DNA of 64,000 nt from Pseudomonas sp. N40(2020). Its GTDB lineage: Bacteria > Pseudomonadota > Gammaproteobacteria > Pseudomonadales > Pseudomonadaceae. The stretch spans positions 1 to 64,000 of the forward strand of contig NZ_JACSZV010000033.1 of NCBI RefSeq assembly GCF_014472415.1, given 5' to 3'. The notes below the pieces were generated by a model. It was not told the origin of the DNA, did no database searches, and saw only the letters and a list, made by a program, of their open reading frames with translations. The first letter of the stretch is position 1; each line of letters starts with the position of its first letter. The position numbers and the translations under genes are program-made. Positions 1 through 64,000 of the stretch are shown in pieces.

Positions 1-32
1 GTTCAGAGTGATTCTGTGTGTGAAAGTCCGCC

Positions 33-97
33 TTCGCGAGCAAGCTCACTCCCACAGGGACAACACCGGGCCTGTGGAAGCGAGCTTGCTCGCGAAG
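33..97. repeat. REP-type inverted pair (GCGAGC family)
   Basis: Two arms in opposite orientation (about 33-57 and 72-97) share the core CGCGAGCAAGCT and the CCCACAGG end, separated by a short spacer. This is the usual paired layout of Pseudomonas REP palindromes. It sits directly behind the recJ stop codon, where it would fold as a stem in the recJ transcript. Confidence 0.75.
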
Positions 98-100
98 GGG

Positions 101-1810
101 TTAGCGCGGTTCGATGTGGGCAATCATCAGTTGCACGGTCTCGTTGCCCCGAAACTCGTTGACGTCGAGTTTGTAGGCCAGCTCGACCCACTTGATGGTC
201 GGGTTCGGCCAGATATCGCGGTCGATGCCGAACGCGATGCCGTCGAGTTTCACCGAACCGCACTCGCTTTTCAGCACCACTTTCAAATGACGCTCGCCAA
301 CCACGCGCTGCTCGACCAACTGGAACACGCCGTGGAACAGCGGTTCCGGAAAGTGCTGCCCCCACGGTCCGGCGTGGCGCAGGGCGCGGGCTAGTTCGAG
401 GTGAAACTCTTCAACCGCCAGCGTACCGTCCGAGAGCAAACGCCCGGTGAGGTCTTCTTCGCGAAGTTGCCTACGCACTTCGGCGTCAAATGCCTCGGCG
501 AATAACGGAAAATTCTCTTGCGGCAAGGTCAGGCCTGCCGCCATCGCGTGGCCACCGTACTTGGCGATCAGGTTCGGATGTTGCGCCGCAACCACGCTCA
601 AGGCATCACGAATATGGAAGCCCTGCACCGATCGCCCCGAGCCTTTGAGCAAGCCATCGCCAGCATCGGCGAAGGCAATGGTCGGACGGAAATAACGCTC
701 TTTCATGCGCGAGGCGAGGATGCCGATAACACCCTGGTGCCACTCCGGATCGAACAGGCACAAACCGTACGGCATCGACTCGACGGGCAAATCCTTGAGC
801 TGGGCCAGCGCTTCACGCTGCATGCCCTGCTCGATGGATTTGCGATCCTGGTTCATGCCGTCCAGTTGCGCGGCCATTTCCTGGGCCATATTGGCGTCGG
901 CGGTGAGCAGGCATTCGATACCCAGACTCATGTCATCCAGACGTCCGGCGGCATTGAGCCGCGGGCCGACGATAAAGCCGAGATCCGTGGAGGTTATCCG
1001 CGCCGCGTCACGCTTTGCCACTTCAAGAATCGCCTTGATCCCCGGCCGCGCGCGCCCGGCACGAATGCGCTCAAGACCTTGGTGCACCAGAATGCGATTG
1101 TTGGCGTCGAGCGGCACCACGTCAGCCACGCTGCCCAATGCCACCAGATCAAGCAGCTCGCCGATGTTCGGTTGCGGTTTGCTCTCGTACCAGCCGAGGC
1201 TGCGCAGGCGCGCACGCAAGGCCATCAACACATAGAAAATAACCCCGACCCCGGCCAGCGCCTTGCTCGGAAACTCACAGCCCGGTTGGTTCGGATTGAC
1301 CAGCGCATCGGCCGCCGGCAGTTCGTCGCCAGGCAAGTGGTGATCGGTGATCAGTACTTTGAGCCCATGACGCTTCGCGGCGGCAACGCCTTCGACGCTG
1401 GAGATGCCGTTGTCGACGGTGATCAGCAACTGCGGCTCGCGGGTCATGGCGACTTCGACGATTTCCGGGGTCAGGCCGTAGCCGTATTCAAAACGGTTCG
1501 GCACCAGATAATCGACGTGCGCCGCACCCAACAGACGCAGACCGAGCATGCCGACCGTACTGGCGGTGGCGCCGTCCGCGTCAAAGTCACCGACGATGAG
1601 GATGCGCTGACGTTGCTCCAGCGCCGTCACCAGCAGATCTACTGCCGCATCAATGCCCTTGAGTTGCTGGAACGGAATCAAGCGCGCCAGGCTCTTGTCC
1701 AGCTCCGCCTCGGACTGCACGCCCCGCGCCGCGTACAAACGGGTCAGCAGCGGTGGCAGATCACCGAGAAATGGCAGAGTGGCAGGCAGTTGGCGAGGTT
1801 CGATACGCAT
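101..1810 (-). CDS. recJ: Single-stranded-DNA-specific exonuclease RecJ
   Basis: 569 aa, full length for RecJ. The protein is a 5'-3' ssDNA exonuclease acting in RecF-pathway recombination, mismatch repair and base-excision repair in the cytoplasm. The DHH-phosphoesterase motifs are intact: VGDFDADG (D75, D77, D79), TVDNG near residue 133 and ITDHH with H157/H158 for metal binding. Further C-terminal lie the DHHA1 region (GGHAMAAG near 430) and an OB-like tail. The start MRIEPRQLPA matches the family N-terminus. The gene reads toward the window edge and follows yaeQ by 55 bp, so co-transcription with yaeQ is possible. Confidence 0.96.
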   Translation of the reverse strand: MRIEPRQLPATLPFLGDLPPLLTRLYAARGVQSEAELDKSLARLIPFQQLKGIDAAVDLLVTALEQRQRILIVGDFDADGATASTVGMLGLRLLGAAHVDYLVPNRFEYGYGLTPEIVEVAMTREPQLLITVDNGISSVEGVAAAKRHGLKVLITDHHLPGDELPAADALVNPNQPGCEFPSKALAGVGVIFYVLMALRARLRSLGWYESKPQPNIGELLDLVALGSVADVVPLDANNRILVHQGLERIRAGRARPGIKAILEVAKRDAARITSTDLGFIVGPRLNAAGRLDDMSLGIECLLTADANMAQEMAAQLDGMNQDRKSIEQGMQREALAQLKDLPVESMPYGLCLFDPEWHQGVIGILASRMKERYFRPTIAFADAGDGLLKGSGRSVQGFHIRDALSVVAAQHPNLIAKYGGHAMAAGLTLPQENFPLFAEAFDAEVRRQLREEDLTGRLLSDGTLAVEEFHLELARALRHAGPWGQHFPEPLFHGVFQLVEQRVVGERHLKVVLKSECGSVKLDGIAFGIDRDIWPNPTIKWVELAYKLDVNEFRGNETVQLMIAHIEPR

Positions 1811-1865
1811 GGAGTGACGGAGGCTTCTATTGAATACGTGGGATTAATTCGGTGAACGCGCAGGA

Positions 1866-2408
1866 TCAGCCGCGCTCACCTTGCAGCCATTGCAACTGGA
1901 CTTCGTGCTGACCACGGTCGTCGGTGACGAAGATCGTCCCTTCGCTGATCATCACGTCCCACTTGATGACGCGAGGCATGTCCTTGGCCAGGGTTTCCAA
2001 CACTTCTTGCGGGACCGCAGCGATGTTGACGTTTTTCAGGTTCTTGATCGCCGGGATGACCTTGGTTTCCCAGACGCGCAGGCTGCCGTAGGCCAGCAGG
2101 CTGGTGCGTTCGGTGCGGCGTGAGCACCAGGTCAGACGATCGGCGTCTGGCTGGCCGACTTCGATCCAGTGCAGAACACGGTCGTCTAGGCTTTTTTCCC
2201 ACAGCGCCGGTTCATCCACGTCCGACAGACCACGGCCAAACGACAACTGCTCGTTGTACCAGAGGGCGTAGGCCAACAGCCGCACGGTCATGCGCTCTTC
2301 GGTCTCCGAAGGGTGACGGGCGATGGTCTGCTTGACGCTCTCGTAGACGCTGCGGTCGAGGTCGGTGAGGTTCAGTTCGAATTTGTACGTAGTGGACGGC
2401 TGGGCCAT
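1866..2408 (-). CDS. yaeQ: YaeQ family protein
   Basis: 180 aa. This is the YaeQ/DUF1512 family, small proteins with a PD-(D/E)XK-like fold and no settled biochemical role. Diagnostic stretches are the N-terminus MAQPSTTYKFELNLTD, the central FGRGLSDVDEPALW and WIEVGQPD, and the C-terminal VQLQWLQG. The open frame continues 41 codons upstream to 2531, but MAQPSTTYKF is the family start and the extension has no family resemblance, so 2408 is chosen. The gene is divergent from the CoA-transferase at 2555, with which it shares a roughly 145-bp promoter region. Confidence 0.9.
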   Translation of the reverse strand: MAQPSTTYKFELNLTDLDRSVYESVKQTIARHPSETEERMTVRLLAYALWYNEQLSFGRGLSDVDEPALWEKSLDDRVLHWIEVGQPDADRLTWCSRRTERTSLLAYGSLRVWETKVIPAIKNLKNVNIAAVPQEVLETLAKDMPRVIKWDVMISEGTIFVTDDRGQHEVQLQWLQGERG

Positions 2409-2554
2409 GAACGGGCTTCTTGATACAAGGAAAGTCGGCAAGTCTAACCGATGCCGTAGGCAATCATCGAATTGATGGCGATCAACTTTGCGCGCCTGAC
2501 AGCCGGCTATGTTAAAACGCTGTATCCGCATAACCTTGTCCTACAGGATTCAGT

Positions 2555-3754
2555 ATGCCGTTCGCCAACAAGCCGCTCAGCGGTGTGAAAGTCATTGAAT
2601 TGGGTACGTTGATTGCCGGGCCGTTTGCCTCGCGCATTTGCGGCGAGTTCGGCGCCGAAGTGATCAAGATCGAATCGCCGGACGGCGGTGATCCCTTGCG
2701 CAAGTGGCGTAAGTTGTACGAAGGCACTTCGCTGTGGTGGTTCGTTCAGGCGCGCAACAAGAAATCGCTGACGCTGAACCTCAAACACCCCGAGGGTTTG
2801 GCAATCCTGAAAAAACTGCTCGCTGAAGCCGATATCCTGATCGAGAACTTCCGACCCGGCGTATTGGAGAAGCTCGGCCTGAGCTGGGAGATCCTGCACG
2901 CCTTGAACCCGAAACTGGTGATGGTGCGTCTGTCCGGTTTCGGTCAAACCGGGCCGATGAAGGATCAGCCAGGTTTTGGTGCCGTCGGCGAATCCATGGG
3001 CGGCTTGCGCTACATCACCGGGTTCGAGGATCGGCCACCGGTGCGCACCGGGATTTCCATCGGCGATTCGATTGCCGCGCTGTGGGGCGTGATCGGCGCG
3101 TTGATGGCGCTGCGTCATCGCGAGGTCAACGGCGGCTTGGGCCAAGTGGTCGATGTGGCGTTGTATGAAGCCATCTTCGCTATGATGGAAAGCATGGTGC
3201 CGGAGTTCGATGTGTTCGGTTTCATCCGCGAACGCACCGGCAACATCATGCCCGGCATCACGCCCTCCTCGATCCACACCAGCGCTGACGGCAAGCATGT
3301 GCAGATCGGCGCCAATGGCGATGCGATTTTCAAACGTTTCATGCAGGTGATAGGCCGCGACGATCTGGCCAACGACCCGACGCTGGCCAGCAACGACGGG
3401 CGCGATAGCCGCCGTGACGAGTTGTATGGCGTAATTGATCGCTGGGTCAATTCGCTGCCGCTGCAAACCGTGCTCGACCTGCTCAATCAGGCCGACGTGC
3501 CGGTCAGCCGGATCTTCAGCGCCGAGGACATGCTCACCGATCCGCAATACCTGGCCCGGGAAATGTTCCTGCACGCCAAGTTGCCGGACGGCAAGCCCTT
3601 CAAGATGCCGGGCATCGTGCCGAAACTCTCTGAGACACCGGGCTCGTCCGAATGGGTCGGGCCGCAGCTCGGTGAACACAATGCGCAGGTACTCCACGAT
3701 CTTGGCTACGACGAACAGCAGATCACTCGACTGCGCGAAGACGGAGCCATTTGA
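2555..3754 (+). CDS. CaiB/BaiF (class III) CoA-transferase family protein
   Basis: 399 aa. Family III CoA-transferases move CoA between carboxylic acids through an aspartyl-CoA anhydride. The protein begins PLSGVKVIELGTLIAGPFA, which is the typical opening of the fold. It has the NKKSLTLNL strand, LIENFRPGVLEKLGL, and the catalytic-region GISIGDSIAALWG where the Asp is expected. The ATG at 2555 is preceded by AGGA at good spacing. The acceptor and donor acids cannot be read from the sequence. The last codons overlap the likely start of the next gene, suggesting a two-gene transcript. Confidence 0.9.
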   Translation: MPFANKPLSGVKVIELGTLIAGPFASRICGEFGAEVIKIESPDGGDPLRKWRKLYEGTSLWWFVQARNKKSLTLNLKHPEGLAILKKLLAEADILIENFRPGVLEKLGLSWEILHALNPKLVMVRLSGFGQTGPMKDQPGFGAVGESMGGLRYITGFEDRPPVRTGISIGDSIAALWGVIGALMALRHREVNGGLGQVVDVALYEAIFAMMESMVPEFDVFGFIRERTGNIMPGITPSSIHTSADGKHVQIGANGDAIFKRFMQVIGRDDLANDPTLASNDGRDSRRDELYGVIDRWVNSLPLQTVLDLLNQADVPVSRIFSAEDMLTDPQYLAREMFLHAKLPDGKPFKMPGIVPKLSETPGSSEWVGPQLGEHNAQVLHDLGYDEQQITRLREDGAI

Positions 3755-4661
3755 ACTGAAAAACCGACAGACATCAGCCGCCAACCGCGCCCATCACTGG
3801 TGGACGTGGCGCCTGTTCGGCTTGCTGTTTCTGCTGGGTTTGCCGGCTTGGGCGCAGGCGAAACCGACGCTGATCTGGTTACTGCGCGACATGCCGCCGC
3901 TGACGATTTTCGAAGGTCCTAAAAAGGGCCAGGGCGTCATCGATCACCTGATGCCGATGCTGATCGCCGGCATGCCGCAATACGAACACACACTGATGCG
4001 GGTCAACCGCGCCCGCGGCATGCAGATGCTTCACGAAGCCTCGTTCACCTGCGACCCATCGTTAATCTGGAGCAAAGAGCGCGCGCAATGGATCGCGTTT
4101 TCCATTCCTGCGTTTCGCGCTGTCAGCAACGGGCTGGTGGTGCGTCAGAAAGATCGCGACGTATTGGCGCGGTTTCTGGTGGACGGTGAAGTCGATCTGG
4201 CGGCGCTTTTGGCCGATGGCAAGGAAAAGGTCGGCGTCGTCGCGGAGCGCAGTTACGGTGAGCTCGTCGACAACCTGCTGCGCCAGGCACCAAAAGACGC
4301 ACTCACACCGCATTACGGCAACGACGCCCTTAACAGCCTGCTGATGATGCAGCGTCTCGGACGGTTACAGGTAGTTCTGGGTTATTGGCCGGAAATCCGC
4401 TACCAGGCTCATCTGGCAAAAATTGCCGAAGACGAGCTGCTGTTTTATCCGATTCGGGGCAACGCTAAATACCTGTCGGGTTACATCGGATGTTCCGACA
4501 CCCCACAAGGTCGCCAGGCGATCACCGAGATCAACCAACAGCTGCGTACCCTGCCCCACGATCAGTTGAACCAGCGCTATGCCGACTGGCTCGATCCCGA
4601 CAGGCGTGAGGGTTACCTCGAACAGGCCCGGACGTTCTTCGAACAGCAGGCGGCGCAGTGA
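3681..4661 (+). CDS. TIGR02285-type periplasmic binding-like protein
   Basis: A signal-peptide-like segment (LFGLLFLLGLPAWAQA, cleavage after AQA) is followed by about 270 residues of substrate-binding-protein fold: WLLRDMPPLTIFEG, a central VGVVAERSYGELVD and a C-terminal YADWLDP. This matches the conserved hypothetical family TIGR02285, relatives of amino-acid binding proteins with unknown ligand and role. The start is uncertain. No ATG lies between the CoA-transferase stop and the signal peptide, so the in-frame ATG at 3681 (74-bp overlap) is given here; TTG at 3705 or CTG at 3756 are alternatives. The frame is open back to 3435, but that part only shadows the CoA-transferase. Confidence 0.75.
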   Translation: MRRYSTILATTNSRSLDCAKTEPFELKNRQTSAANRAHHWWTWRLFGLLFLLGLPAWAQAKPTLIWLLRDMPPLTIFEGPKKGQGVIDHLMPMLIAGMPQYEHTLMRVNRARGMQMLHEASFTCDPSLIWSKERAQWIAFSIPAFRAVSNGLVVRQKDRDVLARFLVDGEVDLAALLADGKEKVGVVAERSYGELVDNLLRQAPKDALTPHYGNDALNSLLMMQRLGRLQVVLGYWPEIRYQAHLAKIAEDELLFYPIRGNAKYLSGYIGCSDTPQGRQAITEINQQLRTLPHDQLNQRYADWLDPDRREGYLEQARTFFEQQAAQ

Positions 4662-4680
4662 GCAAATTGCAGACAAAAGA

Positions 4681-4712
4681 AACCCCGAGAAGTGGGGAGA
4701 CGACTCGGGGTT
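4681..4712 (-). terminator. Rho-independent terminator of the DUF3509 gene
   Basis: The stem AACCCCGAG/CTCGGGGTT encloses a 14-nt loop. Read on the minus strand it runs into TTTCTTTT, so it fits termination of the gene at 4840-5121. It may also act on the convergent plus-strand gene ending at 4661, though the T-run is poorer on that side. Confidence 0.7.
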
Positions 4713-4839
4713 AAACGTGGCCTGTAAAAAAGACCAGTAGCAGCAAGCGACAAGCACCGGAGCACAATGCTTGATCCTGCTGTTACGGGGTCTGACTGAC
4801 TCGGATGCAGGAAGGTTCCCACAAAAAACATTTCATTTT

Positions 4840-5121
4840 TCAAAGCGCCGGACGCTTGTCCAGGGCTGCATTGCGCAATGCTGCGATCACGCAGGGCTCC
4901 AAGCGCCCTTCGGCAATCAGGATGTCACGGTGCAAACCATCAACGACATCGGTCAGTTGACGCTTGTCGGTCAACTGCGCGTGATTGAATTGGCGTTCAA
5001 CCACAATGGCGCCGCTGCTGTTCTTCAAGGTCACCAGGCATTCACCCTGGGCACCACTTGGGGACAACGAAACCTGATACGGGCTCAGAGCCTCACCGAG
5101 CAATAGACTGATACTTTCCAT
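4840..5121 (-). CDS. DUF3509 domain-containing protein
   Basis: 93 aa, beginning MESISLLLGEALSPYQVSLS. This family of small Pseudomonas proteins has no known function. The frame also contains a GTG four codons upstream (5133), but GGAG sits 6 nt before the ATG at 5121, so the shorter start is preferred. There is no signal peptide and no membrane segment. It stands alone between two terminator-like or intergenic stretches. Confidence 0.85.
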   Translation of the reverse strand: MESISLLLGEALSPYQVSLSPSGAQGECLVTLKNSSGAIVVERQFNHAQLTDKRQLTDVVDGLHRDILIAEGRLEPCVIAALRNAALDKRPAL

Positions 5122-5285
5122 CTCGATCTCCACTCAATAGTCCGAAAACATTGTGTCTGGGGCGTGTCCACTGTAAATGACCACCGGCCCGAGAAGAAAG
5201 TTCTGCATTTCGGTTGCAAGCACTGCAGCGCCACCGGTCTGTCAGAGCATGCACGGCGAAGATGACAGAAAAATAACCACGCCCC

Positions 5286-5693
5286 TCAAACGCCAACAGG
5301 CTGCGTATGGGCGATCAGGTAGCTGTCCAGCAAACCTCTCATCAGCACCGCCGAGACCGGTGTTTGCAGACGCCCCAGCAGTCGCAACCGATGCTCGCGC
5401 AGCAATGAGTCCAGATCGTTCAGCAGACTCGGCGCGACCGCGCCCAAAAGGATCAGCGCACGCGCTTCTTGCTGCTCCGCCAGATGCTGGATCAGCGCCA
5501 GGCCATCGCCCCCTTTGAGTTGCGGATCGCAAATAGCGATGTCGACAGCGCCGCGATGCCCCAGTGAACACAGGGCCGATGCCAGCGACGGCGCCGTCAG
5601 TACGTCGTAGATGCCAATGGCATTGAGCATTTGATGCAATGCCATCAACTGGAACGGATTGGGTTCAAGAATCAGGACTTTAAGCGAGCGCAT
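5286..5693 (-). CDS. Stand-alone response-regulator receiver (REC) protein, divergent
   Basis: 135 aa that begin as a receiver domain (MRSLKVLILEPNPFQL) and end with it; no HTH, EAL or GGDEF output follows. The expected phospho-acceptor is the Asp of IAICDPQLKGGDG. The usual acidic pair at the end of strand 1 is reduced to EP. The conserved Thr/Ser and Lys positions read LLGAV and RLLGRLQ, so switch chemistry may be altered. The ATG at 5693 has AGAGG upstream. It lies 117 bp downstream of the truncated sensor and would be its natural partner. Whether it is a functional CheY-like protein or a remnant is open. Confidence 0.75.
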   Translation of the reverse strand: MRSLKVLILEPNPFQLMALHQMLNAIGIYDVLTAPSLASALCSLGHRGAVDIAICDPQLKGGDGLALIQHLAEQQEARALILLGAVAPSLLNDLDSLLREHRLRLLGRLQTPVSAVLMRGLLDSYLIAHTQPVGV

Positions 5694-5810
5694 GGGCGAC
5701 CTCTGAAGCGACAATCGCGGACTCTCACCGCAGTTGTCGTTCACTCTAGGGCAGCCGTCTTAAGCCTCCCATCAGAAAAGTAGTCACGTCGTATAGGAGA
5801 TTTCCCAACT

Positions 5811-7184
5811 TCAATGCGGACATCTGCACCCGCTCTCCGTCCGGCGCTGAGTGATGTCCGTCCAGCCGCCCAGCAGGCCACGCAATTGGCCGTCGGCACT
5901 GTAAAAAGGCACCGTCCACTGATAGACCTCGCGCGGGCCGTTCTTGAACTGCAATTGCCGCTTGCTGAAACGCGACTTGCGCGTGCGCAGTTGCATCATG
6001 AACTCGTCGTGCAACATCAACGCCGTCGCTTCGGGTAACGCACCGACCTCGATCAACTGCCGCCCCTGCACCTGATCCAGTCGAACCGAAAGCGCCTCTT
6101 CATAGCTGCGGTTGCACATAATCAGACGCCCTTGCAGATCGCGGACGAACACCGGATCGGGCATGGAATCGATCAGTGCATGCTGAAACGCCAGTTGATC
6201 GCCAAGATCCTTTTCCGCCTCGCGCCGCAACTTGATCACCGCCGTCAGTCGCCGATTCCATATCAGCGACAACAAACCGAACACGCCGAGCCCGCCCATC
6301 ATCCAGCAGCCCCATTCGATCATGCGCTGCCACATGGACGGCACAGGCGCCGGTGAAATGCCTTCAAGCCATTTCAGGCGAATGGCCCGCAACTCGGCGG
6401 CCGGAAACGCCTCCAGCGCCTTGTTGAGAATGCTCAGCAGCTCCGGCATGCCCTTGCGCACGGCCAGGTTATCGGCTTCCCACTTGCCTTCCACCAGGCC
6501 GCCCACCTTGAGCAACCCCAAAGGATAAAGCTGTGCACCAATCTCGTTTTCAATGGTCGCGTAGGCTTCGCCGCTCTCGACCAGAGCCCGGGCTTCGGCA
6601 TAGGTCTTGACCGAACGTATCTCGATCGCCGGGAAGTCACGCCGAATCACATCCTCCAGCGCATGGCGGGCCGGCAGCACAACCACGCGCTTGGCCAATT
6701 GCTCGAAAGACTCCACCTGCGGCGATCCGGCGCGACCGACAAACACCCATCCGGCGCCACCGAATGCGTGGCTGAAATCCAGAAAAACCTTGCGCTCATC
6801 ACTCACGGCCAGGGTAGTACTGATGTCCGCCGCCCCGCTCTCAAGGCGCTCCAGCATATGATCGGTGGAAAAAGATTCCTGATGCACAAATTGCAACCCG
6901 GTCATCGCGGTGAGGCGCTTGAGCACATCGTTGTTCAAACCGCTCCACTGCCCATGTTCGTCCTTGAACAGATACAACGGGTACTGCACCGACGCCACCG
7001 TCACCTTGGGGTTATCGCGAATCCATTGGCGCTCGTGCGCGTTCAGTTCCACGGACTGGACATTGAGTGCCACCCCTTCCTCATGCAGTGCCAGTTGCGC
7101 CGCCACACTGCCGCGCATCCATGCCAGCAACCCGAACACAAACAACCAGCCCAGTGCCGGTTTCAAACCTCTATAAAACAGCAT
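5811..7184 (-). CDS. BvgS/EvgS-like sensor: periplasmic SBP + TM + PAS, no kinase domain
   Basis: 457 aa. Order: signal or first TM segment (LGWLFVFGLLAWM), one SBP_bac_3 periplasmic domain (about 50-275; NPKVTVASVQYPLYLF), a TM segment near 295-315 (MMGGLGVFGLLSLIWN), then a PAS domain (DSMPDPVFVRDLQGRLIMCN to GGWTDITQRR). The frame ends 10 residues after the PAS. A full hybrid kinase would continue with HisKA, HATPase_c and a receiver, and no trace of these is present before the receiver gene at 5693. ATG 7184 has AAGGA at 7 nt; GTG 7190 is too close to it. Likely a truncated sensor kinase, perhaps non-functional. Confidence 0.75.
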   Translation of the reverse strand: MLFYRGLKPALGWLFVFGLLAWMRGSVAAQLALHEEGVALNVQSVELNAHERQWIRDNPKVTVASVQYPLYLFKDEHGQWSGLNNDVLKRLTAMTGLQFVHQESFSTDHMLERLESGAADISTTLAVSDERKVFLDFSHAFGGAGWVFVGRAGSPQVESFEQLAKRVVVLPARHALEDVIRRDFPAIEIRSVKTYAEARALVESGEAYATIENEIGAQLYPLGLLKVGGLVEGKWEADNLAVRKGMPELLSILNKALEAFPAAELRAIRLKWLEGISPAPVPSMWQRMIEWGCWMMGGLGVFGLLSLIWNRRLTAVIKLRREAEKDLGDQLAFQHALIDSMPDPVFVRDLQGRLIMCNRSYEEALSVRLDQVQGRQLIEVGALPEATALMLHDEFMMQLRTRKSRFSKRQLQFKNGPREVYQWTVPFYSADGQLRGLLGGWTDITQRRTESGCRCPH

Positions 7185-7253
7185 TGCCACTTCCTTCGTG
7201 ATCGACTCACCCGTCCTTCATGGGTGAAAACCCCAGCAGTGTGGCAGCAGAAA

Positions 7254-7280
7254 CAAAAAAGCCCGTCAGGAGACGGGCTT
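7254..7280 (-). terminator. thrC terminator
   Basis: The stem AGCCCGTC/GACGGGCT with loop TCCT is followed on the minus strand by TTTTTTG. It is placed 25-50 bp behind the thrC stop codon. Confidence 0.88.
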
Positions 7281-7304
7281 CAAAATGTGACAGCTTTTAG
7301 CGGC

Positions 7305-8714
7305 TTAAAGCGGCTTGCCGCGGTTGCCATGCTGACTGACAAAGGCTTGTACGGCTTTCAGCTCATTTGGCAGAACGGTGCAGCGCTCGTTTCGCTCAAA
7401 CAAATCAGAAAGATGTGCAGGTAGTGCGAGAGCTTTTCCTACACCGGCCTTTTCCACTGCATCCGGGAATTTCACCGGGTGTGCAGTGCCCAGAATCACC
7501 ATCGGGATGTCCAGGCTGCGACGGCATTCGCGCGCGGCTCTGACGCCGATAGCCGTGTGCGGGTCGAGTACTTCACCGGTCTGTGCAAAGACGTCGGCGA
7601 TGGTTTCACAGGTTTGCGCGTCATCCACGGCCAGCGAGTCGAACAGTTTGCGCGCTTCGGTCCAGCGTTCTTGCTCGACGCTGAAGCCGCCGCCCTGTTT
7701 GAACGAATCCATCAGACCGGCAATCGCTGCACCGTTGCGACCGTGCAGGTCGAACAACAGGCGCTCGAAGTTCGACGAGACCATGATGTCCATCGACGGC
7801 GACAGCGTGGCGTGCAGGGTTTCCTTGACGTACTGGTTGCCGCTCATGAAGCGGTGCAGGATGTCGTTGCGGTTAGTGGCGACGATCAGCTGATTGATCG
7901 GCAGGCCCATGTTGCGCGCCAGGTAACCGGCGAAGATGTCACCGAAGTTGCCGGTAGGCACCGAGAACGACACCGAACGCGCCGGACCGCCCAACTGCAG
8001 GGCTGCGTGGAAGTAGTAAACGATCTGGGCCATGATTCGCGCCCAGTTGATCGAGTTCACCGCCACCAGACGCGTGCCTTTGAGGAAGCTCTGGTCGGCG
8101 AAGCTGTTCTTGACCATTTCCTGGCAGTCATCGAAGTTGCCTTCGATGGCGATGTTATGGATGTTCTCGCCGAAAATCGTGGTCATCTGGCGACGCTGCA
8201 CTTCGGACACACGGTTGTGCGGGTGCAGGATGAAGATGTCGACGTTTTCGCAGTGTTTGCAGCCTTCGATGGCGGCCGAACCGGTATCACCGGAGGTTGC
8301 ACCGACAATCACCACGCGCTCGCCACGCTTTTCCAGCACGTAGTCGAGCAGACGACCGAGCAGTTGCAGGGCGAAGTCCTTGAACGCCAGGGTCGGGCCG
8401 TGGAACAGCTCCAGCACCCATTCGTTGCCGTTCAGTTGACGCAGTGGCGCCACGGCGCTGTGCGAGAACACACCGTAGGTTTCTTCAAGGATCTTCTTGA
8501 AATCGGCATCGGGAATGCTGCCGGTTACAAACGGGCGCATCACTCGGAAGGCCAACTCGTGATACGGCAGGCCGGCCCAGGAAGCGATTTCCTCCTGAGT
8601 GAAACGTGGCAGCACTTCCGGGACGTACAGACCGCCGTCGGAGGCAAGACCGGCCAGCAGGACATCTTCGAAATTCAGGGCCGGTGCCTGGCCGCGGGTA
8701 CTGATGTAACGCAT
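7305..8714 (-). CDS. thrC: Threonine synthase
   Basis: 469 aa, the long proteobacterial threonine synthase. It is a PLP enzyme that converts O-phosphohomoserine to threonine and phosphate. Signatures are MRYISTRGQAP, the PLP-lysine segment HGPTLAFKDFALQLLG, VGATSGDTGSAA and the phosphate-binding SVPTGNFGDIFAGYLAR. ATG 8714 has GGAG 7 nt upstream; an in-frame start four codons earlier has poorer spacing. It is the second gene after hom, 66 bp away, with the next biosynthetic step but one. Homoserine kinase is not in the window, as expected for pseudomonads where it is encoded elsewhere. Confidence 0.97.
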   Translation of the reverse strand: MRYISTRGQAPALNFEDVLLAGLASDGGLYVPEVLPRFTQEEIASWAGLPYHELAFRVMRPFVTGSIPDADFKKILEETYGVFSHSAVAPLRQLNGNEWVLELFHGPTLAFKDFALQLLGRLLDYVLEKRGERVVIVGATSGDTGSAAIEGCKHCENVDIFILHPHNRVSEVQRRQMTTIFGENIHNIAIEGNFDDCQEMVKNSFADQSFLKGTRLVAVNSINWARIMAQIVYYFHAALQLGGPARSVSFSVPTGNFGDIFAGYLARNMGLPINQLIVATNRNDILHRFMSGNQYVKETLHATLSPSMDIMVSSNFERLLFDLHGRNGAAIAGLMDSFKQGGGFSVEQERWTEARKLFDSLAVDDAQTCETIADVFAQTGEVLDPHTAIGVRAARECRRSLDIPMVILGTAHPVKFPDAVEKAGVGKALALPAHLSDLFERNERCTVLPNELKAVQAFVSQHGNRGKPL

Positions 8715-8744
8715 GACTGACTCCAATGGAGAGTGTTCGCAAAG

Positions 8745-8766
8745 CCGGGCCCGCGCACGGGCCCGG
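8745..8766 (-). other. Perfect GC hairpin between hom and thrC
   Basis: CCGGGCCCG/CGGGCCCGG with a CGCA loop gives a 9-bp uninterrupted G/C stem in the hom-thrC intercistronic gap. It has no T-run, so it is more likely an mRNA-stability or processing element than a terminator. Confidence 0.55.
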
Positions 8767-8780
8767 TGAACAATGGCGGC

Positions 8781-10085
8781 TTAGTTCAGGTGCTCGACGC
8801 GGATCCGTACAACCGGACCGTTCACGCCGGCCAGAGCTTCGAGGGCGGCGATTGCATCGTTGATGCGCTGTTCCACTACACGGTGGGTCAGCAAGATCAT
8901 CGGCACCAGACCGTCGTGTTCCTCGACTTCCTTCTGCATGATCGACTCGATGTTGATGCCGCGCTCCGAGAGGATGCTCGCCACCTGAGCCAGTACGCCC
9001 GGATGGTCCTTGGCCTGGATGCGCAAGTAGTAAGCGCTTTCGCAGGCTTCGATCGGCAGGATCGGATGGGCCGACAGCGAGTCCGGCTGGAAAGCCAGAT
9101 GCGGTACGCGGTTTTCCGGATCGGAGGTCATGGCGCGAACCACGTCCACCAGATCGGCGATCACCGACGAAGCTGTCGGCTCCATACCGGCACCGGCGCC
9201 GTAGAACAGGGTCGAACCGGCAGCGTCACCGTTGACCATCACCGCGTTCATCACACCGTTGACGTTGGCGATCAAACGATCGGCCGGAATCAGCGTCGGG
9301 TGTACGCGCAACTCGATGCCGGCATCAGTGATGCGCGCCACACCGAGGTGCTTGATGCGATAACCGAGCGCTTCGGCGTAGTTGACGTCAGCCGTGGTCA
9401 GCTTGGTGATGCCTTCGGTGTAAGCCTTGTCGAATTGCAGCGGAATGCCGAACGCGATCGAAGCCAGAATCGTCAGCTTGTGCGCCGCATCGATGCCTTC
9501 GACGTCGAACGTCGGATCGACTTCGGCGTAACCCAGAGCCTGAGCCTCGGCCAACACGTCTTCGAAGGTGCGACCCTTCTCGCGCATTTCGGTGAGGATG
9601 AAGTTGCCGGTGCCGTTGATGATCCCGGCGACCCAGTTGATGCGGTTGGCGGACAGGCCTTCACGGATCGCCTTGATCACCGGAATGCCACCGGCCACAG
9701 CCGCTTCGAACGCCACGATCACGCCTTTCTCGCGTGCCTTGGCGAAAATTTCATTACCGTGAACGGCAATCAGAGCCTTGTTCGCGGTGACCACATGCTT
9801 GCCATTCTCGATGGCCTTGAGTACCAGCTCGCGGGCAACGGTATAGCCGCCCACCAGCTCTATGACGATATCGATCTCAGGGTTCGTGGCCACTTCGAAG
9901 ACATCGTTGGTAATCGCAATACCGGTCGTCTGGAACTGAGGCTTTGGCGTGCGCGTGGCAATTTGTGCCACTTCGATCCCACGCCCGGCACGACGAGCAA
10001 TTTCCTCGGCGTTGCGCTGAAGTACGTTGAAGGTACCGCCACCGACGGTCCCTAACCCACAGATGCCTACTTTGACCGGATTCAC
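8781..10085 (-). CDS. hom: Homoserine dehydrogenase
   Basis: 434 aa. NAD(P)-dependent reduction of aspartate semialdehyde to homoserine, the branch point to threonine and methionine. The N-terminal Rossmann fold is VGICGLGTVGGGTFNVL; the catalytic region carries TANKALIA and the GIINGTGNFILTEM motif near 175-190; the C-terminal ACT domain (about 350-430; YYLRIQAKDHPGVLAQVAS) is the usual site of threonine feedback. The start codon is GTG (10085). First gene of the hom-thrC pair. Confidence 0.97.
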   Translation of the reverse strand: MNPVKVGICGLGTVGGGTFNVLQRNAEEIARRAGRGIEVAQIATRTPKPQFQTTGIAITNDVFEVATNPEIDIVIELVGGYTVARELVLKAIENGKHVVTANKALIAVHGNEIFAKAREKGVIVAFEAAVAGGIPVIKAIREGLSANRINWVAGIINGTGNFILTEMREKGRTFEDVLAEAQALGYAEVDPTFDVEGIDAAHKLTILASIAFGIPLQFDKAYTEGITKLTTADVNYAEALGYRIKHLGVARITDAGIELRVHPTLIPADRLIANVNGVMNAVMVNGDAAGSTLFYGAGAGMEPTASSVIADLVDVVRAMTSDPENRVPHLAFQPDSLSAHPILPIEACESAYYLRIQAKDHPGVLAQVASILSERGINIESIMQKEVEEHDGLVPMILLTHRVVEQRINDAIAALEALAGVNGPVVRIRVEHLN

Positions 10086-10103
10086 TGTGAACTCCCCATA
10101 AAA

Positions 10104-10128
10104 CGGCCGACTCAGGGTCGGCCGGAAA
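10104..10128 (-). terminator. Hairpin between dsbC and hom
   Basis: CGGCCGA/TCGGCCG with a 7-nt loop, followed on the minus strand by TTTTA. It ends about 18 nt before the hom GTG and 90 nt after the dsbC stop. It could terminate dsbC transcripts or attenuate read-through into hom. Confidence 0.5.
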
Positions 10129-10216
10129 ACAACCGCGTGCTCGCGGCTCTCTATTAATGGCCCGGCGATGTTGCTACCGGACCATGATCGTCAAAGCCTG
10201 ACCGTGACGATGCGAA

Positions 10217-10948
10217 TTACTTGGCGCCCAGCGCCAGTTTGGCGACTTGTGGCGCAGGCTGGTAGCCCGGAATGACTTGTCCGTCGGCCAAAACGATGGC
10301 CGGTGTACCGTTCACACCAATCGACTGCCCCAGAGCGAATTGTCTGGAAACCGGGTTCTCGCACTTGGCGGCCTTGATTTCCTTGCCATCGACCATTTTG
10401 TCCATGGCCGCTTTCTTGTCTTTCGAGCACCACACCGCTTGCAGTTGCTCGTCACCCGGCGAGCCGAGGCCCTGGCGCGGAAACGCAACATAACGCACTT
10501 CGATGCCACGCTTGTTCAGCTCCGGCACTTCGGCATGCAGCTTGTGGCAGTACGGGCAGGTGGTGTCGGTGAACACGGTGATGTGCGATTTGGTCTCGCC
10601 CACGGCCGGGTAAACCACGGTTTCGGCCACAGGGATGGCGTTGACCAGTTTGGAGATGCCCAGACGCTCGGTCTTCTCGGTCAGATTGACCGGTTTGCCG
10701 TCCTTGAGCTGGAACAGGTAACCCTGGACGATGTATTGGCCGTCGGCGCTGGCGTACAGCACGCGGCTGCCCTTGAGCTTGACTTCATACATGCCTGGCA
10801 ACGGGCTGGCACTGATACTTTCTACCGGAACCTCGAGTTCGAGTTTTTCCAGGCTTTGACGAATCGCTTTGTCGGCCGCGTCATCGGCGACGGCAAAGGT
10901 ACTGACCAACGCAATGGCTGCGGCGGCGAAAATCTGGGTCAGACGCAT
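10217..10948 (-). CDS. dsbC: Thiol:disulfide interchange protein DsbC
   Basis: 243 aa. Periplasmic disulfide isomerase that is kept reduced by DsbD. Signal peptide MRLTQIFAAAAIALVSTFAVA; an N-terminal dimerisation domain follows (to about 85); then the thioredoxin-like catalytic domain with TDTTCPYCHKLH (the CXXC pair) and the cis-Pro loop region INGTPAIVLADG written here as VNGTPAIVLADG. ATG 10948 has AGGAG closely upstream; the frame stays open to 11035 but that part is not a signal peptide. Downstream of xerD as in other pseudomonads. Confidence 0.95.
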   Translation of the reverse strand: MRLTQIFAAAAIALVSTFAVADDAADKAIRQSLEKLELEVPVESISASPLPGMYEVKLKGSRVLYASADGQYIVQGYLFQLKDGKPVNLTEKTERLGISKLVNAIPVAETVVYPAVGETKSHITVFTDTTCPYCHKLHAEVPELNKRGIEVRYVAFPRQGLGSPGDEQLQAVWCSKDKKAAMDKMVDGKEIKAAKCENPVSRQFALGQSIGVNGTPAIVLADGQVIPGYQPAPQVAKLALGAK

Positions 10949-11111
10949 GAGAACTCCTGAAGGCGGACAAATGGATCGATCAGAACGCCAGTGCCGGAAC
11001 ACCGGGTCATAACCGTCCATCGTGCAAACCGGCAAAGCCTAACACATAAGGTCACGGTGGCCGAATGCGCCTGTCGCAAGAGACCACACCCTCTTCCTGC
11101 ATGATCTTTGT

Positions 11112-12008
11112 TCAGCCACGCGGGTGATGTTTGGCATGCAGATCCTGCAACCGCGCCCGGGCGACGTGGGTGTAGATCTGCGTGGTCGACAGATCGCTAT
11201 GCCCGAGCAGCATCTGCACCACGCGCAAGTCAGCGCCATGGTTGAGCAGATGCGTGGCAAATGCATGTCGCAAGGTGTGAGGTGACAGCGACTTGCCGAT
11301 CCCGGCGACCTTGGCCTGATGCTTGATCCGGTGCCAGAAGGTCTGGCGGGTCATCTGTTCACCACGCTGGCTGGGGAACAGCACATCGCTGGGGCGCCCG
11401 CCAAGCAACTCGCCACGGCCGTCACGCATGTAGCGCTCGATCCAGACTATTGCCTCTTCGCCCATCGGCACCAGACGCTCCTTGCTGCCCTTGCCCATCA
11501 CCCGCAATACGCCCTGGCGCAGGTTGACCTGTTCCAGCGTCAGGCTGACCAGTTCGGTCACACGCAAACCGCAGGCGTACAAGACTTCCAGCATGGCGCG
11601 ATCACGCTGGCCGATGGCTTCGCTCAAGTCCGGTGCTTTCAACAACGCCTCGACGTCTGCTTCTGACAGCGATTTGGGCAGCGGCCTACCCAGTTGCGGC
11701 ATATCGACGCGCAACGTCGGGTCGACGGTGATCAGCTTTTCCCGCAGCAGATACCGATAAAAGCCACGCACACCGGAAAGAAATCTCGCCGTGGAGCGCG
11801 GCTTGTAGTTCTGCTCCAGACGCCAGGCCAAGTGATCGAGGATCAGCTCGCGGCCGGCGTTGATCAGCTCAAGGTTCTTCTCCTGCAGCCAGCCGTTGAA
11901 CAGCGCCAGATCGCTGCGATAGGCGCCACGCGTGTTGTCGGACAGGCCTTTCTCCAACCACAAGGCGTCGAGGAATTGGTCAATCAGTGGATGGTCAATG
12001 GCGGACAT
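11112..12008 (-). CDS. xerD: Site-specific tyrosine recombinase XerD
   Basis: 298 aa, exact size for XerD. With XerC it resolves chromosome dimers at dif under FtsK control. An N-terminal SAM-like core-binding domain (about 1-85) is followed by the catalytic domain with the Arg of YACGLRVTEL, the HTLRHAFATHLL box, the GHSDLSTTQ segment and the nucleophile Tyr in TQIYTHV. The position next to dsbC and hom is the standard chromosomal one, so this is the housekeeping enzyme and not a mobile-element integrase. It is 163 bp upstream of dsbC. Confidence 0.96.
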   Translation of the reverse strand: MSAIDHPLIDQFLDALWLEKGLSDNTRGAYRSDLALFNGWLQEKNLELINAGRELILDHLAWRLEQNYKPRSTARFLSGVRGFYRYLLREKLITVDPTLRVDMPQLGRPLPKSLSEADVEALLKAPDLSEAIGQRDRAMLEVLYACGLRVTELVSLTLEQVNLRQGVLRVMGKGSKERLVPMGEEAIVWIERYMRDGRGELLGGRPSDVLFPSQRGEQMTRQTFWHRIKHQAKVAGIGKSLSPHTLRHAFATHLLNHGADLRVVQMLLGHSDLSTTQIYTHVARARLQDLHAKHHPRG

Positions 12009-12075
12009 AGAGGCTCAAGTCAGGCAGCAACAGCTGGGGGGACAGTTTTTCACAGCGCACCCGATCACGGAACAC

Positions 12076-12489
12076 TCAGGCGGAAAACCCTGGCAACACC
12101 GGCACCGGACGCTTGTCATCATCAATCGCGACAAAGCTGAACTGGCCATGAATCGCCTTCTCGCGACCATCGCAGCTCATGCTTTCAACAAACACTTCCA
12201 CCTCGACCTTGAGGCTGGTGTTACCGACCTTGATCACCCGCCCGACCAGTTCGACAATGGAGCCGGCCGGGATCGCGTGGTTGAAGTCGATGCGGTCGGT
12301 GGACACGGTCACCAGCGGCAAACGGCAGAAACGTGTGGCGGTGATGAACGACACTTCGTCCATCCACGCCAGCGCAGTGCCGCCGAACAGGGTGTTGTGG
12401 TGGTTGGTGGTCGGCGGAAAGACGGCTTTGGTTACGCGAGTCACCGAGAGTTCGGTGCGGCGTTCGATTTCCTGGTCACGGATAGACAT
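12076..12489 (-). CDS. Acyl-CoA thioesterase, hotdog fold (YciA/ACOT type)
   Basis: 137 aa. Hotdog-fold thioesterase hydrolysing acyl-CoA. Motifs are TNHHNTLFGGTALAWMDE with the catalytic Asp region, FNHAIPAGSIVELVGRV and the C-terminal FVAIDDDKRPVPV. ATG 12489 (MSIRDQEIERRTEL) is taken; upstream in-frame residues run through a REP copy and the rplS terminator and are not coding. The preferred chain length is unknown. Confidence 0.88.
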   Translation of the reverse strand: MSIRDQEIERRTELSVTRVTKAVFPPTTNHHNTLFGGTALAWMDEVSFITATRFCRLPLVTVSTDRIDFNHAIPAGSIVELVGRVIKVGNTSLKVEVEVFVESMSCDGREKAIHGQFSFVAIDDDKRPVPVLPGFSA

Positions 12490-12529
12490 GTGAGATGACT
12501 CGTAAAAAGTAGACTGCAAATCGAAAACA

Positions 12530-12566
12530 AGATCAAAAGATCGCAGCCTTCGGCAGCTCCTACAGG
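12530..12566. repeat. Solitary REP element
   Basis: A single copy of the GATCGCAGCCTTCGGCAG family with its GATCAAAA head and GCTCCTAC tail. It has no inverted partner nearby. Placed between the thioesterase start and the rplS terminator. Confidence 0.75.
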
Positions 12567-12591
12567 ATGGGGGCAGTTTATTGCAGGCAAC

Positions 12592-12619
12592 AAAAAAGCA
12601 GCCCGTAGGCTGCTTTTTT
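12592..12619 (-). terminator. Terminator of the rpsP-rimM-trmD-rplS operon
   Basis: AAGCAGCC/GGCTGCTT stem with CGTA loop, flanked by A- and T-runs on both sides (bidirectional). It lies 19 bp behind the rplS stop. Confidence 0.9.
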
Positions 12620-12637
12620 CTGCATCGGAAGCTGGAC

Positions 12638-12988
12638 TTAAGCCAGTTTTTCCTTGATGCGAGCTGCTTTACCCGACAGGTCGCGCAGGTAGTACAGCTT
12701 GGCTTTGCGTACGTCACCGCGACGTTTAACAGCCATGCTGTCGATCTGCGGGGAGTAGGTCTGGAAAGTACGCTCTACGCCGACACCGTTGGAGATCTTA
12801 CGAACGGTGAATGCACTGTTCACGCCGCGGTTACGCTTGGCGATTACAACGCCTTCGAACGCTTGCAGACGGGAACGATCGCCTTCCTTCACTTTCACCT
12901 GAACGACAATGGTGTCGCCTGGGGCAAAGGTAGGGATTTCTTTGGTCATCTGCTCTGCTTCGAGTGCAAGGATGATTTTGTTGGTCAT
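12638..12988 (-). CDS. rplS: 50S ribosomal protein L19
   Basis: 116 aa, standard length. L19 sits at the 30S-50S interface of the ribosome. Recognised from [36 protein letters not shown] and the C-terminal [16 protein letters not shown]. Last gene of the rpsP operon, 45 bp behind trmD and directly before a strong terminator. Confidence 0.98.
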
Positions 12989-13033
12989 GCTGTGCTCCTA
13001 AGGTAAATCAACTGATCTACCATCGATACGTTG

Positions 13034-13786
13034 TTAACTATCGTCCCGCTCGCGGATGTATTCCTCGAGCAGCTTCTTCTCTTCTCCAGAAAGCGAGCGG
13101 CTTTCCAGAAGATCGGCGCGTCGTTCATAGGTCCTACCAAGGGACTGCTGTAAACGCCAACGCCGGATATGCGCGTGGTTGCCACTCAGCAACACGTCGG
13201 GTACACGCTGATCCGCATACACCTCAGGTCGGGTGTAGTGCGGGCAATCCAGCAGACCATCCGTAAAGGAATCTTCCTCGGCGGAGTCCGCATGCCCTAA
13301 AGCTCCAGGCAGCAGTCGTGTAACCGCATCAATCAGGACCATGGCCGGCAGCTCGCCGCCAGACAGTACATAGTCGCCAATCGACCACTCTTCATCGACA
13401 TGAGCCTCAATAAAGCGCTCGTCAATGCCTTCATAGCGGCCGGCAATCAGGATCAATGCATCCGATTTTGCCAACTCGCGTACCGCCGACTGAGTCAGTT
13501 GACGGCCTTGGGGGGACAGGTAAATCACCTTCGCCGCCTCCCCGGCTGCTGCTTTGGCCTGAACCAGAGCATCTTCCAGGGGCTTGATCTTCATCACCAT
13601 GCCCGGACCACCGCCAAACGGGCGATCGTCCACAGTGTGATGCCGATCCGTCGTGTAGTTCCGCGGATTCCAACAGGTCAGCTGCAAGAGCCCCTGTTTG
13701 ACCGCACGACTGGTGATGCCGTAGTCGCCAATGGCGGAAAACATCTCGGGAAACAAACTGATCACTTCTACGCGCAAATTAGCCAC
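13034..13786 (-). CDS. trmD: tRNA (guanine(37)-N1)-methyltransferase TrmD
   Basis: 250 aa. SPOUT methyltransferase that makes m1G37 in tRNAs reading CNN codons, preventing +1 frameshifts. The knotted AdoMet site is visible in [21 protein letters not shown] and [30 protein letters not shown] is also diagnostic. The start is GTG at 13786 ([16 protein letters not shown]), 2 bp after the rimM stop; the open frame beyond it lies inside rimM. A cluster of translation genes transcribed together. Confidence 0.97.
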
Positions 13787-13788
13787 GT

Positions 13789-14325
13789 TTAGAAGTCCGC
13801 ATCCCAATCCACCTTCATCTCGCCCGCTGCGAGGTCGACTGCCAACACGCATTGCTCCGTATAGGGCAACAGGCGTTCGCGATCATCCAGGCTGCCAGCG
13901 CAAGGCTTGACTACCATTACATCATTGGCGCCGGTTTCCAGAAGATGATCGATTTTCCCGAGCAATTGCCCCAGTTGATCGATGACCTTCAGACCTTCCA
14001 GCTGGTACCAGTAGTACTCGCCTTCGGTCAATTCAGCGAACAGGTTGCGTGGCACGCAGATCTCGTAACCGGCCAGAAGACGAGCTTCTTCACGATCATC
14101 AAGACCCTTGAGCTTTGCGACCAGGAACTTATCGCTCCCGCGTCCACTGACCAGCTCGACCTGTTTGACATTGCCTTCGCGCTTGAGCGTCCAGGTTTTG
14201 TACTGCAACAGGTTTTCAGTCGGATCAGTAAAGGAATAAACCTTCACTTCGCCGCGAACGCCGTGAACAGAGTAGATTTTGCCAATAACGATCAAATCAT
14301 CGGCAACAGCAGGCGTCGCGTTCAT
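13789..14325 (-). CDS. rimM: 16S rRNA processing protein RimM
   Basis: 178 aa. Assembly factor for the 30S head that binds S19. An N-terminal beta-barrel ([19 protein letters not shown]) is followed by the C-terminal PRC-barrel-like domain ([37 protein letters not shown]). It is 5 bp after rpsP and 2 bp before trmD, so translation is probably coupled. Confidence 0.97.
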
Positions 14326-14330
14326 ATTGC

Positions 14331-14582
14331 TCAGGCCGCAGCCTTGGCAGATTCCTTCAACAACTGAGCAACGCGCTCAGAAGGTTGTGCACCAACGCTC
14401 AGCCAGTAGGCAACGCGCTCTTGGTTCACGGACAGACGGATTTCCTGACCACGGGCAACAGGGTTGAAGAAACCAACCTGTTCTTTGTGGGAACCGTCAC
14501 GCGGGTTGCGCGAGTCGGTTACGGTCAGGTGGTAAAACGGGCGCTTTTTGGAGCCGCCAAGGGCAAGACGGATTGTTAGCAT
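14331..14582 (-). CDS. rpsP: 30S ribosomal protein S16
   Basis: 83 aa. Begins [19 protein letters not shown] and has the usual FFNPVA segment (here GFFNPVARG) and the [16 protein letters not shown] helix. First gene of the operon; its promoter is visible about 70-100 bp upstream. Confidence 0.98.
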
Positions 14583-14654
14583 GTGAACATCGTTCCTGTA
14601 GTCGGTGCTGCAAATCTAAATGCACAGCGGGCATGGGTGCCCGAAAGGCCGCAT

Positions 14655-14682
14655 ATTCTAAGGAATATCCGGACTTTTGCAA
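14655..14682 (-). promoter_or_regulatory. Sigma-70 promoter of the rpsP operon
   Basis: On the minus strand a -35 TTGCAA (14682-14677) and a -10 TAGAAT (14660-14655) are 16 nt apart, leaving a leader of about 65 nt before the rpsP ATG. Good match to consensus; the position fits the only long gap upstream of the operon. The rest of 14583-14831 holds no gene. Confidence 0.6.
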
Positions 14683-14831
14683 ATGACTTTTTCCGGCGCC
14701 TATGGCATGCCGTGCAGATTTGCATATAGAGCCGTCGATGAAAACGGCCAGTCAGCTCCCGCCGAGTGCGGGTTTGCTGTTGATCCCGCATCCTTGCGGG
14801 GCCTGCGCCGGTGCGACGACCGGCCAGTTAT

Positions 14832-16208
14832 TTACATTTTTGGCATCCCGCCGCCGGGCAACATACCGCCCATGCCGCGCATCATTTTCGCCATTCCGCC
14901 TTTGGCGGTGAATTTCTTCATCATCTTTTGCATCTGCTTGTGCTGCTTGATCAAGCGACCGATGTCCTGCACCTGAGTGCCGGAACCCATGGCGATCCGG
15001 CGCTTGCGCGAACCGCTGATCAGCTCAGGGTCGCGGCGCTCGGCCGGGGTCATGGAGTTGATGATGGCTTCCATCTGCTTGAATTGCTTCTCTGCGGCAT
15101 TCTGGGCATTGCCCATTTGCGACAGGTTGACGCCGCCGATGCTCGGCAGTTTGTCCATGAGGCCGCCGAGGCCGCCCATGTTCTTCATCTGTTGCAGCTG
15201 ATCGCGGAAGTCTTCGAGATCGAAGCCCTTGCCCTTCTTCAGCTTCTTGGCCAGTTTGTCGGCCTTGTCTTTGTCGAGGGTCGCTTCGGCCTGTTCGATC
15301 AGGCTGAGCACGTCGCCCATGCCGAGAATCCGCGAAGCGATACGCTCAGGGTGGAACGGATCGAGCGCTTCGCTCTTCTCGCCCATACCGATGAACTTGA
15401 TCGGCTTGCCGGTGATGGCGCGCACCGACAGGGCGGCACCGCCACGGGCATCGCCGTCGACCTTGGTCAGGATCACACCGGTCAGCGGCAGTGCATCACC
15501 GAAGGCCTTGGCCGTGTTGGCCGCGTCCTGACCGGTCATGGCGTCAACCACGAAGAGGGTTTCTACCGGGTTGATCGCGGCGTGCAGCGCCTTGATCTCG
15601 CCCATCATCTCTTCGTCGATGTGCAGACGACCGGCGGTGTCGACGATGACCACATCAATAAACTTGAGCTTTGCTTCTTTTATAGCCGCAGTGGCGATGT
15701 CGACCGGCTTCTGGCTCAGGTCGGACGGGAAGAACGTCACGCCGATGTCGTTGGCCAGGGTTTCCAGCTGTTTAATAGCCGCGGGACGGTAGACGTCCGC
15801 CGACACGACCATGACCGACTTCTTCTTGCGCTCTTTAAGGAAGCGCGCAAGTTTGCCGGCGGTGGTGGTTTTACCGGCGCCCTGCAAACCGGCCATCAGA
15901 ATCACGGCGGGTGGCACGGCGCTCAGGTTCAAGTCTTCGTTGGCCGCGCCCATCAGGCTTTCGAGTTCGGCCTGGACGATCTTCACGAACGCCTGGCCCG
16001 GCGTCAGGCTGCGCGACACCTCGGTGCCGACAGCGCGCTCCTTGACCGAATTGACGAAGTCCTTGACCACCGGCAGGGCGACGTCGGCTTCGAGCAACGC
16101 CATGCGCACTTCACGCAGGGTGTCTTTGATATTGTCTTCGGTCAGCTTCGCCTTGCCGGTGACATGGCGCAGCGTCTGCGAGAGACGGTCGGTTAAGTTT
16201 TCAAACAT
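14832..16208 (-). CDS. ffh: Signal recognition particle protein Ffh (SRP54)
   Basis: 458 aa. GTPase that binds 4.5S RNA and nascent signal sequences and docks with FtsY at the membrane. An N-domain (MFENLTDRLSQTLRHVTG) precedes the G-domain with the P-loop GLQGAGKTTTAGKLA, DTAGRLHID and TKVDGDARGGAALS. The methionine-rich M-domain (about 300-458) ends MMRGMGGMLPGGGMPKM. Divergent from the CcsA-like gene. Confidence 0.98.
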   Translation of the reverse strand: MFENLTDRLSQTLRHVTGKAKLTEDNIKDTLREVRMALLEADVALPVVKDFVNSVKERAVGTEVSRSLTPGQAFVKIVQAELESLMGAANEDLNLSAVPPAVILMAGLQGAGKTTTAGKLARFLKERKKKSVMVVSADVYRPAAIKQLETLANDIGVTFFPSDLSQKPVDIATAAIKEAKLKFIDVVIVDTAGRLHIDEEMMGEIKALHAAINPVETLFVVDAMTGQDAANTAKAFGDALPLTGVILTKVDGDARGGAALSVRAITGKPIKFIGMGEKSEALDPFHPERIASRILGMGDVLSLIEQAEATLDKDKADKLAKKLKKGKGFDLEDFRDQLQQMKNMGGLGGLMDKLPSIGGVNLSQMGNAQNAAEKQFKQMEAIINSMTPAERRDPELISGSRKRRIAMGSGTQVQDIGRLIKQHKQMQKMMKKFTAKGGMAKMMRGMGGMLPGGGMPKM

Positions 16209-16403
16209 TGCGCGATCCTTTCAGGCCCTGTGTAGACCGGGATAATGGCGGCCCAGACCGGAATCAACATGTGCTCGGCGAGCCTGCGGCGTGGGCAGGT
16301 CGCGGATTATAGCGAAGACTGCGCCGGGCGGACACCTCGCACTTTCGTGGTGTGGCGGTTCTATGCCAAACTCAGCGCCTTTCGGGCTTGCCTAACAGGA
16401 TTT

Positions 16404-17216
16404 ATGCTCCCCTTGTCACCCAGTTTGCTGACCACACTCGCCGCCGCCCTTCTATATGCCGCTGCGACCCTTTATCAAGGCACTCGTCTGGCCACCGGCG
16501 CCAAGGCTAACAAGCGCCTGCTGGTTTCGCTCGGCGTCCTCGCCGTGCTGGCCCACAGCGCCAGCCTGCTCACCCACCTGCTGACGCCGATCGGTCTGGG
16601 CCTGGACTTTTTCAGCGCCGCCAGCCTGATTGCCGCCGCCGTGATTGCCCTGACATTGCTGGCGTGCTCGCGAATTCCGGTGGAAAACCTGCTGGTACTG
16701 CTGTTCCCGCTGGGCGCGGCCACCGTGCTGCTGGCGCAGTTTGCCCCGGCCGGCACCGTACAGATCATCGATGAAGAGCCGGGCATCCTCGCCCACATCC
16801 TGTTGTCGATCCTCGCCTACGGCATGTTCACCATAGCGGTGTTCCAGGCCTTGTTGCTGCTGGTGCAAGACCACCAACTCAAGCACAAGCACCCGTCCGG
16901 CCTGATCAAGAACTTCCCGCCGCTGCAAACCATGGAAAGCCTGCTATTCGGTTTCCTCTGGGCCGGCTGGACGCTGTTGTCGCTGTCGTTGATCTCCGGC
17001 TGGTTGTTCGTCGAGAACCTGTTCGCCCAGCATCTGGTCCATAAAACCTTACTGGCGTGCCTGGCCTGGATCGTCTTCAGCGTGCTGCTGTGGGGTCGTA
17101 ATCGTCTCGGTTGGCGCGGCCACAAGGCGATTCGCTGGACTCTCGCCGGTTTCTGCCTGCTGATGTTGGCGTACTTCGGCAGCAAACTGGTTCGTGAATA
17201 CATCCTGCATATCTGA
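16404..17216 (+). CDS. CcsA/YpjD-like inner-membrane cytochrome c assembly family protein
   Basis: 270 aa with about eight hydrophobic segments (for example LLTTLAAALLYAAATLYQG at the start and FCLLMLAYFGSKLV at the end). It carries the cytochrome_C_asm pattern with ILAYGMFTIAVFQALLLLVQD and WTLLSLSLISGWLF. Relatives next to ffh in gamma-proteobacteria are annotated YpjD or CcsA-like. They resemble heme-handling proteins, but a direct role in cytochrome c maturation is not shown. ATG 16404 has AGGA upstream; the open frame begins at 16245 in the ffh leader. Followed after 13 bp by the CNNM protein, probably as an operon. Confidence 0.85.
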   Translation: MLPLSPSLLTTLAAALLYAAATLYQGTRLATGAKANKRLLVSLGVLAVLAHSASLLTHLLTPIGLGLDFFSAASLIAAAVIALTLLACSRIPVENLLVLLFPLGAATVLLAQFAPAGTVQIIDEEPGILAHILLSILAYGMFTIAVFQALLLLVQDHQLKHKHPSGLIKNFPPLQTMESLLFGFLWAGWTLLSLSLISGWLFVENLFAQHLVHKTLLACLAWIVFSVLLWGRNRLGWRGHKAIRWTLAGFCLLMLAYFGSKLVREYILHI

Positions 17217-17229
17217 CGGGCGGCAATAA

Positions 17230-18471
17230 ATGGACGGTTTGCCCATAGGGCCGATGCTCGCGGTATTTTTCCTGCTGATTTTATGGTCGGGGCTGTTTAC
17301 CGCCGTCGAAATCGCGCAGCAGCATCTGCTCGCGCAACGCACCGCCTCGCGCGCCAGCGATAAACCGCTGGCGAAGCTGAGCTTCCCGCTCGACAGCCTG
17401 ATCCTGTGCAACACCCTGTGCCGTGCGCTCGCCGTGGTGATTGCGACGCTGCTGGCGATTTTCCTCCGTGAAGAAAACGGTCCTTGGGCGGCGTCCCTGG
17501 GTGCCGGCGCAATACTGCTGGTGTTCACCGATTACTTTCCGCGCACCCTCGCCCAGCGTTATCCCGACGCCGTACTGGCATTCGGCAATACCCTGCTGGC
17601 CGTGCCGCTCAAGATCATTTATCCGCTTGCCTGGCTGTTCAGCCGGATCAGCGCTTTGCTGATGCGTCCGTTTGCGCGCAAAGCCCAAGTAGTGCAACAA
17701 AGCGAAGACGATGTGCAAGCTGATCGACATGACGATCCCGAACACCCGATTCGCCTGCACCCGGTCTCGGGTATTCACGCGCTGGACAACATTACGGTCA
17801 ATGACATTCTGGTACCGCGCAGTGACGTCGACGGCATCAATCTCGACGACCCGATAGAAGACATCATCGAACAACTGCGCAACACCAAGCGCACGCGCCT
17901 GCCGGTGTTCCACAGCGACATCAATCAGGTCGAAGCGGTGCTCAATACCCGCCAGATCCGCCACCTGTTGAACGACGATAGCCTGACCCGCGAAGCGCTG
18001 CTGGCCGCCAGTTACGAGCCTTACTTCGTCCCGGAAAGCACGCCCCTGCAACTGCAACTGCTGAATTTCCATAAGCAGCAGCGGCGTTTGGGCATGGTGG
18101 TGGACGAGTACGGCGAAGTGCTCGGTATCGTCACTCTGGAAGACATTCTCGAAGAGATTGTCGGCGAATTCGAAAGCGAGCACAGCCTCGATAATCCGCA
18201 CATTCATCCGCAGCCCGATGGCCGCATGGTGATTGACGGCACCGCCTCGATTCGCGAATTGAACAAATGCCTGGGTTGGCATTTGCCCAGCGATGGACCG
18301 AAAACCCTCAACGGGTTGGTGACAGAGGCGCTGGAAACCATTCCGGAGAGTGCGGTTTGCCTGAAGATCGGTCGATATCGCCTGGAGATTCTCGAAACCG
18401 AGGAGAACCGGGTAAGCAGGGTATTGATCTGGCATACGAGTTCGGTGCCCGCTGTGGTTCCTGCCAGGTAA
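17230..18471 (+). CDS. CNNM/HlyC-CorC family transporter-like protein
   Basis: 413 aa. An N-terminal DUF21/CNNM membrane domain (about 1-170, several TM segments including MLAVFFLLILWSGLFTAVEIAQ) precedes two CBS domains (about 195-320; VNDILVPRSDVDGINLDDP, MVVDEYGEVLGIVTLEDILEEIVGEFE shortened here to its first part) and a CorC_HlyC domain at the end (about 330-405). The family (YfjD/CorB) is linked to magnesium efflux and resistance. The ATPase or partner is not encoded nearby. The substrate cannot be proven from sequence. Confidence 0.9.
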   Translation: MDGLPIGPMLAVFFLLILWSGLFTAVEIAQQHLLAQRTASRASDKPLAKLSFPLDSLILCNTLCRALAVVIATLLAIFLREENGPWAASLGAGAILLVFTDYFPRTLAQRYPDAVLAFGNTLLAVPLKIIYPLAWLFSRISALLMRPFARKAQVVQQSEDDVQADRHDDPEHPIRLHPVSGIHALDNITVNDILVPRSDVDGINLDDPIEDIIEQLRNTKRTRLPVFHSDINQVEAVLNTRQIRHLLNDDSLTREALLAASYEPYFVPESTPLQLQLLNFHKQQRRLGMVVDEYGEVLGIVTLEDILEEIVGEFESEHSLDNPHIHPQPDGRMVIDGTASIRELNKCLGWHLPSDGPKTLNGLVTEALETIPESAVCLKIGRYRLEILETEENRVSRVLIWHTSSVPAVVPAR

Positions 18472-18472
18472 A

Positions 18473-18564
18473 GATCAAAAGATCGTCCGAACGCGGCCGG
18501 AACCTTCGGCAGTTCCTACATTTGGAATGCGCCTGTAGGACCTGCCGAAGGTTGGGATCTTTTG
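18473..18564. repeat. REP pair (GATCAAAAGATCG family, diverged)
   Basis: Left arm 18473-18520 (AGATCAAAAGATCG, then CCTTCGGCAGTTCCTAC) and right arm 18533-18564 (TGTAGGACCTGCCGAAGG, then GATCTTTTG) in opposite orientation. The left copy carries an insertion inside the palindrome. It follows the CNNM stop. The remaining stretch to the MHS gene (18565-18781) holds no gene; only a weak AAACAG/CTGTTT hairpin was seen near 18643-18662. Confidence 0.75.
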
Positions 18565-18781
18565 CGCTTGTTCAATCGTTAGCCACCTTCCTATAATCGA
18601 GGCGCTTACCCAAGCGCCGCCGACCCTGTGCTTACCCAGCACTAAACAGGTCTCGACTGTTTCCGCATCACACCGACGACTGTTCCTACTCGAAACAGCG
18701 CTCGCGCCTCATCCCACATCCCTGGGTACTCCACCATAATAATTCGCTCCAACGGAGCATATGACTGTCAGGGATCACCGC

Positions 18782-20098
18782 ATGACGACCAGTACCGCTT
18801 ACAGCGACACCGCGCCTGCCCAGCCGACCAACTCCGCCACCCGCGTGGCCACGGCGAGCTTCATCGGCACGGCCATCGAGTTCTACGACTTCTACGTTTA
18901 CGCCACGGCCGCCGCACTGGTGATCGGACCGGTGTTCTTTCCGCAGACCTCCGGCACCGCGCAGATGCTCTCGGCGTTTCTCACCTTCGGCATTGCCTTC
19001 CTTGCCCGCCCGCTAGGCTCGGCGCTGTTCGGCCATTTCGGTGATCGCATCGGACGTAAATCGACGCTGGTCGCTTCGCTGCTGTTGATGGGGGTTTGTA
19101 CAACGCTGATTGGCGTGCTGCCGGGTTACGCCAGCATCGGGGCCTGGGCACCGATTCTGTTGTGCGTGCTGCGTTTCGGTCAGGGCCTGGGATTGGGCGG
19201 CGAATGGGCCGGAGCCGCATTGCTGGCCACGGAAAACGCGCCGAAGGGCAAGCGCGCGTGGTTCGGCATGTTCCCGCAGCTCGGCCCTTCGATTGGCTTT
19301 CTCGCGGCTAACGGCCTGTTCCTGACATTGGCCATGACGCTGAGCGACGAGCAGTTCCGCAGCTGGGGCTGGCGGATTCCTTTCCTGCTCAGCGCGGCAC
19401 TGGTGATGGTCGGCCTGTACGTACGCCTGAAACTCCACGAAACCCCGGTATTCGCCAATGCCATCGCCCGTCAGGAGCGAGTGAAAGTGCCGCTGGTCGA
19501 GCTGTTCAGCCAGTATTGGGTACCGACGCTGCTGGGCGCGGCGGCGATGGTGGTGTGCTATGCGCTGTTCTATATCTCGACGGTGTTTTCCCTGAGCTAC
19601 GGCGTGTCCACCCTCGGTTACAGCCGTGAGACGTTCCTTGGCCTGCTGTGCTTTGCCGTGCTGTTCATGGCAGCCGCGACACCGCTGTCGGCCTGGGCCA
19701 GTGACCGTTACGGGCGCAAACCGGTGCTGATCATCGGCGGCGTGCTGGCGATTCTGTCCGGATTCCTGATGGAACCGCTGCTGACTCATGGCTCGACCTG
19801 GGGCGTGGCGCTGTTCCTGTGCATCGAGCTGTTCTTGATGGGTGTGACATTCGCCCCGATGGGTGCGCTGTTGCCGGAGCTGTTTCCGACTCACGTGCGT
19901 TATACCGGCGCATCGGCAGCCTACAACCTCGGCGGCATTGTCGGAGCCTCGGCGGCGCCGTTCTTTGCGCAGAAACTGGTGGCGATGGGTGGTTTGAGTT
20001 ATGTCGGCGGGTATGTGTCGGCGGCAGCGGTGCTGAGTGTGATTGCGGTGCTGTGCTTGAAGGAAACGAGGAATAACGATCTGAATCAGATTGCCTGA
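18782..20098 (+). CDS. MHS-family (metabolite:H+ symporter) MFS transporter
   Basis: 438 aa from ATG 18782 (MTTSTAYSDTAPAQ). An alternative ATG at 18761 has GGAG closer to it and would add seven residues. Twelve TM segments. Hallmarks of the MHS group are TASFIGTAIEFYDFYVYATA, the loop 2-3 motif GHFGDRIGRKSTL and GLGLGGEWAGAALLATENAP. The second half repeats with SDRYGRKPVLIIGG. Relatives move shikimate, alpha-ketoglutarate, proline/betaine or citrate with protons; the substrate here is not readable. It stands alone between REP copies. Confidence 0.9.
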   Translation: MTTSTAYSDTAPAQPTNSATRVATASFIGTAIEFYDFYVYATAAALVIGPVFFPQTSGTAQMLSAFLTFGIAFLARPLGSALFGHFGDRIGRKSTLVASLLLMGVCTTLIGVLPGYASIGAWAPILLCVLRFGQGLGLGGEWAGAALLATENAPKGKRAWFGMFPQLGPSIGFLAANGLFLTLAMTLSDEQFRSWGWRIPFLLSAALVMVGLYVRLKLHETPVFANAIARQERVKVPLVELFSQYWVPTLLGAAAMVVCYALFYISTVFSLSYGVSTLGYSRETFLGLLCFAVLFMAAATPLSAWASDRYGRKPVLIIGGVLAILSGFLMEPLLTHGSTWGVALFLCIELFLMGVTFAPMGALLPELFPTHVRYTGASAAYNLGGIVGASAAPFFAQKLVAMGGLSYVGGYVSAAAVLSVIAVLCLKETRNNDLNQIA

Positions 20099-20113
20099 CA
20101 GAAGATCAAAAGC

Positions 20114-20178
20114 TTCGCGAGCAGGCTCGCTCCCACATTTGGAATGCATTTCCCAGTGGGAGCGAGCCTGCTCGCGAA
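20114..20178. repeat. REP pair (CGCGAGCAGGCTCGCTCCCAC family)
   Basis: Near-perfect inverted arms of 23 nt (20114-20136 and 20156-20178) around a 19-nt spacer. It is placed between convergent genes (the MHS transporter and purT), a typical REPIN location. Confidence 0.82.
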
Positions 20179-20192
20179 TGCCGCGACTCGGT

Positions 20193-21374
20193 TTAGAGTT
20201 CTACGACAACAGCCTGAGCAGCGCGGGTCGCCTTGGCACGAGCGGCCTCGATCGACTCATCACGCGCCAATGCCACGCCCATGCGGCGCTGACCATTGAC
20301 CTCAGGCTTGCCGAACAGACGCAGCGCGGTATCCGGCTCGCTCAGCGCAGCGCCAAGGTTGGCGAATGCCGTCTGGGTCGACTGACCTTCCACCAGAATA
20401 ACCGCCGAAGCCGATGGCCCGAACTGACGGATCAGCGGCACTGGCAGGCCGAGAATGGCCCGAGCGTGCAAGGCGAACTGCGACAGATCCTGGGAAATCA
20501 GTGTGACCAGACCGGTATCATGCGGGCGCGGCGACACTTCGCTGAACCACACCTGATCACCTTTGATGAACAGCTCGACGCCAAACAGACCACGGCCGCC
20601 CAAAGCCTCGGTCACGGCTTTGGCAACGCGCTCGGATTCCGCCAGCGCAATCGGGCTCATGGCCTGTGGCTGCCAGGATTCCTGGTAATCGCCCTTCTCC
20701 TGGCGGTGACCCACTGGCGCGCAGAACGTGGTGCCACCCATATGGCGCACAGTCAGCAGAGTGATTTCGTAGTCGAAATCGATAAAGCCTTCGATGATCA
20801 CCCGACCTTTGCCCGCGCGGCCGCCCTCTTGGGCGTAGTCCCAGGCCTTCTGCACGTCATCGTTGCTGCGCAGCAGGCTTTGGCCTTTGCCCGACGAACT
20901 CATCACCGGTTTCACGACACATGGGAAACCCAAGTCCTGAACGGCTTTGCTGTAGTCCTCGAAGGTGTCGGCAAAGTGGTACGGCGAGGTCGGCAGGTCC
21001 AGCTCTTCAGCGGCCAGACGACGGATGCCTTCGCGGTTCATGGTCAATTGCGCAGCGCGAGCGGTCGGGATCACGGTGAAGCCTTCAGCTTCCAGCTCGA
21101 CCAGAGTGGCGGTGGCGATGGCTTCGATTTCCGGCACGATGAAGTGCGGTTTCTCGGCCTCGATGACTGCACGCAGGGCTGCGCCGTCGAGCATGTTGAT
21201 CACGTGGCTGCGATGGGCGACTTGCATGGCCGGCGCGTTGGCGTAACGGTCGACGGCAATCACTTCAACGCCCAAGCGTTGCAGCTCGATCACCACTTCC
21301 TTGCCCAACTCACCACAGCCACACAGCAATACGCGGGTCGCGGTTGGCGACAATGGAGTTCCGATACGGGTCAT
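20193..21374 (-). CDS. purT: Formate-dependent phosphoribosylglycinamide formyltransferase PurT
   Basis: 393 aa. ATP-grasp enzyme that makes formyl-GAR from GAR, formate and ATP (the folate-independent route at step three of purine synthesis). [21 protein letters not shown] marks the N-terminal domain; the ATP-grasp core has [17 protein letters not shown] and [20 protein letters not shown]. It starts at ATG 21374 behind GAGG. A hairpin CGCGCTTTC/GAAAGCGCG (21419-21446 region) lies in the 100-bp gap upstream; its role is unclear. Confidence 0.96.
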
Positions 21375-21474
21375 CTCAGGTCCTCAAAGAAGCGGATCAT
21401 CGAGGAAAGCAACGCCAGACGCGCTTTCCATGGGGAGAAAGCGCGGCATTTTACATGAACCCGAGGGTTTGGCT

Positions 21475-21942
21475 TCAGCTGGCGACGGCCTGTTTGCGAT
21501 CACGCCAGGCCATGATCAGCCAGACGGCGGTGACGCCGGCAAATTTCGAGGCCAGCGCGGTGATGATCACGGGTGGTGTCAGCAGGTCGATCATGCCGAA
21601 AAAGATGAAGGTATCGAGGGGAATGCTCAGCGCCGAACTGATCCACAAACGGTCGCGCAACGGCCGCTTGGTGATGCTGAACACCAGCCAGTCGATGCAC
21701 TCGGAGACCGCGAACGCCGTGGCGCTGGCCAGGGCAATGGACGGATCGGATGTGACGTATGACAACACCAGTGCCGCCAGCATCGCCACGATGGCGCCAT
21801 GACCAAAGCGGGTTTGCACCATGTCGCGCAGCACGAACACCAAACCACCCCAGGCCGACCAGATGATGTCCAGGTGGGGTGCGGTGGAGAAGGCGAAGTT
21901 GATCAGCACGACGCTGCTGATGTAGGCGATGAGGAAAATCAT
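21475..21942 (-). CDS. VUT family protein (queuosine-precursor transporter-like)
   Basis: 155 aa, about five TM segments (MIFLIAYISSVVLINFAF at the start, WLIMAWRDRK at the end). VUT/YhhQ-type proteins are ECF-like membrane proteins; the E. coli member takes up preQ0 and preQ1. The TM pattern and the acidic segment DWLVFSITKRPLRDRLW fit the family. It is shorter than E. coli YhhQ, so the substrate assignment is tentative. Monocistronic. Confidence 0.75.
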   Translation of the reverse strand: MIFLIAYISSVVLINFAFSTAPHLDIIWSAWGGLVFVLRDMVQTRFGHGAIVAMLAALVLSYVTSDPSIALASATAFAVSECIDWLVFSITKRPLRDRLWISSALSIPLDTFIFFGMIDLLTPPVIITALASKFAGVTAVWLIMAWRDRKQAVAS

Positions 21943-21998
21943 GGGGGCGACCTGTCAGATTGGCGCACAGGTTACTTGACCGGCAGATCAAGAGCCAC

Positions 21999-22157
21999 CC
22001 CCTCACCCCAGCCCTCTCCCCCAAGGGGGCGAGGGGGAAAGGGAGCAGATCGGGTGCGTTTCGAAACCTGAGTTCGACTCGGTATGCCAAGTCGGCGTAT
22101 AGCGAAAGACACCTCGGTCAGTCCCCTCTCCCTCTGGGAGAGGGTTAGGGTGAGGGC
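21999..22157. repeat. Inverted pair of the CCCTCTCC-type intergenic repeat
   Basis: The left copy (21999-22043: CCCCTCACCCCAGCCCTCTC and its own GGGGGCGAGGGGG half) and right copy (22121-22157: CCCTCTCCCTCTGGGAGAGG, then GTTAGGGTGAGGG) are opposed around a spacer of about 77 nt. This is a second REP-like family, distinct in sequence from the GCTGCGATC family elsewhere in the window. Confidence 0.75.
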
Positions 22158-22170
22158 ATTTTCAAGTCGA

Positions 22171-22380
22171 TCACGATTTCGAAGGGATCATCCAAACCAA
22201 CCCACTCGCCTTCGCCCGCTCATGACACAACCCCAACACTGCCCGCCGCTCGTCATTGCTCATCCGGCTCCAACGGGTAATCTCCTCGACCGTCCGCTGG
22301 CAGCCCGTGCAAATATCATCCTCGTCCAGCGCACAGATATTCACGCACGGCGAGGCGACAGGTCGTTCGGTGGTCGTCAT
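22171..22380 (-). CDS. DUF1289 domain-containing protein
   Basis: 69 aa. Small cysteine-rich protein with [20 protein letters not shown], the four-Cys pattern of DUF1289 (probably a metal or Fe-S site), followed by [16 protein letters not shown]. Function unknown. Its ATG overlaps the stop codon of the gamma-carbonic anhydrase gene (22377-22380), so the two are translationally coupled. Confidence 0.88.
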
Positions 22381-22901
22381 TCTTCCTGCTCAACCAGATC
22401 ACGCGCATAACGCTGGGAGTTATGCACATAGTGCGCGGCGCTGGCTTCGAGCATCTTCTTCTGTGGCTCGGTCAGTTCTCGCACCACCTTGCCCGGCGAA
22501 CCCATGACCAGTGAACCGTCGGGAATTTCCTTGCCTTCACCGATCAGCGAGTTCGCGCCAATGATGCAGTTTTTGCCGATCTTCGCGCCGTTGAGAATCA
22601 CCGCGTTAATGCCGATCAGGCTGTAATCGCCGACTGTGCAGCCATGCAGCATGGCGTTGTGGCCAATGGTCACGCCGGTGCCGATGGTCAGCGGAAAACC
22701 CATGTCGGTGTGCATCACCGTGCCGTCTTGGACGTTGCTGTTCTTGCCGATCAGGATCAGTTCGTTGTCGCCGCGCAGCACCGCGTTGAACCAGACGTTG
22801 GCGCCCTCTTCCAGCTTGACCTTGCCCACCAGCACGGCGTTGGGGGCGACCCAGCTCTGTGGATGGGTTTCGACACGGGCGTCGCCCAAGCGGTATTTCA
22901 T
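22377..22901 (-). CDS. Gamma-carbonic anhydrase family protein (left-handed beta-helix)
   Basis: 174 aa. Hexapeptide-repeat trimer of the gamma-CA/YrdA/PaaY type. The beta-helix is visible from [20 protein letters not shown] through [11 protein letters not shown] and [18 protein letters not shown] to [15 protein letters not shown]. The zinc-type histidines (H of [13 protein letters not shown]) are present. ATG 22901 has GAGG at good spacing; the open frame has seven extra codons upstream. Carbonic anhydrase activity is not assured in this subfamily. Confidence 0.9.
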
Positions 22902-22949
22902 CTTGTTTTCCTCAGGGCTCACGATGAAGGGCCATTCGAGCGATGGCTT

Positions 22950-23549
22950 TCAGGTGTTGATAAAGCTTTTAGGGGGCTGATGCAGGCTGATTTTCGCGTC
23001 ATAGAGCAGATTGATCAACTCGACGATCATGATCGCTGTCAGCCCCCAGATCTTGAATTCACCGTACCGATAGCTCGGCACATACCAACTGCGCCCCTGA
23101 TAGTCGATGCGATGGGTGTGTTCGCGAGGGTCTTTGCGGAAGAATTCCAGTGGCACACTGAATACGGCAGCGATTTCCGCATCGTTGGCCAGATATTCGA
23201 CAAAATCGGGGATCACGCCGACATAAGGCGTGACCTTTATACCGTGCAGGGAGATCAGCGGACTGAGCGGGCCGATCACTTCGACCAGTCCCGGCGGCAG
23301 GCCGATCTCTTCTTCGGCTTCGCGCAGGGCAGTGAAAATCAGATCGGGGTCTTCGGGATCGCGGCGTCCACCGGGGAAGGCGACTTCGCCGCCGTGAGTC
23401 GAGAGACCGCTGGCGCGCAGGGTCAATACCAGTTCCGGCTCGTCACTGCGGGTGATCGGCACCAGAACGGCGGCCTCGGGGAAACGTGTGTCGGTCTCCA
23501 GCGTGCGCGGTGTGTGGTTGCTTACCCGATGCAGTAGCTCGTCCAGCAT
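22950..23549 (-). CDS. CoA pyrophosphatase (Nudix, NudL/YeaB type)
   Basis: 199 aa. The Nudix box reads GGRRDPEDPDLIFTALREAE then EEIG, preceded by LSTHGGEVAFPGG, which is the pattern of the CoA-diphosphatase subgroup (UPF0035). It would hydrolyse CoA or CoA derivatives to 3',5'-ADP and phosphopantetheine. It lies 48 bp upstream of the gamma-CA gene on the same strand, so a three-gene transcript with DUF1289 is plausible. Confidence 0.9.
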   Translation of the reverse strand: MLDELLHRVSNHTPRTLETDTRFPEAAVLVPITRSDEPELVLTLRASGLSTHGGEVAFPGGRRDPEDPDLIFTALREAEEEIGLPPGLVEVIGPLSPLISLHGIKVTPYVGVIPDFVEYLANDAEIAAVFSVPLEFFRKDPREHTHRIDYQGRSWYVPSYRYGEFKIWGLTAIMIVELINLLYDAKISLHQPPKSFINT

Positions 23550-23696
23550 GAGTGTTCTCGATCTGTGCCTTGCCCTGCATCATGCACCAATCATTGCGAC
23601 CGCCCAAGCCCCTGAATCTTGCCGTGTCGCGAAACGACAACTTGCCGACCGGCACCGCTGCACGCCAAGATAGGCGCAGCATTCAGGAACCCCAGC

Positions 23697-24248
23697 ATGA
23701 AATTTTGCAGCCAGTGCGGTAACCCGGTGACACAGCGCATTCCCGAAGGCGACTCGCGGCTGCGATTTGTCTGCGATAGCTGTCAGACCATTCACTATCA
23801 GAACCCCAATATCGTTGCCGGTTGCGTCGCGACATGGGGCACTCAAGTGTTGCTCTGCCGCCGCGCCATCGAACCGCGCCTCGGTTACTGGACGTTGCCC
23901 GCCGGATTCATGGAGAACGGCGAAACGATCGAGCAAGCCGCGACCCGCGAAACCGCCGAGGAAGCCTGCGCCCGGGTGCGTAACCTGAGCATCTATACCC
24001 TGATCGATGTGCCGCACATCAGCCAGGTGCATGTGTTCTTCCGCGCCGAACTGGTCGATCTGGATTTTGCCGCCGGCCCCGAAAGCCTGGAAGTACAACT
24101 ATTCGACGAAGCCGACATCCCCTGGGACGAACTGGCTTTCCGCACGGTGGGCCGTACCCTAGAATGCTTCTTCGCTGACCGGCGCGCCGAGGTCTATCCG
24201 GTTCGTTCCGAATCGATTCCGCCGCTGGCCCAGCCTGCCATCACCTAA
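23697..24248 (+). CDS. Nudix hydrolase with N-terminal zinc ribbon
   Basis: 183 aa. A zinc-ribbon MKFCSQCGNPV and FVCDSCQTIHYQNP (four Cys) is followed by a Nudix domain: LPAGFMENGETIEQAATRE and TAEEACA. The Gly normally found after the EE pair is Cys here. Related Pseudomonas proteins are annotated as ADP-ribose pyrophosphatase or NudC-like; the real substrate is open. ATG 23697; divergent from the CoA pyrophosphatase, sharing a 147-bp region. Confidence 0.88.
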   Translation: MKFCSQCGNPVTQRIPEGDSRLRFVCDSCQTIHYQNPNIVAGCVATWGTQVLLCRRAIEPRLGYWTLPAGFMENGETIEQAATRETAEEACARVRNLSIYTLIDVPHISQVHVFFRAELVDLDFAAGPESLEVQLFDEADIPWDELAFRTVGRTLECFFADRRAEVYPVRSESIPPLAQPAIT

Positions 24249-24297
24249 AAGCCTCTATAAATAAAATATCTGCGTCACTCCTTGGGGAATCGTTTCA

Positions 24298-24813
24298 ATG
24301 CGCTGGTTGCTTGCCCTGTTTTGCCTGTCGTTCGTCACGGTCTCGCAAGCGTCATTCGTGACCACCGTGACGCCGTCGAATACTCCTCTCATCGAAAAAG
24401 TACTGGTGCTCAAATCGGCTCATCAACTGCAGTTGATCGTCGACGGCAAGCCACTCAAGACCTATCGCATCTCTCTGGGCAAGGGAGCAAAAAAAGGTCC
24501 GAAACTGATTGAAGGCGACAAGCGCACACCTGAAGGCTTCTATTGGATCGACTGGCGCAAGACCAGCGAAAAATTCAATCTGTCGATGCACATTTCTTAC
24601 CCGAACATCAGCGATTCGGCGCGTGCCCGGCGTGAAGGCGTCGAGCCTGGCGGCATGATCATGATCCACGGCACGCCGGACTCGGAAGAAACGCCCGAAG
24701 ATCTGTTCCACACCCTGGACTGGACCGACGGCTGCATCGCCATGCGCAACATGGACATGCGCGAAGTCTGGGGCTTGGTGCCGGACGGCACGATGATCGA
24801 GATTCGCCCTTAA
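24298..24813 (+). CDS. L,D-transpeptidase family protein (YkuD domain)
   Basis: 171 aa. A signal peptide (MRWLLALFCLSFVTVSQAS) is followed by a single YkuD domain. The active-site motif is intact: MIHGTPDSEE with the His and DWTDGCIAMRNMDM with the catalytic Cys. Periplasmic enzymes of this fold make 3-3 crosslinks in peptidoglycan or attach or cleave lipoproteins; no LysM or PG-binding domain is present to narrow this. It is 49 bp behind the Nudix gene. Confidence 0.9.
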   Translation: MRWLLALFCLSFVTVSQASFVTTVTPSNTPLIEKVLVLKSAHQLQLIVDGKPLKTYRISLGKGAKKGPKLIEGDKRTPEGFYWIDWRKTSEKFNLSMHISYPNISDSARARREGVEPGGMIMIHGTPDSEETPEDLFHTLDWTDGCIAMRNMDMREVWGLVPDGTMIEIRP

Positions 24814-24847
24814 CGACCGACCTTTGGTCGCTCTCGAAAAAATAAAT

Positions 24848-24929
24848 CAAAAGATCGCAGGCTGCGTCAGCGCCTACAGGGTTGATACCACTTCCCACTG
24901 TAGGAGCTGCCGCAGGCTGCGATCTTTTG
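24848..24929. repeat. REP pair (GCTGCGATCTTTTG family)
   Basis: Opposed arms 24848-24877 (diverged: GCGTCAGCGCCTAC) and 24900-24929 (GTAGGAGCTGCCGCAGGCTG, then CGATCTTTTG). It sits between the L,D-transpeptidase gene and the GlcNAc operator. Confidence 0.82.
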
Positions 24930-24947
24930 CTTTTTAAAGCCACCCGC

Positions 24948-25039
24948 TAATACCACTTAAAACCACTCCCCCTAAAACCCGCCATTTCATTGGGCCAACG
25001 GCCATTTCCCTGCGTTGACATGGTATTCAAGTGGTATTA
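24948..25039. promoter_or_regulatory. Candidate operator and promoter of the GlcNAc regulator gene
   Basis: TAATACCACTT (24948-24958) and AAGTGGTATTA (25029-25039) form a perfect 11-bp inverted pair 70 bp apart. Next to the right arm TGGTATT is repeated in direct orientation at 25021 and 25032 (11 bp, one helical turn). Next to the left arm CCACT recurs 10 bp further. A consensus -35 TTGACA lies at 25015-25020, immediately before the right-hand pair, so a bound repressor would cover the promoter. HutC-type GntR proteins bind GGT/ACC-type half sites, so autoregulation is the simplest reading. Confidence 0.6.
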
Positions 25040-25096
25040 ATTTCCGCCTCACAAGCGCGCCACAACAATCCTATACTCGCGCCGGAAATGACCTAC

Positions 25097-25828
25097 ATGA
25101 ATGACCTCCACGTCCTACGCCCTGACGATTCCCAGCCGACGCCGCTGTACCTGCAACTGGCGCGCAACCTGGAAGCGGCGATTCATGCCGGGCAATGGAA
25201 AGCCGAACAGGCGATGCCATCCGAGCGCAATCTCAGCGAACAGTTGGGCATCTCCCGGGTGACAGCGCGCAAGGCACTGGAAGTTCTGCTCGATCAAGGT
25301 TTGATCCGTCGTTTGCAAGGTTCCGGCACCTTCATCACCCCACGTCTGGAGCAACCCCTCTCCCGCCTTTCCGGCTTCAGTGAAATGCTCCGCCTCAAGG
25401 GCTTCGTGCCCAGCTCACAGTGGCTGGAGCGGGAAATCACCTTGCCGACCCACGAAGAACTGATTCGCCTGAGCCTGTCGCCGAACGACAAGGTCGCGCG
25501 CATGAAGCGCCTGCGCAAAGCCGACGACACCGTGATGGCCATCGAGATGAGCACCTTGCCCGCCTCGATCATGCCCAAACCGCAAGCGGTGGGCGATTCG
25601 CTCTACGAATACCTCGACGGCATCGGCAAACCGATCGTCCGCGCCTTGCAGCACATCCAGGCGATCAACGCCTCGGACGAGTTCGCCGCGCTGGTCGGCA
25701 TCGCCCCCGGCACCGCCATGCTGCTGATGACCCGGGTCGGCTATCTGGAAGACAACACGCCGATCGAAGTCACCGACACCTATTGCCGCAACGACTACTA
25801 CGACTTTGTTGCAGAGCTGCGCCGCTAA
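25097..25828 (+). CDS. nagQ: GntR/HutC-family regulator of N-acetylglucosamine use (NagQ/NagR-like)
   Basis: 243 aa. An N-terminal winged helix (about 15-80: PLYLQLARNLEAAIHAGQW, SERNLSEQLGISRVTARKAL, RLQGSGTFI) is followed by a C-terminal UTRA effector domain (about 95-240) that in NagR/DasR binds GlcN-6-P or GlcNAc-6-P. Divergent starts were weighed: ATG 25088 has a Shine-Dalgarno that is too close, so ATG 25097 is preferred. First gene of the nag locus, 33 bp before nagA. The specific symbol rests on context and family likeness. Confidence 0.85.
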   Translation: MNDLHVLRPDDSQPTPLYLQLARNLEAAIHAGQWKAEQAMPSERNLSEQLGISRVTARKALEVLLDQGLIRRLQGSGTFITPRLEQPLSRLSGFSEMLRLKGFVPSSQWLEREITLPTHEELIRLSLSPNDKVARMKRLRKADDTVMAIEMSTLPASIMPKPQAVGDSLYEYLDGIGKPIVRALQHIQAINASDEFAALVGIAPGTAMLLMTRVGYLEDNTPIEVTDTYCRNDYYDFVAELRR

Positions 25829-25860
25829 CCGGGCGCAGACGTCAAACAGCGAGAACCGAA

Positions 25861-26967
25861 ATGTCTGAAGACAACATCCTCACCGCTCACGGCTGGGTTC
25901 GCGGCCGGCTGATTCACGAACACGGCAAAGTCGTGTCGATCGAAGGCGTGCCTTGCGATCCGGCGGACAACGACCTGCCTTATCTGCTGCCGGGCTTCAT
26001 CGACCTGCACGTTCACGGCGGTGGCGGCAAAGACATCATGGAAGGCGCCAGCGCTTTCGAGACCATCACCAGAACCCACGTGCGCTTCGGCACCACTTCG
26101 CTGCTGGCCACCACCATGACCGCACCGAGTGCCGAGATTTCCAGCGTACTCAAGGCAGTCGGCGAATTCTGCGAACAGCGCCCGGCCAACAGTGCCCGAG
26201 TCCTGGGCGTGCACCTCGAAGGCCCCTACATCAACCCCGGCAAACTCGGCGCGCAACCAAACTTCGCCCACACCGCGTTGATGGCCGAAGTCGAAGAGTA
26301 TCTGGCGTTGGCGCCGATCCGGGTCATCACCATCGCCCCGGAAATCGCCGGCCACGACGCTTTGATCCGTGAACTCAGCCGCCGTGGCATCCGCATGCAG
26401 ATCGGCCACACCCTCGGCAGTTACGAGGAAGGTGTCGCAGCACTCGATGCCGGCGCCACCAGTTTCACCCATTTGTACAACGCCATGAGCCCGCTGCATC
26501 ACCGCGAGCCGGGGATCGTCGGCGCGGCACTGGCCCACGCCAAGTACGCCGAGCTGATTCCGGATTTGCTCCACGTACACCCCGGCGCCATCCGCGTGGC
26601 CCTGCGCTCGATCCCGTGCCTGTATTGCGTCACCGACTCGACCGCCGCCGCTGGCATGCCCGACGGTGAATACAAGCTCGGCAGCCACACCGTGACCAAA
26701 TGCCTGGGCGGCGTGCGCCTGCCCGACGGCACGCTGGCCGGCAGCACCCTGACCATGGATCAGGCCCTGCGCAACCTGGTGAAGATCGGTTTGCCCATCG
26801 CCGAAGCCTCGCAACGACTTTCGCAATTCCCCGCCGACTACCTCGGCATCACCGAACGCGGGCGCCTTGAACCAGGCGCCTGGGCCGACTGCGTGCGGCT
26901 GGATCGCTCACTCACACTGACCGCCGTCATGGTCGAAGGAGAAGACATTGACTTCAAAAATGCTTGA
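25861..26967 (+). CDS. nagA: N-acetylglucosamine-6-phosphate deacetylase
   Basis: 368 aa. Amidohydrolase that converts GlcNAc-6-P to GlcN-6-P and acetate. The HxH metal motif is GFIDLHVHGGGGKDIME; then come VLGVHLEGPYINPGKLGAQ, a metal His in MQIGHTLGSYEE and FTHLYNAMSPLHHREPG. The catalytic Asp is in YCVTDSTAAAG. Its end overlaps the next gene by 20 bp. Confidence 0.95.
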   Translation: MSEDNILTAHGWVRGRLIHEHGKVVSIEGVPCDPADNDLPYLLPGFIDLHVHGGGGKDIMEGASAFETITRTHVRFGTTSLLATTMTAPSAEISSVLKAVGEFCEQRPANSARVLGVHLEGPYINPGKLGAQPNFAHTALMAEVEEYLALAPIRVITIAPEIAGHDALIRELSRRGIRMQIGHTLGSYEEGVAALDAGATSFTHLYNAMSPLHHREPGIVGAALAHAKYAELIPDLLHVHPGAIRVALRSIPCLYCVTDSTAAAGMPDGEYKLGSHTVTKCLGGVRLPDGTLAGSTLTMDQALRNLVKIGLPIAEASQRLSQFPADYLGITERGRLEPGAWADCVRLDRSLTLTAVMVEGEDIDFKNA

Positions 26968-27970
26968 AGAGGCGCTGTCCTCGTTCGAGGCCGTGCAGGC
27001 CCAGCTGCAACAACTCGACCCGCAACTGATCGAGATCGCCGGGCGCCTGCGCCGTCAGCCGCCGCAAGTGGCGATGACCGTCGCGCGCGGCAGTTCCGAC
27101 CACGCGGCGAGCTACTTCGCCTACCTGACCATGCAGCAGTTGGGCGTGCCGGTGGCGTCGTTGCCGATGTCGGTGGTGACCATGCAGCAGGCGCCGCTGA
27201 AGGTTAGCGGACAGGTCGCCTTCGCGTTCTCGCAGTCCGGTCAGAGCCCGGATCTGGTCAACAGTCTGCGTCTGCTGCGCAAGCGTGGGGCGCTCAGCGT
27301 TTCCATGGTCAACGCCGCCGACTCGCCGCTGGAAGCCGCGTGTGAATTCAGCGTGCCGCTGCTCGCCGGTACTGAAAGCAGCGTCGCCGCGACCAAGAGT
27401 TTCATCGCCACCCTCAGCGCCAGCGCTCGTCTGATCGCGCACTGGAAAGAGGACAACGAATTGCTGCAAGCCCATAACGCACTGCCCGAAGGCCTGCGCG
27501 AAGCGGCGCAACAGGACTGGAGCGTGGCCATTGATGCCCTGCGCGATTGCGAACGCCTGATGGTGATCGGTCGCGGTGCCGGTTTCGCCATCGCTCAGGA
27601 AGCGGCGCTGAAGTTCAAGGAAACCTCGGCGATCCAGGCCGAAGCCTTCAGCAGCGCCGAAGTCCGTCACGGCCCGATGGCGCTGATCGACGAACACTAC
27701 CCGCTGCTGGTCTTCGCACCACGCGGCGCCGAACAGGCCGGGCTGTTGAGTCTGGCGGCGGAAATGCGCCAACGCGGCGCCCGCGTCTTGCTGGCCGCGC
27801 CGGACGATGTGAGCGAACGCGACCTGACCCTGAGCCGCGCCGAACACCCGGTCCTCGACCCGATTCTGGCGATCCAGAGTTTCTACGTGATGGCTGCAGG
27901 CCTGGCCGTAGCCCGAGGCATGGACCCGGATCAGCCGCGCCACTTGAGCAAAGTGACCCGCACGCACTGA
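26948..27970 (+). CDS. nagB: Glucosamine-6-phosphate deaminase, SIS-domain type (NagB-II)
   Basis: 340 aa, two SIS domains (about 30-165 and 185-330), like the isomerase half of GlmS but without a glutaminase domain. Motifs are VARGSSDHAASYFAYL, AFSQSGQSPDLVNSL, TESSVAATKSF and the C-terminal EAFSSAEVRHGPMALI. In the nag context it should deaminate GlcN-6-P to fructose-6-P and ammonia; it is unrelated to E. coli NagB. The start is TTG 26948: AGGAG sits 6 nt upstream, whereas the next ATG (26960) would be 18 nt away. Confidence 0.9.
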   Translation: MTSKMLEEALSSFEAVQAQLQQLDPQLIEIAGRLRRQPPQVAMTVARGSSDHAASYFAYLTMQQLGVPVASLPMSVVTMQQAPLKVSGQVAFAFSQSGQSPDLVNSLRLLRKRGALSVSMVNAADSPLEAACEFSVPLLAGTESSVAATKSFIATLSASARLIAHWKEDNELLQAHNALPEGLREAAQQDWSVAIDALRDCERLMVIGRGAGFAIAQEAALKFKETSAIQAEAFSSAEVRHGPMALIDEHYPLLVFAPRGAEQAGLLSLAAEMRQRGARVLLAAPDDVSERDLTLSRAEHPVLDPILAIQSFYVMAAGLAVARGMDPDQPRHLSKVTRTH

Positions 27971-27987
27971 CCACCGATGAGCGACAT

Positions 27988-28072
27988 GTAGGAGCTGCCG
28001 AAGGCTGCGATCTTTTGATTTTGACCTTCCGAAAAACAAGATCAAAAGATCGCAGCCTGCGGCAGCTCCTAC
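27988..28072. repeat. REP pair inside the nag operon
   Basis: Arms 27988-28019 and 28040-28072 of the GTAGGAGCTGCCGAAGGCTG family face each other. They lie between the deaminase gene and the PTS fusion gene, so the polycistronic mRNA would carry this stem-loop. Such hairpins often give differential stability of the flanking segments. Confidence 0.88.
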
Positions 28073-28113
28073 AAACGGACACCGAACCGAGTTTTAACTG
28101 ATGAGACCGAGCC

Positions 28114-30627
28114 ATGCACAACAACAATAAAGAGCTGACCCTCAGCGCCCCGCTCAGCGGCCCGGTGCTCACGCTCGCCAAAGTCCCGGACGCGGTGTTC
28201 GCCAGCGGCGCGATGGGCGATGGCATTGCCATCGACCCGTTGAACGACACCCTGTATTCGCCGTGTGCCGGGGTGATCATCCATGTCGCGCGTACCGGTC
28301 ACGCCCTCACCGTGCGTGCCGACAATGGCGCGGAAATCCTCCTGCACCTGGGTCTCGACACCGTTGAATTGAACGGCGAAGGCTTCTCGATGCTGGTCAA
28401 GGAAGGTTTGCGCGTCACCCAGGGTCAGCCGCTGTTGCGCTATGACCTGGACAAGGTCGGCCAGCAGTGCAAAAGCCTGGTCAGCTTGTTGATCCTGACC
28501 AACAGCCAGGATTTTCAAGTGCGGCCAATCACCCTCAAAGCAGTGAAGGTTGGCGAGCCGTTGTTGCACATCATCGCGCGCCACAGTGCGGCGACCAACG
28601 CTGAAGAACTCGGCGGGCCTGAGGTTCACGGGCATGTGCTGGTCGCTCATCGCGGCGGTTTGCATGCCCGCCCCGCCGCGCTGATTCGCCAGACCGCACA
28701 AGGCTTCAAGAGCCAGTCGCAGCTGCACTTCGCCGGCAAAACGGCGCCGTGCAACAGCCTGATCGGGTTGATGGGGCTGGCGGTCGGCGAGCAGGACGAA
28801 GTACAAGTCAGTTGTCAGGGTCCGGACGCAGAAGCCGCGCTGCAAGCCTTGCTCACGGCTTTGGCCACCGCCCTGCCGGACGATCATCACGCAAGCGCCC
28901 CGGTCAGCGCAGCACCGCGCAAACGCCCGGCCGAGGCTGGCGTGTTGCATGGCGTGTGCGCTGCGCCGGGATTGATCGGTGGGCCGCTGTTTCGTTTGAA
29001 CGCAATCAACTTGCCGGCGGATGCGGGCAATCATGCTCCGCTTGAGCAACTGGAAAAACTTGAAGCCGCGCTGAATCAGGTACGCAGCGAAATCGACGGC
29101 ACCCTCGCCCAGGCGAAAAAGCACAAAAACACCGACGAAGAAGCAATCTTCGCCGCACACATGGCGCTGCTGGAAGACCCGGCCCTGCTCGACGCTGCGC
29201 AACAATTCATCGAGCAAGGCACTGCCGCGACTCACGCCTGGAGCCAGTCGATTGATGTGCAGTGCGAAGTGCTCCAGCAAACCGGCAGCGCGCTGCTGGC
29301 CGAACGCGCCAACGACCTGCGCGACCTCAAGCAACGCGTGCTGCGTGCCCTGCTCGGCGAAGCCTGGCATTACGACGTGCCGGCCGGCGCCATTGTCGCC
29401 GCGCATGAACTGACCCCGTCGGATCTGCTGCAACTCAGCGCCCAAGGTGTCGCCGGGTTGTGCATGGCCGAGGGCGGCGCGACCTCCCACGTAGCGATTC
29501 TGGCGCGGGGCAAAGGTTTGCCGTGCATGGTTGCTTTGGGTTCGGCATTGCTTGAACAACCACAAGGCCAAGCGGTGGTGCTCGACGCCGATAACGGTCG
29601 CCTTGAACTGACACCCAATGCAGAACGACTGGCCGAAGTTCAACAAGCGCAAATCGATCGCCAGCAACGCCGCGACGCGCAACAAGCCAAGGCGCACCTG
29701 CCGGCCGAAACACGCAATGGCGTGGCCATCGAAGTGGTCGCCAACGTCGCCTCCAGCGCTGAAGCAACGGACGCCTTTGCCAACGGTGCCGACGGCGTCG
29801 GTCTGCTGCGCACCGAATTCCTGTTCGTCGATCGCCAGACCGCGCCAGACGTCGAAGAACAGCGCGCCGCCTATCAAGCCGTCATCGATGCGATGGGCGA
29901 CAAGTCAGTGATCATCCGCACCATCGACGTTGGCGGCGACAAACAACTCGACTACCTGCCACTGCCCGCCGAAGCCAACCCGGTGCTCGGCTTGCGCGGT
30001 ATTCGTCTGGCTCAGGCCCGCCCGGAAATTCTCGATCAGCAACTGCGCGCGCTGCTGCAAGTCAGCCCGTTGCAGCGTTGCCGAATCCTGTTGCCGATGG
30101 TCACCGAAGTCGACGAATTGCTGCACATTCGCGAACGCGTCGATGCGTTGTGCCTGGAACTGAACATCACACAACGCCCGGAAATCGGCGTGATGATCGA
30201 AGTCCCGGCCGCCGCACTGCAAGCCGAACAACTGGCCGAGCACGCAGACTTCCTGTCGATCGGCACAAACGATCTCTCCCAATACACCCTCGCCATGGAT
30301 CGCGACCACGCCGGCCTCGCCGCACGAGTCGACGCTTTGCACCCGGCGCTGCTGCGCCTGATCGCCATGACCTGCGAAGGCGCGGCGGTGCACAAACGGT
30401 GGGTCGGCGTGTGCGGTGCGTTGGCCTCTGATCCACTGGCAACGCCGGTATTGATCGGCCTCGGCGTAACCGAACTGTCGGTCAGCCCGGTGCAGATCGG
30501 TGAAATCAAGGATCGCGTGCGCCAGTTGCACGAAGCCGAATGCCAACGCCTCGCCCGTGACCTGCTCAAGCTGAGCAGCGCTGCGGCGGTGCGTCACGCC
30601 TGCCATCAACAATGGCCTCTGCGCTAA
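28114..30627 (+). CDS. PTS fusion protein EIIA(Glc-type)-HPr-Enzyme I for GlcNAc
   Basis: 837 aa, three phosphotransfer modules in one chain. EIIA (about 8-150) has the acceptor His78 in ILLHLGLDTVEL; HPr (about 170-255) has His184 in RGGLHARPAAL; Enzyme I (about 280-835) has His459 in GGATSHVAILARG and the PEP-binding C-terminal barrel (GLLRTEFLF, SIGTNDLSQYTLAMDRD, the active Cys in WVGVCGALASD). It would carry phosphate from PEP to NagE. In Pseudomonas such proteins are named PtsP or NagF. It reads with nagE 23 bp downstream. Confidence 0.93.
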   Translation: MHNNNKELTLSAPLSGPVLTLAKVPDAVFASGAMGDGIAIDPLNDTLYSPCAGVIIHVARTGHALTVRADNGAEILLHLGLDTVELNGEGFSMLVKEGLRVTQGQPLLRYDLDKVGQQCKSLVSLLILTNSQDFQVRPITLKAVKVGEPLLHIIARHSAATNAEELGGPEVHGHVLVAHRGGLHARPAALIRQTAQGFKSQSQLHFAGKTAPCNSLIGLMGLAVGEQDEVQVSCQGPDAEAALQALLTALATALPDDHHASAPVSAAPRKRPAEAGVLHGVCAAPGLIGGPLFRLNAINLPADAGNHAPLEQLEKLEAALNQVRSEIDGTLAQAKKHKNTDEEAIFAAHMALLEDPALLDAAQQFIEQGTAATHAWSQSIDVQCEVLQQTGSALLAERANDLRDLKQRVLRALLGEAWHYDVPAGAIVAAHELTPSDLLQLSAQGVAGLCMAEGGATSHVAILARGKGLPCMVALGSALLEQPQGQAVVLDADNGRLELTPNAERLAEVQQAQIDRQQRRDAQQAKAHLPAETRNGVAIEVVANVASSAEATDAFANGADGVGLLRTEFLFVDRQTAPDVEEQRAAYQAVIDAMGDKSVIIRTIDVGGDKQLDYLPLPAEANPVLGLRGIRLAQARPEILDQQLRALLQVSPLQRCRILLPMVTEVDELLHIRERVDALCLELNITQRPEIGVMIEVPAAALQAEQLAEHADFLSIGTNDLSQYTLAMDRDHAGLAARVDALHPALLRLIAMTCEGAAVHKRWVGVCGALASDPLATPVLIGLGVTELSVSPVQIGEIKDRVRQLHEAECQRLARDLLKLSSAAAVRHACHQQWPLR

Positions 30628-30650
30628 TAACAACAAGAAGGAGAACCGCC

Positions 30651-32366
30651 ATGTACCAACTCTTCATCGAAGGCCTGCAACGCCTCGGCCGCGCGCTGAT
30701 GCTGCCGATCGCGATCCTGCCGATTGCCGGTCTGCTGCTGCGTCTGGGTGACACCGACCTGCTCAACATCGCGATCATTCACGATGCCGGCCAAGTGATC
30801 TTCGCCAACCTGGCGATGATCTTCGCCATCGGCATCGCCGTCGGCTTCGCCAAGGACAACAACGGCACCGCAGGCCTGGCCGGGGTGATCGGTTATCTGG
30901 TGATGATCTCCACCCTCAAAGTGCTCGACGCGAGCATCAACATGGGCATGCTCGCCGGCATTGTCAGCGGCCTGATGGCCGGCGCGCTGTACAACCGCTT
31001 CAAGGACATCAAACTGCCTGAGTATCTGGCGTTCTTCGGTGGCCGGCGGTTTGTGCCGATTGTCACGGGTTTCGCCGCAGTCGGCCTGGGCGTGGTGTTC
31101 GGCTACATCTGGCCGCCGATCCAGCACGGCATCAACAGCTTCGGCGCCCTGATGATGGAAAGCGGCAGCCTCGGTGCCTTCGTCTTCGGCGTGTTCAACC
31201 GCCTGCTGATCGTCACCGGCCTGCACCATATCCTCAACAACATGGCGTGGTTCGTGTTCGGCAACTTCACCGATCCGACTACTGGCGCACTGGTGACCGG
31301 CGACCTGTCGCGCTACTTCGCTGGCGATCCGAAGGGTGGCCAGTTCATGACCGGCATGTTCCCGATGATGATCTTCGGCCTCCCCGCCGCGTGCCTGGCG
31401 ATGTATCGCAACGCGCTGCCGGAGCGGCGCAAGGTCATGGGCGGGATCTTCCTGTCGATGGCCCTGACTTCATTCCTGACCGGCGTGACCGAGCCGATTG
31501 AATTCGCCTTCATGTTTCTGGCGCCACTGCTGTTCCTGCTGCACGCGCTGCTGACCGGGTTGTCGATGGCGATCACCAATGCGCTGAACATCCATTTGGG
31601 CTTTACGTTTTCTGGCGGGTTTATCGACATGGTGCTGGGCTGGGGCAAGTCCACCAACGGCTGGCTGGTGGTCCCTGTCGGGCTGGCGTACGCGGTTGTG
31701 TATTACGTGGTGTTTGATTTCTGTATTCGTCGCTTCAATCTGAAAACGCCGGGGCGTGAGGATGTGGCGACCGCTGAGAAAGCCGTCCTCACCGAAAACC
31801 AACGAGCCGGGGCCTACATCAAAGCCCTCGGTGGTGCAGAGAACCTTGTGACTGTCGGTGCCTGCACCACGCGGTTGCGACTGGAAATGGTCGATCGCAA
31901 CAAAGCATCCGATGCAGATCTGAAAGCGCTCGGCGCAATGGCAGTCGTGCGCCCGGGCAAGGGTGGCAGTTTGCAAGTTGTGGTCGGGCCGATGGCTGAC
32001 AGCATTGCAGATGAGATTCGCCTGGCGATGCCGGCGTTGGGGCGTGCGGTTCTTGCTGAGCCTGTTGCCGTTGCCGATGAACCGAAAGCGGTTGTGGTCG
32101 CAGGCTCCGAAGCTCAGCAATGGCTGAATGCGCTGGGCGGCGGCGACAACGTGCTGCAACTCGATTGCATCGCCATGAGCCGGATTCGCTTGCTGCTGGC
32201 GGATGGCAAGGCGCTGTCTGAGGCGCAGTTGAAAGAGCTGGGTTGTCAGGGTGTCAGCCAGTTGGAGGGTGGGGTCTGGCATTTGTTGGTGGGGGATAAG
32301 GCGGCGAGTTTGAGTGGGGCGATTGAGGCGCTGGTCAGTCGCAGTGAGGTCAGTGCCAAGGTCTGA
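30651..32366 (+). CDS. nagE: PTS N-acetylglucosamine transporter EIICB (NagE) with tandem EIIB domains
   Basis: 571 aa. The EIIC membrane domain covers about 1-365 (ALMLPIAILPIAGLLLRLGD at the start; TGVTEPIEFAFMFLAP with the sugar-site Glu). EIIB-1 (about 383-460) has the phospho-Cys405 in VGACTTRLRLEMVD. A second EIIB-like domain (about 487-560) has Cys506 in LDCIAMSRIRLLLAD but lacks the TTR that normally follows. No EIIA is fused; that module is in the preceding gene. ATG 30651 follows AAGGAG. It imports GlcNAc as GlcNAc-6-P, feeding NagA. Confidence 0.93.
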   Translation: MYQLFIEGLQRLGRALMLPIAILPIAGLLLRLGDTDLLNIAIIHDAGQVIFANLAMIFAIGIAVGFAKDNNGTAGLAGVIGYLVMISTLKVLDASINMGMLAGIVSGLMAGALYNRFKDIKLPEYLAFFGGRRFVPIVTGFAAVGLGVVFGYIWPPIQHGINSFGALMMESGSLGAFVFGVFNRLLIVTGLHHILNNMAWFVFGNFTDPTTGALVTGDLSRYFAGDPKGGQFMTGMFPMMIFGLPAACLAMYRNALPERRKVMGGIFLSMALTSFLTGVTEPIEFAFMFLAPLLFLLHALLTGLSMAITNALNIHLGFTFSGGFIDMVLGWGKSTNGWLVVPVGLAYAVVYYVVFDFCIRRFNLKTPGREDVATAEKAVLTENQRAGAYIKALGGAENLVTVGACTTRLRLEMVDRNKASDADLKALGAMAVVRPGKGGSLQVVVGPMADSIADEIRLAMPALGRAVLAEPVAVADEPKAVVVAGSEAQQWLNALGGGDNVLQLDCIAMSRIRLLLADGKALSEAQLKELGCQGVSQLEGGVWHLLVGDKAASLSGAIEALVSRSEVSAKV

Positions 32367-32406
32367 GCCTTTACATCAGGCTCTACTCGAAACAACTGAT
32401 ACAAAA

Positions 32407-32429
32407 AACCCGGCGTTGGCCGGGTTTTT
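32407..32429 (+). terminator. Terminator of the nag operon
   Basis: AACCCGGC/GCCGGGTT with a GTTG loop and a TTTTT tail, 40 bp behind nagE. A-run on the other side, so it may also serve the convergent gene ending at 32444. Confidence 0.9.
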
Positions 32430-32443
32430 CATGCAGCTCAAGT

Positions 32444-32896
32444 TCAGGACATTCTTGCGCGCTGTTCCGCCTCGTAATGCCGAGTCTGGTACGGCATGAG
32501 CGCCTGAACCTTCAAACCCAGACTTTCCGTCAAACCCCAAGCAACCGCCAACTCGTCGCGACGATTGCGTAATAAAACAGCGGGTTGAGAAACGACGTGT
32601 TGCTTGGGTGTTTTGGCGGCGAAAAGCTCGAGTGCATGGAGCGTTTCCGACACGCGGCTATCCGATACACATGCGAAACGAGTAAATCGCTCCAGTAGAT
32701 AAGCCGCTCGGCGCAGCTCGACTTCATCGCTGTGAAATTTGAGAAATGTTGATATCTCACTCTCAAGATCGGATGTTGAATACCAGACCTCTTTGGCTGC
32801 ATTGACCAGCGCTGTCCCATCGGCTTGATCCAGCGGTCTTCTGACCAACGTATCCAATGCCGAAGAGAGGACATGATCATCAAGAGAGTTGGACAT
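32444..32896 (-). CDS. Uncharacterised helical protein, partner of the nucleotidyltransferase gene
   Basis: 150 aa from MSNSLDDHVLSS; not recognised. The sequence is charged and predicted mostly helical (LRRAAYLLERFTRFA, ETLHALELFAAKT, RRDELAVAWGLTESLG), without signal peptide or membrane segment. The RxxxxH motif of HEPN ribonucleases is not evident. Its ATG at 32896 lies 17 bp inside the end of the upstream gene (stop 32880-32882), so the two are translated together. This tight pairing is what one sees in two-gene modules such as toxin-antitoxin pairs, but nothing in the protein itself proves such a role. Confidence 0.65.
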   Translation of the reverse strand: MSNSLDDHVLSSALDTLVRRPLDQADGTALVNAAKEVWYSTSDLESEISTFLKFHSDEVELRRAAYLLERFTRFACVSDSRVSETLHALELFAAKTPKQHVVSQPAVLLRNRRDELAVAWGLTESLGLKVQALMPYQTRHYEAEQRARMS

Positions 32897-33518
32897 CTGG
32901 TTCCTCCAGGTAGTCCTGCAAGATATTGGTGAGCACTGAGGCAGGTTGCTCTTTGTTGCCAACATATACATCAATTGCTTGCAATGCCAGACACCGGAAA
33001 TCACTCGCCAGAATGAAACCGGCCCTAAGAAGCGCCTTGATGTCCGCAACGTCGTGATCGGTAGCCCTGCCAAGTTTTGTAATTGCAATATCCACCGGAG
33101 CAGCGATGTGAATCTGGAGCGGGGACGTCTCCGGAAACTCAGTCATGGGAATACTTCGCGCCCAGTAGTCTTCATGGATCAGGCCAAAACTTGTGTTGTA
33201 CTGAAGGTCGTAGTTCAGCTCCATCACTCGAGCGGAGCGTTCGTCGATAAAAGGCTCCGGAAATTGAGCAAGAAGCGCTTGAAGGTCGAACCCTGGCGGA
33301 AGGCAAGCTTCATAAATCTCCGCATCGACATCCACGGAAACACGATGATTTGTGTAGAGATGTACGGCGCAACCACCAAAGACGATGATTTTGACTGCAC
33401 CCGGATCGGCATTTTCCTGCGTCAATTCTGCTTCGACTGATTTGAACATCGAAACCAATGCCTTTCCCAAGGCAGTATTCGCGTTGATGCGGGGAGTGAC
33501 CACAGGTAGCAATTCCAT
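32880..33518 (-). CDS. DUF6036-like nucleotidyltransferase-fold protein
   Basis: 212 aa. The polymerase-beta nucleotidyltransferase pattern is visible: IIVFGGCAVHLYTNHRVSVD then VDAEIYEA (GG, then S-x-DVDAE as the metal-binding acidic pair). The C-terminal IAAPVDIAITKLGRATDHDV followed by ADIKALLRAGF matches the DUF6036/MNT-like arrangement. Such proteins occur as antitoxins or toxins of nucleotidyltransferase systems and as orphan accessory genes; the target is unknown. It overlaps its partner by 17 bp and its sequence is less GC-rich than the nag genes, consistent with acquired DNA. Confidence 0.75.
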   Translation of the reverse strand: MELLPVVTPRINANTALGKALVSMFKSVEAELTQENADPGAVKIIVFGGCAVHLYTNHRVSVDVDAEIYEACLPPGFDLQALLAQFPEPFIDERSARVMELNYDLQYNTSFGLIHEDYWARSIPMTEFPETSPLQIHIAAPVDIAITKLGRATDHDVADIKALLRAGFILASDFRCLALQAIDVYVGNKEQPASVLTNILQDYLEEPDVQLS

Positions 33519-33694
33519 TTTTGAACCTCAAAGTCATGTCGATGGCTCACGCGATACAGCCTGTTACCCAGCTCGCTGTTTGCCAGAGACAGATCAAGGT
33601 ATGGATGCGACTTCCGAGGGACAACCTGAAAGATTGGTAGGAAAATTCCCGAGTTTGCTGACGCTCTGAAACTCGTCTGACGCCTGTCAGTGCC

Positions 33695-33763
33695 TCATCG
33701 CTGGCAAGCCGGCTCCCACAAGGGAATGCGTTTCAAATGTGGGAGCCAGCCTGCTGGCGATGA
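33695..33763. repeat. REP pair (TCGCTGGCAAGCCGGCTCCCAC family)
   Basis: Arms TCATCGCTGGCAAGCCGGCT (33695 on, to 33720) and the inverted copy 33738-33763 around a 17-nt spacer. It lies between the upstream end of the nucleotidyltransferase gene and the DUF6124 gene. The remaining 33519-33694 shows no gene. Confidence 0.8.
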
Positions 33764-33778
33764 ACGATGACGCGGTCG

Positions 33779-34138
33779 TCAGGTTTGTGGGTCGACTCGA
33801 TCCAGTGCCCGGCTGACAGCCAGTTCGGCGAGCATGACGATTTGCTGGATGCCTAATACCGTGCTGCGCTGAGAACCGCTTAGCTCATTGGCAAAGTTGC
33901 TGGCGGCGGTGCTTGCCGAGGCTAATGACTCACAGGCGTGGGCGAGCAGGCTTTCGGTATCGACTTCGGGGCAGACCATGAACATGGAGCTCGGTCGGCG
34001 CGGCTTTGCGGGTTCGGGGCACAGGTAGAAGTCGAGAGCGCGTTTGATGGCTTCGCGGTTTCGGGCCTGGTCTTCGGCACGGAGGGCTTCTTCGAGTGGG
34101 GTTTTGGTTTCGGGTGGATCGGGTGCGATTTTAGTCAT
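33779..34138 (-). CDS. DUF6124 family protein
   Basis: 119 aa from MTKIAPDPPETKTPLEEALR. The family is largely confined to Pseudomonas and found in several copies per genome. Conserved landmarks here are REAIKRALDFYL, SSMFMVCPEVDTESLLAHAC, SLASASTAASNFANELSGSQ and the C-terminal helix QQIVMLAELAVSRALD. It is a soluble helical protein of unknown function. The frame is open to 34285, but the extra part is read from the structured leader and is not protein coding. Confidence 0.8.
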   Translation of the reverse strand: MTKIAPDPPETKTPLEEALRAEDQARNREAIKRALDFYLCPEPAKPRRPSSMFMVCPEVDTESLLAHACESLASASTAASNFANELSGSQRSTVLGIQQIVMLAELAVSRALDRVDPQT

Positions 34139-34174
34139 GGATCGGTCCTTGCTGTTTCGAGCCATCCAAATACC

Positions 34175-34278
34175 GTTTCTCACGCGGCGAATTGGGTGGC
34201 AGCTATGTGCGAGGTGAGAAACCGGGCAAAGACCAGCAAACCTCCGGCCGGACCGAAGTCCGCCCGCACATAGCCGCC
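34175..34278 (-). promoter_or_regulatory. Structured leader RNA with crossing helices upstream of DUF6124
   Basis: In the transcript (minus strand) helix A pairs GGCGGCUAUGUGCG (34278-34265) with CGCACAUAGCUGCC (34211-34198), one G-U pair. Inside it is a GGAC-UUCG-GUCC hairpin (34261-34250). Helix B pairs GUUUCUCAC (34222-34214) with GUGAGAAAC (34183-34175), perfect 9 bp. The 5' arm of B lies inside A and its 3' arm outside, so the helices cross: either a pseudoknot or two exclusive folds. It ends about 37 nt before the DUF6124 ATG. No named RNA family could be assigned by eye. Confidence 0.6.
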
Positions 34279-34362
34279 ATAACAATGCAGCAGCGAATTA
34301 GCTGGCGGCAATTATGGGACTACTGGCGCTGGAATGACACTTACCCGAGTTCTCACACCCGA

Positions 34363-34380
34363 TCACTGAACATTCAGTGA
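34363..34380. promoter_or_regulatory. Palindrome upstream of the DUF6124 leader (operator candidate)
   Basis: TCACTGAA/TTCAGTGA, perfect 8-bp arms around a 2-bp centre, about 85 bp upstream of the structured leader. Size and symmetry fit a dimeric repressor site. No matching regulator gene is adjacent. Confidence 0.4.
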
Positions 34381-34483
34381 CAGCCAAAGACTAGAGATCC
34401 GACGTCCGACGGACAACCTGAAAACCTTGTGGGAAGGTTCTGGTGATCTCACATCGAGTTAAACAACGCGAATCGCCTCCCTC

Positions 34484-34577
34484 GTGTAGGAGCTGCCGAA
34501 GGCTGCGATCTTTTGACTTTGACGTTTCAACATCAAAAGCAGGATCAACAGATCGCAGCCTTCGGCAGCTCCTACAC
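34484..34577. repeat. REP pair (GTAGGAGCTGCCGAAGGCTG family)
   Basis: Opposed copies at 34484-34515 and 34551-34577. The arms are near identical to those at 27988 and 43122, with a spacer of about 35 nt. Confidence 0.87.
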
Positions 34578-34626
34578 GTGAGCCGGTGCATTCAGGAATG
34601 AAATCGCCCCCACATTGTCGGCACTG

Positions 34627-34650
34627 TCAACTGTCAGGTCTGACAGTTGA
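34627..34650. promoter_or_regulatory. 24-bp palindrome upstream of the EF-hand gene
   Basis: TCAACTGTCA (34627-34636) and TGACAGTTGA (34641-34650) are perfect 10-bp inverted arms around GGTC. ACTGTCA is also repeated in direct orientation just before it. A TTGACT hexamer follows at 34674-34679, 24 bp downstream. Operator is more likely than terminator since no T-run follows. Confidence 0.45.
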
Positions 34651-34746
34651 CCGCCTCGACCGACGTTATTACGTTGACTGAATCAGGCAGTTTTTATGTC
34701 GTAGCCTCGATAACCCTGCACTTAATTCATAAAGGATGGCTGCGAC

Positions 34747-34977
34747 ATGGCTGACAAAATGACGGACGAACAACAACTAAAGCATCTGATAGAAACCTAC
34801 AAATCTCTGGACGCAAACAAGGACGGAGTCCTTACTTTCGAAGAGTTCGCCAACGGCGCCGAAGGCTTTGAAAAAATGATGCGACTTTGGGTTTGGGATG
34901 AATACAACAAGGACAGAAACCGCAACCTGACCCTGGAAGAGTATCTGGCCAACCAAAACGCAAAACCTGCCGAATAG
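34747..34977 (+). CDS. Small EF-hand domain protein
   Basis: 76 aa. One clear EF-hand (about residues 21-33: SLDANKDGVLTFEEF, with D-x-N-x-D-G and the bidentate Glu) and a second, degenerate loop (DEYNKDRNRNLTLEEY). No signal peptide, so probably a cytoplasmic calcium-responsive or buffering protein. The ATG follows AAAGGATGG closely. The function cannot be stated; the pattern is a good motif match but this gene has no recognisable partner nearby. Confidence 0.8.
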   Translation: MADKMTDEQQLKHLIETYKSLDANKDGVLTFEEFANGAEGFEKMMRLWVWDEYNKDRNRNLTLEEYLANQNAKPAE

Positions 34978-35079
34978 CTTTGTCACTCCAGAATCGCCAT
35001 CGCTGGCAAGCTCCCACAGTTTTGATTTGCACACCTACCCTGCGGCAAAGCCGCCCCACTCAACAGGATGAGCGTTAGC

Positions 35080-35437
35080 TCGGCTGCAGCTCTTGATCTT
35101 GATCCACAGGCCCCGTCGGCAGGCTGAGTGGAGGGATTCATCCGGGGGGGTAGGCGCGCAGCGCCGTTCGACGAAGTCGAACTCATCGAGAGGAGGTGCA
35201 GCGAAGCAAACCGGAGGCGATGCCCCCGGATGAAACCCGGAGCGAAGGAACCCCGAGCGTTAGCGAGTGGGCCGAACGTTGGGGCACAGACCTTTGGTTA
35301 CTTTGGGGCGTTTGCCAAAGTGACTCGCTGTAAGAGCGAAACCGCCAGCGGCAGCACCCGAAGAAATGGATATTCACCCAGTCAGCCAGAACATGGTCGC
35401 CTGTCAGGGCGCCATCGCCAGCAGGCTGGCTCCCACA
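35080..35437. repeat. Dispersed intergenic repeat region with a solo REP at its end
   Basis: The stretch 35080-35385 has no plausible gene. Segments such as CTTTGGTTACTTTGGGGCG and GCCAAAGTGACTCGCTG look like a long intergenic repeat I have come to expect in Pseudomonas genomes. At 35411-35437 a single GCCAGCAGGCTGGCTCCCAC REP follows, and a partial REP arm (TCGCTGGCAAGCTCCCACA) lies near 35000. The whole 34978-35525 gap therefore holds repeats and one terminator only. Confidence 0.5.
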
Positions 35438-35475
35438 TTTGAATGAGCTAACCCCTCAAATCGGGGGCAACAAAA

Positions 35476-35506
35476 AACCCGCTGAAATCACTCTCAGCGG
35501 GTTTTT
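35476..35506. terminator. Bidirectional terminator behind the YqfO gene
   Basis: AACCCGCTGA/TCAGCGGGTT with 8-nt loop, with T-runs in both directions. It lies 20 bp behind the minus-strand YqfO-like gene. Confidence 0.88.
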
Positions 35507-35525
35507 CATTCCAGCGGCAGAAAGA

Positions 35526-35837
35526 TCAGAAATCCTCCAGCCGCCACACTTCATAAGCCGGCGTCTCATACGGATGACTGAGCTTCAACGCCGCCACAAC
35601 AGCAACGATCAACTCATCCGCCACCACAAGCTCAACCTTCCATTCCTCAACCCGCTCGACCTGCCCTGCTTGCCCAATAAACGGCTGACTGCCATCCAAA
35701 GGCCGAAACTGGCCAGACCCAAGCACCTGCCAAGCACAGTGGTCATAGTCACCGATCCGCCCACCACCGGCAGCGAACACAGCCCCTTTGACCACCTCGA
35801 CATGACTGTCAGGAACAAAAAACCCAAGCTTGTACAC
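35526..35837 (-). CDS. YqfO family protein (NIF3/CutA-like domain)
   Basis: 103 aa. It corresponds to the PII/CutA-like insertion domain of NIF3-family proteins as a free-standing protein: MYKLGFFVPDSHVEVVKGAV at the start, then GRIGDYDHCAWQVLG and GQFRPL, and the C-terminal LKLSHPYETPAYEVWRL. The function is unknown. It is 5 bp behind purL and probably co-transcribed with it. Confidence 0.88.
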   Translation of the reverse strand: MYKLGFFVPDSHVEVVKGAVFAAGGGRIGDYDHCAWQVLGSGQFRPLDGSQPFIGQAGQVERVEEWKVELVVADELIVAVVAALKLSHPYETPAYEVWRLEDF

Positions 35838-35842
35838 GACGC

Positions 35843-38800
35843 TTAGTTAACCCACACACGAGCATTACGGAACATACGCATCCAAGGTGCGTCCTCGTTC
35901 CAGTCTTCCGAACGCCACGAGTTTTGCACCGCGCGGAACACACGCTCCGGGTGCGGCATCATGATCGTCACACGGCCATCACGGCTGGTGAGACCAGTAA
36001 TCCCGCGCGGCGAACCGTTCGGGTTGGCCGGATACGATTCAGTGACCTTGCCATGGTTGTCGACGAAACGCATCGCCACACAACCGGACAGATCCGCTTC
36101 CAGCAATGCTTCTTCGCTGGAGAACTCGGCATGACCTTCACCGTGAGCGATGGCGATCGGCATACGCGAACCGGCCATGCCCTGCAGGAAGATCGAGTTC
36201 GACTCCTGAACCTGAACCATCGCCACACGCGCTTCGAACTGCTCGGAGCGGTTGCGCACGAAGTGCGGCCAGAACTCGCTGCCCGGGATCAGCTCGTGCA
36301 GGTTGGACATCATCTGGCAACCGTTGCACACGCCGAGGGTGAAACTGTCGTTGCGCTCGAAGAAGCCCTGGAACGCATCGCGGGCGCGGCTGTTGAACAG
36401 TGCAGACTTGGCCCAGCCCTCACCGGCGCCGAGTACGTCGCCGTAGGAGAAACCACCGCACGCCACCAGACCTTTGAACTCGTTCAGATCGACACGGCCG
36501 GCCAGAATATCGCTCATGTGCACGTCGATCGCGTTGAAACCGGCGCGGTCGAACGCGGCCGCCATTTCCACCTGACCGTTGACGCCCTGCTCACGCAGCA
36601 CGGCAACCTGTGGGCGAATGCCTTTCTTGATGTAAGGCGCAGCGACGTCCTGGTTGACGTCGTAGCTGAGCTTGACGCTCAGGCCCGGATTGTCTTCTTC
36701 CAGCAGCACGTCGAACTCTTGCTCGGCGCAGTCGGCGTTGTCGCGCAGACGCTGGATCTGGTAGCTGGTTTCAGCCCACTGACGTTGCAGCAGACGACGC
36801 TGGCCTTCGAACACGGTGTCACCGTTGAAGGTGATGTTGATCTGGCCATTGTTCATCGGCTGACCGATCACCGAAACGCAGTCGCCCAGACCGGCAGCGC
36901 TGAACTGCGCGAGGATATCTGGCGTGGCGTCCTGACGAACCTGAATCACCGCACCCAGTTCTTCGTTGAACAGGATGGCGGCGATTTCGGCCGAGGATTC
37001 GGCAACGCTGTCGAGGTTCAGGCTCAGACCGCAGTGGCCGGCGAAGGCCATTTCCACCACGGACGTCAGCAGACCACCGTCGGAGCGGTCGTGGTAAGCC
37101 AGCAGGTGACCGTCGGCGTTAAGGCCTTGAATCACTGCGAAGAAGGCTTTCAGGTCTTCTGCGTCATCGACGTCCGGCGCGTGTTTGCCGAGCTTGCCGT
37201 GAACCTGAGCGAGGATCGAGGCGCCCATACGGTTCTGGCCGCGACCGAGGTCGATCAGGATCAGGTCGGTGGTGCCCTTGTCCATGCGCAGTTCCGGGGT
37301 CAGGGTCTGACGGATGTCAGCCACTGGCGCGAAACCGGTCACGATCAGCGACATCGGCGAGGTCACGGTTTTTTCTTCGCCGTTGTCATTCCAGCGGGTG
37401 GCCATGGACATCGAGTCCTTGCCGACCGGAATGGTGATGCCCAGCTCAGGGCACAGCTCCATGCCGACCGCTTTCACGGTGTCGTACAGACGCGCGTCTT
37501 CGCCCGGGTGGCCGGCAGCAGACATCCAGTTCGCCGACAGTTTGATGTCGGAGAGCTTGTTGATGCGCGAAGCGGCAATGTTGGTCAGGGTTTCGCCGAT
37601 GGCCATGCGGCCCGACGCCGGGGCGTCCAGCAGTGCCAGCGGAGTACGCTCGCCCATCGCCATCGCTTCACCGGTGTAAACGTCGAAACTGGTGGCGGTG
37701 ACGGCAACGTCAGCCACCGGAACCTGCCATGGGCCGACCATTTGGTCACGGGCCACAAGGCCGGTGATGGTGCGGTCGCCAATGGTGATCAGGAAGCTCT
37801 TGCTCGCCACGGCCGGGTGATGCAAAACGCGCTCGATGCTTTCAGTGATGTCGAGGTTCGACGGATCGAAGTCATCGCCCAGCTCGGCTTCACGAACCAC
37901 CGAACGGTGCATGCGTGGCGCCTTGCCCAGCAACACTTCCAGTGGCATGTCCACCGGGTTGTTGCCGAAGTGGCTGTCGGTCACGGTCAGTTGCGGCTCG
38001 GCGGTGGCTTCACCGACGACGGCAAACGGGCAACGCTCACGTTCGCAGATCGCCTGGAAGCGCTCGAAGTCTTCCGGGCCAACGGCCAGAACGTAACGCT
38101 CCTGGGATTCGTTGGACCAGATTTCGTGCGGGGCCATGCCCGGCTCGTCGTTTGGAATGTTGCGCAGTTCGAAACGACCACCGCGGTCGCCGTCGTTGAC
38201 CAGTTCCGGGAAAGCGTTGGACAGACCGCCCGCGCCAACGTCGTGGATGAAGCTGATCGGGTTCTTGTCACCCAGTTGCCAGCAACGGTCGATGACTTCC
38301 TGGCAACGACGCTCCATTTCAGGGTTTTCACGCTGCACGGAAGCGAAGTCCAGATCCGCCGAGCTGGTGCCGGTGGCCATGGAGGAAGCGGCGCCGCCAC
38401 CCAGACCGATCAGCATCGCCGGGCCACCGAGCACGATCAGCTTGGAGCCAACGACGATCTCGCCTTTCTTGACGTGTTCTTCGCGGATGTTGCCCATGCC
38501 GCCGGCCAACATGATCGGCTTGTGGTAACCGCGAACTTCGTCACCGTGCGGGGTGGTGATCGATTGTTCGAAGGTACGGAAGTAGCCGGTCAGGGCCGGA
38601 CGACCGAATTCGTTGTTGAACGCGGCACCGCCCAGCGGACCTTCGATCATGATGTCCAGCGCAGTGACGATGCGCTCAGGCTTGCCGTACGGCACTTCCC
38701 ACGGCTGTTCGAAGCCAGGGATTTGCAGGTTGGACACGGTGAAACCGGTCAGGCCAGCCTTTGGCTTGGCGCCACGACCGGTTGCACCTTCGTCGCGGAT

Positions 38801-39739
38801 CTCGCCACCGGAACCGGTGGATGCGCCCGGGAACGGGGCAATCGCGGTCGGGTGGTTGTGGGTTTCAACCTTCATCAGGATGTGCACCGGCTCCTGCACC
38901 GCGCCGTACTGGCGGGTTTCAGGGTTCGGGAAGAAACGGCCGGCAACGTTGCCGACGATCACCGAGGCGTTGTCCTTATAAGCCGAAAGAACGCCTTCGC
39001 TGTGCATCACGTAGGTGTTCTTGATCATGCCGAACAGGCTTTTTTCCTGGTTCTCACCATCAATATCCCAACTGGCGTTGAAGATCTTGTGGCGGCAGTG
39101 CTCGGAGTTGGCCTGAGCGAACATCATCAGTTCGATGTCGTGCGGATTACGCTTGAGGCCATTGAAGGCATCGACCAGATAGTCGATCTCGTCTTCGGCC
39201 AGGGCCAGGCCCAGCTCGGTGTTGGCCTTTTCCAGCGCGGCGCGACCGCCGCCGAGGATGTCGATCGCGGTCAGCGGCTTCGGTTCGGCGTGGCTGAACA
39301 GACCGGCAGCCTGTTCGAGGTTGGCCAGAACGATCTGGGTCATGCGGTCATGCAGGACATCGGCAATCTGCTGCGCTTCGGCTTCGCTGAACTGACCGGC
39401 CACGTAGAACGCGATACCGCGCTCCAGACGCTGGATCTTGCTCAGGCCGCAGTTGCGGGCGATGTCGCTGGCCTTGCTCGACCATGGCGAGATGGTGCCG
39501 AAACGCGGCAACACCAGGAACAGACGGCCGGTCGGCTCTTGAACCGGAACGCTTGGACCGTACTTCAGAAGGCGCGCAAGCACCTGCTGTTCGTCGCCGG
39601 TCAGGACGCCGGTGACTTCGGCGAAGTGAGCGAATTCAGCATACAAGCCACTGACAGCCGGAACCTTCTGGCTCAGTTGCTCAAGGAGTTTGCTGTGGCG
39701 AAAGGCAGAAAGGGCAGGAGCGCCGCGCAGGATCAACAT
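35843..39739 (-). CDS. purL: Phosphoribosylformylglycinamidine synthase PurL (single-chain type)
   Basis: 1298 aa, the large gamma-proteobacterial FGAR amidotransferase. It turns FGAR, glutamine and ATP into FGAM (purine step four). An N-terminal PurS-like part is followed by two AIRS-type halves (for example [43 protein letters not shown] near 880) and a C-terminal class I glutaminase (about 1040-1298) with the nucleophile Cys in [13 protein letters not shown] and the His/Glu pair in [10 protein letters not shown] and PHPERVFRA. It diverges from mltF. Confidence 0.98.
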
Positions 39740-39781
39740 CTTCGGGACAGCCTCGGGAAGGGGTGTGCTTTGAGGCCGTGC

Positions 39782-39787
39782 ATTCTA
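39782..39787 (-). promoter_or_regulatory. Possible -10 element of purL
   Basis: On the minus strand TAGAAT lies about 45 nt before the purL ATG. The -35 region at 17-nt spacing reads GTGATG, a weak match. No clear PurR-type palindrome was found in 39740-40024. Confidence 0.35.
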
Positions 39788-39958
39788 GCCTAAACCGCCT
39801 TCAACATCACCCGAAACGCTACGCACGGTTGCACTCGCATGTCGATCTGTGTTTCTGATTCGTGAGTCAAATTTAACCGGCCTGTGAAGACGGCTTATTT
39901 TTACTGTAACAAAATGCCCTTCGGCCCCATTTCTGCGGGGTTTTGTCCGGTTTTGTGA

Positions 39959-41485
<1,527 letters not shown>

Positions 41486-41503
41486 CAGACACCCCAAATC
41501 CAA

Positions 41504-41601
41504 TGTAGGAGTGAGCCTGCTCGCGATAGCGGTATGTCAGCCAATTTAATGTTGTCTGATACACCGCTATCTCGAGCAGGCTCACTCCTACAGGGTTTTT
41601 T
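41504..41601 (+). repeat. REP pair that doubles as mltF terminator
   Basis: Inverted arms 41504-41532 and 41563-41592 (TGTAGGAGTGAGCCTGCTCG, extended by the matching CGATAGCGGT/ACCGCTAT) are followed by GGGTTTTTTT at 41593-41601. A stem plus T-run makes a plausible Rho-independent terminator for mltF. Confidence 0.75.
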
Positions 41602-41610
41602 TGTTGATGC

Positions 41611-42354
41611 TTAGGCCTTGGCAGCTGCCAGAATCAGCGCTTTCATCTCGGACACCGCAGACTTGAAGCCAACGAACAACGCATGCGCCACCAGCGCATG
41701 ACCGATGTTCAGTTCGTTGATGCCCTTGATCGCCGCGACGGCTTCGACGTTGTGGTAGTGCAGGCCATGGCCGGCGTTGACGATCAGGCCCTGAGCCAGA
41801 CCAAACGCTACACCGTCCGCCACACGCTTCAATTCTTCAGCGACTTCGGTCGGGGTCTCGGCGTCGGCATAACGCCCGGTGTGCAGTTCGATGGCCGGCG
41901 CACCAACACGCTTCGAGGCAGCAATCTGGCGCTCGTCGGCATCGATGAACAGCGACACTTCGCTGCCGATCTTCGACAGACGCTCGACCGCAGCCTTGAT
42001 CCGCGCTTCCTGCCCCGCGACATCCAGACCGCCTTCGGTGGTCAGTTCCTGACGGGTTTCCGGGACCAGGCAGATGTGCGCCGGACGGATGAGCTCGGCG
42101 AACGCCATCATTTCTTCGGTGACGCCCATTTCGAAGTTCATGCGGGTTTGCAGCACATCCTTGAGCAAGAGCACGTCGCGCTCCTGAATGTGGCGGCGGT
42201 CTTCACGCAAGTGCACGGTGATGCCGTCGGCGCCCGCCTCTTCCGCGTCCAGCGCCGCCTTGACCGGATCCGGGTAGCGCGTGCCACGGGCCTGACGCAG
42301 GGTGGCGACGTGGTCGATGTTCACGCCAAGAAGAATGCGATTGCTGGTGGTCAC
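41611..42354 (-). CDS. pdxJ: Pyridoxine 5'-phosphate synthase PdxJ
   Basis: 247 aa. TIM-barrel enzyme that condenses 1-deoxyxylulose-5-P with 3-amino-1-hydroxyacetone-1-P to pyridoxine-5-P in vitamin B6 synthesis. The start [18 protein letters not shown] carries the metal/catalytic His region. [25 protein letters not shown] and [11 protein letters not shown] are typical. The start is GTG 42354 with AGGAG 8 nt upstream; the frame before it overlaps the gap behind recO. Last gene of the lepA-to-pdxJ cluster. Confidence 0.97.
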
Positions 42355-42401
42355 GGATGCGCTCCTGAATTTAGAGATTCGGCGCACAGCATACGGGGTG
42401 A

Positions 42402-43091
42402 TCAGGGCTTGCGAAACAGTTCGCGACTGACAAGCGGACGACCGCCCAGGTGAACAGCCAAGGCTTGACGCATCAGACGTTTGGCGGCTGAGAGTGCGCC
42501 GGGGGCTGACCAGTCGGCTTCGGCCATGGCCAACAATTCAACACCGTTGAACAGGCCAGGTTGCAGCAGGTAAACGCGCTCAAGGCCAGCGTCCACTTGC
42601 AGACGATAGAGACCGTCCGGTGCCACCGCTTCGCCGTGGATATCGGTGTTCATGGAAAAGCCATAACCGAGATCATCCAGCAGGCGCCATTCGAAGGAGC
42701 GCAACAAGGGCTCCAGCGGCCGACCTTCGGCCAGGGCCAGCAAGGTCGCGGCGTAGTGATCGAACACCGCCGGATGCGGATCTTCGGCGGGTAGCAAACG
42801 GATCAACAGCTCATTGAGGTAGAGACCACTGAACAACGCCTCGCCGACCATCCACGTCGCGTTACCGGCACTTTCCATGCGCCCGACATTCTTCAACTCG
42901 CCCTTGCCGCGAAACTCGACTTCCAGCGGCACGAATGGCCGCGCCAACGTTCCGGCCTTGCCCCGCGCACTGCGCAACACCGCCCGCAGCCGACCTTGCG
43001 GCGTGAGGAAGTCCACCAACGCGCTGGTTTCGCGGTAGGCGCGAGAGTGCAGGACGTAGGCGGGTTGGGCGGGAGGTGGGCTTTGCGACAT
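42402..43091 (-). CDS. recO: DNA repair protein RecO
   Basis: 229 aa. Works with RecR and RecF to load RecA on SSB-coated DNA. An N-terminal OB-fold ([29 protein letters not shown]) is followed by a helical C-terminal part ([32 protein letters not shown]). The zinc cysteines of some RecO proteins are absent, as is common in pseudomonads. Separated from era by a REP pair; pdxJ follows after 47 bp. Confidence 0.95.
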
Positions 43092-43121
43092 GAGCGCTTT
43101 TTCTCGGTCGGAGATTGCAAA

Positions 43122-43200
43122 AAAGATCGCAGCCTTCGGCAGCTCCTACAGGTTTACACAATCCACTGTAGGAGCTGCCGAAGGCTGCGATCTTTTGATC
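43122..43200. repeat. REP pair between era and recO
   Basis: Arms AAAGATCGCAGCCTTCGGCA (43122 on, to 43151) and the inverted copy 43166-43200 around a 14-nt spacer; the arms are close to identical. It interrupts an otherwise tight operon. Confidence 0.9.
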
Positions 43201-43211
43201 TTTTGAGCCGC

Positions 43212-44114
43212 TTACAGGTCGCCGTAACCCAGCGAACGCAGCGCACGCTCGTCGTCGGACCAACCGCCCTTCACCTTGACCCACAGGTTGAGCATGATCT
43301 TGGAGTCAAACAGCAACTCCATGTCCTTGCGCGCTTCGGTGCCGATGCGTTTGATGCGCTCGCCCTTGTCGCCAATGATGATCTTCTTCTGGCCATCACG
43401 TTCGACGAGAATCAGCGCATGGATATGCAGGGTTTTGCCCTGCTGCTTGAACTCTTCGATCTCGACGGTGATCTGGTACGGCAGCTCGGCGCCCATCTGG
43501 CGCATGATTTTTTCGCGCACCAGTTCAGCGGCGAGGAAACGGCTGCTGCGGTCGGTGATCTGGTCTTCCGGGAAGAAGTGATCGTTTTCCGGCAGGTGAT
43601 CGGCAATCACCTTTTCCAGCGCCTCAAGGTTGTGCCCGTGCTGCGCGGAGATAGGGATGATCTGCGCGTTCGGCAGCTGTTCCTGCAACCAGCTCAGGTG
43701 CGGCATCAATTCGGCTTTGTCTTCGATGCGGTCGGTCTTGTTCAGCGCGACGATCAGCGGGCCGGTCACGTACTGCACGCGCTCCAGCACCATCTGGTCT
43801 TCTTCGGTCCACTTGGTGCGATCGACCACGAAGATCACCACGTCGACATCTTTCAACGCCGCCGAAGCGGTCTTGTTCATGTAACGGTTGAGAGCCTTTT
43901 CGCCACCCTTGTGCATGCCGGGGGTGTCGACATAGATCGCCTGCACGTCACCCTCGGTCTTGATCCCGAGCATGTTGTGACGGGTGGTCTGCGGCTTGCG
44001 CGAGGTGATCGCCAGTTTCTGGCCAAGGATATGGTTCAGCAGCGTGGACTTGCCCACGTTGGGACGGCCGACGATGGCAACGTAGCCACAGCGAGTTGCG
44101 TTTGTATCAGTCAT
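43212..44114 (-). CDS. era: GTPase Era
   Basis: 300 aa. Essential GTPase that binds the 3' end of 16S rRNA during 30S maturation. G1 is [16 protein letters not shown]3 DTPGMH, G4 NKTD, and the C-terminal KH domain has [21 protein letters not shown] 44114 has GGAG 7 nt upstream and overlaps the end of rnc by 8 bp; the upstream ATG at 44120 is too close to that site. Confidence 0.97.
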
Positions 44115-44796
44115 TGCCATTCTCCACGCCCAGGGCAATCAGTGCTGCGGCGGCCGCTACCTGTTCGGCAATACGACGACTCACACCCTGACCTCGGCTT
44201 TTTTCATTCAGTAAGACAACTTCGCACTCGACGAAGAAGGTTCGGCAGTGCGGCTCGCCCTGGATATCTACCACCTCGTAACGAGGCAACTCGCAACCGC
44301 GCGATTGCAGATGTTCCTGCAGACGGGTCTTGGGATCCTTGTTGGTGTCCACCAGCGTCAGGCCTTCGAACTCGCCGGCCAGCCAGGCCAGGACGCGCTC
44401 GCGGGCCATGTCCATGCCCGCGTCGAGGTAGATCGCACCGATCAACGCCTCAAGGGCATCGGCCAGAATCGATTCGCGACGGAAACCGCCGCTTTTCAGT
44501 TCACCGGAACCCAGACGCAGGTAATCACCCAGGTCGAAACCACGCGCCAGTACGGCCAGGGTCTCACCTTTCACCAGGCGTGCGCGCAAACGCGACAACT
44601 GGCCTTCGCGAGCCAGCGGGAAGCGATCGAACAACGCCTCGCCAGCGACGAAGTTGAGGATGGCATCGCCGAGAAATTCCAGGCGTTCGTTGTTGCGCCC
44701 GGCAAAACTGCGGTGCGTGAGGGCCAGGACCATGAGTTCCTGATCCTTGAAGGTGTAACCGAGCTGACGCTCGAGACGGCTTAAAGAGGCGCTCAC
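44107..44796 (-). CDS. rnc: Ribonuclease III
   Basis: 229 aa. Double-strand RNase for rRNA processing and mRNA decay. The catalytic signature is [20 protein letters not shown], with the second acidic site in [16 protein letters not shown]; the dsRNA-binding domain follows (about 155-225; [14 protein letters not shown]). The start is GTG 44796. The GTG overlaps a TGA that ends a short in-frame stretch upstream, a possible remnant of a lost gene. Confidence 0.96.
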
Positions 44797-44977
44797 GGTT
44801 TACCCACGCTGAGATCAAAGCTGGATTCCACCGCCATCGCCGGGATACGGCGCAGGCCTGGGACAATTAACGCTGTGTTCAAAAATTACGTCCTGAATAT
44901 CGTGGCTTCATGCCCTGGAGTCGATTGTAGCGACTCCAGAAATGCATTCGGCGCTGTGTTCAACAGCGCCGTGGTGA

Positions 44978-45832
44978 TTACTTGATCAGGCCAACCCGCG
45001 AGAAATTCGGCAGGTGGCTGAGTTTCGGTTCCGGCCAGCTCATCCAGACCGCGAAGGCCTTGCCGACGATATTCCGGTCGGGAACCATGCCCAGCAGATC
45101 CTTGGGAATGTTGGGATCATCCCAGTAGCGACTGTCGTTCGAGTTGTCGCGGTTGTCGCCCATCATGAAGAAGTGCCCGGCCGGCACGGTCCAGGTATGG
45201 TCCGGCGTGGCGCGGTAACGGCTCATTTCCTTGCGGATCAGGTGCTCGGCAGCGCCGAGTTTTTCCTTGTAGAGCTCTGCGCTGCCCAGCGTGCCCGGCT
45301 CGGAACCGACCATTTGCTCGGCAATCGACTCACCGTTGACGAACAGACGCTTGTCAGCGGTGTAACGCACCGTGTCGCCCGGCAGACCGACCACACGCTT
45401 GATGTAGTTGACGTTCGGGTCGCTCGGGTAGCGGAAGACCATCACATCGCCGCGCTGCGGATCACCGACTTCGATGATTTTCTTGTCGATCACCGGCAGG
45501 CGGATCCCGTAAGAAAACTTGTTCACCAGAATGAAGTCGCCGACGTCCAGGGTCGGTTTCATCGAGCCGGACGGAATCTGGAACGGCTCCACCAGGAACG
45601 AACGCAGCACCAACACGATGAACAACACCGGGAAGAACGACTTGCCGTATTCGACCAGCAGCGGCTCTTTGTTCAGCTTCTCGACCACCACGACGTCGGG
45701 CTGGCTGACACTGCCTTGATAAGAGGCAATGGCAGCACGCCGGCGGGGCGCCAGAATCAGCAGATCGAGCAACGCCAACAGGCCGCAGACGAACACGGCG
45801 ATGACCAGCAACAGCGGGAAATTTAGCGACAT
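44978..45832 (-). CDS. lepB: Signal peptidase I
   Basis: 284 aa. Cleaves Sec and Tat signal peptides at the outer face of the inner membrane. Two N-terminal TM segments (LLLVIAVFVCGLLALLDLLI shortened, and FFPVLFIVLVLRSFLV), the Ser nucleophile in QIPSGSMKPTL and the Lys in VNYIKRVVGLPGDTV; MGDNRDNSNDSRYW is the C-terminal signature. It follows lepA by 5 bp. A GGCGCTGT/ACAGCGCC stem (44948-44969) lies just behind its stop. Confidence 0.97.
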   Translation of the reverse strand: MSLNFPLLLVIAVFVCGLLALLDLLILAPRRRAAIASYQGSVSQPDVVVVEKLNKEPLLVEYGKSFFPVLFIVLVLRSFLVEPFQIPSGSMKPTLDVGDFILVNKFSYGIRLPVIDKKIIEVGDPQRGDVMVFRYPSDPNVNYIKRVVGLPGDTVRYTADKRLFVNGESIAEQMVGSEPGTLGSAELYKEKLGAAEHLIRKEMSRYRATPDHTWTVPAGHFFMMGDNRDNSNDSRYWDDPNIPKDLLGMVPDRNIVGKAFAVWMSWPEPKLSHLPNFSRVGLIK

Positions 45833-45837
45833 AGGAC

Positions 45838-47637
45838 CTAACTATCCAACCTGAGCACTGCAAGAAAGGCTTCTTGTGGAATTTCCACGTTGCCGACCTG
45901 CTTCATGCGTTTCTTACCGGCCTTTTGCTTCTCGAGCAGTTTCTTCTTACGGCTGACGTCACCACCGTAGCATTTGGCCAATACGTTCTTTCTGAGAGCC
46001 TTGACGGTTGTCCGGGCGACAATCTGACCGCCAATGGCGGCCTGGATGGCCACGTCGAACATCTGACGAGGAATCAGTTCTTTCATCTTCTCGGTCAACT
46101 GGCGACCTTTGAAGTGCGAGTTATCACGATGCACGATCAACGCCAGAGCATCGACCTTGTCGCCGTTGATCAGCACGTCCAGTTTCACCAGATTAGCCGA
46201 TTGATAACGATCGAAATGGTAATCCAGCGAAGCATAGCCGCGGCTGGTGGATTTGAGACGGTCGAAGAAGTCCAGAACCACTTCGTTCATCGGCAAGTCG
46301 TAAGTGACTTGCACCTGATTGCCGAGGAACAGCATGTCGACTTGAACGCCGCGTTTCTCGATGCACAGGGTGATGACGTTGCCCAAGTGTTCTTGCGGCA
46401 CCAGGATATTGGCGCGCACAATCGGCTCGCGCATGTCTTCGACGGCCGAGACATCCGGAAGCTTGGACGGGTTATCGACGTAAATCGTTTCACCGGTTTT
46501 CAGCACCAGTTCGAAGATTACCGTCGGCGCCGTGGTGATCAGGTCCAGGTCGTATTCGCGCTCGAGGCGCTCCTGGATGATTTCCATGTGCAGCATGCCG
46601 AGGAAGCCGCAACGGAAGCCGAAGCCCAAGGCGTCGGAACTTTCCGGGGTGTACTGCAGCGACGAGTCGTTCAGGGTCAGCTTCTGCAGCGCTTCGCGGA
46701 AATCTTCGAAGTCGTCGGAGCTGACCGGGAACAGACCGGCGTAAACCTGTGGCTGAATGCGCTTGAAGCCCGGCAGTACCGGAACATCCGGGGTCGAGCT
46801 CAGGGTCAGGGTGTCACCGACCGGCGCACCGTGAATGTCCTTGATGCTGGCGATGATGAAGCCCACTTCGCCGGCCTTGAGGTCTACGGTGGCGGTGTGT
46901 TTCGGATTGAAAACACCGACGCTGTCGACCAGATGGATCTTGCCGGTGGATTTCACCAGGATCTTGTCACCCTTCTTCACGCGGCCGTGACGCACGCGCA
47001 CCAGGGAGACAACGCCCAGGTAGTTGTCGAACCATGAGTCGATGATCAACGCTTGCAGCGGATCTTCGATATTGCCGGTTGGCGCAGGAATGGTGTGCAC
47101 CAGACGCTCAAGCACTTCGTCGACACCCAGGCCGGTCTTGGCGCTGCAGGTGACGGCGTCAGTGGCGTCGATGCCGATGATCTTTTCGATTTCGTCTTTG
47201 ACGCGATCAGGATCAGCCTGTGGCAGGTCGATCTTGTTCAGGACCGGCATGACCTCAAGGCCCTGCTCAATCGCGGTGTAGCAGTTGGCCACGGACTGGG
47301 CTTCGACGCCCTGACCGGCATCGACCACCAGCAAGGCACCTTCGCACGCAGCCAGGGAACGGCTGACTTCATAGGTGAAGTCTACGTGGCCCGGGGTGTC
47401 AATGAAGTTCAGCTGGTAGGTGACGCCATCTTTGGCTTTGTAATAAAGGGTAACGCTGTGGGCCTTGATGGTGATCCCGCGCTCACGCTCAAGATCCATG
47501 GAATCCAGTACCTGGGCTTCCATTTCACGCTCGGCCAGGCCGCCGCACATCTGGATGAAGCGATCGGCCAGCGTCGACTTGCCATGGTCAATGTGGGCGA
47601 TGATGGAGAAATTGCGGATATGACTCAAATCACTCAC
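45838..47637 (-). CDS. lepA: Elongation factor 4 (LepA)
   Basis: 599 aa, standard. Ribosome-bound GTPase involved in initiation or 30S assembly and recovery under ionic stress. G1 is [14 protein letters not shown]3 DTPGHVDF, G4 NKIDLP; the C-terminal domain ends with [20 protein letters not shown] and [10 protein letters not shown], specific for LepA. First gene of the lepA-lepB-rnc-era-recO-pdxJ run. Confidence 0.98.
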
Positions 47638-47744
47638 GGATCAACACTCAAAAAGGCTGCAGGCATGGCCCGCCGAAAAATAGCCGGGAATTGTACCTGA
47701 TACACGGCGCAAGCGTCACGTTCGCCTGTCACCCGGATTGCATG

Positions 47745-47776
47745 CAAAAACGCCCCGATCGGTTGATCGAGGCGTT
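47745..47776 (-). terminator. Terminator of lptF-lptG
   Basis: AACGCCTCGATC/GATCGGGGCGTT with AACC loop, followed by TTTTTG on the minus strand, about 35 bp behind lptG and before the lepA start. Some pairs are G-U. Confidence 0.82.
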
Positions 47777-47809
47777 TCCGGGGCTAAGCAGAGGATGAAA
47801 GCTTGTTCA

Positions 47810-48871
47810 TCAACCGGCTCGTCTAAGCAGCCAGACACCTGCCAGCGCGCAGACACCGGCCGGCACCAGCACCGCAAACAGCGGCGAGAAACCGAACACC
47901 AGGCTCGACGGACCGAGCAAATCCTGGACGATGCGGAAGGTGAAGCCGACCAGCACACCGGTGAACACACGCTGGCCGAGGGTTACCGAACGCAGCGGGC
48001 CGAAGATGAAGGAAATCGCCATCAACACCAGTGCAGCAGTGACTAACGGCTGCAACACCTTGACCCAAAATGCCAGCCAGTAACGGCCGTTGCTCAGGCC
48101 CTGCTCCGACAGATAGTGGATGTAGCCCCAAAGTCCGCTGATCGACAGCGATTCCGGGGCCATCACCACAGTGCTCAGCAGTTGCGGGCTCAAGGCCACG
48201 TCCCAACGCTCGCTCGGCGTGTTAACGACTTCGGTGCTGCGCTCATGGAACAAAGTGGTGGCCACGTCGGTGAGCTGCCATTGAGTGCCATCGAACTCGG
48301 CCTTCTTGGCGAAGCTGGAGCTCAGCAGATGGCGCTCCTTGTCGAAGTGATAGCGAGTCACGCCATACAACAGGCCGTTGGGTTGCACGGCGTTGATGTG
48401 GATGAATTCTTCACCCTGACGGTGCCACATACCGTGCTTGGCGCTTTGCGCGTCGCCGCTGCCCTGGGCCAGCGAGCGATTGGCCTGGGCCATGCTTTCG
48501 GTGGCCGGGGCGACGTATTCGCCAATCAGCACCCCTGCGAGCATCAGCACCAGCATCGGCTTCATCACCGCCCAGACGATCCGGCCGATCGACACGCCAG
48601 CGGCGCGCATGACGGTCAGTTCGCTGCTGCTGGCCAGACTGCCCAGGCCGATCAGGCAGCCAATCAACGCGGCCATCGGCAACATTTCGTAGAGCCGGCG
48701 CGGCGCGGTCAGCAGGACGAAACTCAGCACGTCTACCAATGTGTAGGTTTCGCTGACGTCACCCATCTCATCGATAAAGGCGAACAGGGTCGCCAGACCG
48801 AGAATGATTGCCAGCACGGCAATGATTGCCATGAACACGCTGCTGCCGATGTAGCGGTCGAGTTTAACCAC
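47810..48871 (-). CDS. lptG: LPS export ABC transporter permease LptG
   Basis: 353 aa. Forms with LptF and LptB2 the extractor that lifts LPS from the inner membrane into the Lpt bridge. Three TM segments at each end around a periplasmic beta-jellyroll (about 125-265). Landmarks are MVKLDRYIGSSVFMA, GSLASSSELTVMRAAGVSI and the C-terminal FGFSPLFAVLVPAGVCA. The start is GTG 48871 with GGAGG at 6 nt, overlapping lptF by 8 bp. Confidence 0.96.
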   Translation of the reverse strand: MVKLDRYIGSSVFMAIIAVLAIILGLATLFAFIDEMGDVSETYTLVDVLSFVLLTAPRRLYEMLPMAALIGCLIGLGSLASSSELTVMRAAGVSIGRIVWAVMKPMLVLMLAGVLIGEYVAPATESMAQANRSLAQGSGDAQSAKHGMWHRQGEEFIHINAVQPNGLLYGVTRYHFDKERHLLSSSFAKKAEFDGTQWQLTDVATTLFHERSTEVVNTPSERWDVALSPQLLSTVVMAPESLSISGLWGYIHYLSEQGLSNGRYWLAFWVKVLQPLVTAALVLMAISFIFGPLRSVTLGQRVFTGVLVGFTFRIVQDLLGPSSLVFGFSPLFAVLVPAGVCALAGVWLLRRAG

Positions 48872-49985
48872 GGGCCACCTCCAGCGCAGCAGCGCGACGG
48901 CTGGCCATCTTCAGACGCAGCGGCTCCCAATACAGCAGGCCGAGGCCGATGACCAGGAAGATCGCATGCACCCACCACAAGCCGAGCGCCGGTGGAATCT
49001 TGCCTTTTTCAAGGGCGCCGCGGGCGGCAATCAGGATGGTCAGGTAAGCCATATAAAGAAGAATCGCCGGCAGCAGCTTGAGGAAACGCCCTTGACGCGG
49101 GTTGACTCGCGACAGCGGTACCGCCATCAGGGTCACGATGAACACCAGCAACGGCAGGGAAATACGCCATTGCAGTTCGGTTTTGGAGCGGATGTCGTCA
49201 CTGCCCAGCAGAGACGAAGTCGGCATGGCGTCACGATCGGTGACTTCTTCGCTGACGTCCGGCTTGGGCAGCAGCACACCATAGTTTTCGTAGTGAATGG
49301 CGCGGTAATCAGCCTGACCCGGACTGCCGTCATAGCGATAACCATTGTCGAGAATCAGGTAGCGATTGCCGTCGGGGCGGACTTCCTGACGGCCCTTTTC
49401 GGCCACAAGCACGGAAATCCCGCGATCCTTCTGATCGGCGCCGAGGTTCTTCTGCGAGATGAACACGCCGCCCAGGTTGACGCGATCGTCGCTCAACGTT
49501 TCGGTGTAGGTCACTCGGGTGCCGTCACGCAGGGCCTGGAAGCGACCCGGTTCGAGGGTATCGAACTCGGTCAGGGCGTCTTGCTTGTTCAGCAGCAACT
49601 GGAACTGATTGGCACCCTGCGGGGCCAGGCCCAGGCTCAGCCATGCCACGACCAGTGCCACCAGCGTTGCCGGAAACAGGGTCATGCGAAACAGCTTCTG
49701 CTGACTCATGCCGGTGGCCGAGAGCACGGTCATTTCGCTTTCCAGGTACAGGCGACCGTAGGCCAGCAGGATCCCGAGGAACAGACCCAGCGGCAGAATC
49801 AGCTGCAGGAAGCCCGGCAGACGAAAGCCCATGATCAGGAACAGCGAACCCGGATCGAGCTGGCCGGCAGCGGCCTGAGCGAGGTATTTGATGAAGCGAC
49901 CGCTCATGATGATGACCAGCAACACCGCACTCACGGCGCTGAGGGTCAACAGGACTTCGCGGGACAGATAACGGAAGACGATCAA
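48864..49985 (-). CDS. lptF: LPS export ABC transporter permease LptF
   Basis: 373 aa. Partner of LptG with the same architecture: N-terminal TM block (VFRYLSREVLLTLSAVSAVL), SEMTVLSATGMSQQKLFR coupling-helix region, a periplasmic jellyroll (about 125-260) and a C-terminal TM block. The start is probably TTG 49985 (GGAG 7 nt upstream; the protein then begins MIVFRYLS as the family does). A GTG at 49994 is the alternative, with no room for a ribosome site. Confidence 0.93.
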   Translation of the reverse strand: MIVFRYLSREVLLTLSAVSAVLLVIIMSGRFIKYLAQAAAGQLDPGSLFLIMGFRLPGFLQLILPLGLFLGILLAYGRLYLESEMTVLSATGMSQQKLFRMTLFPATLVALVVAWLSLGLAPQGANQFQLLLNKQDALTEFDTLEPGRFQALRDGTRVTYTETLSDDRVNLGGVFISQKNLGADQKDRGISVLVAEKGRQEVRPDGNRYLILDNGYRYDGSPGQADYRAIHYENYGVLLPKPDVSEEVTDRDAMPTSSLLGSDDIRSKTELQWRISLPLLVFIVTLMAVPLSRVNPRQGRFLKLLPAILLYMAYLTILIAARGALEKGKIPPALGLWWVHAIFLVIGLGLLYWEPLRLKMASRRAAALEVARG

Positions 49986-50146
49986 ACCAGACACTCCAGG
50001 GTTGTCAGGCTAAGGCGGCCAAACAAGCAAACACATCGACCGGCCCGCAACGCAGAGCCGTCGAAAAAAGATGCGGCATTATCCTGTGATTGAGGGCGCC
50101 TGTCACTGCGCACACTCATCCTCGCACGCAATCCGTTGAAGATCGT

Positions 50147-52052
<1,906 letters not shown>

Positions 52053-52112
52053 AACCGATGACTGCGGGCGGCGCTTCTTTTTTGAGGCGCCGCTTTCAGC
52101 TCAGGAACCGCA

Positions 52113-52541
52113 ATGACCAAAGTCGACTTCTATATCCTGCCCAGCGCCGATCCCTCGGCACGCCTGGACTTTGCCTGCAAGCTCACCGAGAAAGCCTGGC
52201 GCATGGGCCACCGCATCTACCTGCATTGCAGCGATGCCGCTCAGCGCGAAGATCTCGATGCTCGGCTGTGGGCGTTCAAGGGCGAAAGCTTCGTGCCCCA
52301 CGGCCCCGCCGACAGTGAACCCGAGGGGTTGATTGTGTTGGGGGTGGGCGATGACTGCGGTCAGCATCAGGATTTACTGGTCAATCTCGACCTGAAAGTC
52401 CCGGCCTTCGCCAACAAATTCGCCCGCGTGGCGGAAGTGGTGGTGGAAGATCCGACCATTCGCGCGGCTGCGCGGGAGAGTTTCCGTTTCTACCGCGAAC
52501 AGGGCTATCCTCTGCAAGATCACCGTTTACAGCGACTCTGA
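52113..52541 (+). CDS. holC: DNA polymerase III chi subunit HolC
   Basis: 142 aa. Links SSB to the clamp loader through psi. Recognised by KVDFYILPSADPSARLDFAC, KAWRMGHRIYLHC, WAFKGESFVPHG and the C-terminal FRFYREQGYPLQDHRLQRL. Located 60 bp behind pepA and 8 bp before the next open frame. Confidence 0.95.
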   Translation: MTKVDFYILPSADPSARLDFACKLTEKAWRMGHRIYLHCSDAAQREDLDARLWAFKGESFVPHGPADSEPEGLIVLGVGDDCGQHQDLLVNLDLKVPAFANKFARVAEVVVEDPTIRAAARESFRFYREQGYPLQDHRLQRL

Positions 52542-52549
52542 GCACTCCA

Positions 52550-52945
52550 ATGGACACTCCGAAACCGCAGCAAAAGTCCGCACACCTGCTGGACGATCTC
52601 GAATCGATCCGCCAGTTGCTCGGCGATGACAACCTGCAACCGCCACTGCTGACCGACACGGTCGATGACGGTGAACAGGAACAGATTCCGATGTTGTTCG
52701 ATTCGGTCGGCGCCGAGGCGCCCGCCGTCGAGCCGCCACCGGCTCCGCCCCCGACGCCTGCCGCGCAACCTGCTGCGACCGTCGATAAAGGCCCGGACGC
52801 CCTGCTGCACCTGGACAGCGAACTGCGCGCCGCCGCGCAATTGATCATGCAAGACGTGATCGACGACTTCGCGCCGCACATCGAAACTGAAATCAAACGC
52901 CGCCTCGATGCGCGGATGGAACGGTTGCTCAGCCAGTACGAATAA
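52550..52945 (+). CDS. Hypothetical protein between holC and valS
   Basis: 131 aa. It consists of an N-terminal helix (SAHLLDDLESIRQLLGD), a Pro/Ala-rich linker (EPPPAPPPTPAAQPAA) and a C-terminal helix (RAAAQLIMQDVIDDFAPHIE, then EIKRRLDARMERLL). Equivalent genes in Pseudomonas stand at the same place and are sometimes called DNA polymerase III chi by position only; there is no sequence reason for that name. Spacing of 8 bp to holC argues for co-expression. Confidence 0.85.
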   Translation: MDTPKPQQKSAHLLDDLESIRQLLGDDNLQPPLLTDTVDDGEQEQIPMLFDSVGAEAPAVEPPPAPPPTPAAQPAATVDKGPDALLHLDSELRAAAQLIMQDVIDDFAPHIETEIKRRLDARMERLLSQYE

Positions 52946-52958
52946 CCCCCACGATCCC

Positions 52959-53045
52959 CTGCAGGAGCTGCCGCAGGCTGCGATCTTTTGATCTTGACCT
53001 TAAAAAACAAAGTCAAAAGATCGCAGCCTTCGGCAGCTCCTACAG
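52959..53045. repeat. REP pair before valS
   Basis: Opposed arms 52959-52992 (GCAGGAGCTGCCGCAGGCTG variant) and 53013-53045 around a 20-nt spacer. Same family as at 24848 and 27988. Confidence 0.87.
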
Positions 53046-53147
53046 AAAGCTTGCGTCCACCCGCCCTTCCCCCGCTCGCCCTCGGCCCCATGCCCCGCTA
53101 TACTTCCCGGCTTTTCCTGAATAAATGCCAATAGGGTCCCGCCGCGC

Positions 53148-55994
53148 ATGGATAAGACCTACCAGCCGCACGCCATTGAAACTTCCTGGTACAACACCTG
53201 GGAGTCCGAGAACTATTTCGCACCGCAAGGCGCGGGCGATTCCTACACCATCATGATCCCGCCGCCGAACGTCACCGGCAGCCTGCACATGGGTCACGGT
53301 TTCAACAACGCGATCATGGACGCCCTGATCCGTTTCCGCCGCATGCAGGGTCGCAACACCCTGTGGCAGCCAGGTACCGACCACGCCGGTATCGCTACGC
53401 AGATGCTGGTGGAGCGTCAACTGGAAGCCCAGGGCCAGAACCGCCACGATCTGGGCCGCGAAAAATTCCTCGAAAAAGTCTGGGAATGGAAAGATCAGTC
53501 CGGTGGCAACATCAGCCGTCAGATCCGCCGCCTCGGCTCGTCCGTGGACTGGAGCCGCGAGCGCTTCACCATGGACGACGGCCTCTCGGAAGCCGTTAAA
53601 GAAGCCTTCGTGCGTCTGCACGAGGACGGCCTGATCTATCGCGGCAAGCGTCTGGTCAACTGGGACACCAAGCTGCACACGGCGATTTCCGACCTCGAAG
53701 TGGAAAACCACGACGAGAAGGGTTTCCTGTGGAACCTGAAGTACCCGCTGGCTGACGGCGCGAAAACCGCCGAAGGCAACGATTTCCTGATCGTCGCGAC
53801 CACCCGTCCGGAAACCATGCTCGGCGATTCCGCCGTGGCCGTTAACCCGAACGACGAGCGCTACAAAGCCCTGATCGGCAAGTTTGTCGAACTGCCACTG
53901 GTTGGCCGTCGCATCCCGATCATCGCCGACGATTACTGCGATCCTGAATTCGGCACCGGTTGCGTGAAAATCACCCCGGCCCACGATTTCAACGACTACG
54001 AAGTCGGCAAGCGCCACAACCTGCCGCTGCTGAACATCTTTGACAAGAACGCCAACGTGCTGCCAGCCGCCCAGGTGTTCAACCTCGACGGCACGCTGAA
54101 CGACAGCATCGACGGCAAGATCCCGGCCGAGTACGCCGGCCTTGAGCGCTTCGAAGCGCGCAAGCAGATCGTCGCTGCGTTCGACGCTGCCGGCCTGCTG
54201 GTCAGCGTCGACGATCACAACCTGAAAGTGCCGAAAGGCGATCGCTCCGGCACCATCATCGAGCCGTGGCTGACCGACCAATGGTACGTCTCCACCAAGC
54301 CGTTGGCCGAGCCTGCGATTGCTGCCGTTGAAGATGGCCGCATCCAGTTCGTGCCGAAACAGTACGAAAACATGTACTTCTCGTGGATGCGCGACATCCA
54401 GGATTGGTGCATCAGCCGTCAGCTGTGGTGGGGCCACCGGATTCCGGCCTGGTACGACGAGTCGGGCAAGGTCTATGTCGGCCGTGATGAAGCCGAAGTA
54501 CGTGCCAAGCACAACCTCGGCCCGGACGTTGCGCTGCAACAGGACAACGACGTACTCGACACGTGGTTCAGTTCCGGTCTGTGGACGTTCTCCACCCTCG
54601 GCTGGCCTGAGCAGACCGAGTTCCTGAAGAAATTCCACTCCACCGACGTGCTGGTGACCGGTTTCGACATTATCTTCTTCTGGGTTGCCCGGATGATCAT
54701 GCTGACGATGCACCTGATCAAGAACGAGGACGGCACGCCGCAGGTTCCGTTCAAGACTGTTTATGTGCACGGTCTGGTACGTGATGGCCAGGGCCAGAAG
54801 ATGTCCAAGTCCAAGGGCAACGTCCTTGACCCGCTGGACATCATCGACGGCATCGAGCTGGAAGAACTGGTGCAAAAACGCACCTCCGGCATGATGCAGC
54901 CGAAACTGGCGAAGAAGATCGAGAAGCAGACCCGCGACGAGTTCGCCGACGGCATCGCCAGTTACGGTACCGACGCCCTGCGCTTCACTTTCTGCTCGCT
55001 GGCGTCCACCGGTCGCGACATCAAGTTCGATATGGGCCGCGTCGAAGGCTATCGCAACTTCTGCAACAAGATCTGGAACGCTGCGCGTTATGTTCTGGAC
55101 AAGGGCGAAGACTGCGGCCAGAACGGCGAAGCCTACGAGCTGTCGCTGGCGGATCGCTGGATCATCTCGCAGCTGCAACGCACCGAAGCCGAAGTGACCC
55201 GTCAACTGGATCAGTTCCGTTTCGACCTCGCCGCGCAAGCGCTGTACGAGTTCATCTGGAACCAGTACTGCGACTGGTACCTGGAGCTGTCCAAGCCTGT
55301 GCTGTGGGACGAAAACGCCCCGGTTGAGCGTCAGCGTGGCACCCGCCGCACGCTGGTTCGCGTACTGGAAGTGGCGCTGCGCCTGGCGCATCCGTTCATG
55401 CCGTTCATCACTGAAGAAATCTGGCAGCGCATCGCGCCGCTGGCCGGTATTCAGGGCAAGACGATCATGCTGCAAGCGTGGCCAGTGGCCAACGAAGAGC
55501 GCATCGATCCGGCGGCTGAAGACGACATCGAATGGCTCAAAGAGCTGATGCTCGGCACGCGTAACATCCGTGGCGAAATGAACATTGGCCCGGGCAAGCC
55601 CCTGCCGATCTACCTGAAGAACGTCAGCGCCGAAGACCAGCGTCGCCTGACCGAGAACGAAGCACTGCTGAAGAAGCTGGCGCGTCTGGAATCGATCACC
55701 GTTCTGGCTGCTGGCGAAGAAGCACCGCTGTCCGCCACCGCGCTGGTTGGCGAGATGGAAGTGCTGGTGCCGATGGCCGGCCTGATCGACAAGGGCGCCG
55801 AACTGGCGCGTCTGGACAAGGAAATTCTGCGTCTGCAGGGTGAAGTCCAGCGTGTTGGCGGCAAGCTGTTCAACGCCGGTTTCGTTGACAAGGCCCCGGC
55901 CGAAGTCATCGAGAAGGAACGCGCCAAACTGGCCGAGGCTGAACAGGCCCTGGGCAAACTGGCCGAGCAGCACGCGCGGATTTCCAGCCTGTAA
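53148..55994 (+). CDS. valS: Valyl-tRNA synthetase
   Basis: 948 aa, full length. Class Ia synthetase with the HIGH-type [14 protein letters not shown] near 42-55, the CP1 editing domain (about 190-340; [17 protein letters not shown]), the KMSKS site [14 protein letters not shown] near 555, an anticodon-binding helical domain and a C-terminal coiled-coil arm (from about 880; [20 protein letters not shown]). Monocistronic with a terminator. Confidence 0.98.
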
Positions 55995-56010
55995 GGGCAA
56001 GCCGCAATGA

Positions 56011-56042
56011 AAAAGGGAGGCCCGCAACGGCTTCCCTTTTTT
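56011..56042 (+). terminator. valS terminator
   Basis: AAGGGAGGCC/GGCTTCCCTT with CGCAAC loop and a T6 tail, 20 bp behind the valS stop. Confidence 0.88.
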
Positions 56043-56126
56043 GTGCCTGAAACACCATCCGGCGTATACGTCGCCAATGTGGGACAATACCCGCCACTTT
56101 CAGCCATACCCGAATCGACCACGCCC

Positions 56127-57146
56127 ATGAACGCCCCCCGCACACCCAAACCTGCGCGCAAGAAGCCTGACTCCACGTCCCCGGCCAAAGCCGTTGAGCC
56201 GCGTGAAAAGGCCAGCCTGCACCCGCGCAATCGCCATCAGGGTCGCTACGACTTCCCGGCGCTGATCAAAACCACGCCAGAACTGGCGAAGTTTGTGATC
56301 ACCAACCCGTACGGCAAGGAAAGCATCGACTTCGCCAGTCCCGATGCGGTGCGCGTGTTCAACCGGGCGCTGCTCAAGGCGTTCTATGGCATCCAACATT
56401 GGGATATTCCGGCGGACTACCTCTGCCCGCCGGTACCGGGCCGTGCCGATTACGTGCACTTCCTCGCGGATCTGCTGGCCAGCATGAACGACGGCAAGGT
56501 GCCACGCGGCGCGATCGTCAACGTGCTGGACATCGGCATGGGCGCCAATTGCGTTTACCCGCTGATCGGCAACAGCGAATACCGCTGGCACTTCCTCGGC
56601 TCGGAGATCGACCCGACCGCCGTGGCTGCCGCCAGAGCCATCGTTCAGTCCAACGATCTGAGCAAAGTTATCCAGCTGCGCCAGCAAGAAAATCGCAAGC
56701 ACATCCTGATCGGTTTGCTGGAGCCGGGCGAACGCTTTGACCTGACCATGTGCAACCCGCCGTTCCACGCCTCGATGGATGAAGCGACCAAGGGCAGCGA
56801 GCGCAAATGGCGCGCACTGGGCCGCGCCGACCCGAAACGCAAACTGCCGGTGCTGAACTTCGGTGGCCAGTCGGCCGAACTGTGGTGCGAGGGCGGCGAA
56901 GCACGTTTCGTGACGCAACTGATCGCCGAGAGCGCGAACTTCCAGCACAAGGTGCTGTGGTTCAGCACGCTGGTGTCTAAAGCCTCGAACCTGCCCGCCA
57001 TTGAGATCGCGCTGAAAAAGGCCGGCGTGCTGGAAAGCCAGGTGGTTGAGATGTCTCAGGGACAGAAACAAAGCCGCTTCGTCGCCTGGACCTTCCAGAC
57101 CAAGTCCGAGCAGCAGATCTGGCGTCGCGAGCGCTGGGTTCGCTAA
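56127..57146 (+). CDS. rlmF: 23S rRNA (adenine(1618)-N6)-methyltransferase RlmF
   Basis: 339 aa. Rossmann-fold methyltransferase (YbiN) for m6A1618. After a basic N-terminus ([10 protein letters not shown]) comes [20 protein letters not shown], the AdoMet loop [16 protein letters not shown] and the N6-adenine motif [19 protein letters not shown] is near the end. ATG 56127 is chosen; the frame is open back to 56007 through the valS terminator. Monocistronic. Confidence 0.95.
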
Positions 57147-57162
57147 CACACAGCAGATCCCC

Positions 57163-57190
57163 TGTAGGAGTGAGCCTGCTCGCTCCTACA
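57163..57190. repeat. Short single REP hairpin
   Basis: TGTAGGAG/CTCCTACA around a 12-nt GC-rich interior (TGAGCCTGCTCG). A shortened member of the family at 41504, directly behind rlmF. Confidence 0.7.
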
Positions 57191-57221
57191 AAGGTTCAGG
57201 GTGCACAGCCAAATCGCAGAC

Positions 57222-57264
57222 ACAAAAAAACCGTGCCCGGATCGCTCCGGAGCACGGTTTTTTT
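57222..57264. terminator. Terminator between rlmF and the HU gene
   Basis: AACCGTGC/GCACGGTT outer stem and CCGGA/TCCGG inner stem with one bulged A, flanked by A7 and T7 runs, so it works in both directions. It lies 12 bp behind the HU stop. Confidence 0.9.
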
Positions 57265-57275
57265 ATCGCTGCGTC

Positions 57276-57557
57276 TTACTTGTTCACAGCGTCGGTCAGG
57301 CCTTTGGCCACAACCAGCTTGATCACTTTCTTTGCAGGGATTTCGATGGCAGCGCCAGTCGAAGGGTTACGGCCAGTGCGGGCAGGACGCTCGGTCACTT
57401 TCAGCTTGCCGATACCTGGCAAGGTGATTTCGCCGCCGTTTTCCAGCTGATCGGCAACGATTTGGCCCAGTTGGTCCAGAGCGTTACGCGCGGTGGTTTT
57501 CGGCGCGTCGATAGCTTCAGCGATGTCGGCGATCAGTTGGTCTTTAGTAAGAGCCAT
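57276..57557 (-). CDS. HU family DNA-binding protein (HupN-like paralogue)
   Basis: 93 aa. Dimeric histone-like protein that bends DNA. It starts MALTKDQLIADIAEAIDAPK; the arm carries RPARTGRNPSTGAAIEIPAK. The N-terminus and the GEITLPGIGKLKVTERP strand differ from the lon-linked HupB and from HupA, so this is probably the third pseudomonad HU (HupN type). ATG 57557 has GGAAGGAA at about 9 nt; the open frame beyond is non-coding leader. Confidence 0.9.
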   Translation of the reverse strand: MALTKDQLIADIAEAIDAPKTTARNALDQLGQIVADQLENGGEITLPGIGKLKVTERPARTGRNPSTGAAIEIPAKKVIKLVVAKGLTDAVNK

Positions 57558-57953
57558 GTAGTGTTCCTTCCCTATCAAATTCATATGGATTGCAGAGTGC
57601 AGTGTCAGCCATCGAGCCCGATCTTCTGGATCTGGCACCCTCGGCGATAACCACGACGAGTCGGGGTTATAGATACCGAAATCAGGGTTTGGTTCGACCT
57701 GACAAATGCTGATTGCACGCTTAACGCAGTGACTTCGCGTAAGACCGGGCAAAACTAGCACAGAGACGGGGAAATATCCGCCTCTAGCTACCCATTTGGT
57801 CAGCTTTATTGCTCTAAATCGCTAAAAAACTGCATAAGGGCGATCACCTGCCCCGGATTTGCCCTCCACCCCGCGCCAAAACCAATGGTTGCGGTACACT
57901 GGGCGCTTTTTCGGGGGAGCCCGCCCTCCTCCCTTCCAACAGCCGAGAAGCCC
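57558..57953. other. Divergent intergenic region HU/yejK
   Basis: 396 bp without a gene. It must hold the HU promoter (minus) and the yejK promoter (plus). I could not identify a convincing -35/-10 pair for either. An AT-rich patch lies near 57803-57835. Confidence 0.5.
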
Positions 57954-58958
57954 ATGCCGATCCGTCATTGCATCGTCCATTTGATCGACAAAAAACCCGA
58001 CGGCACGCCCGCAGTTCTGCACGCCCGTGATTCCGAACTGGCTGAGTCCGCGGCCATCGAGAACATGCTCGCCGACCTCAATGAGAGCTACAACGCCAAA
58101 CAGGGTAAAGCCTGGGGGTTGTTCCATCCTGAGTCCGGTGCATTCCCGTTCAGCGGCTGGCTGAAGGAATACATGGAGGGCGCACAGGACTTCACCGCGT
58201 TCAGCAAAGTCGCGGTCGAGCATCTGCAAAAGCTGATGGAAGAGTCGAACCTGTCGGTCGGTGGCCACGTATTGTTCGCCCACTACCAGCAAGGCATGAC
58301 CGATTACCTGGCGATCGCCCTGCTGCACCACAGCGAAGGCGTAGCGGTGACCGACTCGCTGGACGTGACGCCGTCGCGCCACCTCGACCTCGGCCAACTG
58401 CACCTGGCGGCGCGGATCAACGTCTCCGAGTGGCAGAACAACAAGCAGTCCAAGCAATACATCTCGTTCATCAAGGGCAAAAACGGCAAGAAGGTCTCCG
58501 AATACTTCCGCGACTTTATTGGTTGCCAGGAAGGCGTCGACGGCCCGGGCGAAACCCGCACGCTGCTCAAGGCCTTCAGCGACTTCGTCGAAAGCGAAGA
58601 CCTGCCGGAAGACTCGGCCCGCGAGAAAACCAAGACGCTGGTCGATTACGCCAGCAGCCAGGCGAAACTCGGCGAGCCAATGGGCCTGGAAGAGCTCTCG
58701 GAGCTGATCGACGAAGAACGCCCGAAAGCCTTCTACGATCACATCCGCAACAAGGACTACGGTCTGTCGCCAGAGATACCGGCGGACAAACGCACCTTGA
58801 ATCAATTCCGCCGCTTCACCGGTCGCGCCGAAGGCCTGTCGATCAGTTTTGAAGCTCATCTGCTGGGCTCGAAGATCGAGTACGACGAAGAGAATGGCAC
58901 CCTGATGATCAAGGGCCTGCCGACGTCACTCACCGATCAGTTGAAGCGCCGTAACTGA
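57954..58958 (+). CDS. yejK: Nucleoid-associated protein YejK (NdpA)
   Basis: 334 aa. Family of nucleoid-enriched proteins of unclear activity. It begins [17 protein letters not shown] and has [39 protein letters not shown] written here as [19 protein letters not shown], and [19 protein letters not shown] near the end. ATG 57954; the open frame from 57885 is leader. Its stop overlaps the next start by 1 bp (TGATG). Confidence 0.94.
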
Positions 58959-59308
58959 TGCTCGGCAATGTGCTGAAGAAGGTTGCGCTGGTTCTGCTGG
59001 TGGTCGTGGTCTATCAGAACTGGGGCAAGATCGAGCGCGTGTTCAATCCGTCGCAGATGGTTTCCGAGCAGACCCGCGCTCAGGCCAGTGTCGTGTTGTA
59101 CGCCACCGAATGGTGCGGCTACTGCAAGCAGACCAAGCGTTTTCTCGACAGCAAAGGGATTCCGTTCAAGGAATTCGATATCGAGAAGGATGCCGAGGCA
59201 CGCAAGGCGTATGAGGCATTGGGGGGACGCGGAATTCCGCTGATTGACGTGAATGGCACGTTGATTCGCGGGTTTGATCCGGATGAGATTCTCGCTGCCT
59301 TGAAATAA
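58958..59308 (+). CDS. Membrane-anchored glutaredoxin family protein
   Basis: 116 aa. An N-terminal TM anchor (KKVALVLLVVVVYQNW) is followed by a glutaredoxin fold: VVLYATEWCGYCKQTKRFL with the CGYC pair, GGRGIPLIDVNG with the cis-Pro, and a final helix. The active site resembles glutaredoxins that work with glutathione, but the anchor should place it on one face of the inner membrane (positive-inside suggests the domain may lie outside or inside; not decidable). Translationally coupled to yejK. Confidence 0.88.
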   Translation: MLGNVLKKVALVLLVVVVYQNWGKIERVFNPSQMVSEQTRAQASVVLYATEWCGYCKQTKRFLDSKGIPFKEFDIEKDAEARKAYEALGGRGIPLIDVNGTLIRGFDPDEILAALK

Positions 59309-59314
59309 CACACA

Positions 59315-59348
59315 CCTGTGGCGAGGGAGCTTGCTCCCTCGCCACAGG
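59315..59348. repeat. Perfect hairpin repeat behind the glutaredoxin gene
   Basis: CCTGTGGCGAGGGAGC/GCTCCCTCGCCACAGG with only TT between the arms. Another Pseudomonas palindrome type; it lies between convergent genes and may end both transcripts. Confidence 0.82.
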
Positions 59349-59359
59349 ATTAGTCGCTG

Positions 59360-60295
59360 TTACTTGGCTTCGATACGGAAACCGAAGCGTGGGAAGTGCA
59401 CATGCACCACGCCGCCACGCTCGTCCTCACGACGCACGATCAGCTCTTCACTGCCTGCAAACAACAACTCTCCCACTACCGGATCAACCCCGTAATCCGT
59501 CGCGGCAATTGCTACTTGCTGCCCAGCCTTGAATCCGTTCGGGTCAACGAACTGCTCATCCGGCAATGCCGCCGGTGTCGTGTTGCGCGCAACCTCCAGC
59601 GCCTCTTCGGAGGTCATTTCGCTCGCAGCACCATGACCGAAACCCAACACTCGGCCCAACCAAGCCGCAACGGCCGGATATTCGTCCACCAATGGGGCGG
59701 TTACGTGAGTTGCCTTAAGGAACCACATCGGATGCGCCAACGCGAAGTCGGCAATCGACGGCTCACCGAACAGGAAGTCGCCCTGCTCACGCTGCAACTG
59801 CTGCTCCAGACGCGCCATGATCGTCGGCCACTGATGCTTGGCCTGCTCGGTGGATAAACGCGTCGCGCTACCACCGCTGAACAGCCCGGCACGGTCGGCT
59901 AAAAACGCCTTGATCGCTTCCGGCGGCAACTTGCCGAAACGCACCGCCACCGATTCCGGCTGGAACACCAGGCTGACGGCGTGCTGAAACACCACCGAAT
60001 CGGCCCAGGTCGCGAAACTGGCGGTAGTCATTTCCTGCCCTTCGGGGAAGAACGACGGCTGAGCCTTCTCCAGCTCCAGCCGTCGAGCGATCAAAGACGT
60101 GTCGCAATAGATATCTGCGCCGATTTGCAGCACCGGGGTTTTGCGATAGCCGCCGGTCAGAGCCGTCAGGTCAGGCTTGGGCATCACCGGCGAGATATGC
60201 ACGGAGCGCCAGGACAAGCCTTTGAACCCCAGCAGCAGGCGGGCCTTTTCGGCAAATGGGGACGTCGGGTAGTGGTGCAGAATCAACTCGGACAT
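59360..60295 (-). CDS. Glutathione S-transferase family protein
   Basis: 311 aa, longer than the roughly 210 aa of a simple GST. N-terminal thioredoxin-like domain (LILHHYPTSPFAEKARLLLG, KTPVLQIGADIYCDTSLIAR) and a helical C-terminal domain (about 90-215; FGEPSIADFALAHPMWFL). An additional C-terminal part (about 235-311; DPNGFKAGQQVAIAATDYGV) looks like a small beta domain. Substrate unknown. Transcribed away from the orphan gene. Confidence 0.88.
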   Translation of the reverse strand: MSELILHHYPTSPFAEKARLLLGFKGLSWRSVHISPVMPKPDLTALTGGYRKTPVLQIGADIYCDTSLIARRLELEKAQPSFFPEGQEMTTASFATWADSVVFQHAVSLVFQPESVAVRFGKLPPEAIKAFLADRAGLFSGGSATRLSTEQAKHQWPTIMARLEQQLQREQGDFLFGEPSIADFALAHPMWFLKATHVTAPLVDEYPAVAAWLGRVLGFGHGAASEMTSEEALEVARNTTPAALPDEQFVDPNGFKAGQQVAIAATDYGVDPVVGELLFAGSEELIVRREDERGGVVHVHFPRFGFRIEAK

Positions 60296-60446
60296 GCTCG
60301 GCTCCGCCTAAAAAAGAAATAGCAGCTTAACGTGCAATGCCCCTTGCGACTATGTAACCTACCAAATAATGGCATATCAACACCATGAATGGGCGCGTAC
60401 AGGTAAGAATTGCGCCCCTTAAAAAACATTCAAGCTGAAATATTTA

Positions 60447-61868
60447 ATGAAACCGTTAAAAGCCTACCTGACTGAATACTTGTTCGACCTGACTGACAAG
60501 TTCCCAAGATTATTTCCAAACTCGCTGAAAACCAAATTCCAACGTTTCTCCATTGAACTCTACTTTAAGAATACAGCCAAGACTCTATACAATCGGGCGA
60601 ATATTTTAGATCATGAAGGTCGCTGCACTTCGATCAACATAACAACCGCAATTAATCACAACGAGCTTGTAACTCTTTATAAAAAAATCAAGATTGAGAG
60701 CTCGACAGACGTTTACAACACCCCCCCTAAAATACTGCACACCGAGCCACCTGACTACCCAATCAATACTTTTCAGCTTCTCGCTTTCAATAGCCGCCTG
60801 CCGTATGCGCCTTACACTTTAAATGGCACGCTCCAGATTTACAGTATGTACTCGATAACAATCATCCACCTGACAAGCGACGCCATATACCTTTCCATCG
60901 ATCTCAACTTAAATGAAAATGCGGATAGAGAGCTATTCAACATAGACACATCAGCCATCTCCGAATACTATTTCTTCAAATCCTTAAATCCTTTCTCAAG
61001 AAAATTTCTTGAAGTTGAACGCTCAGACTCGATAATTCAAGAAAAAATAGTAAACCGCCTAAACAAACGAGTTAAAGAAGCAAAAAAAACAGCGGCATCC
61101 CTAATTCGCTCTTGGGGAATACTTGCCGGCAACAAAAACTTCATTGTGTCGGGTCACTTCATCAACTCTCCCACCCCATACATCCAGACTGGAGATTACG
61201 ATACAGACGAAGTTATTGATGACTTTCATCTACTCAGTCGGACCTCAACCTGGCTATGCGACCAGCACAAAGCACGCTGGGATGATCGTCGATACCTCTA
61301 CAACTTTGAAATTGATAATTTTTTGCTGGACTCTGCATTTATCGATGATGACAATGGGCAACTCACCCAAAGTGGTTACTGCCAATCGCATCTCTTCCTG
61401 TCACTCATTACAGAAACACAGAATCAATACAAAAAAGCCAGAGACGCAATTAATCCACTTCTACTAAAGATCAGCAAAAATACGACTAAAGACTTGCAGT
61501 GCCTATTTGAAGCAAACCTAGAGAGCCAGCTTTTAAAAAAAAGAGCTCTCGCCATAACAAACATGATCGACATTCATTGCTTTTCTTCATTCCAAGAGCA
61601 AGCTTTAAAAAAAATGGAAGGTTTAAATGTCGACATAGAGAATTTGCTATCAGCCATCAACGAGCGCAAGACGTTGAGCAATGAGCAAATGCAACTGAAA
61701 AACCTGAGATTCAACAAACACTACTCACTGATAGTCGCAGGACTTGCTTTACTTCAGGTCGTTCTCGCAGCGATCGTTATTGACTGGACTGGAACATCTC
61801 CTGCACAAAATCCTGTCATAAAAAATCTGACTTCTTTATGTGAATGGATATCTACTCACTTTCAGTGA
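60447..61868 (+). CDS. AT-rich orphan gene: large soluble part with C-terminal membrane anchor
   Basis: 473 aa, not recognised. The first 430 residues are soluble and contain no motif I can name; residues about 350-425 are helical, probably coiled coil ([20 protein letters not shown]). One TM segment follows ([20 protein letters not shown]) with a short tail. Base and codon use differ sharply from neighbours: 60961-61020 has 18 G/C in 60 bases and many AAA, ATA and AAT codons. This marks recent transfer. It has a weak ribosome site and its last 17 bp overlap the convergent GIY-YIG gene. No partner gene was found. Confidence 0.75.
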
Positions 61869-62172
61869 TCTCCCGAGTTGCTACGCTCGCCACCAGGCAT
61901 TCCTTGGCGCTCTTGCGCAATTTTTTGATCAACCGCTCCTGGCGCAGCGCATCGCTCTTGTCGCGACAACGTTCGGTGTACACCAGCGCCATGGCCGGGC
62001 TGGAGAGGAAGAAACGCGCACCTTTGCCGCTCTGGTGCTTGGCGAAACGGCGGACGGGATCGTCGCTGATCCCGCAATACAACGAACCGTTGGCGGCGCG
62101 AACGAGGTAGACGAACCAGGACTTGCTCACCGGTTCGGCAACATCGACGGATTTTTCGCTAAGGCTGGTCAC
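61852..62172 (-). CDS. GIY-YIG nuclease family protein (UPF0213/YhbQ type)
   Basis: 106 aa. The nuclease core is visible in [20 protein letters not shown], with the catalytic Arg in [17 protein letters not shown] and the Glu in [12 protein letters not shown]. It is a free-standing domain without DNA-binding partner; the cellular role of YhbQ-type proteins is unsettled. The start GTG 62172 is tentative. Its last five codons lie inside the end of the AT-rich orphan. Confidence 0.85.
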
Positions 62173-62211
62173 TTTGGGATCAAGGCGTGTAGGAAACAGG
62201 CCGCGATCTTA

Positions 62212-62682
62212 TCAGCGACCGGCCTGAAATGCCTTCAGTCCCTTGAGTGCCTGCGCACGTACGGCATTGCGTACCAGCGGCGTCCACCCCAGCAGCAGAC
62301 CTTTGAAACCCAAGGCCTGACGCGACCATCGCCACAGATCAAAGTGATCGTGGTGCTCGCAGATCTTGCCGTCACGAAACACGAAGCGCGCCTGGATATC
62401 GTTGACCACCACATTGCCGGTCTGGCTGAACAGATAAGTCGCCACCCAATGCGCGCCGCCGCTGCGCTCGTCGGCGCGGACATTGTCGAAGGTCAGTGAG
62501 AAGTCCTTGGCCCGGGTGGTGAGCATGCGCCACATGTCGCCGGCATCGCGCCCGCGCAGTTCGCCGAAGGCCGGGTCGCTGAACACCACGTCATCGGTGT
62601 AACACGCGGCCATCGCCTCGGCATCGAGGCGCTGGAAAGCTTCGTAGAAACGGGTGATCAACGCAACGTGGGCTTCACTCAT
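62212..62682 (-). CDS. Nuclear transport factor 2 (SnoaL-like) family protein
   Basis: 156 aa. Cone-shaped alpha+beta barrel family used by many small-molecule enzymes and binding proteins. Landmarks are ALITRFYEAFQRLDAEAMAA, CYTDDVVFSDPAFGELRGRD, TGNVVVNDIQARFVFRDGKI and EHHDHFDLWRW. ATG 62682 follows GGAG; the frame beyond it runs through a REP hairpin. Substrate unknown. Confidence 0.88.
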   Translation of the reverse strand: MSEAHVALITRFYEAFQRLDAEAMAACYTDDVVFSDPAFGELRGRDAGDMWRMLTTRAKDFSLTFDNVRADERSGGAHWVATYLFSQTGNVVVNDIQARFVFRDGKICEHHDHFDLWRWSRQALGFKGLLLGWTPLVRNAVRAQALKGLKAFQAGR

Positions 62683-62784
62683 GGGCAATCTCCAGAATAT
62701 GTACAGATTGCCAGCACGATAAGCTGCAAAACGCGGAAACACTATCGGCATTCGCATACCGAATACCCGCAGCACATAAATCCT

Positions 62785-62814
62785 ATGTGGGAGCGAGCCT
62801 GCTCGCTCCCACAT
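62785..62814. repeat. Single REP hairpin
   Basis: ATGTGGGAGCGAGC/GCTCGCTCCCACAT with a CT loop. It is located between the CynX-type transporter stop and the NTF2-like gene. Confidence 0.82.
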
Positions 62815-62829
62815 TTGAAATCAGCGCAC

Positions 62830-64000
62830 TCAGATCTTTTCGCTTTGCACTTGCACGTACAACGCACGCCCAGCACCGAGACCGGCGAGGATCGCGCCAC
62901 AGCCAATGATGCCGAAAATCCAGCCCACCGCATTCCAGCCGCCCGTCCAGTCATGCACCACGCCGACTGCGAAAGGCCCCATCGAAGCCAGCGTGTAACC
63001 GAAGCCTTGAGCCATGCTCGACAAGTTTGCTGCGACATGGGCGTCACGCGAGCGCAGTACGATCAACGTCAGCGCCAGACTGAACGCACCGCCCTGCCCC
63101 AGACCCAGCAGAATCGCCCAGCCCCACAGCCCTTCAATCGGTGCGTAGAGGCAGCCGAACAGACCGCCAAGGGTCAGCGCCATCACCACCACGATCGCCA
63201 GGCGCTGATCCTTGCCACGGGTCGCCAGCCACGGAGCGGCCAGCGAACTGGCGAGCTGGACGATCACTGAGCCGGACAGCACCAGACCCGCCTGGGTCGG
63301 CGTCAGACCGCGACCGATCAGGATCGACGGCAGCCAGCCGAACACGATGTAGGCCAGCGACGATTGCAGGCCCATGTACAACGTCACTTTCCAGGCCAGC
63401 GGATCTCGCAGCAGCCCGCGCACCCGATAAGCGACGTTGTGCGCACCGTGTTTCTGCCCGACTTGCGGCAACCAGAACGCAGCCGCGACCAGCGCCGGAA
63501 TCACCCAGAAGCCGAGTCCCATGGTCCAGTTGTGATCGAAATGCTCACTTAACGGCACGCTCGAACCCGCCGCCATCGCCGCGCCCAGGCACAGGGCCAT
63601 GGTATACACGCCGGTCATGGTGCCGGCGTGCTTGGCGAAGTCTCGCTTGACGATGCCCGGCAGCAGCACGCCGATGATGCCGATGCTGGCGCCGCCCAAT
63701 ACGCTGCCGGCGAACAGACCAATCTCCCCGAAATTGCTGCGCAAGATAATGCCGCCAGCAAGTGTCAGCAGAATGCCAAGGACTACGCGCTCGGCACCGA
63801 AACGCCGCGCCAGAATCGGCGCCAGCGGTGCGAACAAGCCAAGGCAAAGCACCGGCAGTGTGGTCAGCAAACCGGCCTGAGCCGCCGACAGGCCGAGGCT
63901 TTTCGACACATCACTGAGCAGCGGCGCCATGCTCGACAGCGCCGGACGCAGGTTCAGCGCCACCAGAATCAGCCCCAACAACAAGAGCCATGGACGCCGA
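62830..64000 (-). CDS. CynX/NimT-family MFS transporter (5' end outside window)
   Basis: At least 390 codons are visible; the in-frame coding sequence continues past position 64000 (RRPWLLLLGLILVALNL at the visible start), so the true start is outside. Twelve TM pattern with LRPALSSMAPLLSDVSKSLG, FAPLAPILARRFGAERVV and AKHAGTMTGVYTMALCLGAA. Members export or import small anions such as cyanate or nitroimidazole-related compounds; the substrate is unknown here. Confidence 0.87.
   Translation of the reverse strand, partial: RRPWLLLLGLILVALNLRPALSSMAPLLSDVSKSLGLSAAQAGLLTTLPVLCLGLFAPLAPILARRFGAERVVLGILLTLAGGIILRSNFGEIGLFAGSVLGGASIGIIGVLLPGIVKRDFAKHAGTMTGVYTMALCLGAAMAAGSSVPLSEHFDHNWTMGLGFWVIPALVAAAFWLPQVGQKHGAHNVAYRVRGLLRDPLAWKVTLYMGLQSSLAYIVFGWLPSILIGRGLTPTQAGLVLSGSVIVQLASSLAAPWLATRGKDQRLAIVVVMALTLGGLFGCLYAPIEGLWGWAILLGLGQGGAFSLALTLIVLRSRDAHVAANLSSMAQGFGYTLASMGPFAVGVVHDWTGGWNAVGWIFGIIGCGAILAGLGAGRALYVQVQSEKI

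Follow-up and report, generated by a model that had tools for sequence, protein, structure and literature searches.

Upstream of a DUF6124 gene in Pseudomonas sp. N40(2020) lies a leader with crossing helices, and the question that this locus raises is what kind of RNA the leader is and what it does to the gene behind it. In the window, i.e., the whole stretch of 64,000 nucleotides that was analysed, an earlier note had described a 14-bp helix, a perfect 9-bp helix whose arms interleave with those of the first, and a UUCG tetraloop hairpin inside the first helix, and had taken the arrangement for a pseudoknot or a two-state RNA switch. The pairings are as described (Table 1): the 14 bp form part of a longer stem, the arms of the 9-bp helix are exact complements, and the hairpin is stem P2 of a C4 RNA. 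The window element belongs to the known C4 antisense RNA family (RF01695), and a new riboswitch or pseudoknot class was therefore set aside. Of the cis-regulatory RNA class tied to a lineage-specific protein family that had been proposed, the structured leader with DUF6124/DUF3077 genes stands, and the novelty does not, as the class is in Rfam as C4. Likewise, the crossing helices are real, yet they are best read, on the model of phage P1, as an antisense segment (a') and the mRNA site that it targets (a2), and not as a switch; a second antisense pair (b'/b2) had been missed. The labels follow the annotated phage P1 record, which assigns a' to the junction and b' to the loop of P3.

Table 1. 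Features of the C4 cassette and its DUF6124 gene, all on the minus strand; positions are those of the window
Feature	Positions	Remarks
Inverted repeat AACCTT-N5-AAGGTT	34423-34439	Upstream of the promoter; possible operator, function guessed
Likely promoter	34388-34416	TTGTCC (34416-34411), 17 nt, TAGTCT (34393-34388); read by eye
c4-a1b1 leader, RF03163	34342-34394	43.8 bits, E 3.5e-9, just below the cut-off of 46.7
Site a1, GTGAGAA	34350-34356	7 bp with a'
Candidate site b1, CCAGC	34328-34332	Pairs with the P3 loop over only 5 bp; weak in this cassette
C4 antisense RNA, RF01695, full-length	34192-34284	68.9 bits, cut-off 45, E 2.6e-11 (whole window)
C4 stem P1	34279-34263/34213-34197	17 bp; contains the 14-bp helix 34278-34265/34211-34198
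C4 stem P2 (UUCG hairpin)	34262-34258/34253-34249	Loop 34257-34254
C4 stem P3	34248-34244/34225-34221	Loop 34243-34226
Antisense segment b'	34226-34235	In the P3 loop; 10 bp with b2, including G-U
Antisense segment a', GTTTCTCAC	34214-34222	Between P3 and P1; 9 bp with a2
Target site a2, GTGAGAAAC	34175-34183	Just 3' of C4; perfect complement of a'
Target site b2	34143-34152	Over the Shine-Dalgarno AAGGA (34150-34146); pairs with b'
DUF6124 gene, 119 aa	33779-34138	PF19619, 85.7 bits, cut-off 27; start (MTKIAPD) picked by its Shine-Dalgarno

That such a leader exceeds chance, as had been suspected, is borne out by the score to RF01695, by the folding energy, and by the first rank of its own targets among 45. 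The 126-nt stretch 34290-34165 folds with -56.9 kcal/mol versus -43.8 +/- 3.9 kcal/mol in shuffles (z -3.34), 1 of the 200 reaching its stability; Rfam's P3 is absent from the window's own minimum-energy fold. Compensatory changes were then found in the 47 C4 copies of the genome of Pseudomonas sp. N40(2020) (hereafter the own genome), where 94.4% of cells are paired and 16 of 27 pairs have changed on both sides. Cells with a double change number 139 compared with 33 when shuffled (0 of 500 shuffles as high), and slid structures, used as a control on the same copies, pair in only 33-40% of cells. The signal sits in P1 and P2 and is strong there. P3 varies little and shows little covariation, with 84% of cells paired, a shortfall that is partly due to misalignment. 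The bases that do vary among the copies are the pairing loops, and no sign of a ligand was seen.

It is very probable that the window holds a chromosomal C4-type antisense cassette that silences its own DUF6124 gene; this reading is drawn from the matches to RF01695 and c4-a1b1, the phage P1-like order, the self-matching of segments and targets, the covariation, and the placement. A single transcript would run from a1/b1 through the C4 RNA and a2 to b2, which overlies the ribosome-binding site, and on into the DUF6124 gene. The C4 RNA would fold and most likely be cut from the transcript, which in phage P1 is the work of RNase P. Once freed, it would pair through a' with a2 and through b' with b2, whereby the Shine-Dalgarno would be masked and the own gene silenced, and a1 and b1 would offer additional upstream pairing sites. 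Repression should be strongest once C4 has accumulated and weakest in a newly transcribed or newly arrived cassette. RNase P processing, trans action, and translational repression are proposed here by analogy with phage P1. According to excerpts of the literature, c4 RNA blocks translation near the ribosome-binding site of the ant mRNA (PMC12197685), and the release of C4 by RNase P is reported at second hand (PMC5320573).

The same pairings could instead be made within one transcript by a two-state or pseudoknot leader that acts in cis only, with a' and b' joined to a2 and b2 and no antisense RNA set free, which we judge unlikely. The complete C4 shape is present, and the upstream and downstream sets of targets cannot pair simultaneously with one copy of C4. 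In addition, the P1 c4 RNA is described as acting in trans (excerpt of PMC8546580) and C4-like RNAs of Acinetobacter baumannii seem to be processed (excerpt of PMC5320573). These points weigh against a cis-only leader, even though the antisense segments lie about 30-70 nt from their targets in one transcript, which makes cis pairing sterically possible, and the self-match data given below measure complementarity and are silent on which strand copy pairs.

A specificity matrix of every antisense segment against every target was computed for 45 own-genome cassettes (C52:13939 and C24:38237 were left out of the 47 copies, and the start codon of C20:9970 was placed manually at 46 nt instead of 28 nt). 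In a first version, scored with the P3 stem included, the matrix was noisy and energy placed the own target first in 5 of 45 cassettes; once this result was known, the segments were restricted to the loop alone and the junction alone. With these, the P3 loop binds its own Shine-Dalgarno region with a mean of -13.8 kcal/mol compared with -7.8 kcal/mol for others (longest Watson-Crick run 6.9 versus 4.0), and the junction binds its own site after C4 with -10.4 versus -6.2 kcal/mol (longest run 7.2 versus 4.0). The own-target fit of both segments was matched in 0 of 20,000 permutations, and the three control pairings, in which the loop was set against the a2 site or against the opening 25 nt of the ORF and the junction against the Shine-Dalgarno region, were null. 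The own target scored highest in 20 of 45 cassettes by loop energy, in 15 by junction energy, and in 33 by summed energy, by which it was among the best three in 42; in the window cassette, a' and b' each rank their own target first of 45 by energy. Orthogonality is thus partial, because 12 of the 45 cassettes have a better-scoring rival target. The upstream sites a1 and b1 are also self-matched in 39 cassettes (0 of 20,000 permutations, two controls null; the 6 cassettes without an a1b1 match were left out). Judged by its bases, each of the 45 complete cassettes bears its own code, mainly addressed to its own gene.

The match of loop and Shine-Dalgarno region recurs outside the own genome, each time with 0 of 20,000 permutations as good. 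The own target was best for 14 of 20 distinct codes from other genomes of the genus (10 of the 30 loci duplicate a loop already counted, and the start is wrongly placed in some). It was best for 8 of 28 codes from named Pseudomonas genomes, where starts were searched only 38-74 nt downstream, some lie one in-frame codon off, and L155 (no match), L173 (odd match), and L175 and L177 (no start) were excluded, leaving 76 loci. For viral contigs the count was 18 of 49 codes, L270 being excluded and 2 of the other 79 loci having no ORF.

Which genes stand behind these RNAs? All 47 C4 matches in the own genome exceed the cut-off, as do 15 of its 40 c4-a1b1 matches; each search included 14 control genomes, and these gave no match to either family. 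A DUF6124 domain follows 37 of the 47 copies, 86-236 nt downstream, and DUF3077 follows 2, so that the association with these two families, which had been offered as an impression, holds for 39 copies. The remaining copies precede Bro-N proteins (2 copies; the one scanned against PHROGs is called anti-repressor Ant there), unnamed small ORFs that are alike by eye and have no Pfam match (4), or no usable target (2). Across the 45 cassettes the distance from the end of C4 to the start codon is 44-55 nt (one start hand-set). Seen from the gene, 37 of the 43 DUF6124 domains stand directly behind C4, and the other six include a gene in second place after such a cassette (C43) and a remnant next to C4 (C52). 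Open DUF6124 genes without a C4 match are found at C41, C44, and C20:18942. The gene at C41 (L077, G000:C41, about 211-628) has a c4-a1b1 leader and no C4 match, its antisense RNA seemingly having been lost.

Many DUF6124 proteins and one Bro-N protein share a start of the form M-x-K-x-TPNPPE or PDPP, the remainder being unrelated. The Bro-N protein (C58, L029) starts MFKATPNPPE like the DUF6124 proteins; the start in the window is encoded by 34138-34112. A constraint on the RNA may underlie the common start, or else cargo may have been swapped behind it.

A small protein next to an antisense RNA, in many copies per genome, also recalls type I toxin-antitoxin systems, in which DUF6124 would be a toxin held off by C4. 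This is a claim on the cargo that is compatible with the antisense mechanism, and it appears improbable. DUF6124 is probably not a strong toxin because open DUF6124 genes without C4 exist in the own genome, the one at C41 together with a1b1. Furthermore, the predicted fold consists of three helices and looks soluble (pLDDT 81.7, pTM 0.47), and no match to the protein was found in PADLOC. The protein had no match in PHROGs or NCBIfam. Against the PDB, the structure gave 82 matches at E <= 10 and none at E <= 0.001 (50 of the 82 listed). By hhalign, DUF6124 is a relative of DUF3077 (94.5%, E 7.4e-8), and one protein matches both. A kinship of DUF6124 with Icd of phage P1 was also considered, and in the comparison the two were unrelated.

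Beyond the own genome, C4 is present in 110 of 119 genomes of the genus, own included (17 genomes have at least 33 scored candidates each). The search of the order found it in 20 of 145 genomes, own included, the other 19 with one to six copies each (counts based on up to 28 scored candidates per genome). In named Pseudomonas genomes, 79 of the best 80 of 338 DUF6124 loci match R1, a C4 model built in the present analysis, and in 78 of these 80 the match lies directly upstream; the match at L173 is weak and overlaps the ORF, and L155 begins at a contig end. The window cassette had no match in plasmids, and the DUF6124 protein had one in phage records. Further C4 cargo in other genomes of the genus includes unnamed proteins of 52-57 aa (ALHANSSLATRL and similar; L078-L081, L091, L094, L095, L097, L098, L102, and L105), of which one was tested and had no PADLOC, PHROGs, or NCBIfam family.

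In viral contigs, a C4 match was found at 33 of 39 DUF6124 loci, at 8 of them about 0.5-0.6 kb upstream and not adjoining. Such a match is also carried by the tailocin-region phage record EU982300, in which the C4-DUF6124 cassette (L114, EU982300.1) lies beside prtR/holin genes in a phage or tailocin region of P. fluorescens Q8r1-96. A set of viral contigs chosen by C4 pattern (at least 120 stretches, 80 loci used) has, by eye and among the matches listed, antirepressor-like, DUF6124/DUF3077-like, and other cargo. An anti-phage role of C4-like RNAs has been proposed for Acinetobacter (excerpt of PMC5320573), and the chromosomal copies might accordingly form a library that silences the antirepressors of incoming phages. 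The viral contigs do bear C4 before antirepressor-like genes, yet only 1 of 46 own loops is identical to any of the 51 viral-contig loops (exact identity, among the matches listed), and this single shared loop precedes a DUF6124 gene and not an antirepressor. We consider such a library very unlikely.

Since a genome holds many C4 copies and true intergenic repeats lie nearby, a dispersed repeat of the REP kind without a regulatory role has to be weighed as well; it is hardly credible. The random placement that such a repeat would have was not seen, and a REP-like element was ruled out by the complementarity to the own targets, the fixed spacing of 44-55 nt, and the covariation of the stems. 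The nearby repeat at 35056-35400 is dispersed between genes, with 30 own-genome matches of 77-100% identity, some in inverted pairs. It is found close to 7 of the C4 cassettes in the own genome; among the best 80 of 338 named DUF6124 loci, which are non-independent, 65 contain it. A near-perfect inverted repeat at 34482-34579 has sub-threshold Rfam microRNA matches and is probably an ordinary intergenic palindrome.

Upstream of the cassettes, hexamers resembling the window promoter recur in the own genome. The motif CAGGTTGTCCSTCGGA, found near 34423-34439, has 10 exact own-genome copies, of which 9 are upstream of C4 cassettes. Two conserved upstream classes were observed before the own-genome cassettes, TTGCCTAC...TACGCCAGAATCCGCCGGC and AACCTTCCCACAAGGTTTTCAGGTTGTCC, which suggests common regulators. 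As the promoter motif of one cassette class, CAGGTTGTCCSTCGGA is also present at 33613-33628 (minus strand), upstream of a gene for a DUF6036 nucleotidyltransferase. Among 15 genomes with this gene, the motif precedes it, with no C4 there, in the window and in five others (loci L236, L237, L240, L242/L250, and L243), and C4 is nearby in 2 of 16 DUF6036 loci of the genus, one being the window. A regulator shared by C4 cassettes and DUF6036 genes is possible.

How far the codes have diverged can be read from the loops. Among the 47 own-genome copies, 46 P3 loops are distinct; no loop is repeated in the 45 complete cassettes, the sole repeat being that of the remnant C52:13939 with C52:110694. 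The two members of the C32 tandem pair encode identical proteins (119 of 119 residues) and do not differ in P1 and P2 (0 of 48 positions), 18 of 90 synonymous sites differ versus 7 of 12 loop bases, and b1 and b2 have changed to match. Loop divergence was compared with synonymous divergence in four pairs, and the loops were the more divergent (Fisher p 0.008, 7e-6, 0.055, and 0.003; ungapped loops). In 115 cassettes (78 from named genomes and 37 own), no loop is shared in any of the 725 pairs taken from one genome, and 161 of the 5830 pairs taken from different genomes share one, a count that is no clean test of selection because orthologs are possible only in different-genome pairs. Selection against cross-talk combined with gene conversion of the remainder might explain the divergence of the codes. 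A tentative and rather doubtful extension is that the array of private antisense locks, its codes held apart by selection against cross-talk and its proteins conserved or homogenised, serves as chromosomal superinfection immunity or as self/non-self barcodes. If this were true, a unit would be silent in its owner and briefly expressed upon entering a cell without its code, and the array would therefore work as such an immunity or barcode.

In the literature found on C4 and on DUF3077/DUF6124, consisting of partial listings with subscription papers mostly outside them, nothing links C4 to these genes; the one paper found on DUF3077/DUF6124 deals, in an excerpt, with a P. putida DUF3077 pseudogene. 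The C4 literature found, with the same coverage, contains no description of private codes. C4 and c4-a1b1 have been tabulated in Proteobacteria and phages (excerpt of PMC2864571). The RNA class is thus already known; what appears new in the literature searched is its expansion into a privately coded array, together with the cargo. A definite regulator would be gained for dozens of small Pseudomonas genes that lack annotation, DUF6124 and DUF3077 among them, and the roughly 45 natural RNA-RNA pairs of a single cell, close to orthogonal, would provide a test bed for the evolution of antisense specificity.

Among the closest known systems is the C4 RNA of phages P1 and P7 (RF01695, RF03163). The annotated P1 record has the order promoters, a1, b1, C4, a2, b2, icd, and ant1. 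In the P1 DNA, both a1 and a2 are complementary to the junction a' (CTGTCAA); the P3 loop contains b' (TCACTAAC), which complements b2 and falls one base short on b1. The cassettes described here share with P1/P7 the three-stem fold and, with a likely promoter and probable a1 and b1 sites first, the order that leads through C4, a2, and b2 to the ORF; a' again occupies the junction and b' the loop of P3, and b2 lies on the ribosome-binding site. Unlike P1/P7, the own genome has 47 chromosomal copies, each cassette with its own code, and its cargo consists of DUF6124 and other small proteins with no icd. Unlike in the P1 c4-icd-ant operon, the regulated gene in the window is not an antirepressor, and Bro-N genes stand behind 2 of the 47 copies. 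The C4 and Bro-N cassettes of the own genome and of viral contigs have the same C4 and a loop that matches the Shine-Dalgarno, and differ in cargo. The Group 1 C4-like sRNAs of A. baumannii, of which an excerpt of PMC5320573 gives 21 in one chromosome with a variable loop and signs of processing, are similar in being many per chromosome and variable in the loop. That excerpt names no targets for them, whereas the own-genome RNAs adjoin a cognate gene with matching sites. A phage immunity RNA would have been converted to a multi-copy chromosomal control system: what is an immunity switch in the phage seems to have become, in the bacterium, an extensive series of gene locks, each with its own address.
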